A DNA stretch of 23,973 nucleotides from a virus, in IMG/VR virus record IMGVR_UViG_3300037344_000020, positions 1-23,973 of that record; one strand, given 5' to 3'. A model generated the notes under the pieces. That model was not told where the DNA came from and did not search any database. It saw only the letters and a program-made list of their open reading frames with translations. Below are positions 1-23,973 of the stretch, piece by piece; within the stretch, counting starts at the first letter, position 1, and each line of letters begins with the position of its first letter. Position numbers and translations under genes: made by a program.

Positions 1-283
1 AGACTCTTCGTTGTATTATTCCACTGTAATAGATTTGGCAAAAACCAAGAGTGAAAGCCATCCAAGCCCAGAAGAAGTTATTAACAGCCAAGGTTTCAGC
101 GTGGAAGCCATAACCACCACCCATAAGTATAGTGAGAGAGATAAACCAGAACCCCATACCAGAGGCTTGTTCAAGACCCCTACCATAGAAAGTAATAGCA
201 TCGGAGTCTTTAGAGTGTTCTTGTTCAGCAGTTAAAGAGTGAACTTTGGAATCTATTGCGAGTCCGATTTTATTAATGTCCAT
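1..283 (-). CDS. Two-TM membrane protein, 3' end beyond window edge
   Basis: An open frame starts at ATG 283 (MDINKIGLAIDSKVHS) and stays open to the left edge, so the C-terminus is missing; 94 residues are visible. The first 40 residues are polar. Two hydrophobic segments follow: about residues 43-60 (start GMGFWFISLTILMGGG) and about 68-90 (start NNFFWAWMAFTLGF), rich in Trp and Phe. I do not recognise the family. The start overlaps the end of the preceding membrane-protein gene by 31 nt, and the Shine-Dalgarno is weak (GGTAA). A shorter closed frame at 16-201 on the same strand overlaps it, but I prefer this frame because it has a start coupled to the upstream gene and a sensible polar/TM layout. 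Position after the third promoter suggests a late-operon membrane protein; holin-like is possible but unproven. Confidence 0.6.
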   Translation of the reverse strand, partial: MDINKIGLAIDSKVHSLTAEQEHSKDSDAITFYGRGLEQASGMGFWFISLTILMGGGYGFHAETLAVNNFFWAWMAFTLGFCQIYYSGIIQRRV

Positions 284-522
284 GAAAAGATTACCATAGT
301 TAAGGTGTTAAAGAGAAACCATATGTAATTGCTAAAGTCACGCCCCCAGGTATTACCAGACAACCAAGAAGAGAACCATGTAGATTGAGCCACTAGGTAA
401 ATACCAGTAGTAAGTATTACCAACATAGTGATAGGTTGCTTATCAGAGAGTTTGGAAGAGCCGAAGAGGATAACACCAGTAGCAAGTATAAAGGGAATGA
501 TGTCGATATAGTGATGAAACAT
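253..522 (-). CDS. Small three-TM membrane protein, unknown function
   Basis: Eighty-nine residues from ATG 522. The frame is open upstream to a GTG at 675, but that start has no ribosome binding site and the extension is AT-rich with no obvious coding character. ATG 522 follows an AAAGGA about 10 nt upstream. Three hydrophobic segments are visible, at about residues 6-21, 31-50 and 66-82, separated by short polar loops, so the protein is predicted to span the inner membrane. No catalytic motif is seen and I do not recognise the family. It is the first gene after the promoter-like repeat at 783-810 and overlaps the next membrane-protein gene by 31 nt. The pair could belong to lysis, superinfection exclusion or morphogenesis. 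Confidence 0.6.
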   Translation of the reverse strand: MFHHYIDIIPFILATGVILFGSSKLSDKQPITMLVILTTGIYLVAQSTWFSSWLSGNTWGRDFSNYIWFLFNTLTMVIFSWTLIKSDSQ

Positions 523-759
523 GTATTGATATTCCTTTGGTAAGAAAGAAGTATCAACTTGCTTATAGTCAGGTCCGAAGTTGTTTCGCCTGAAATATGA
601 AATACTACGTAATTTAAGAACATTTAGGAAAAAAGGTATTCTTAAAGCTTTAAATTTCTTATCATACAAAAACACAAAAACAAAAGAGTCTGTTAGTTTA
701 AGTATGAAAAAAAACTCTACGATATCGTTAAGAAATATATCCTAGCCCCTACCCCCACA

Positions 760-780
760 GGTACCTTCCCCAAAGGTATC
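760..780 (-). other. 5' leader hairpin just after promoter copy
   Basis: On the minus strand TACCTT (778-773) pairs with AAGGTA (767-762) around a TGGGG loop, with an extra outer G-C pair after one mismatch. It begins about 15 nt after the GGGCGG of the promoter-like motif, so it would sit near the 5' end of the transcript. A stability or processing element is likely; there is no T-tract, so it is not a terminator. Confidence 0.4.
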
Positions 781-782
781 TA

Positions 783-810
783 TCATTATTCCGCCCCATT
801 TATTATCCCT
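783..810 (-). promoter_or_regulatory. Candidate phage RNA polymerase promoter, copy 3 (divergent)
   Basis: On the minus strand this shares AAAT-G-GGGCGGAATAATGA with the two other copies at 11088 and 20437, but differs in the upstream part (ATAATAAAT in place of GCCCAAAATA). All three copies lie in gene-free gaps, point leftward and precede genes. An A/T-rich stretch running into GGG is the layout of T7-family promoters, where transcription starts at GGG. This copy follows a strong terminator and would drive the membrane-protein genes at the left edge and whatever follows. Confidence 0.5.
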
Positions 811-844
811 TATAATTATGGGGAAACTCTGTCGAGACTTTAGC

Positions 845-923
845 AAAAAAAAAATAAGGATACCCCTCCCAACGCCCCTTCCATCATCCCAAAAGGGACA
901 ACAGAAGAGATGCTGGGAGGGGT
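845..923 (-). terminator. Long intrinsic terminator ending the middle unit
   Basis: On the minus strand a perfect 10-bp stem is formed by ACCCCTCCCA (923-914 as read) and TGGGAGGGGT (871-862). Inside the loop a second perfect hairpin is formed by TCCC/GGGA around TTTT (898-887). The stem is followed by TATCCTTA and ten T residues (854-845). It lies 28 nt after the stop of the AT-hook gene and directly before promoter copy 3. Confidence 0.8.
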
Positions 924-950
924 TGTAATTATTTCTATAAGGTGATTACA

Positions 951-1394
951 TCACCGCTTCCAGTGTGATAAGCACACCAGTTCGACTCCTTCTGGGTTAG
1001 GAAGCTTAGAGGCTTCTTCCCAGTATTCTTCAGCCACTACCACAACAGGATAGTAGCCTTCTTCAATGAACCCCACATGATGTACAGGGTCATACCGATA
1101 CATAGAGTAAGGTAGGTTGCCAATGTTGCGAGTAAGGTTAGCCAGTTTCTGTTCTACAGGGTCTGTTACAACAAACTCTTTAGTCATATCCTTCCAGAGA
1201 TACTTGATGAGTTCTTCTGTGAAGTCATCAATACCATAGACCGCGATTAGGTCTAAGTCCCGGTACTCTTTCTTGAAGTACTCTTTAGCAGTATCTGGTC
1301 GGGGCTTAAGTTTAATCTTAGTAGGCTTCTTATCAGTAGAGCCTTTGGGGCGTCCTGCCTTCTTCTTCTCAGTATCCATAGATGATTTCCTCAT
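951..1394 (-). CDS. Basic-N-terminus protein with AT-hook-like motif
   Basis: About 147 residues. The N-terminus is very basic and contains KKAGRPKGSTDKK, which fits the GRP core of an AT-hook that inserts into the minor groove of A/T-rich DNA. The rest has no recognised fold; it is rich in aromatic and acidic residues (for example YYPVVVVAEEYWEE near the end). Two starts are possible. ATG 1394 has GAGG 6 nt upstream, and ATG 1379 (MDTEKKK) has AGG 9 nt upstream; both overlap the end of the glutaredoxin gene, so translation is coupled. It is the last gene before the terminator at 845-923. A DNA-binding or nucleoid-associated role is inferred from the motif only. Confidence 0.65.
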   Translation of the reverse strand: MRKSSMDTEKKKAGRPKGSTDKKPTKIKLKPRPDTAKEYFKKEYRDLDLIAVYGIDDFTEELIKYLWKDMTKEFVVTDPVEQKLANLTRNIGNLPYSMYRYDPVHHVGFIEEGYYPVVVVAEEYWEEASKLPNPEGVELVCLSHWKR

Positions 1395-1602
1395 GTAGTT
1401 CCTCGAACCCGCCGATTAGCTGGAATACCTGTGGGACTGTTTTCACTTCCATGTCCTGTGTTAGGAATTTCTTCCAGACAGCATCATTAACACTGTCTCC
1501 AGAGGTAATGTCAACATACACATACTCCTTACCCTTGGCGTCTAGTAGGTCTTTAGCCTTGTCACAGTAAGAGCAGTTCTCACGACCAATAACCAGATAC
1601 AT
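1369..1602 (-). CDS. Glutaredoxin
   Basis: Seventy-seven residues, the size of a minimal single-domain glutaredoxin. The active-site CSYC is at residues 10-13 after a first beta strand (MYLVIGRENC). The cis-proline motif TVPQVF is at about 54-59, followed by the GG of the glutathione-binding loop. Cytoplasmic glutaredoxins pass electrons from glutathione to ribonucleotide reductase, and this phage carries its own RNR about 3 kb upstream, so supplying reducing power for dNTP synthesis is the natural role. The ATG overlaps the TAA of the upstream acidic gene by one base (TAATG), and the 3' end overlaps the AT-hook gene. Confidence 0.9.
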   Translation of the reverse strand: MYLVIGRENCSYCDKAKDLLDAKGKEYVYVDITSGDSVNDAVWKKFLTQDMEVKTVPQVFQLIGGFEELHEEIIYGY

Positions 1603-1790
1603 TACTCGTCTTCCCCTTCTTCTTCTTCGTCGTTATCAAGAGCCAACATGAATCCTTCAGCGAAGAACTCAAAAAGCATATCCTCGATACTGGCAGAGGT
1701 GTCCATCTCGTATTCAGAGATAAAGTCTTCAAAAGCTGCTTCAACAACAGCTTCCAGTGTAGTCTCTAGTTCTTTAGTTACATCAGTCAT
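1602..1790 (-). CDS. Small, strongly acidic protein
   Basis: Sixty-two residues, starting MTDVTKELETTLEAVVEAA and ending in a run of Asp/Glu (DNDEEEEGEDE). Predicted mostly helical, with Phe-rich amphipathic stretches (FEDFISEYEM, MLFEFFAEGF). The family is not recognised. Such acidic tails often mimic nucleic acid or bind basic proteins, but nothing here shows a target. The start has AAGGA 8 nt upstream, inside the end of the preceding gene, and overlaps that gene by 4 nt (ATGA type), so it is translated from the same polycistronic message as the ClpP/SbmA cassette. Confidence 0.7.
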   Translation of the reverse strand: MTDVTKELETTLEAVVEAAFEDFISEYEMDTSASIEDMLFEFFAEGFMLALDNDEEEEGEDE

Positions 1791-2053
1791 TCTTCTAATC
1801 CTTCAAGTTCTTCTGTTGCCAGTGCAATCAGATGTAATAGTAGTTGTTTATCGTTAGTAGTGGCACCAGATACCATAACACCATCAATCATCAAAATAAC
1901 GATAGCGTCATCAGAGAGTTCCTCACAGGCATTTAGTGCTGTATCGAGGGCCTCGTGCATGTAGTCTTCGTCTAAGGCATTGTCGTGTGATGCCTTTTCT
2001 TCTAGTTCTTTTTTGGCTTTGAACCTATCAAGCAGGTTGATGATTACAGACAT
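1787..2053 (-). CDS. Small protein, unknown function
   Basis: Eighty-eight residues from ATG 2053 (MSVIINLLDRFKAKKELEE). GAGG lies 5-6 nt upstream; a GTG two codons earlier is possible but would overlap the binding site. The N-terminus is a charged helix; the middle has a hydrophobic strand (AIVILMIDGVMVSG) and the end is acidic (ELEGLEE). The family is not recognised. It lies between the 45-residue membrane peptide and the acidic protein, overlapping the latter by 4 nt. Confidence 0.7.
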   Translation of the reverse strand: MSVIINLLDRFKAKKELEEKASHDNALDEDYMHEALDTALNACEELSDDAIVILMIDGVMVSGATTNDKQLLLHLIALATEELEGLEE

Positions 2054-2063
2054 AGTCACCTCT

Positions 2064-2201
2064 TTACAGTGGGAGGAAGCTGAAGTAAGTTAGGATTACT
2101 ACAGCTGCGTAAACCAAGGCGAGTTGAATTACGATACGAACAGTAGCCCCAAGGATAACCCCTGTTGCCTTCGCGATTTTCTCTAGGGTAGTATTAACCA
2201 T
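2064..2201 (-). CDS. 45-residue single-TM membrane peptide
   Basis: A short gene below usual length cutoffs. ATG 2201 overlaps the last codons of the ClpP-like gene by 8 nt and has GGAG 9-10 nt upstream. The peptide begins MVNTTLEKIAKATGVILG and continues with a long hydrophobic segment (about residues 13-42, including TVRIVIQLALVYAAVVIL), ending at FLPL. One transmembrane helix is expected, with a charged N-terminal amphipathic part. It is the only open frame in this gap and is coupled to the protease gene, so it may be a partner of the SbmA/ClpP cassette, but no function can be read from sequence. Confidence 0.65.
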   Translation of the reverse strand: MVNTTLEKIAKATGVILGATVRIVIQLALVYAAVVILTYFSFLPL

Positions 2202-2844
2202 TGTTGTTTGTCTCCAAGTTTTCATAAGGGTTTACGATTTCGTCGATAATGTTATAGTGTTTAGCTTCGTTAGCATTCATCCACACATCAGTAGGGCAGA
2301 GGAGCTTCTTGCGGATTTTCTTAACTGTTAGCCCTGTGCAGGCTTGGTAGTGTTGTTCCATCCAAGCGGAGGTGTGCTCAAAGGATTTCATTCGACCATA
2401 TAGCTCATGTTCTTTACCACCAGACCCTGCTGAGTATTGGTGGGACATGATTTGAGCTGTAATGGAAGCTGTTCGGCGCTTACCCGCCATGAGAGTAACA
2501 ACACCACAAGATGCTGCCATGCCTGTACAGAAGGTATCCACGGGGATTTCCGAGGACAACATAGCATCAATCAAGGTTAAACAGGAGTCAATACGACCCC
2601 CCGGACTGTTGATGATAAGTGTGATGCGTTCTGGCTGAAGCCCTTCCTCCATCAGGTTGTACTCCATGATAGAGTGTACCAGAGGGATTACCGTTTCTTG
2701 ATTGAAGCTGTCCGCTAGAGTGAGGATGCCGTTCTTGTACAAGTAAGACCCTTGCTGTTTAAGGCTGGAGGTAAGTGGGGTTGGGCCTTCTGTAGACTTA
2801 TTCTTCTTATTGTTTTTCTTAGACTTGTTTACGAAGTTAATCAT
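2194..2844 (-). CDS. ClpP-like serine protease (cytoplasmic)
   Basis: 216 residues with a complete ClpP-type triad: Ser112 in GMAASCG, His135 in IMSHQYSAG and Asp186 in CPTDVWMNANEA, followed by the usual YNIIDEIV ending. The oxyanion-side NSPGG motif is at 79-83. A Lys/Asn-rich extension of about 35 residues precedes the ClpP fold, with no hydrophobic signal, so it should act in the cytoplasm. Known ClpP proteins form barrel tetradecamers fed by ClpX/ClpA; whether this one pairs with a host unfoldase is unknown. Phage ClpP relatives often serve as head-maturation proteases, but here the gene sits in a metabolic unit, not in a head operon. ATG 2844 overlaps the SbmA-like stop (ATGA) with AAGGAA upstream, so it is coupled to the transporter. 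Confidence 0.88.
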   Translation of the reverse strand: MINFVNKSKKNNKKNKSTEGPTPLTSSLKQQGSYLYKNGILTLADSFNQETVIPLVHSIMEYNLMEEGLQPERITLIINSPGGRIDSCLTLIDAMLSSEIPVDTFCTGMAASCGVVTLMAGKRRTASITAQIMSHQYSAGSGGKEHELYGRMKSFEHTSAWMEQHYQACTGLTVKKIRKKLLCPTDVWMNANEAKHYNIIDEIVNPYENLETNNNG

Positions 2845-3809
2845 TTTGAAAGTTCCTTTTCAAACTCACGAAGACGCTTATATACAGAAAGTAGTTCAAT
2901 AATAGTTGACCAAGACTTGAAGAGATACATCATAGAGCCTTCAACACGCCCAAAGGCACGAAGGATTTGTTGCATAACACCAAGGCTGATAGCGCCCCCT
3001 ACAATAGCGGGGGCAAGGACAACATAGCCTACAAGAACGTTAGCTTGTAAGCAGGATAGACGTGCTACGTTAAACCACATATATCGGAAGTAGTTAGTGT
3101 AGTGAATCTTACGAACATCATCGAAGATTTCGTTTAGAGTCTTTGGACGAACAGTATTGTCGTCTTCCGCCTTAACTAGTATCTTACGGTAAGCAGCTTC
3201 TTTGGCTTGGATATCATATTCGATATTAACCAGACGCAAGAGCTGACCTACAACAAGTAATACTACAGTAATGCCTACTGACCAGATAATGGCAGAGGCT
3301 ACAAGGCCATACTCCCACTCACCAAAGAACGTTACGGTGAGACCCATAGAAAGACCCATGAGAATAGGGAAGAAGGCAATTAGAACCATGATAGCTTCGA
3401 TAAAGCTAGTGCCAAGACCTTCCATGATACGAGAGAACTTTACAGTATCTTCTTGTACACGTTGGGAGGCACCTTCGACTAAACGAGCCTTGTGGAATAG
3501 CTCATGGTATTTCTCAACCATAGAAGTCCGCCAGCGGAACAACCAGTGCTGAGTAAAGAAAGAAACTCCGAGAGCTACAGCGATGTAGACAGCGGCAATC
3601 TTAAAGAAAGTTAGTAGCTCTGCATAGTAGGCAGTAAGGGTGATGTCTCCCTCACCTTTCAGAGCCTGTTGAATGAGGTCGTAGAAACCGCCGAACCATT
3701 CGTTAATCTGAACGTCCAGCTGTACTTGATACCACAGTGTAGCGAGAATAAAGGCTGAGCCCAAGTAGGCCCAAAGGAACCATTGACGTGATTTAAAAAA
3801 GTCAAACAT
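2841..3809 (-). CDS. sbmA: SbmA/BacA-family inner-membrane peptide transporter
   Basis: 322 residues that resemble the bacterial SbmA/BacA family along most of the length. Visible family landmarks are FYDLIQ (42-47), FRWRTSM (91-97), EGASQRVQEDT (112-122), AAYRK and EDD in the central loop, and the C-terminal SVYKRLREFE. Several long hydrophobic helices are present. SbmA imports antimicrobial and Pro-rich peptides, microcins and bleomycin by the proton gradient; its fold resembles the membrane half of an ABC exporter and has no ATPase domain, as here. Compared with E. coli SbmA (about 406 residues) it lacks roughly the first 85-90 residues. The binding site AAGGAGATATACT before ATG is strong, close to the T7 gene 10 leader. 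It lies between two ClpP-like genes. A phage-borne SbmA is unusual. Confidence 0.88.
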   Translation of the reverse strand: MFDFFKSRQWFLWAYLGSAFILATLWYQVQLDVQINEWFGGFYDLIQQALKGEGDITLTAYYAELLTFFKIAAVYIAVALGVSFFTQHWLFRWRTSMVEKYHELFHKARLVEGASQRVQEDTVKFSRIMEGLGTSFIEAIMVLIAFFPILMGLSMGLTVTFFGEWEYGLVASAIIWSVGITVVLLVVGQLLRLVNIEYDIQAKEAAYRKILVKAEDDNTVRPKTLNEIFDDVRKIHYTNYFRYMWFNVARLSCLQANVLVGYVVLAPAIVGGAISLGVMQQILRAFGRVEGSMMYLFKSWSTIIELLSVYKRLREFEKELSK

Positions 3810-3824
3810 AGTATATCTCCTTTG

Positions 3825-4424
3825 TTAGCAGTTGTTTAGCACTGTATGCTGATATCCAGTACGAGTGTGGGGGAACTCCCCAGAGCGTAGCTTAGTAATC
3901 TCTGACCCGTCATCTATTACAATGAACTTACAGGTTGATGTCTTCGCCATAATATCATTAGCAAAGAGAACAGAGACCCCTTGCTGAGACAAGTACACAG
4001 ACATGTCGAGGTAAGCCTTTCCAAAGTTTTGGGCGATGTCTAAGATTGTTACGTTAGTAGGCACCAGCATCAAGTAAGGTGCGTGAAACCAAAGCTCACC
4101 ATCAACGATGATTCGTTCAGCGCCCAAGGTAGCAAAGGCACAGGCAGATACACAGATGGCCCCTTCAGGTACAATTACGTTAGCACCTTCGCTTCGGATA
4201 ACCCGCCCAAGAGCCATCCCAGAGTAGTAGCTACCCCCCGGCCCAGACAAGATTACTGTAAGCACCTCATTGGAACTCATAGCCAAGTAAGTGGCTTGAA
4301 CTTGGTATTGGGTGGTTGGCCCTGACACAGTAAGACTTCGTGTAGTTTCGTCGTAGCTAACCGCTGCCGAAGCAGAACCAGCCACAAGAGTAAGAAAGAT
4401 AGTTGTTAAGATTGATTTAAACAT
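3825..4424 (-). CDS. Secreted ClpP/crotonase-like protein (periplasmic)
   Basis: 199 residues. Residues 1-20 are a classical Sec signal peptide (MFKSILTTIFLTLVAGSASA, with cleavage expected after ASA). The mature part has ClpP-fold landmarks: GPGGSYYSGMALG (61-73), matching the NSPGG region, then a nucleophile-like Ser93 in ICVSACA and a His114 in LWFHAPYL. A third residue may be Asp157 or Asp171; this is unclear. Four cysteines in the mature part (91, 95, 165, 199) suggest disulfides in the periplasm. The protein belongs to the family of secreted ClpP-like proteins found near membrane proteins. It is 3' of RNR and 15 nt before the SbmA-like gene; AAAGGAA precedes ATG. A substrate is not evident; peptide cleavage in the periplasm is inferred. 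Confidence 0.8.
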   Translation of the reverse strand: MFKSILTTIFLTLVAGSASAAVSYDETTRSLTVSGPTTQYQVQATYLAMSSNEVLTVILSGPGGSYYSGMALGRVIRSEGANVIVPEGAICVSACAFATLGAERIIVDGELWFHAPYLMLVPTNVTILDIAQNFGKAYLDMSVYLSQQGVSVLFANDIMAKTSTCKFIVIDDGSEITKLRSGEFPHTRTGYQHTVLNNC

Positions 4425-4477
4425 TTCATTTCCTTTCGGTTTGGAGCAGTTTAAAAACTTGCTCAGGTTTTGTAGGC

Positions 4478-6349
4478 TTAGAGTATTTCGCAGGCACCTC
4501 CAACACAGGCAAGGTTTTGAGCACCTTCAGTATTGTCTTCGAATTCATACTCGGAAAGCTTGGAGAAGTCTACTGTTGGCATAGCAGCTACAGCAGCATC
4601 AAATTCTTCCTTAGTACAAGGTTGGTAAGGTGCCTGAGCGTAGGTGTGCTCAGAGTAAGGCAGGAAGCTTACACCAGTGATGTGGTCGAAGTTCTGATAG
4701 ACCCAGTCACCGACTGTCATCCATTCATCTTCCTTGACATAGACAGTAACACTCACAGAATGTTCTGACCAATGCTTCTGGAAGATTAACCAGTTCTCCA
4801 GTTGTTCGATAGCTGTCTGCTCGTTAGCCAAAGTAGCACCTGCTGGTGATTTGATGGGGAACGAGAAGATAGTTGTCTTGTTAGGGTTCATCGCATCAGG
4901 CTCGTTAGGGACGCCTTGTGCTTTGAGCATTTCTGTTAGTGGGTCGTTGTTAGCTTGACGAACTGTCCGAATGTAGTAAGGAGAGAACCGTCCGTGAATA
5001 CCCGAAGAGCTATCAACCAACTGGCTAACAGTGCCAGAGGGCTTGATTGTAGTGATAGCTGTAGCAGGGTTAATGTCAAGCTTTCGAGCGTATTCGACGT
5101 TTACTTCCTGTGCATAATCCCGAAGACGTTCAAGCATCTTAGGGTCTGGATTACGAAGAATCTTACAGTCTTGAATACCTGTCAGGCTTACACCCAGCAG
5201 ACGCTCATCTTCACAGTTCTTCTGCCAAATCTTACGAACATACTTAAACTCTGTTAAGGAGGCTTGTAGTGTTCCCAAGATAGTGGCCAGCTTAACCTTA
5301 CGCTTTAGGTCTTCTTCTGTGTCATCAACACGACAGACTACCTCTGAAAGGTTGCATAACTGATTGGAACGTAACTGAATTTCTGCACAAGGATTTGTGC
5401 CCCGTAGCAAGTCAGCGTTACGACGTTCAGGTGCAAAGGCACGAGCGCCAGCACGGTTAAAGATACCACGTTCACCAGAACCTGATTTCATTAGAGCAGT
5501 CCACTCATCCATAAACACCATCATAGACGGCTTAGAGTCGTAGGCTGCGGAGTTGTTAGCCAAGGCACGGTGTGAAGCAGTTTCCCACCAACGACCAGAC
5601 TTACAGTCACGTAGTTCAGGGTCTCCAAGGTCTGATAGGGAGATGAGTGCAGAGCGACGGACACCGCCAACTACTACTACTTCAGCAATCTTACAAACAA
5701 TGTCGTGGATTTCCTGTGGAGTTAGTTTACGACCCGCTGCCTTCTTAAAGATAGCTGTTACAAAGGACATAAGGTCTTGCAGTGGTGCTGGACCAGAAGC
5801 CCGACCACCCATAGTTTTAAGACGAGCGCCTTCAGGACGAATCTTAGAGAAGTCCCACTGGTGCATGTTGCCAAGGTATAGTTCAGCAATTAGCTTACGT
5901 AGAGACTTAGCCCAACCCTCTGAAGAGTCCTCAATTTGGATTGTTCGTTCAGAGAGGTTGAAAGTGTCATTAACAATAGGAAGCTTGTTACCTGTGATTT
6001 GTTGTGCTCCGAAGCCTACGCCAGTGCCTGACATAAGGATGTAGAGTACTTCATCGAACACACGAATGTGGTCAACGTCCGTAAAGGAGCAGTTATAAGC
6101 CCGAAACGGGTTTTGGTCGATAGCTGGACCACTCGCCCACATCGCTCTCATCGAGCCCATGACCTCGCGGTTATAAACGGCATCTCGCAGTGATGCAAAC
6201 TCTTCTTCGTTTATTGTGTTATCGCCAACCTTACCTCTCCAGAAGTTAACCATACGGTCAACTGTTTCCGCCCAAGTTTCACGGCGACCCTCAGTCTCTA
6301 GATAACGGGAGTAGCGCGACAGGTGTATAAAGCTCTCATAGTTGTTCAT
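4478..6349 (-). CDS. nrdJ: Class II (B12-dependent) ribonucleotide reductase
   Basis: 623 residues. It reduces ribonucleotides (likely triphosphates) to deoxyribonucleotides with adenosylcobalamin as the radical source. Landmarks: Cys87 in AYNCSF, and NPCAEIQLRSNQLC with Cys321, Glu323 and Cys332 spaced as Cys408/Glu410/Cys419 in the monomeric Lactobacillus enzyme. The C-terminal redox pair is Cys615/Cys620 in ACVGGACEIL, which receives electrons from thioredoxin or glutaredoxin. The length is shorter than the Lactobacillus enzyme (739). No NrdB-like partner is present, as expected for class II. The enzyme works with or without oxygen but needs cobalamin from the host or surroundings. The ATG overlaps the stop of the upstream HNH gene (ATGA), with AAGGAAAT upstream. 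The phage glutaredoxin lies about 3 kb downstream. Confidence 0.93.
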   Translation of the reverse strand: MNNYESFIHLSRYSRYLETEGRRETWAETVDRMVNFWRGKVGDNTINEEEFASLRDAVYNREVMGSMRAMWASGPAIDQNPFRAYNCSFTDVDHIRVFDEVLYILMSGTGVGFGAQQITGNKLPIVNDTFNLSERTIQIEDSSEGWAKSLRKLIAELYLGNMHQWDFSKIRPEGARLKTMGGRASGPAPLQDLMSFVTAIFKKAAGRKLTPQEIHDIVCKIAEVVVVGGVRRSALISLSDLGDPELRDCKSGRWWETASHRALANNSAAYDSKPSMMVFMDEWTALMKSGSGERGIFNRAGARAFAPERRNADLLRGTNPCAEIQLRSNQLCNLSEVVCRVDDTEEDLKRKVKLATILGTLQASLTEFKYVRKIWQKNCEDERLLGVSLTGIQDCKILRNPDPKMLERLRDYAQEVNVEYARKLDINPATAITTIKPSGTVSQLVDSSSGIHGRFSPYYIRTVRQANNDPLTEMLKAQGVPNEPDAMNPNKTTIFSFPIKSPAGATLANEQTAIEQLENWLIFQKHWSEHSVSVTVYVKEDEWMTVGDWVYQNFDHITGVSFLPYSEHTYAQAPYQPCTKEEFDAAVAAMPTVDFSKLSEYEFEDNTEGAQNLACVGGACEIL

Positions 6350-6858
6350 TCGGTTATTTCCTTACAGTTGTTGAAGTGCCAGCGTTGCATGGCGACATTT
6401 TGTCCGACCTTACCGCAGTGGGGGCATTTGGCCTTCTCTTTATTTCTCAGTTTAAGTGCCATAGACACTGGTTCTTTTGTTAGTTCCCGTATACGGTCTA
6501 GGAGCCCACTCTCAACGTTCTTCTTACCTTGTATGTAGCCGTACGTATTTAGTTTGTTAGCGGCCCAGTTGTTTGCTGCCCTACCTCCTTTGGAACAATT
6601 CTCTTTGCTTCCAAAAGGGTGTTCCGGGTCGGCAATCATGCGCATTGCATTCTCTTTCTGAGAGCGTGTTACCATCTCGTCTTTACCTATAGTTTTTTCA
6701 AGACCTAGATAAGCAATCCTGTCGTATTCATCCCCGTGTGTGATATAGCGTATCCTGTGAAGATAAGCGTGTACACTTACAGAACACAACAGAAGGTTAC
6801 TTTTATCATTAGTACCTCCTGCGTGTCTTGGGAGGACGTGGTGTTTGTGTAGTATCAT
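6346..6858 (-). CDS. HNH endonuclease with C-terminal zinc finger
   Basis: 170 residues. The N-terminus holds the HNH core: HKHHVLPRHAGGTNDKSNLL then VHAYLHRIRY, with the His pair, the Asn and the final His in typical order. The C-terminus has a Cys2-HisCys-like zinc motif (CPHCGKVGQNVAMQRWHFNNC region, residues about 143-165), found in many phage homing-type HNH enzymes. The middle is basic. It sits directly before RNR with an ATGA overlap; free-standing homing nucleases often insert beside RNR and polymerase genes and cleave the rival allele. The binding site is weak (GGCGG). No intron is visible in RNR: its reading frame is intact. Confidence 0.82.
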   Translation of the reverse strand: MILHKHHVLPRHAGGTNDKSNLLLCSVSVHAYLHRIRYITHGDEYDRIAYLGLEKTIGKDEMVTRSQKENAMRMIADPEHPFGSKENCSKGGRAANNWAANKLNTYGYIQGKKNVESGLLDRIRELTKEPVSMALKLRNKEKAKCPHCGKVGQNVAMQRWHFNNCKEITE

Positions 6859-6877
6859 TGGTTAGCCGCCCGAATTC

Positions 6878-7204
6878 TTACAATTCTTTTGTTTCTTCAA
6901 TTTCGGTTAGCAGGTCTTCGATATCTTCATAGTAGTCGTCATCCTCGATGTCATCCTCATCGTCATAACAAGTGTAGATGACCTCATCTCGGATAATAGT
7001 GTCTTGGCCTGTTGTAATCAGAACCCAAGCCCAACGCAAGAATTCTTTCTCTTCGGCGTTCCACTTAGTTGAGTGTGTAGTAGATGCTGCTAGGAAACGA
7101 TTACAATGGTCTTCGTTCTTAATAGCTGTCGCCATAAAGTCGTTAGCATAGTGCCAAGCTTTGTGGAATTTAGGGTCGATATCGTCAATTGAAAAGTTGT
7201 TCAT
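6878..7204 (-). CDS. Acidic protein, unknown function
   Basis: 108 residues starting MNNFSIDDIDPKFHKAWHYA. The first two-thirds look like a small helical domain with Trp and His residues; the last third is an acidic tail (DDEDDIEDDDYYEDIEDLL). The family is not recognised. GAGGAAAACAAA precedes the ATG, which overlaps the upstream gene by 4 nt. The acidic tail could mimic DNA, but no direct sign of such a role is present. Confidence 0.7.
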   Translation of the reverse strand: MNNFSIDDIDPKFHKAWHYANDFMATAIKNEDHCNRFLAASTTHSTKWNAEEKEFLRWAWVLITTGQDTIIRDEVIYTCYDDEDDIEDDDYYEDIEDLLTEIEETKEL

Positions 7205-7404
7205 TTTGTTTTCCTCAAAGCTTTTCTGATTTCTTTTATTTCAACAGTAGTGGATTCTATCATTTTGTAGACAATACCTGTGTCTTCAGTATCCACAGTC
7301 CAATCGTAATTGTCACAAAGATTGTTGTATTCTAATTGAAGTTTGTCTCGCCTTTCTATAAGAATGTTTAGATTTTTTAAAGCAGAATCCGAGGCTTTTA
7401 ACAT
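7201..7404 (-). CDS. Small coiled-coil protein
   Basis: 67 residues starting MLKASDSALKNLNILIERRD and ending IKEIRKALRKTK. The two ends show heptad-like spacing of Leu/Ile with many charged residues, so two helices forming a coiled coil are likely, separated by a short loop (NYDWTVDTEDTG). Strong binding site AAAGGAAAACAA before ATG. It overlaps the acidic gene by 4 nt and is 10 nt after the preceding gene. No family recognised. Confidence 0.7.
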   Translation of the reverse strand: MLKASDSALKNLNILIERRDKLQLEYNNLCDNYDWTVDTEDTGIVYKMIESTTVEIKEIRKALRKTK

Positions 7405-7414
7405 TTGTTTTCCT

Positions 7415-7621
7415 TTAGTGTAGTGTCCTTTTTAACACAGGCGCAAGTGCCTCGTGAGCGTACCAATACAGTACTTGGTTTTCTTCGGGGTCGTCATAAT
7501 AATCTTCTAATGCGCCTTCAACATATTCAGCAACGTAAGGTGATAGTTGTGATAAATCACACTTTCCGTCTACTGCCATGTTGAGGATAATACTGATTAA
7601 GATTGCGTCTTGTTCTGTCAT
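7415..7621 (-). CDS. Small protein, unknown function
   Basis: 68 residues from the second of two adjacent ATG codons (MTEQDAILISIILNMAVDG). A frame open to 7654 exists, but GGAG lies 5 nt before ATG 7621, which fixes the start. The N-terminal helix is hydrophobic (ILISIILNMAV) and the C-terminal half is acidic and aromatic (EDYYDDPEENQVLYWY). No family recognised. Confidence 0.6.
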   Translation of the reverse strand: MTEQDAILISIILNMAVDGKCDLSQLSPYVAEYVEGALEDYYDDPEENQVLYWYAHEALAPVLKRTLH

Positions 7622-7682
7622 CATTACTCCAATACAAAGAATAGAGTTACACACTCTTGTGAGTGCTTTATTATCATCAGTT

Positions 7683-8084
7683 TCATGTTAGATACCTTAT
7701 TAGAGCCTCTAGTCTTTCAACAGAGTCTTTTACCTTCCCCAGAGCACAGTTGCAGTGACCACAGATAATACCTCTGATATGCCCTTTATCGTGGCAGTGG
7801 TCAACTACCGCTTGGTGACTTGCTAAAGCCCCCTCGTTCCTCTTAGCAAAGGCTATTTCACTGCCACAAGCCTTGCAACAACCCCCTTGGTTGGAAAGCA
7901 TTGCGTCTCTCTGAGGCACAGTAATTCCGTACCTCTTTATGTTACCTGCACAAGCAGAACACCTGTTGTATACTTGTTTGTAGCCCTTAGTAGATACTGT
8001 AGAGTTTTGAACGGGATTGTTACAACCCTCGTGTTTACACACGCATAAATTGTCCAGAGCCTTGGCTTGTGGCTTCGTCGTCAT
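7683..8084 (-). CDS. Endonuclease VII-like HNH nuclease (copy B)
   Basis: 133 residues from ATG 8084; the binding site AAGGAG sits 6-7 nt upstream and rules out the longer frame to 8138. Two cysteine pairs (CVCKHEGC, CSAC) may bind zinc near the N-terminus. The conserved end follows the recombination endonuclease VII pattern: GGCCKACG, then AVVDHCHDKGHIRGIICGHC and NCALGKVKDSVERLEALIRYL. T4 endonuclease VII resolves branched DNA; free-standing relatives also act as homing enzymes. It overlaps the 3' end of the primase-helicase gene by 50 nt. A paralogue lies at 14170-14565, next to DNA polymerase. Confidence 0.85.
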   Translation of the reverse strand: MTTKPQAKALDNLCVCKHEGCNNPVQNSTVSTKGYKQVYNRCSACAGNIKRYGITVPQRDAMLSNQGGCCKACGSEIAFAKRNEGALASHQAVVDHCHDKGHIRGIICGHCNCALGKVKDSVERLEALIRYLT

Positions 8085-9705
8085 AATCAACTCCTTTCGC
8101 GAGCCTGCCCGTAGAGAAGTCATAAGATAACGCACCACTAGGCCCTGTTAAACCAGTATAACGACATTTGAGGACTTTGGTTTTGATTGTGTTTCTTTTA
8201 ATCTCATCGGCGCTCCCTACGTCTCTTGAGAAGGCAATGATGTCATTACTAATTTGTTTGATAGAACCTGAACCCCTTATGTCGTCCATTGAGGGTAATT
8301 TGCCTTCTTCGAAAGACTTACCCTTGTTGTCTGTCTTGCGCAAGTGACTGATAAGGCCAATCCAGACGTTATGCTTTTTAGAAAGGCGCAGTAGCTGGTT
8401 CATAATCAAGTCCGTGGCCTCGTTTCCAGTTAGACCTTCAGCACCCTCCGATGCTAGAATTGTGATGTGGTCAACAAAGAGATACTTAGCACCGCTGAGA
8501 CACATGTATTCAAGGAAGTCCATAATAGAGCCATCAGAGATAGACCCTTGGTGGTCAAGGACGAGTACACGGTCATCTCCAAATACCTTGTCATAACCTT
8601 CTTTGAGTTCTTCAAGTGGAATCTCCTCTGCTGCTGTGTTACGATTAAGCGCCATACCTGACATCTTACGGGCTGTTTCTGCTGGCGATTCCTCTAGGGA
8701 TATAATACCAATCTTATCAGGTGTAGTGTCTAACAGGTGGAAGGCAATCTCGCGTAGTAGCGTAGATTTGCCGGAACCAGTACCTGAAGTCCACAAGGTA
8801 ATTTCACCGAAGCGCATACCCTTTAGCTTGTCATTCAAACCATCCATGAAGGGTGGGTAAGGGACAGACTCAAGGGAGTTGTAGGTGATTAGTTGTTCCC
8901 ATAGCTCATCTTTACCCAAGATACCTGCAGGGGTGTAGTCACAGGCATCATAGATAGCTTTTAGAACTTTGTCGGGGTCTTTAACCCAAGTGTCACTAGC
9001 ATCCTTATCAGCTGTTTTAGCAACCTTAACCTTGTCATAACCGATGATACGTGCTGCTTCTTTCATAGCCTCTTGGCCGGGGCCATCGCTATCAAACCAG
9101 ATAATAACCTCATCGAAGTTACGAATCCACTCACGTTCTTCTACTAAGTCTTTTAAGGACGTAGAAGAGCGAACAGAAACAACAGGATAGAAAGTATCAT
9201 AACGCTTTTGCCAAGCAGAGGCAACAGCCAGAGTATCTAGCTCTCCTTCGGTGATTACTAAGCGTTTACCGCCGTTAAACAAGTGTTGTCCGAAGAGACC
9301 ACCGTTTACTTTGCCAACGTTAGCTTTAAACTCTTTGGGAAGCTGTCTTACTTTATAGCCTGTTAGTTCCCCTTCTTTGTGGTAAGGGTAGTAGTGAGCG
9401 TCAATGGCACCATCAATGTCATAGGACACTTTAACGCCATAATACTCAGCTACTGTCTTGTTAATGTTTCGTTCACGGAAACCCCGTATAGGGTAATCCT
9501 CAGAGACTTCGCGGAGACTTGGCCCCCATGAGTTCTCAACGGCTTCGAATCCTGATTCGTTATCCATAGGTTTAACATAGTCTCCTTTCGCTTTGTGTGA
9601 TTTCCTGCAACTGAAGCAGAAGGTGGAACCATCATCATAGATTTGAAGAGGGTCGGAGCCACCGCAGTCATTGCAAGGTTGATTCTTAGTAACTATTCGA
9701 CCCAT
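8035..9705 (-). CDS. T7 gp4-like primase-helicase
   Basis: 556 residues. The N-terminal zinc-binding domain has Cys11, Cys14, Cys30 and Cys33. The TOPRIM primase core follows (RLVITEGELDTLA near residue 155, then IIWFDSDGPGQEA). The RecA-like helicase has Walker A GTGSGKSTLLRE near 307 and a Walker B-like KYLFVDHITIL about 410. The protein should unwind the fork and make RNA primers for the phage polymerase, as in T7 (566 residues). The C-terminus is not strongly acidic except near VDYDDEATSQGSG. It lies 3 nt after the 58-residue membrane gene and its 3' end overlaps the endonuclease VII-like gene. GAGGAGTAAGTT precedes ATG. Confidence 0.93.
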   Translation of the reverse strand: MGRIVTKNQPCNDCGGSDPLQIYDDGSTFCFSCRKSHKAKGDYVKPMDNESGFEAVENSWGPSLREVSEDYPIRGFRERNINKTVAEYYGVKVSYDIDGAIDAHYYPYHKEGELTGYKVRQLPKEFKANVGKVNGGLFGQHLFNGGKRLVITEGELDTLAVASAWQKRYDTFYPVVSVRSSTSLKDLVEEREWIRNFDEVIIWFDSDGPGQEAMKEAARIIGYDKVKVAKTADKDASDTWVKDPDKVLKAIYDACDYTPAGILGKDELWEQLITYNSLESVPYPPFMDGLNDKLKGMRFGEITLWTSGTGSGKSTLLREIAFHLLDTTPDKIGIISLEESPAETARKMSGMALNRNTAAEEIPLEELKEGYDKVFGDDRVLVLDHQGSISDGSIMDFLEYMCLSGAKYLFVDHITILASEGAEGLTGNEATDLIMNQLLRLSKKHNVWIGLISHLRKTDNKGKSFEEGKLPSMDDIRGSGSIKQISNDIIAFSRDVGSADEIKRNTIKTKVLKCRYTGLTGPSGALSYDFSTGRLAKGVDYDDEATSQGSGQFMRV

Positions 9706-9708
9706 AAC

Positions 9709-9885
9709 TTACTCCTCTAGATTACCAACATATATGCTTGCACAGAAATCAGAGACTTCTTTTAGCACAAAATAGAGCAACAAGCTTGCCAGTAGCTCGA
9801 ATTCAATGAACCCAAGCAGACCAATCAAGCCCATAACTAAACAAGCTAAAGCGAGAAGATAACTCCCCATTGCGATGCTTTTCAT
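9709..9885 (-). CDS. 58-residue membrane protein
   Basis: A gene just below the common 60-codon cutoff that fills the gap between the GIY-YIG nuclease and primase-helicase. It starts MKSIAMGSYLLALACLVMG and contains one or two hydrophobic helices (residues about 6-26 and 28-43) before a polar end (VGNLEE). The start is 2 nt after the upstream stop and AGGA lies 10 nt upstream; the end is 3 nt before the primase start and supplies its binding site (GAGGAG). The family is not recognised. Confidence 0.65.
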   Translation of the reverse strand: MKSIAMGSYLLALACLVMGLIGLLGFIEFELLASLLLYFVLKEVSDFCASIYVGNLEE

Positions 9886-9887
9886 AG

Positions 9888-10385
9888 TTAGTATTTCCTT
9901 TTGATTGCTTTGATATACTTACGAGTATTGTCAGTGACAGCTTCTTTAGGTACAAACCTAATAGCTGCGATTTGTCGGTTGTAGAATCGGGGGGTCTTGT
10001 TGTCTTCTAACATCTCAGTCATAGACTCTGAAACCATTTGAGAGTAGGCCTCAGAATAGTACAAGCCACCTTTTGTGTTATAGACATCTACAATCTCGAA
10101 CTTAAACTTATCGTGTCCTTGTTTTGCGATATCAGCTTTGAGATGTACTGACGAACCTGTGTAGGTCCGCCATGTCATTTCTTTACCATAGGTTACTGAT
10201 TTCTTCTTACCTCCGTGGAAGAATTGTTTCTTACCCCAATAGAACTGGTTTGTTTCTGTGTTTTGTATACAGTACAAAAAGCCAAATACATCAGAAGGAT
10301 TAAACTTAAACTTACAGTCCCAATGACCGATTTCATCCTTTGATAGCGGCTTCGTATACTTCTTGTTTGACTTTGAAGTGGTCAT
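9888..10385 (-). CDS. SegE-like GIY-YIG endonuclease
   Basis: 165 residues. The pattern FGFLYCIQNTETNQFYWGKK (start about 34) corresponds to the GIY...YIG strands in degenerate form. WRTYTGSS then LKADIAKQGHDKFKFEIV and LYYSEAYSQ, with a Glu as the likely metal ligand, follow in the order seen in SegE-type GIY-YIG proteins. FYNRQI matches the usual C-terminal Asn motif. Such free-standing homing enzymes cut phage DNA near their own gene. It overlaps the exonuclease 3' end by 53 nt; GGAG is 9 nt before ATG 10385. The assignment rests on motif pattern only; whether it still cuts is open. Confidence 0.7.
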   Translation of the reverse strand: MTTSKSNKKYTKPLSKDEIGHWDCKFKFNPSDVFGFLYCIQNTETNQFYWGKKQFFHGGKKKSVTYGKEMTWRTYTGSSVHLKADIAKQGHDKFKFEIVDVYNTKGGLYYSEAYSQMVSESMTEMLEDNKTPRFYNRQIAAIRFVPKEAVTDNTRKYIKAIKRKY

Positions 10386-11055
10386 TGATTTTTCTCCAGA
10401 TGTGAATTAGGCGACCATTGGCAACCATGTAGGCATAGCCCTCATCGCCGTAAACGTCATGATAAGCACGGCATACTACATCACGCATTTCTTTGTGAGT
10501 AGTAGCGCCTTCTAACATCTTCTTAGCTTTGACAGGTCCAACCTTCCACAAGCCCGGTATGGCGTCAACACTGTCCCCTGTTAGTACTTGTTGCCAGTAG
10601 AACCGACCTGCATACTCTTCATCAATCTGGTAAATCTTCTTTGTTCGTGGGTTATAGTGAGTACCAACAATACAATGTAAGTCTTTATCAACAGAAACAA
10701 CAGCACAGTTAATACCTGCTGCCTTACATTCCAAAGCCCATACACGTACTAGGTCATCAGCTTCACAGTTATCAGACTCCACAGAGCCTTCTAGTTTACT
10801 AGCCCAAGACTTCAAGTCATTAAACCAATCAGGTCTATTGTCTTTGGCTTTCTTCCGATTCCCTTTATAGTCAGAGAACAGGTCCAATCGAAAGTTGTCA
10901 GGACCACCAATGGCCATAACGTAGTCTGTAGTAAACAAGCTATTAATAACATCATCTACGAGTTCTTGGAACTTGGTCTTTGCTTCTTCTAGTGATTCAC
11001 TCTTCCAGATAGCCATGTACACTAGAACATCGCCGTCAATTATAGCCATAGTCAT
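10333..11055 (-). CDS. 5'-3' exonuclease, FEN/T7 gp6-like
   Basis: 240 residues with the metal-binding acids of the flap-endonuclease family: Asp7 and Asp9 (IIDGDVLVY), YKGNR (63-67), EADD (98-101), SVDKDL (121-126) and GDSVDAIPGLWKVGPVKAKK (160-179), which includes the helix-three-turn-helix for DNA binding. In T7 the related gp6 removes RNA primers and degrades host DNA. ATG 11055 has AAAGGA 8 nt upstream. It is the first gene after promoter copy A, which suggests strong expression. The 3' end overlaps the GIY-YIG gene. Confidence 0.92.
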   Translation of the reverse strand: MTMAIIDGDVLVYMAIWKSESLEEAKTKFQELVDDVINSLFTTDYVMAIGGPDNFRLDLFSDYKGNRKKAKDNRPDWFNDLKSWASKLEGSVESDNCEADDLVRVWALECKAAGINCAVVSVDKDLHCIVGTHYNPRTKKIYQIDEEYAGRFYWQQVLTGDSVDAIPGLWKVGPVKAKKMLEGATTHKEMRDVVCRAYHDVYGDEGYAYMVANGRLIHIWRKINDHFKVKQEVYEAAIKG

Positions 11056-11087
11056 AGTAATATTCCTTTAGTTAGGAGAGACCCTTG

Positions 11088-11120
11088 GTCATTATTCCGC
11101 CCTATTTTGGGCTTTATTTT
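11088..11120 (-). promoter_or_regulatory. Candidate phage RNA polymerase promoter, copy A
   Basis: 25 bp (11088-11112) are identical to copy B at 20437-20461. On the minus strand it reads GCCCAAAATAGGGCGG then AATAATGAC, preceded by an A/T-rich stretch. GGG after ATA resembles the T7 start region (ATAGGG). If GGG is +1 (about 11102), the leader before the exonuclease ATG is close to 47 nt. GCCC/GGGC could also pair as a 4-bp hairpin. Confidence 0.6.
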
Positions 11121-11122
11121 TA

Positions 11123-11266
11123 TCAAGCATTAAGCATAACCTCTAACGCCTTCTTTACAAGTCGTGCTTCTCTGCGGGAGTCCATGAAGACTAAAATATT
11201 CTTTTCTTTTACAGACACAACCCATCCTTCCCAAAACTTTCTGTCTTCAATTTTTGCTTTTATCAT
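11123..11266 (-). CDS. 47-residue basic protein
   Basis: A short gene that fills the gap after dCMP deaminase. It starts MIKAKIEDRKFWEGWVVSVK and ends RLVKKALEVMLNA. GAAGGG lies about 7 nt before ATG 11266, inside the last codons of the deaminase. Its composition is Lys/Arg-rich with a short strand (NILVFMDS) and a C-terminal helix, suggesting a small folded protein. The family is not recognised. It ends directly before promoter copy A. Confidence 0.65.
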   Translation of the reverse strand: MIKAKIEDRKFWEGWVVSVKEKNILVFMDSRREARLVKKALEVMLNA

Positions 11267-11270
11267 GTAG

Positions 11271-11690
11271 TTACCCTTCATATTTAGTGACATCTAAACC
11301 CAAACGTCTACACAGTTCTAGGCCATCTTCACCCTTGTAGTCTGAATGATAGACCACACGTACAAAGCCAGACTGTACGATAAGACGACTACACTTAATG
11401 CAAGGTGCAAAATTGCAGTAAAGAGTAGCTCCGTCGCTTGAACTACCTGATTTCGCCAGTTTAGCGACGAGGTTTTCTTCAGCGTGGAGGACGCAGTCTT
11501 TCGTGCTTCCTGTAGTTTCATCGATATCTTCATTTGTGTACCACCCTGTTGGTGTTCCATTGACTCCAAAGCCGATAACGTTACCGTTGTTAACAGCAAC
11601 AACACCTACTTTGAGTTTACTTGCCTTTGATTGTTTAGCTGAGGCGTGGGCCATAGCCATAAACAAACCATCCCATGTCTCATTTGCCAT
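11271..11690 (-). CDS. dCMP deaminase
   Basis: 139 residues from ATG 11690 (MANETWDGLFMAMAHASAKQ); an in-frame GTG at 11699 is possible. The zinc site is His69/Glu71 in LHAEEN and Cys97/Cys100 in APCIKC. The enzyme converts dCMP to dUMP for thymidylate synthesis. It may depend on dCTP/dTTP as other phage enzymes do. It overlaps MazG by 11 nt, forming a small nucleotide-control pair. No thymidylate synthase is visible in the window. Confidence 0.92.
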   Translation of the reverse strand: MANETWDGLFMAMAHASAKQSKASKLKVGVVAVNNGNVIGFGVNGTPTGWYTNEDIDETTGSTKDCVLHAEENLVAKLAKSGSSSDGATLYCNFAPCIKCSRLIVQSGFVRVVYHSDYKGEDGLELCRRLGLDVTKYEG

Positions 11691-11946
11691 AGAATTCACG
11701 TTTTGTCAGTTTGTCACGGTTGATTTCCATAAGCTCAGTCAGGCTACTACCTTCGTACTTAGCCATGACAGTGATATACCAGAGGACGTCTCCTAGCTCG
11801 TCTAGTAGCCCCTCGCGTGTTCCGTGGGCGTTTGCCTCCAAGACCTCGTAGACCTCTTCTTTGAGGCCCTTTTCGAGCGCATCGTGGTGACGGTGGCCCG
11901 GTGTAAAGAAGCTGATTGCCAGTTCCTCATATACTTCATTTTGCAT
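11680..11946 (-). CDS. mazG: MazG-type nucleotide pyrophosphohydrolase
   Basis: 88 residues, the single-domain form. The metal-binding motif EEVYE is at residues 30-34 (KEEVYEVLE), with ExxD at 50-53 (DELGDVLWY). Proteins of this family hydrolyse (d)NTPs to monophosphates and some phages use them to shift the host stringent response. It starts 11 nt inside the end of the 73-residue gene and overlaps dCMP deaminase, so dNTP to dNMP and dCMP to dUMP steps are made together. Confidence 0.9.
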   Translation of the reverse strand: MQNEVYEELAISFFTPGHRHHDALEKGLKEEVYEVLEANAHGTREGLLDELGDVLWYITVMAKYEGSSLTELMEINRDKLTKREFYGK

Positions 11947-12157
11947 AGTATGCCCCTTCAGGTGAGTTTAGCGCCGATACAATATCTTTTAGTTGTTGCA
12001 TCGACATTTCAATCAAGTCATAGCCTTGGATTTCCTCGCTCCACTGGCGAAAGAATACAGACTGTTCGTCAAGGTGTACTTCTACATCCTCTTGTTTACA
12101 ATTCTGGTCCAGTGTAGTGATTACTGTACCATTAAACTCGTGTTCTACTGTATACAT
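11936..12157 (-). CDS. Small acidic protein, unknown function
   Basis: 73 residues starting MYTVEHEFNGTVITTLDQNC. An N-terminal beta-rich part (strands around EHEFNGTVITTLD and VEVHLDEQSVFFRQW) is followed by a helix (MSMQQLKDIVSAL). AAAGGATAAAGA precedes ATG. The end overlaps MazG by 11 nt. The family is not recognised. Confidence 0.7.
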   Translation of the reverse strand: MYTVEHEFNGTVITTLDQNCKQEDVEVHLDEQSVFFRQWSEEIQGYDLIEMSMQQLKDIVSALNSPEGAYYAK

Positions 12158-12174
12158 TCTTTATCCTTTTGAAG

Positions 12175-12381
12175 TTACCACTTTCGTACTTTCCAGTAAG
12201 CCCAACAACGCATACAGTGTTCTTCTCCACAGAAGGCGTCTATGAACAGGCTTAAGTTTCGTTTACCAGCACGTTTAGCTTCGTGTTGACGGGCTGAAAA
12301 GGTTTGACCAATTGCCCCTCCTGATAAAACGTTAAAGAGCATTGAGAGGGCAATACCCACTCTAAAAAAATAACTTTTCAT
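12175..12381 (-). CDS. Small N-anchored Cys-containing phage protein
   Basis: 68 residues. The N-terminus is a hydrophobic segment (about 8-25, VGIALSMLFNVLSGGAIG). QTFSARQHEAKRAGKR and LFIDAFCGEEHCMRC follow. The order hydrophobic anchor, Gly-Gly, TxSAR, basic AKRxGKR, then ID-F-HC matches a widespread family of small phage proteins of unknown function, which I recognise by pattern. The hydrophobic part may be a membrane anchor. AAAAGGAC precedes ATG. A role in lysis or membrane processes is possible but not shown. Confidence 0.7.
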   Translation of the reverse strand: MKSYFFRVGIALSMLFNVLSGGAIGQTFSARQHEAKRAGKRNLSLFIDAFCGEEHCMRCWAYWKVRKW

Positions 12382-12437
12382 AACTAGTCCTTTTCTAAGT
12401 CAGTTGCTGCTTGTTCGCAGGAGACTGAGGTCAATCA

Positions 12438-12785
12438 TTATGCGTCGGACCCATTAGCGAAGCCTTCCGCGTAGCCTTCATCACGACCTTCGTCATAACC
12501 CGCTTCACGGCCACTGTCATAGCCACCTTCGTAACCCTCTTCACGACCGTCTTCACGACCTTCGTCATAACCCGCTTCACGGCCACTGTCATAGCCGCCC
12601 TCATAATGGGCTTCTGCTTCTGTAGTACACCCTGACATAGCCTCTACGACACACGCCTCTTCCAAGTCTTCGAGTAGTGCCACAAGGTCAAGGTCTAGCT
12701 CCAGAGTATCGTGGCCTTTGACCTCTGTGTAAAAACGGTCAAACATTATGCGAATAGTTTCTTCTACTGAGTAAGTTGCAGTCAT
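12438..12785 (-). CDS. Acidic protein with Gly/Glu/Arg/Tyr tandem repeats
   Basis: 115 residues. The first 60 form an acidic helical region (LELDLDLVALLEDLEEACVV). The rest is a repeat tract built on GYDEGR and GREEGY units: YEGGYDSGREAGYDEGR occurs twice, 24 residues apart. The tract is hydrophilic and probably extended or weakly coiled. Similar GxxxGRxxGY tracts occur in flagellar FliH and type III secretion proteins as helix-dimerising GxxxG repeats. ATG overlaps the upstream gene by 4 nt with GGAG upstream. A function cannot be given; self-association is a reasonable guess. Confidence 0.7.
   Translation of the reverse strand: MTATYSVEETIRIMFDRFYTEVKGHDTLELDLDLVALLEDLEEACVVEAMSGCTTEAEAHYEGGYDSGREAGYDEGREDGREEGYEGGYDSGREAGYDEGRDEGYAEGFANGSDA
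12481..12596. repeat. 72-bp tandem repeat within the 115-residue gene
   Basis: Bases 12481-12524 (44 nt) recur exactly at 12553-12596, an offset of 72 nt (24 codons). The copies are identical even at synonymous positions, so the duplication is recent or kept similar by recombination. Confidence 0.85.
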
Positions 12786-13015
12786 TGTGTTTCTCCAATA
12801 CGTTCCATTTCAATCATTACAGCTACGTCGTTAACAGCTGACCCGTCAGTGTATTCTCCTTCTAACTCCATGTCTACGCCAATCATGTCGTAGCCATACG
12901 AGTCAAGAAGTTTGTTAGCCAAGTCGTTATAATCTAAGGCTTCACTCATTTCGATAAAGACTACACCTTCTTCAGACTCATACCAACCTGAAATTTGGAT
13001 TTCATCATAGTTCAT
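12782..13015 (-). CDS. Small acidic protein, unknown function
   Basis: 77 residues starting MNYDEIQISGWYESEEGVVF, strongly acidic, with alternating strands and a helix (EALDYNDLANKLLDSYGYD). It ends GETQ, encoded by the same GGAGAAACACAA that serves as the binding site of the next gene. ATGA overlaps exist on both sides, with the Ala-rich gene before and the repeat protein after. No family recognised. Confidence 0.7.
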   Translation of the reverse strand: MNYDEIQISGWYESEEGVVFIEMSEALDYNDLANKLLDSYGYDMIGVDMELEGEYTDGSAVNDVAVMIEMERIGETQ

Positions 13016-13374
13016 TGTGTTTCTCCATTGTTTAGTTCAGCATAATAAGCATCACGAGCACGATAAGCAGCATCATAAGCGGTATAAGCAGCATCCCAAG
13101 CAGCATCAGAAGCAGCCTTCAGTTCTTCTAGTTTAGTCATTGGCTTGTTCCTTTGTTGGTTTAGTTCAGCTTGATAAGCATCACGGGCAGCATCAGCAGC
13201 AACACGAGCAGCATCATAAGCATTATAAGCAGCAGCAGCCTCAGCATCAGCAGCACGATGAGCAGCATAAGCGTCAGCATAAGCAGCTTCAGAAACAGCA
13301 TAAGCATCACGAGCATCATAAGCGTCAGCATCAGCAGCAACATGAGCAGCTTTTAGTTCCTCTAGTTTAGTCAT
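13012..13374 (-). CDS. Ala-rich repeat protein, fused double copy
   Basis: 120 residues, about half Ala, with Asp, Tyr and Arg (AADAEAAAAYNAYDAARVAA). A continuous or coiled helix is expected. Two MTKLEELKAA units occur in one frame, at residues 1 and 79. The junction, NQQRNKP then Met79, is encoded by AAAGGAACAAGCC, which matches the intergenic binding site before the neighbouring copy (AAAGGAACAACCTA). So two genes appear to have fused by losing a stop codon or by a frame change. The internal ATG at 13140 could still start a 42-residue product. It overlaps genes on both sides (ATGA). Function unknown. Confidence 0.7.
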   Translation of the reverse strand: MTKLEELKAAHVAADADAYDARDAYAVSEAAYADAYAAHRAADAEAAAAYNAYDAARVAADAARDAYQAELNQQRNKPMTKLEELKAASDAAWDAAYTAYDAAYRARDAYYAELNNGETQ

Positions 13375-13520
13375 TTGTTTGTTTCCTTTTTCAGTTCAGC
13401 TTCATACGCAATCCAAGCATCAGAAGCAGCCCAAGCATCCTCACGAGCAGCATCAGCAGCAGCATCAGCAGCATCACGTTTAGCATCAGCAGCTGCCTTT
13501 AGTTCCTCTAGTTTAGTCAT
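13371..13520 (-). CDS. Ala-rich repeat protein, single copy
   Basis: 49 residues from ATG 13520 (MTKLEELKAAADAKRDAADA); the frame extends to 13553 but that part is the end of the upstream gene read in another frame, and AAAGGA lies about 9 nt before ATG 13520. Composition is dominated by Ala, Asp and Arg with an AEL-KKETNK end. A single helix is likely. The C-terminus is almost the same as in the partial relative at the right edge of the window (YEAELKKET). The stop overlaps the next paralogue's ATG. Confidence 0.7.
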   Translation of the reverse strand: MTKLEELKAAADAKRDAADAAADAAREDAWAASDAWIAYEAELKKETNK

Positions 13521-13818
13521 TAGGTTGTTCCTTTGTTTTATAATAACGCTCATAGATGTTTACAAGCCCCTTCTTATCGGGGTGTTTCCGAACCCACATA
13601 CCTGTAGCGGGTTCAAAGTGTTTCTTAAAGAAGGTATCCATCTTGCGATTACCAGTAGCTATACTAGTATCAACAAGGTAGGACAACCTATCAAACTCCG
13701 CATCAGGCATTATGCTGTCGCTCTTATACTCGTAAGCAAAAGCAGCAACAGATAGTTTGATGCGAAGTCTTATTTGTTCACTCTTCGACTGCAAAGTAGG
13801 TGTTGGTTGATTGGACAT
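13513..13818 (-). CDS. Unknown protein with a LigA Ia-like motif
   Basis: 101 residues. AFAYEYKSDSIMPDAEFDRL (about residues 26-45) resembles the N-terminal Ia motif of NAD-dependent DNA ligase (Y-x-Y-x-x-D-x-x-x-PDAEYDRL), which binds the nicotinamide part of NAD. The ligase adenylation domain and the KxDG lysine motif are absent, and the rest (MDTFFKKHFEPATGMWVRK, NIYERYYK) is not familiar. It could be a remnant, an NAD-binding accessory protein, or unrelated. AAGGGGTGG precedes ATG; the start overlaps the upstream gene by 41 nt. Confidence 0.65.
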   Translation of the reverse strand: MSNQPTPTLQSKSEQIRLRIKLSVAAFAYEYKSDSIMPDAEFDRLSYLVDTSIATGNRKMDTFFKKHFEPATGMWVRKHPDKKGLVNIYERYYKTKEQPND

Positions 13819-14173
13819 AGGTCCACCCCTTCTGTGTCATAGCGTAGTCTTTAGTAACCCTTTTCATAGGCCCTGTAGTTTCTACTGTCTTGTCTGCGTA
13901 CTCAAGAGTACAGGGTTGACGAGTATCACCGGGAACATGCATGATACATGTTTGGCCTTTAGTGAAGTCCAGAGTTTCCACTAGGAAGCGGTAATCTTTC
14001 TCATCCATTAGGTAAGACGCCTCCAAGACACCCTCCCAAGAACCGATACACTGAACAAAGGAGCCTTTAAGAGTTCCCATAGCTCGCGCAGTGTCAATGT
14101 GTCGCATAAACTTGGCAACAGTGTGGAGGTCTGTGTTGTCGTCAATAGCGAATAGAATTTTATTAAACATCAT
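13778..14173 (-). CDS. Hypothetical protein
   Basis: 131 residues beginning MMFNKILFAIDDNTDLHTVA; the second ATG is an alternative start. Looks like a small alpha/beta domain: a hydrophobic first strand (ILFAID), a helix, and a later beta-rich part (QTCIMHVPGDT). No catalytic motif is recognised. The start overlaps the endonuclease VII-like stop (ATGA) with GGAGAAACACAA upstream, the same leader used twice in the genes that follow. Confidence 0.7.
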   Translation of the reverse strand: MMFNKILFAIDDNTDLHTVAKFMRHIDTARAMGTLKGSFVQCIGSWEGVLEASYLMDEKDYRFLVETLDFTKGQTCIMHVPGDTRQPCTLEYADKTVETTGPMKRVTKDYAMTQKGWTYVQSTNTYFAVEE

Positions 14174-14565
14174 TTGTGTTTCTCCAGATATTTGATTGCT
14201 GATTTTAAGTAGCCTATATTATCTTCTGCTTTACCTAGCATTAGGTTGCACTTCCCACAGAGAATGCCTCTTGTTTTTCCAGAAGTGTGGCAGTGGTCTA
14301 CTACTGCATAGTGTCTTCCGACTACTGCGGCGTTCCGATGGTTCCCTTTACTTGGAAGCTCCATTTTACTATCACATATGGCACAACATCCCTTTTGTGA
14401 ATCCAGTAACCCCTGCCGCGTATGTATAGCCAACCCATATTTACGGATTAACCCTTGCTCTAGTTTACATTCTCTGCAGTAGGTCTGGTAGCCATCCCGT
14501 GTTTTGGTTGCCTTTACATACTCTGTATACGGTTTTGTGTTGCCAAATCTATTACACAACCTCAT
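14170..14565 (-). CDS. Endonuclease VII-like HNH nuclease (copy A)
   Basis: 131 residues. The N-terminal part has a CREC-type half zinc site (GYQTYCREC). The nuclease core has GCCAICDS, AVVDHCHTSGKTRGILCGKC and NLMLGKAEDNIGYLKSAIKYL, the endonuclease VII pattern. It may resolve branched replication intermediates or act as a homing enzyme. The N-terminus looks clipped: the first zinc cysteine pair usual before KPYTEY is reduced to LCNRFGNT. It lies 1 nt after the DNA polymerase stop. Resembles 7683-8084 and is likely a paralogue. Confidence 0.85.
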   Translation of the reverse strand: MRLCNRFGNTKPYTEYVKATKTRDGYQTYCRECKLEQGLIRKYGLAIHTRQGLLDSQKGCCAICDSKMELPSKGNHRNAAVVGRHYAVVDHCHTSGKTRGILCGKCNLMLGKAEDNIGYLKSAIKYLEKHK

Positions 14566-14566
14566 A

Positions 14567-16441
14567 TCAATGCACCTGCATATAGTCGTCGCCTATGTGG
14601 CAGTCACCACACTCCATTATATTCACCCCTAAAGCTTTGGGTGCTTCTTTGAAACAGTGCATAATAATTTCTCTCGCTTGTTCTGCTTGGTCCTCACGAA
14701 CTTCGTAAGTAACCTCGTCGTGGTACATCAACAAGATGCTTTGGTCAAGACCAGCTTTAGCCAGCTCTTCCTCAACCATGATGATAGTATACTTCATAAC
14801 AACAGCTTCAGCACCTTGGATAAGGTAGTTAAGTGCTTTGTGCTGTGACTCCGTATAAATAGGTCTGTCATCTAGACCGGGGATGAACCCTTGTTGGTCA
14901 ACGATGTTCTTAACCTTATCAATCAACGCACCCAAGGCAGGGAACGCAGCAGTAAACTTCTTCTTTAGCTTGTTGCCCTCTTTATCACTAACACCAAGGA
15001 TAGAACCAAGCTTCTTACCACCTGCACCATAGAGGTATGCAAAGATAAACGGCTTAGCGTCATTACGAGAACAACCGAGAATGTCTGCGTTCTTCTGGTG
15101 GATGTCACCTTCAAGAACCTCTCGTGTATAGTTGTCATCGCCCATAAAGTGAGCCAGAAGCCGAAGTTGACAACCAGCAGAGTCGGCACTAACAAGCTTG
15201 TATCCTGAACGAGCAATAAACAACTTCCTGATTTCAGGGCCGAGTACAGCTTTTCCAGAGGGCAAGTTAGCGATAATCTTGTGTGTCTGACGGAACGTAG
15301 GTGTTCCAACATTAAACACATCACCGTGTAGTCGTGAGTTCTCATCGATATGTGGGAACCAACCCTTCATAACCGAGTGACGGCTACGTAGAGTATAGTA
15401 CTCAGATAAGACTTCCCCTACCTTTCCTAGTGGTGCCAAGGAACTGTCGGACAACTTTGCTGAGACTTTAACGAACTGTCCGTTGACTTTTTTCCAGTTC
15501 CACTCGTCTGGCTTCCACCCGATTGTGTAAAGGTATTCTTTAACAGTATTTGTGTTACCAACATCACCACCCACGAACTCAATACGGCAATAAGGCCCCA
15601 CGGTGGGGAGGAGTTCGGGAGTATCGAGGCCAAGGACACTATCAGCAGGGATGCCAAACCAACGCTTAGTGTGACTATCGAGCTTTCCAGCTTTAGTGAA
15701 TTTCGGCGACTTAGCTGGGATTTCCGTTGGTATTCCATCAGAGATGTCCTTTCTTGCTTTTACTACAGAACCATCAGGAGAAGCCACCATCTGACCAAGA
15801 AGGCCATTGATGTAAATCTCGTGAGAGTTCATCTTTCCTTCAAGGGTCTTCATCAGAGCCTCTGCTGACTCTTTGTCGAAGAGCCAACCGTTCTGACACT
15901 GTTTAACCATGATGCGGTCCATCTCCATCTCAGAGCGCAAGGCTTTAAGAATAGACTTAGAACCGAAGTGGTCAATAGCTAACTTGGTTTCCCGTAGTAG
16001 TTCTTTGTATACACGAGTTCCTAATCTCACATCTTGCATCATGTACACAAACATATCTTCGTTATACTCTTCGAAGCCCCCTGTGTAGTCTCCTTTCTGG
16101 TCTCCGAAGTGAATGCCCCACTGTTTAAGTGAGTGTCCGAAGCCAAAGCGAGTATAGCACAAAACCTGAGACATAACCTTAGTACACTGTACTGTGGCTT
16201 TAGGTTCCCAAGGCTTGTTGAAGTACTTCTTGGAGAGAATGTTAAGAGCGGGGATGTCATAGCCAAAGGCGTTATGGGCTACAATTACTTTTGCTTTGTC
16301 TAGCAGGTCAAGGAATTCTTGTAGTTGGTCTTGTTTAAACCAATACTCCTCTCCTGTGTCTACGTCTTTAGCGCCACTACAGTGGAACTTCGTTAGGCCG
16401 GGTAATAGGTTGTTACCTTCAATATCAAAAACTAATTTCAT
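14567..16441 (-). CDS. Family A DNA polymerase with 3'-5' exonuclease
   Basis: 624 residues, T7 gp5-like. Proofreading domain: Asp6/Glu8 in FDIEGNNL, AHNAFGYD in motif II and YMMQD in motif III, so the exonuclease should be active. Polymerase domain: motif A SADSAGCQLRLLAH with Asp420, motif B RNDAKPFIFAYLYGAG with Lys463, and motif C MYHDEV with His574/Asp575/Glu576. Two points stand out. Gln425 replaces the Glu nearly always found in motif A (T7 Glu480), and Phe467 stands where T7 has Tyr526. At about 80 residues shorter than T7 gp5 (704), it may lack the thioredoxin-binding insertion. It works with the phage helicase, SSB and exonuclease. Confidence 0.94.
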   Translation of the reverse strand: MKLVFDIEGNNLLPGLTKFHCSGAKDVDTGEEYWFKQDQLQEFLDLLDKAKVIVAHNAFGYDIPALNILSKKYFNKPWEPKATVQCTKVMSQVLCYTRFGFGHSLKQWGIHFGDQKGDYTGGFEEYNEDMFVYMMQDVRLGTRVYKELLRETKLAIDHFGSKSILKALRSEMEMDRIMVKQCQNGWLFDKESAEALMKTLEGKMNSHEIYINGLLGQMVASPDGSVVKARKDISDGIPTEIPAKSPKFTKAGKLDSHTKRWFGIPADSVLGLDTPELLPTVGPYCRIEFVGGDVGNTNTVKEYLYTIGWKPDEWNWKKVNGQFVKVSAKLSDSSLAPLGKVGEVLSEYYTLRSRHSVMKGWFPHIDENSRLHGDVFNVGTPTFRQTHKIIANLPSGKAVLGPEIRKLFIARSGYKLVSADSAGCQLRLLAHFMGDDNYTREVLEGDIHQKNADILGCSRNDAKPFIFAYLYGAGGKKLGSILGVSDKEGNKLKKKFTAAFPALGALIDKVKNIVDQQGFIPGLDDRPIYTESQHKALNYLIQGAEAVVMKYTIIMVEEELAKAGLDQSILLMYHDEVTYEVREDQAEQAREIIMHCFKEAPKALGVNIMECGDCHIGDDYMQVH

Positions 16442-16475
16442 AAGGTTTCCTAGCTTATTAGTTATAGGTTTCTAG

Positions 16476-16640
16476 TTATTCTTCGTAAGTCTTAAACACC
16501 ATCTCTGCTTCAGCGTCTCGGAAGACCTCATAAGCTTCAGATGCTCGCAACACTGCCGTTCCAATAGTATACAGCGGGTGAATCTTGCGATAAGCTTTAG
16601 CCATCTCGCGGACTTGTTTAGCTTTTAGTGAGTTAATCAT
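16476..16640 (-). CDS. 54-residue small protein
   Basis: A short gene in the gap before DNA polymerase. ATG 16640 overlaps the upstream stop (ATGA). It begins MINSLKAKQVREMAKAYRK and ends AEMVFKTYEE; composition and spacing suggest two helices, the first basic and the second acidic. The start lies inside the 3' end of a gene that ends in RELLK, whose GGGAA gives a weak binding site. The family is not recognised. Confidence 0.6.
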   Translation of the reverse strand: MINSLKAKQVREMAKAYRKIHPLYTIGTAVLRASEAYEVFRDAEAEMVFKTYEE

Positions 16641-16840
16641 TTAAGCAGTTCCCTTATTCTGAATTTGATAGACTCTAGGTCATCGGCGATGTCGTCTAGT
16701 TCCTGTGACTCATGGTGGGAGGTTTCCGCCATATAGTGCATGGCAGTCTGAACACCTCGCAAGGCCCGTACAATATCCTCGCGGAGGCTATGGGTCAGTT
16801 TTTCTTGGTTGAAAGCATCGATATCATCTTGACTAATCAT
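16637..16840 (-). CDS. Small helical protein
   Basis: 67 residues starting MISQDDIDAFNQEKLTHSLR and ending IRELLK. Charged, helical, with heptad-like hydrophobic spacing in the second half (LDDIADDLESIKFRI). AAAGGAAAGTAA precedes ATG. It follows the DUF3310 gene without a gap. No family recognised. Confidence 0.7.
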   Translation of the reverse strand: MISQDDIDAFNQEKLTHSLREDIVRALRGVQTAMHYMAETSHHESQELDDIADDLESIKFRIRELLK

Positions 16841-17491
16841 TTACTTTCCTTTCACTGTGTTAACTAAACGAGTAGCATACCATTCAATCTTAGTGGCATC
16901 CTGCTCCATTGCATCTTTCTTACCAACACGCAGGGCATACTTGAGAATCTGACCTACAAGGTGAGACTCAACACCTGACAAGTGAGCCAGCGCCTTATCA
17001 CAGAGGTCCATGTATTCAATACCCTTGGGGTAGTCAGCATAGTCGTCTGGTGAGAAGAGCTTGTAATGTTTAGGGTTGATGATAGAGTCTTTAACTTCAG
17101 CGGTCATTCCTGAGAAGTCACCGTGGAAGTCGAGTTCTGTTGTTGTATCTGACAAATCGTCTGTTAGAGGTAGGTCGATTTCGCCATAGTTGGTCTCAAC
17201 AATATCCATGCCATCTGCCTCTTGCTTCATCATCTCATTCATAATACGCTTCTCCACTCGGTTGTAAGGTTTCTCTTCTTCCATAAGCTCAAGTGACCAG
17301 CCTTGGATGTCGTTTACGTTTCTCAAGACAGCCGTGTTTGAAGTAGAACCCTTCGTATAGACTACGATTTCGCAGCTACCCCGAAGTTTACCCTCGTTGA
17401 ACAGGTCTATGGCGGTTTGCCAGTTGGTGGTTTCTGTACTGTCACAGTAACCGTAGTTACCCTGAGTGATGATTCTGTAAGTGTAAGTCAT
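16841..17491 (-). CDS. DUF3310-domain protein
   Basis: 216 residues in two parts. The C-terminal 80 residues follow the DUF3310 pattern (INPKHYK, GIEYMD, VGQILKYALRVGKKD, then IEWYATRLV). T7 gp1.7, a nucleotide kinase affecting dideoxythymidine sensitivity, carries this domain. The N-terminal 130 residues are acidic and unlike gp1.7; they begin MTYTYRIITQGNYGYCDSTE with a beta-rich character. A role in nucleotide metabolism is plausible in this genome. TAATG overlap with the upstream gene; GGAG is 8 nt before ATG. Confidence 0.75.
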   Translation of the reverse strand: MTYTYRIITQGNYGYCDSTETTNWQTAIDLFNEGKLRGSCEIVVYTKGSTSNTAVLRNVNDIQGWSLELMEEEKPYNRVEKRIMNEMMKQEADGMDIVETNYGEIDLPLTDDLSDTTTELDFHGDFSGMTAEVKDSIINPKHYKLFSPDDYADYPKGIEYMDLCDKALAHLSGVESHLVGQILKYALRVGKKDAMEQDATKIEWYATRLVNTVKGK

Positions 17492-17877
17492 TATAGTACT
17501 CCTGATTGGTGTGCGTAAGCACCTATGATTGGTTTTCCTTCGAAGTCTTTCCTCAGTACTGCGTAGGGGGCTCCAGAGACAGCCTCTCCTGTAGCCTTGA
17601 CATAGAAGCTAGCCCCAAGGTAGGGGTTGTAGCTCACAGCCACAGACGGACCACTCTCTAAGCCTACGCTGTCTACTACCTCGCCTACTGCGAAAGAGTG
17701 GACGTTCTTCTTTTTCTCATTTAGAACTTTTTGGCGTCCTGCCTCTCGGACAGTAAACTTTACGTTCTTCAAGATGACGTGGTCAGTGTGTTTGATTACC
17801 CGCCCGTAGTCTTCTTTGTTGCGTGATTGCAAAGAGAAGGTGTGTTTGTGTAAGTTGTAGTACACGGCTACTTTCAT
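17491..17877 (-). CDS. Conserved phage protein, unknown function
   Basis: 128 residues starting MKVAVYYNLHKHTFSLQSRN. The pattern MKVAVYYNLHKH, then GRVIKH and EAGRQKVLNEKKKNVH, is one I recognise from small proteins in many phage genomes with no assigned role. Predicted beta-rich with a C-terminal part (GAPYAVLRKDFEGKPIIGAY). It lies between a 52-residue gene (ATGA overlap) and the DUF3310 gene. GAGGAGCG precedes the start. Confidence 0.75.
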   Translation of the reverse strand: MKVAVYYNLHKHTFSLQSRNKEDYGRVIKHTDHVILKNVKFTVREAGRQKVLNEKKKNVHSFAVGEVVDSVGLESGPSVAVSYNPYLGASFYVKATGEAVSGAPYAVLRKDFEGKPIIGAYAHQSGVL

Positions 17878-18032
17878 AGGACACGCTCCTCGGTAATTAC
17901 TACTTTGTAGATTTCAGCACAGTCATCATCGAGTGCATGTAAGCTTTCTTCCTTACACGCCTCGTAAGACCCCTCGTGTAAAAGGCTTCCGTCGATGTAT
18001 AGTTCGTATAGTGTTTCACGATGTTCAATCAT
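17874..18032 (-). CDS. 52-residue acidic protein
   Basis: A short gene with ATG 18032 overlapping the upstream stop. It starts MIEHRETLYELYIDGSLLHE and continues into an acidic helix with Cys (CKEESLHALDDDC). A strong TGGAG site lies about 8 nt before the start; the stop overlaps the next gene's ATG. The fold may be a small beta-hairpin and helix. Family unknown. Confidence 0.65.
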   Translation of the reverse strand: MIEHRETLYELYIDGSLLHEGSYEACKEESLHALDDDCAEIYKVVITEERVL

Positions 18033-18166
18033 AGGTTAAACTCCATTTTAAATGCTGATATTGCTTCTGTTTTAGTGTAGCCAATATAACGACGACTTTC
18101 ACGGTATCCGCCAATCATCATACTAACACGCCACGCTGCTGTGCTTGGGCATCTGTCTATAGTCAT
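18029..18166 (-). CDS. 45-residue basic protein
   Basis: A short gene coupled on both sides by ATGA overlaps. It begins MTIDRCPSTAAWRVSMMIGG and continues YRESRRYIGYTKTEA, then a helix ending MEFNL. Strand-strand-strand-helix with an aromatic/basic face resembles AP2-like or integrase arm-type DNA-binding folds, but the match is only in outline. AGGGGGATACCT precedes ATG. Confidence 0.65.
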   Translation of the reverse strand: MTIDRCPSTAAWRVSMMIGGYRESRRYIGYTKTEAISAFKMEFNL

Positions 18167-18570
18167 AGGTATCCCCCTGCTACTGTGTTCCAGATACGTC
18201 TGTTGTATTTGTTGTTGTAACCTTCTGGGCGTAAGAAGTTCTCAATATCAAGGGCTTCGGTTCGACTAAGATTACTATCAATAAGCTTGAGGCCAAGTTG
18301 ATTTTTAAAATCTAGCATCCTAATCATCTTTAGCATAAACCGCTCTGATTTACGAAGACCCTGACCTATTTCCCAACCCTCAATATCATAGCGTTGGTTT
18401 ACAAGCTCCAAGGTGGGGTATGGAGCAACACCTACACCACCCCAACGGAAGCTAGAAGGCGTCCAGCCTCGTGCTGGGCCAGTATAATACCAGTGGTATA
18501 CTAGGTATTTCCCTGTTCTGTTGCTATAGTGAAAGTCCTTCATTTCTTCTGATTCCCAGTTGTTAGACAT
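18163..18570 (-). CDS. Hypothetical protein with GIY-YIG-like C-terminal pattern
   Basis: 135 residues. The N-terminal half is aromatic-rich (YLVYHWYYTGPARGWTPSSF). The C-terminal half, NLSRTEALDIENFLRP then RRIWNTVAGG, has the spacing of the helix-Glu and Asn-Gly-Gly end of GIY-YIG nucleases (SxxEAxxxE, WN, GG). The N-terminal GIY/YIG strands are not clear, so this could be a diverged or dead homing nuclease, or an unrelated protein. AAAAGGAGTACTACTA precedes ATG. Confidence 0.65.
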   Translation of the reverse strand: MSNNWESEEMKDFHYSNRTGKYLVYHWYYTGPARGWTPSSFRWGGVGVAPYPTLELVNQRYDIEGWEIGQGLRKSERFMLKMIRMLDFKNQLGLKLIDSNLSRTEALDIENFLRPEGYNNKYNRRIWNTVAGGYL

Positions 18571-18587
18571 TAGTAGTACTCCTTTTG

Positions 18588-18866
18588 TTAGTCGTCCAAG
18601 TCGTTATAGTTTAGAACCTCAATCAGATGTCCTCTTAGCGCCTCTAATTCTACATACCAAACGATTCGTTCAGAATAGCCCCCGATGCGTCCAGAGATAC
18701 TCGAAACAATGTTCATCATGTCTCTCATGGCATGTGCTGACATAAAAAGATGGGGTTCTTCTGGTGATTGGTAGAATGTAGGGTTGTCTAGCATTTTTTG
18801 AGGTTCGTCTAGGTTGTCTTGGTCCAAGATAAAGAACCGTGCGATTTCTAAGCCTTTATATGTCAT
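18588..18866 (-). CDS. Hypothetical protein
   Basis: 92 residues starting MTYKGLEIARFFILDQDNLD. Mixed composition with a Met-rich helix (AHAMRDMMNIVSSISG) and a C-terminal helix (VELEALRGHLIEVL). No motif recognised. The leader AAAGGAGTACTACTA is the same as that of the following gene, and the start overlaps the deoxyribosyltransferase-like stop by one base. Confidence 0.7.
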   Translation of the reverse strand: MTYKGLEIARFFILDQDNLDEPQKMLDNPTFYQSPEEPHLFMSAHAMRDMMNIVSSISGRIGGYSERIVWYVELEALRGHLIEVLNYNDLDD

Positions 18867-19303
18867 TAGTAGTACTCCTTTACTGCGTCAAGCGCATCAT
18901 ACAAGTTGTAGTGTTTCTCTGTAGCCATTGCTTCGTAGAAAGGATGGACAAAGTCACCCTCTGCAGCCCACAAGATAATAATCTTATTCTTCATGTGAGC
19001 AAACATGAGTTCCATACTCGTACCTGTACCACGACCAGAGTCACGGCGAACATCGGCCAACACAACACGGCTATCCGCAATGTCATGTAAGTCTTGTTTA
19101 AAGATACGTTTACAGATGTTCATAGTCTTAGTGACGTCTTGTAGGTTGTCACCAAGCTGGTCATGGAAGCTAACCCGCCGTGTCGGGTCTAGAGTGGCGA
19201 TGTCCGCCATGTCCAGATACTCTGTTGCCCGTAGTCGCCAGTTAGTCATTGCCTCTGTGGTGCAATCTTCCATAGGCCCAGCTAGGTATACTTGATTTTT
19301 CAT
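18866..19303 (-). CDS. Nucleoside 2-deoxyribosyltransferase-like enzyme
   Basis: 145 residues. VYLAGPM (5-11) is the family's nucleotide-binding loop; RVVLADVRRDSGRGTGTSME (79-98) carries the GTSxE motif with Glu98 as the likely nucleophile, followed by FAHMKNKIIILW. The family exchanges bases between deoxynucleosides or hydrolyses the N-glycosidic bond of dNMPs (RCL type). Here it would recycle host nucleosides or nucleotides in support of DNA synthesis. Substrate cannot be fixed from sequence. AAAGGAGAACTATT precedes ATG; the HNH gene is 12 nt upstream. Confidence 0.8.
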   Translation of the reverse strand: MKNQVYLAGPMEDCTTEAMTNWRLRATEYLDMADIATLDPTRRVSFHDQLGDNLQDVTKTMNICKRIFKQDLHDIADSRVVLADVRRDSGRGTGTSMELMFAHMKNKIIILWAAEGDFVHPFYEAMATEKHYNLYDALDAVKEYY

Positions 19304-19315
19304 AATAGTTCTCCT

Positions 19316-19621
19316 TTATTTGTGAAGTTTGCGATGAACGTCTTTTGGTACCCAAATTAAGTTTTCGAACCTGTCATCGGCTGGGTCTAAGTTTATATGA
19401 TGAACGTCAAATTCCTCGTGGTCATCTCTCCAGTTGTGAGTTAACATAACAAGTCGATAGCGAAGTTTTGGGTCATCAATCGCCGCTACATGGACCTTTA
19501 TCCGAATCTTATCCGAATGAAAGTGGGTAGGTTGCCAAAGGCTCTTTTTAGTATTCCAAACACGACCATCTTTGTAAACAATAAGGTTTGTATCTAGGGG
19601 GCATGGTTTTGCGTCTGACAT
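19316..19621 (-). CDS. Short HNH endonuclease
   Basis: 101 residues. The N-terminus begins MSDAKPCPLDTNLIVYKDGR, with a short strand and W-x-P motif of the kind seen in NUMOD4-HNH proteins. The HNH core is at the C-terminus: FDVHHINLDPADDRFENLIW (about 72-91) then VHRKLHK. It is small but appears to have the His-His, Asn and His residues. It is probably a free-standing homing nuclease. GAAGGAGAACTATT before ATG is the same leader as in the two flanking genes; its start overlaps the upstream gene. Confidence 0.8.
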   Translation of the reverse strand: MSDAKPCPLDTNLIVYKDGRVWNTKKSLWQPTHFHSDKIRIKVHVAAIDDPKLRYRLVMLTHNWRDDHEEFDVHHINLDPADDRFENLIWVPKDVHRKLHK

Positions 19622-19779
19622 AATAGTTCTCCTTCATGGGTGATAATCTCTACTTCGTAATTGCCTTCTGAACCGTCCCAGATGTAGTCTTCTGCTGCGG
19701 CTCGTCTAGCATCATTGGGGTCGTCTGCTTCAATAGTAAAAGTGTGGGTCTCTAGTACTGTTACTGTATAAGTCTTCAT
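19594..19779 (-). CDS. 61-residue small protein
   Basis: Start at ATG 19779 (MKTYTVTVLETHTFTIEADD). The frame extends to 19809, but that part lies in the terminator hairpin after SSB, and GGAGAACTATT is just before ATG 19779. Beta-rich first half and a short helix (DPNDARRAAAEDYIW) resemble small phage proteins with a YTVEAEDxxxAxxxA pattern. No function known. Confidence 0.7.
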   Translation of the reverse strand: MKTYTVTVLETHTFTIEADDPNDARRAAAEDYIWDGSEGNYEVEIITHEGELLCQTQNHAP

Positions 19780-19797
19780 AATAGTTCTCCATTTGAT

Positions 19798-19829
19798 AAA
19801 AAAGGCCACCCCGTTATTGGGATGACCTT
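19798..19829 (-). terminator. Intrinsic terminator after SSB
   Basis: On the minus strand AAGGTCATCCC (19829-19819) pairs over 11 bp, two of them G-U, with GGGGTGGCCTT (19812-19802) around an AATAAC loop. It is followed by a T-run (19803-19798). It begins 11 nt after the SSB stop and would isolate SSB as a short transcript from promoter copy B. Confidence 0.8.
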
Positions 19830-19840
19830 AGTATTATAGC

Positions 19841-20374
19841 TTAGAAGTCCATGTCTGAGTCGTCGCCAACCATGTCAGCATCTACAGCTTGGTTGTCGGC
19901 AACTTTGTTTACTTTGAACTCTGTAGGAGCAAAGCCACCTTGCTTTGGTACAGGCTTGTACTCGTTAAGCGTGGTCACCTGTACGCCCATCAGCATAGAG
20001 GCAATACCGTCCTTGCCGTTCATGTTGTAGTCATACTGGAATACAGACAAGTTGGCGATAGAACCGTTGCCGATAGTAGCAGGGTCTACGGCTGACAAAT
20101 CGCCGCCTACAACGTTTACAGGTTGCATATCGGAACCATCACGCTTCTTAGATTTCTTCTTTAAGTTAGCGCGGTAGAATACACCATCGTCGTTCTCGTC
20201 TGGAGTAACGCGAAGGTTCTGTTCTTTCCAGCCTTTAGCAACAGCTTTGTCTTTAGTACGAATCTGAACTTCCCATGTTGGGAAATCTTTGTCGAAGCGA
20301 GAGTTAGGGTTTGCTGGGTCAAGCTTAGCAAAGAAAAGTTCAACGTTAGACAGAATGATTGTGTTGTTAGCCAT
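19841..20374 (-). CDS. Single-stranded DNA-binding protein, T7 gp2.5-like
   Basis: 177 residues. The overall form follows gp2.5-like SSBs: an OB-type domain with ELFFAKLDPANPNSRF near the N-terminus, a middle with basic loop LKKKSKKRDGS, and a strongly acidic tail that ends in an aromatic residue (DMVGDDSDMDF). In T7, that tail with its last Phe contacts polymerase and helicase. The protein is expected to coat single-stranded DNA at the fork. It lies alone between promoter copy B and a terminator, which fits a need for high expression. AGGAAGAAATTATC precedes ATG. Confidence 0.85.
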   Translation of the reverse strand: MANNTIILSNVELFFAKLDPANPNSRFDKDFPTWEVQIRTKDKAVAKGWKEQNLRVTPDENDDGVFYRANLKKKSKKRDGSDMQPVNVVGGDLSAVDPATIGNGSIANLSVFQYDYNMNGKDGIASMLMGVQVTTLNEYKPVPKQGGFAPTEFKVNKVADNQAVDADMVGDDSDMDF

Positions 20375-20436
20375 GATAATTTCTTCCTTTTGGGATGTGA
20401 TTGGGATTTGTATTGTGTGTGTTTGGACTAGTATTA

Positions 20437-20470
20437 GTCATTATTCCGCCCTATTTTGGGCCTTATTTTA
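20437..20470 (-). promoter_or_regulatory. Candidate phage RNA polymerase promoter, copy B
   Basis: Bases 20437-20461 are identical to 11088-11112. On the minus strand AAAATAAGGCCCAAAATA runs into GGGCGGAATAATGAC. The copy starts in the last base pairs of the 72-residue gene and precedes SSB with a leader of about 78 nt from the GGG. It lies shortly after the RNA polymerase gene, as the first middle promoter would. Confidence 0.6.
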
Positions 20471-20686
20471 ATCGACGAAATTCCACTCGCCAAGGTCTTC
20501 CATGTAGAGTTCTGCGTAGAATTCGTCGTCAGTCATAGGGTGAACCATGACCTTGATTACCTCTACTACACCATCGGCATCGTAGTCGAGACCAATGATT
20601 TTCACAGTATCGATAGTATCGTCGAACTGCACCTTACGGTAAGACTTAGGCAAAGGCGAAGTCGGAGTTGATGATTTCTGAGACAT
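20468..20686 (-). CDS. Small acidic protein overlapping RNA polymerase end
   Basis: 72 residues starting MSQKSSTPTSPLPKSYRKVQ. Its N-terminus is polar and basic, the rest acidic with two strands (TVKIIGLDYDADGVVEVIKV). AAAGGAAACTTAG before the start and a 41-nt overlap with the 3' end of the RNA polymerase gene support a real gene. No family recognised. Co-expression with the polymerase suggests an early role; an RNA polymerase modulator would be a guess. Confidence 0.7.
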   Translation of the reverse strand: MSQKSSTPTSPLPKSYRKVQFDDTIDTVKIIGLDYDADGVVEVIKVMVHPMTDDEFYAELYMEDLGEWNFVD

Positions 20687-22889
20687 CTAAGTTTCCTTTA
20701 GTTGGGATTAAGTGTGTTGCGTCCATCTGTTTAAAGATGTGTTCAAGGGGGTTCATGTCGTATAGCTCTACAAAGTGCCTACGCACATCATAGAACGCCT
20801 TGCCCATATTACCAGCGTGACAACCAAAAGAGTCATGCACAACAGTAACTGGGTAGTCTGTATCGTGGATAAACATAGACAAATGTACTGCGTCTAGGCT
20901 ATGGACGATATTAGGGGGTGCTGACTGGGTTTGCTTATCTTTGTTTAAGGTAGCGTTTTCCCATAGAGTAAACTCTAGTTCCATACGAGTACCGTTATGA
21001 GACAGCTTGACAGTCTTTGTAACACCTTTACGATAGGCATGAACAAAAGGTAAACCTGTAATTATCTGGCGGAATGTAATGGGTTTGCCTGTAAAGACTT
21101 CACCCTGCTCATCGTGCCATTCACGGTTATTCTCGTGTTCACCCAAGGACTCAAACATGCGCAGCATCTTGGCTGGCCCTTCAAGTTCTCTATAGCAAGT
21201 CTCGTAAATCATGTCGCCAAGATAGGCAGACCAAGACTTGTGCTTATCTCTTAAGTAAGTAGATATGTCACGGGTGTCATCGTGTACCTGTTCTACCATA
21301 CCGTATTTAACAGCACCGTAGCCTAGCGTCATAACAGGGCGCTTAACAGTCTTGCGCCATGTCTTTGGGTTCTTGATGTTGTGCCAGTATAGTGGTGCAA
21401 ACTTCTTCAAGGCGTCTCTCCTAGCATTACCGAAAGCAGAACGCCTTTGGATGGCTTGAGAGAACAACTCTGAGCGAGAGTTAACGGAGTGCTTGTTTAC
21501 TGCTTGTTCTAGCTCAACGAAACCGTCGTATAGCTCTTTGAAGGTTTCAGCAGCCCCGTCTTCTTCTAAAAGCCTCTCCGAGTCAACCTTAACTTGACTA
21601 ATCACTTTATTTGCAATAAACATGTATACATCGCCCGGAAGGTCTTGTGGGACTAAATTCACCAGTGGTGCTACAAGTTCATCTTTAGACATAGCAACCA
21701 AGTGCTGAACTCCGTTGTTAGAACCGTCGATATAGATAGGCAAACAAGAAGGAAAGTCTTCTGTGCTGTTGCCTTTTCCAACCCAGTCTTGTAGTAGTTT
21801 TAGTTCGTTACAACAAGCAAGGAAACAGAAAGGTTTGTCTGCCTCCATCCAGTCATCATTAATTAGTGGATTGTTAACATAACTTACAATCTTATCAAAG
21901 TTATCCTGAACCCACGAAGCCCTGTCGTCAAGAGAAACTTTATCGTTTCCCCACATGTTAGCTGTGTGTACTGATAGCCAGTAGAAACCTTCATCGCCTA
22001 GAGGTACAGGGGTGTCGAGGAGTAGAAGCCCCTTGGCGTTGTCTGAAGATTGTTCATGTAGAAACGCAGTATTTGGGTATATGCGACCACGAAAATCAAC
22101 ATTATAAAGATGATAGAAAACATTGTCAAGGTTCCTTTCTGCTAACTTTTCGATAGCTCTCGCCTCTATCTCTAATGATGCCCTCTTGGTGGGGTCTACC
22201 TCTTTTCTAAACTTAAAAGGGGTTTTATTAGAGGTCAGGAATGTGCATTTCTTAAAGACATTAAAAACGAAAGGGTTGATACTCCATGCTGTCTTGTTTA
22301 GCTTGTTTAAAGTTTCGATTAAGTACTCAGTACCTCCTTGTTTACAAGCGGCAACAGCATCTTCGTGGGGGGCTTTCTTGATAAGCGGATAACCACTCTC
22401 ATGGTAGAACTTACCAACCACCCAGTCGGCGGGGGCTGTAAGGGTTGGGAACATTTCTGTACTGTCTTCTGCAATAGACTCCATAATACTGTTTAGTGCT
22501 TCGGCGTCTTTGACACGAACATGGTAGGATGAGTGTTTGCTTAGTTTTCCGTTCTTCTTCTTTTTACGCTTCTTAATAAGTGATACGATGTCGATGTCTA
22601 CATAAGTTAGGAATATAAACCAACCAAGATGGATTGCGTCTACTTCGTTAAACCTTAGTTTGTATTTTCTGTTTATACTATTACCAACCGACACTAGTAT
22701 GTTTGTTAGTTCAGACATAACCTCAATCTTGGTTAGGATGTGTCCGTAAGTAAAGCTTATCATTTCCTGTGGGTCTTTATCAAACAGAGGCCACGCTTTA
22801 TTACGCTTATCGGGTTTTTCTCCTTTTAAGTCCATAAGATAAACTTGTCGTTCTTTGATATTGTCACACATAGTTCCCATTGTATTCAT
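20646..22889 (-). CDS. T7-like single-subunit RNA polymerase
   Basis: 747 residues. It transcribes phage genes from phage promoters without host factors. Motif A YIDGSNNGVQHL has Asp388 (T7 Asp537); motif B KRPVMTLGYGAVKYG has Lys516 and Tyr524 (T7 Lys631, Tyr639); motif C VVHDSFG has Asp686 (T7 Asp812). The end, SDFAFA, is the same as T7. It is shorter than T7 RNAP (883), mainly in the N-terminal region that contacts the promoter and opens DNA, so promoter use may differ. AAAAGGAATGACTA precedes ATG. It follows a 20-residue hydrophobic peptide and a terminator, and the repeated promoter-like motif starts just after it. Confidence 0.95.
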   Translation of the reverse strand: MNTMGTMCDNIKERQVYLMDLKGEKPDKRNKAWPLFDKDPQEMISFTYGHILTKIEVMSELTNILVSVGNSINRKYKLRFNEVDAIHLGWFIFLTYVDIDIVSLIKKRKKKKNGKLSKHSSYHVRVKDAEALNSIMESIAEDSTEMFPTLTAPADWVVGKFYHESGYPLIKKAPHEDAVAACKQGGTEYLIETLNKLNKTAWSINPFVFNVFKKCTFLTSNKTPFKFRKEVDPTKRASLEIEARAIEKLAERNLDNVFYHLYNVDFRGRIYPNTAFLHEQSSDNAKGLLLLDTPVPLGDEGFYWLSVHTANMWGNDKVSLDDRASWVQDNFDKIVSYVNNPLINDDWMEADKPFCFLACCNELKLLQDWVGKGNSTEDFPSCLPIYIDGSNNGVQHLVAMSKDELVAPLVNLVPQDLPGDVYMFIANKVISQVKVDSERLLEEDGAAETFKELYDGFVELEQAVNKHSVNSRSELFSQAIQRRSAFGNARRDALKKFAPLYWHNIKNPKTWRKTVKRPVMTLGYGAVKYGMVEQVHDDTRDISTYLRDKHKSWSAYLGDMIYETCYRELEGPAKMLRMFESLGEHENNREWHDEQGEVFTGKPITFRQIITGLPFVHAYRKGVTKTVKLSHNGTRMELEFTLWENATLNKDKQTQSAPPNIVHSLDAVHLSMFIHDTDYPVTVVHDSFGCHAGNMGKAFYDVRRHFVELYDMNPLEHIFKQMDATHLIPTKGNLDVSEIINSDFAFA

Positions 22890-22956
22890 TAGTCATTCCT
22901 TTTAGTTGTGGACTTAGTAAATTAATACTCCACGTTGTTAAGGATAGTATGACACT

Positions 22957-23019
22957 TTAGCTTTCTTTGATAACACCCATCGCTAGACAGATGATAACAA
23001 TGATAACAAAAAGAGTCAT
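22957..23019 (-). CDS. 20-residue hydrophobic peptide
   Basis: A possible micro-gene before RNA polymerase: ATG 23019, stop at 22957. The peptide is almost only a membrane helix (MTLFVIIVIICLAMGVIKES). A strong site GGGAGAACTATTA, similar to that of three genes at 19303-19779, lies before the start. It follows the UUCG terminator directly. Chance is possible at this length; the binding site is the main support. Confidence 0.45.
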   Translation of the reverse strand: MTLFVIIVIICLAMGVIKES

Positions 23020-23033
23020 TAATAGTTCTCCCG

Positions 23034-23084
23034 AAAAAAAAATATGTTGATAAAATGCCCCACCACCCCGAAGGGCAGCAGGGC
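23034..23084 (-). terminator. Strong terminator with UUCG tetraloop
   Basis: On the minus strand GCCCTGCTGCCC (23084-23073) pairs fully with GGGTGGTGGGGC (23068-23057), counting four G-U pairs, around TTCG. A C(UUCG)G loop is extra stable in RNA. ATTTT follows at once and nine T residues end at 23034. It sits 11 nt after the 112-residue gene and separates it from the RNA polymerase unit. Confidence 0.85.
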
Positions 23085-23095
23085 TGTTGTTTGTT

Positions 23096-23434
23096 TTAAA
23101 TAGCGGTCACACGGCCCTTACGAGCACACAGTCCCGCCATAGAGCGATAGTTCTTGCAAGCAGGTGTGTAATTAACACGGAACCCGCCGTCCTTAGATAC
23201 ACGAGTGACAGTCTTTGTTTTAGAGTTGAACACCATCATGCTTTTCTCTGTGTCATGAACCGCAACAATCCCACCAGAAGTCGGGGTAGTTACGATGCGA
23301 GCAACATGCTCATTAAAGCGAGGGGTAGTTGGGGTGTAAGTGTAAACGCGTGGCTCTTTGAACCATACCTGAACTACGTTTTCGCCGTCGAAAGTGTAAC
23401 CGCTTGATGCTGTTGTGCGTGAAATGTTAGCCAT
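23096..23434 (-). CDS. Hypothetical beta-rich protein
   Basis: 112 residues starting MANISRTTASSGYTFDGENV. Thr/Val-rich with alternating strands (VVQVWFKEPRVYTYTPTTPR, IVAVHDTEKSMMVFNSKTKT) and a basic C-terminus (MAGLCARKGRVTAI). No motif recognised. TTGGAGAATATCAC before ATG. It is the last gene before the UUCG terminator; its leader has a potential hairpin (GCCC/GGGC within GTGT/ACAC, about 23472-23504), perhaps an mRNA-processing site. Early expression is likely from its location upstream of the RNA polymerase. Confidence 0.75.
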   Translation of the reverse strand: MANISRTTASSGYTFDGENVVQVWFKEPRVYTYTPTTPRFNEHVARIVTTPTSGGIVAVHDTEKSMMVFNSKTKTVTRVSKDGGFRVNYTPACKNYRSMAGLCARKGRVTAI

Positions 23435-23509
23435 GTGATATTCTCCAATTGGGGTTTACGGACGTTAGTGTCCTATGATGCGGCCCACATGGGGCTACAC
23501 TTTAAGATA

Positions 23510-23638
23510 TTAATCGTTCTTGACATCTTCGTAGGTGTGACCCCACTTAGCATCAATTGCTTTTACAAGTTCTTTAAAGGAAATCTCCTTAAGGAACTCA
23601 GGTGATTTGCGGTAAGCTTTCATTTCAACAGGGGTCAT
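23510..23638 (-). CDS. 42-residue small protein
   Basis: A short gene starting at ATG 23638 with AAAGGACACATA upstream, 20 nt after the DUF1127 stop. It begins MTPVEMKAYRKSPEFLKEIS and ends HTYEDVKND. Charged, mainly helical. No family recognised. Nothing else fills this gap. Confidence 0.6.
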   Translation of the reverse strand: MTPVEMKAYRKSPEFLKEISFKELVKAIDAKWGHTYEDVKND

Positions 23639-23657
23639 TATGTGTCCTTTCAAGACT

Positions 23658-23849
23658 TTACTTGTTGTTAGTATCACGCACAGTGCGATGGATGTCGATT
23701 AAGCCGCGAGCAACTGTTTCGATACTCTCACGGCGGATACCGATGTCATGCAGGTCAGCATCAGACAGCTTGTGCAGTTCAGTGATAGTGTTGTTAATGT
23801 TACGACGGCGACGCAGGGCTTCTGCGATAGTGGTAATCATGTTAGTCAT
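23658..23849 (-). CDS. DUF1127-family small protein
   Basis: 63 residues. The C-terminal part ELHKLSDADLHDIGIRRESI (about 24-43) fits the DUF1127 (YjiS-like) signature, L-x-x-L-sD-x-x-L-x-DIGI-x-R. An Arg-rich N-terminal part (ALRRRRNINNTI) precedes it, as in bacterial members. Some bacterial DUF1127 proteins bind RNA and affect phosphate and carbon metabolism; their role in phage is not known. It is among the earliest genes in the window. The ATG overlaps the upstream Ala-rich gene's stop (ATGA), with AAGGAAACAAA as binding site. Confidence 0.8.
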   Translation of the reverse strand: MTNMITTIAEALRRRRNINNTITELHKLSDADLHDIGIRRESIETVARGLIDIHRTVRDTNNK

Positions 23850-23973
23850 TTTGTTTCCTTTTTCAGTTCAGCTTCATAAGCCTCGTAAGCAGCATCAGCA
23901 TCACGAGCAGCATCCCAAGCAGCAGCCCAAGAAGCATCACGAGCAGCATCCCAAGCAGCAGCATCACAAGCAG
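23846..23973 (-). CDS. Ala-rich repeat protein, 5' end beyond window edge
   Basis: Only the last 41 full codons are visible. They repeat a four-residue unit DAA(W/R): AWDAARDASWAAAWDAARDA, then AYEAYEAELKKETK and stop. The end is nearly that of the copy at 13371-13520 (YEAELKKETNK), so this is a distant member of the MTKLEELKAA family about 10 kb away. Long GCT/GAT codon repeats are visible in DNA. Its start lies outside the window. Confidence 0.75.
   Translation of the reverse strand, partial: ACDAAAWDAARDASWAAAWDAARDADAAYEAYEAELKKETK

Follow-up and report, generated by a model that had tools for sequence, protein, structure and literature searches.

The window, which is the whole 23,973-bp stretch of DNA analysed here and represents a fragment of a virus genome, encodes a T7-type single-subunit RNA polymerase, a Gp2.5-like SSB and a 5'-3' exonuclease on its minus strand (Table 1). 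The 14-mer GGGCGGAATAATGA occurred in exactly three exact copies (783-796, 11089-11102 and 20438-20451; minus strand in each case), and a search allowing up to 3 mismatches added none in the window. The two right-hand copies belong to an exact 25-bp identity, GTCATTATTCCGCCCTATTTTGGGC, shared by 11088-11112 and 20437-20461 and contained in a longer repeat family (D7). With a chance expectation of ~0.0002 for a given 14-mer in 24 kb, neither three exact copies nor a 25-bp repeat is expected. All three copies were located within gaps between same-direction ORFs, namely the SSB-side gap (20375-20467), the exonuclease-side gap (~11056-11122) and a left-edge gap (676-950) ahead of small membrane genes. 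The SSB copy lies downstream of the RNA polymerase gene and a 72-aa ORF, and the copy at 783, which has AATG instead of AATA immediately upstream of GGGCGGAATAATGA, follows a large terminator-like hairpin. The initial annotation had described the 25-bp identity with a third copy near 783, the gene-free and leftward placement ahead of the SSB, exonuclease and left-edge membrane genes, and the position of two copies soon after a polymerase unit or a terminator; these descriptions held, the identity by exact match and the orientation in 3/3 copies. A small inverted repeat, GCCC-AAAATA-GGGC, is present at two copies and was rejected as a common element, being missing in most copies.

Table 1 Polymerase gene, predicted promoters and neighbouring features of the window
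Feature	Coordinates	Strand	Basis or layout
T7-type single-subunit RNA polymerase, 747 aa	20646..22889	-	Pfam RNA_pol 8.5e-79; phmmer to T7 RNAP 1.6e-53
Predicted promoter 1 (SSB)	20438..20456	-	-17 at 20456; AATA 20455-20452 (-16 to -13); GGGCGGAA 20451-20444 (-12 to -5)
Predicted promoter 1 (SSB), right half	20443-20440	-	TAAT (-4 to -1); predicted +1 G 20439
Predicted promoter 2 (exonuclease operon)	11089..11107	-	Layout as promoter 1; predicted +1 G 11090, 35 nt before exonuclease start
Predicted promoter 3 (left-edge small membrane genes)	783..801	-	Layout as promoter 1 but AATG at -16 to -13; predicted +1 G 784
SSB (Gp2.5-like), first gene of promoter 1	19841..20374	-	PHROG 112; start at 20374
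5'-3' exonuclease, first gene of promoter 2	10333..11055	-	Pfam/PHROG; start at 11055
Terminator-like hairpin and T run directly after SSB	19802..19829	-
Large terminator-like hairpin, then T run, just upstream of promoter 3	862..923	-	Arms 862-890/895-923

The hairpin directly after SSB would keep the promoter 1 transcript short. The arrangement of a large hairpin with a promoter, as at 862..923, was also found in the relatives G002, G021 and DSS3_VP1. Elsewhere in the window, an SbmA/BacA-family transporter gene (PF05992, 4e-123), which is unusual for a phage, lies near a class II (B12-dependent) ribonucleotide reductase gene (2841-3809 and 4478-6349, both on the minus strand). BacA-like proteins can import cobalamin, and the transporter may supply the reductase. 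A ClpP-like or head maturation protease-like protein (2194-2844, minus strand) adjoins the transporter gene. Near-repetitive 12-nt units (CAGCATAAGCAG..., CCTTCGTCATAA...) were observed in consecutive ORFs (12438-13818 and 23850-23973, minus strand) and apparently encode repeated low-complexity protein segments. Rfam gave chance-level matches only, and no tRNAs were found in the window.

The 747-aa polymerase is ~25% identical to T7 RNAP, keeps the catalytic residues D537, R627, K631, M635, Y639 and D812, and has the T7 fold with a FAFA-type C terminus. Its specificity hairpin, TVKLSHNGTRMELEF, spans approximately residues 620-648, where a long hairpin appeared in the AF2 model (pLDDT 86.7), and the T7 RNAP-promoter complex 1cez gave the top TM-score among the Foldseek matches listed (TMq 0.78). 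The residues equivalent to T7 746, 748, 756 and 758 are T, K, R and E, respectively. A perfect TTGACA-17-TATAAT sequence within the polymerase gene (22129-22101, minus strand), pointing in the reading direction, was rejected as a candidate: its -35 is not kept in relatives and its occurrence is probably due to chance.

Promoters beyond the window were predicted from relatives. In two of these from IMG/VR, all copies of the motif lay on one strand (4/4 in G001, 46,974 bp, with a 90% identical polymerase; 5/5 in G002, 68,954 bp), and the extra copies formed a tandem pair immediately ahead of the portal gene, with a spacing of ~108-111 bp. The initial annotation had proposed a scan for the motif before late genes and had named opposite-orientation copies as contrary evidence; none was reversed in the window (3/3), G002 (5/5) or G001 (4/4). 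In a second lineage, comprising G006 and others with a 50% identical polymerase, AATAGCTGACCTTAAAGA and its variants were found, and the three aligned families (window, DSS3_VP1 and the G006 lineage) shared AATA, eight variable bases, TAAT or TAAA, and GA. Matches to this generic frame were all on a single strand per contig in 22/22 contigs with matches.

An earlier information-content profile was circular for -12 to +2, its copies having been selected by that pattern; the unbiased sets are the protein-anchored ones, in which relatives were gathered by their portal, exonuclease or SSB protein without use of the motif. In these sets, a frame site preceded SSB by 50-110 bp in 35/37 loci (antisense control 0), the exonuclease by 40-90 bp in 24/41 loci (antisense control 0), and the portal gene by 90-300 bp in 45/71 loci (antisense control 3). 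Nearly all of the exonuclease loci lacking a site encoded distant exonucleases with 31-35% identity. Among 78 polymerase relatives, 62 had a site at most 460 bp downstream of the polymerase gene; the other 16, mostly of the L422-L436 lineage, had no site by the pattern used, and the frame of that lineage may differ. The polymerase loop of L422-L436 reads RTKLKYGEEELK, and no common-frame site occurs downstream of the gene. A scan of IMG/VR with the 14-mer GGGCGGAATAATGA was set aside as a source of members: many of its 119 loci were unrelated chance or coding matches, and only those with the AT-rich flank belonged to the group. No clear class emerged from a de novo motif search in L133, and in the Pelagibacter phage Kolga (polymerase 31% identical) no matching motif was found above chance.

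The tandem portal promoters bracket an element of ~85-100 nt with two hairpins (L165:10054-10320 in G002, minus strand; equivalents in L006, L057, L068, L097 and L101). The first hairpin is conserved in sequence (GGACAGACUCUCAAG..GUCUGACAGUCC), the second differs in sequence with its stem kept, and T-rich DNA follows the latter in several of them. The element may represent either a small phage RNA or a terminator-leader; it had no Rfam match, and its motif was unmatched outside the clade in the genomes scanned.

Across the relatives, 20 distinct 8-base recognition blocks were identified in one conserved frame, AATA-N8-T(A/T)A(A/T) followed by GA, in which the right-hand tetranucleotide is TAAT, TTAT or TAAA. 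In this frame the GGG occupies -12 to -10, and transcription would begin at the G of GA. The AT-rich element, from -17 to -13, reads AAATA or AAATG in nearly all copies, with AATA kept across the 20 classes; the 8-bp block at -12 to -5 varies between polymerase types, and a TATA-like -4 to -1 and a purine at +1 are likewise present. The blocks, including GGGCGGAA, GGGTCCCC, CTTGACCC, CCCGCAAA, CTTGCAGA and CTTCGCCC, are swapped as whole units among close relatives. The two sites of a tandem pair were nearly always of one class; contig-wide scans returned a single class per contig, a few chance-level matches aside, and a single strand per contig. The CACTA core of the T7, T3, K11 and SP6 promoters was not found in this promoter, which has GGAATAAT in its place; that core is characteristic of the enterobacterial set, is also missing from the Syn5 promoter, and was not taken as defining. 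Further upstream, at about -32 to -22, an AT-rich stretch, TAAAAATAAGG, is common to many class members (L024, L087, L015 and others) and lies outside the region known to be read by T7 polymerase.

Covariation between the specificity loop and the promoter was assessed from a polymerase-alignment search that yielded 78 usable relatives, by comparing loop residues with the eight promoter positions (136 pairs). The top three residue-base pairs were 746/-7, 758/-8 and 748/-11 (0, 0 and 1 of 2000 permutations, respectively), and the 756/-9 pair was weaker but raised (p 0.0045). In T7 RNAP, N748 contacts -10/-11, R756 contacts -9 and Q758 contacts -8 (PMC5937735), and R746 lies near -6/-7 (PMC6486633); the top covarying pairs coincide with these contacts. 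An acidic residue at 748 accompanied C at -11/-10 with no exception (7 blocks against 13 without; Fisher 1.3e-5), and R746 accompanied C at -7 in 12/12. At position 758, Q went with T at -8, K or R with C or A, and an acidic residue or W with G. From their own records, T3 combines D748 with CC and K11 combines K748 with GGG, but a K748 class with CTTCGCCC breaks a simple lysine-GG rule.

The 20 blocks are not phylogenetically independent, and the polymerase tree was built without the loop. On this tree the 20 classes need 19 changes, which is the minimum, so that every class belongs to a single polymerase clade. Five switches were counted for each of the 748 and 758 traits, with a concordant base change in 5/5 (sign test p 0.0625), and the 746 trait was concordant in 2/2 supported pairs. 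Covariation and the register test described below point, indirectly and over about five independent switches, to recognition through the residues equivalent to T7 746, 748, 756 and 758.

The residue-base covariation and its match with the T7 contacts tie the motif to the polymerase and fix the numbering, with GGGCGGAA at -12 to -5 and +1 at the G of GA. In the register test, the summed MI over the four contacts was 4.16 here, compared with no more than 2.41 after any displacement by 1-4 bases, and 0/5000 permutations attained 4.16. Position, orientation, frame, recurrence, covariation, register and the agreement of class within contigs are read from the sequences, and from them we infer transcription, the exact +1 and a loss of cross-recognition between classes. 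On these grounds, the motif is very probably the promoter of the phage's own T7-type single-subunit RNA polymerase, and the predicted promoter of the 747-aa enzyme is AAAATAGGGCGGAATAATGA. The polymerase would read the AT-rich AATA (-16 to -13), its specificity hairpin in the major groove would read GGGCGGAA, and TAAT (-4 to -1) would be melted for initiation at the G of GA. The promoters of the window would serve SSB, a replication operon headed by the exonuclease and the left-edge genes, and in near-complete relatives the two further tandem copies would drive the portal gene. Other relatives carry the common frame at equivalent places with other recognition blocks, each fitted to its own polymerase loop.

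The initial annotation had already proposed the promoter family of the 747-residue polymerase, an assignment supported by copies that point with the genes, recur before the same genes and change their block with the specificity loop. Its +1 at the GGG falls 12 bases too early, as covariation fits only the register with GGG at -12 to -10, and the invariance of GGGCGGAATAATGA, which it took for an unusually conserved transcribed part, reflects a recognition element rather than a transcribed leader. A polymerase promoter starting at the first G of GGGCGG, with GGGCGGAATAATGA as conserved leader, is indeed very unlikely: T7-family promoters often begin at GGG and AT-rich DNA lies ahead of it here, but the exchanged block is exactly GGGCGGAA while TAAT and GA stay constant, covariation collapses at other registers, and the frame-aligned DSS3_VP1 site, AATAGGGTGCGTTAAAGA, matches the T7, T3 and K11 promoters from their records. 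An RNA processing site, a leader element, or a DNA site of another phage protein acting in replication or packaging before key genes is extremely improbable. The invariance of the motif within the clade and the inverted repeat at two copies could suggest such a role, but most copies lack the inverted repeat, and the site varies together with the polymerase loop, following the identity of the polymerase rather than that of the downstream gene. The chance of a host sigma-factor promoter is practically negligible, since AATAAT resembles a -10 hexamer but has no conserved -35 at the right spacing, TAAT gives way to TTAT or TAAA in different classes, the block upstream of it follows the loop of the phage polymerase, and sigma-70-like sites in the window are at about chance level.

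With the motif read as a promoter of the phage polymerase, phages whose SSB is 95-98% identical can have different polymerases and a difference at every promoter examined, and the copies within a contig agree. Contig 3300031589_000016 has an SSB with 98% protein and 94.6% DNA identity to that of the window, and the DNA flanking its promoter matches exactly over tens of bases on the downstream side and almost exactly on the upstream side, whereas the ~12-bp promoter core differs (GGGCGGAATAAT against CTTGACCCTTAT) and the polymerase gene shows 58% DNA identity over its last 1150 bp. The exonuclease promoter and a third site of this contig are also of the CTTGACCC class. Conversely, G002, with 87% identical SSB and 90% identical polymerase, kept the window's promoter class. 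Judged by these comparisons, the predicted promoter class tracks the polymerase and not the neighbouring gene. Tentatively, such phages might form transcriptional incompatibility groups, in which the polymerase and all dispersed promoters would switch in concert via replacement of a ~12-bp core in near-identical DNA, and co-infecting, otherwise recombining relatives would stay transcriptionally private. Outside subscription papers, the literature search found nothing on point about promoters of DSS3_VP1 or of the window's phage group, or about natural concerted switching.

The motif itself and each of its components are of an already known kind; what is unusual is that polymerase-promoter pairs, switched in concert, have radiated in nature. 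About 20 such natural pairs in one frame are enough to read and test a T7-type amino acid-base recognition code, and the family also supplies candidates for transcription pairs that are mutually independent. A differing signal at equivalent places, together with a matching polymerase change, constitutes a natural record of DNA recognition by such enzymes.

Compared with T7, T3, K11 and SP6, the promoter shares the AT-rich -17 to -13, the 8-bp specificity block at -12 to -5, the TA-rich -4 to -1 and a purine at +1; the T7 layout, TAATA-CGACTCAC-TATA followed by the +1 G, matches, as do those of T3 and K11 read from their own records. The recognition chemistry is also alike, with acidic 748 and C as in T3, Lys 748 and GG as in K11, Q758 and T at -8, and R746 and C at -7. 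The differences are a start at GA rather than GGG, the absence of their common CAC(T) core from GGGCGGAA, and only 5 copies per genome. The promoter of the cyanophage Syn5 consists of ATTGGGCACCCGTAA and then GGG (PMC3950665); Syn5 is similarly a marine phage with a short polymerase (779 aa) and has GGGC at the left of its recognition block, but the spacing and right half are different and the polymerase is only 25% identical. The nearest named relatives are the Ruegeria phages DSS3_VP1 and PM1 (Naomviridae), with 46% identical polymerase. DSS3_VP1 carries a homologous intergenic family, AATAGGGTGCGTTAAAGA (AATAGGGTGCGTTAAAGAGGGG and variants), in 14 plus-strand (the gene strand) and 0 minus-strand copies (0.16 expected), located before the portal gene (3 copies), downstream of a large terminator and ahead of the gene cluster that follows the polymerase; it differs in its recognition block (GGKDRCGT), its 14 copies and the location of some of them inside genes. 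The window's phage is a possible member of the Naomviridae: in a comparison limited to the polymerase, DNA polymerase, exonuclease, primase-helicase and terminator-promoter unit, some of the order is common to DSS3_VP1/PM1, but the window encodes a class II ribonucleotide reductase where DSS3_VP1 and PM1 have a two-subunit enzyme. Laboratory adaptation of T7 likewise confronted a phage promoter network with a polymerase of new specificity, and 4-5 of 16 promoters changed when T7 was forced onto the re-targeted enzyme (PMC6171733). The laboratory switch was only partial, whereas here a new class was found at every promoter examined per contig, which provides natural cases of a whole promoter network switched to a new specificity.
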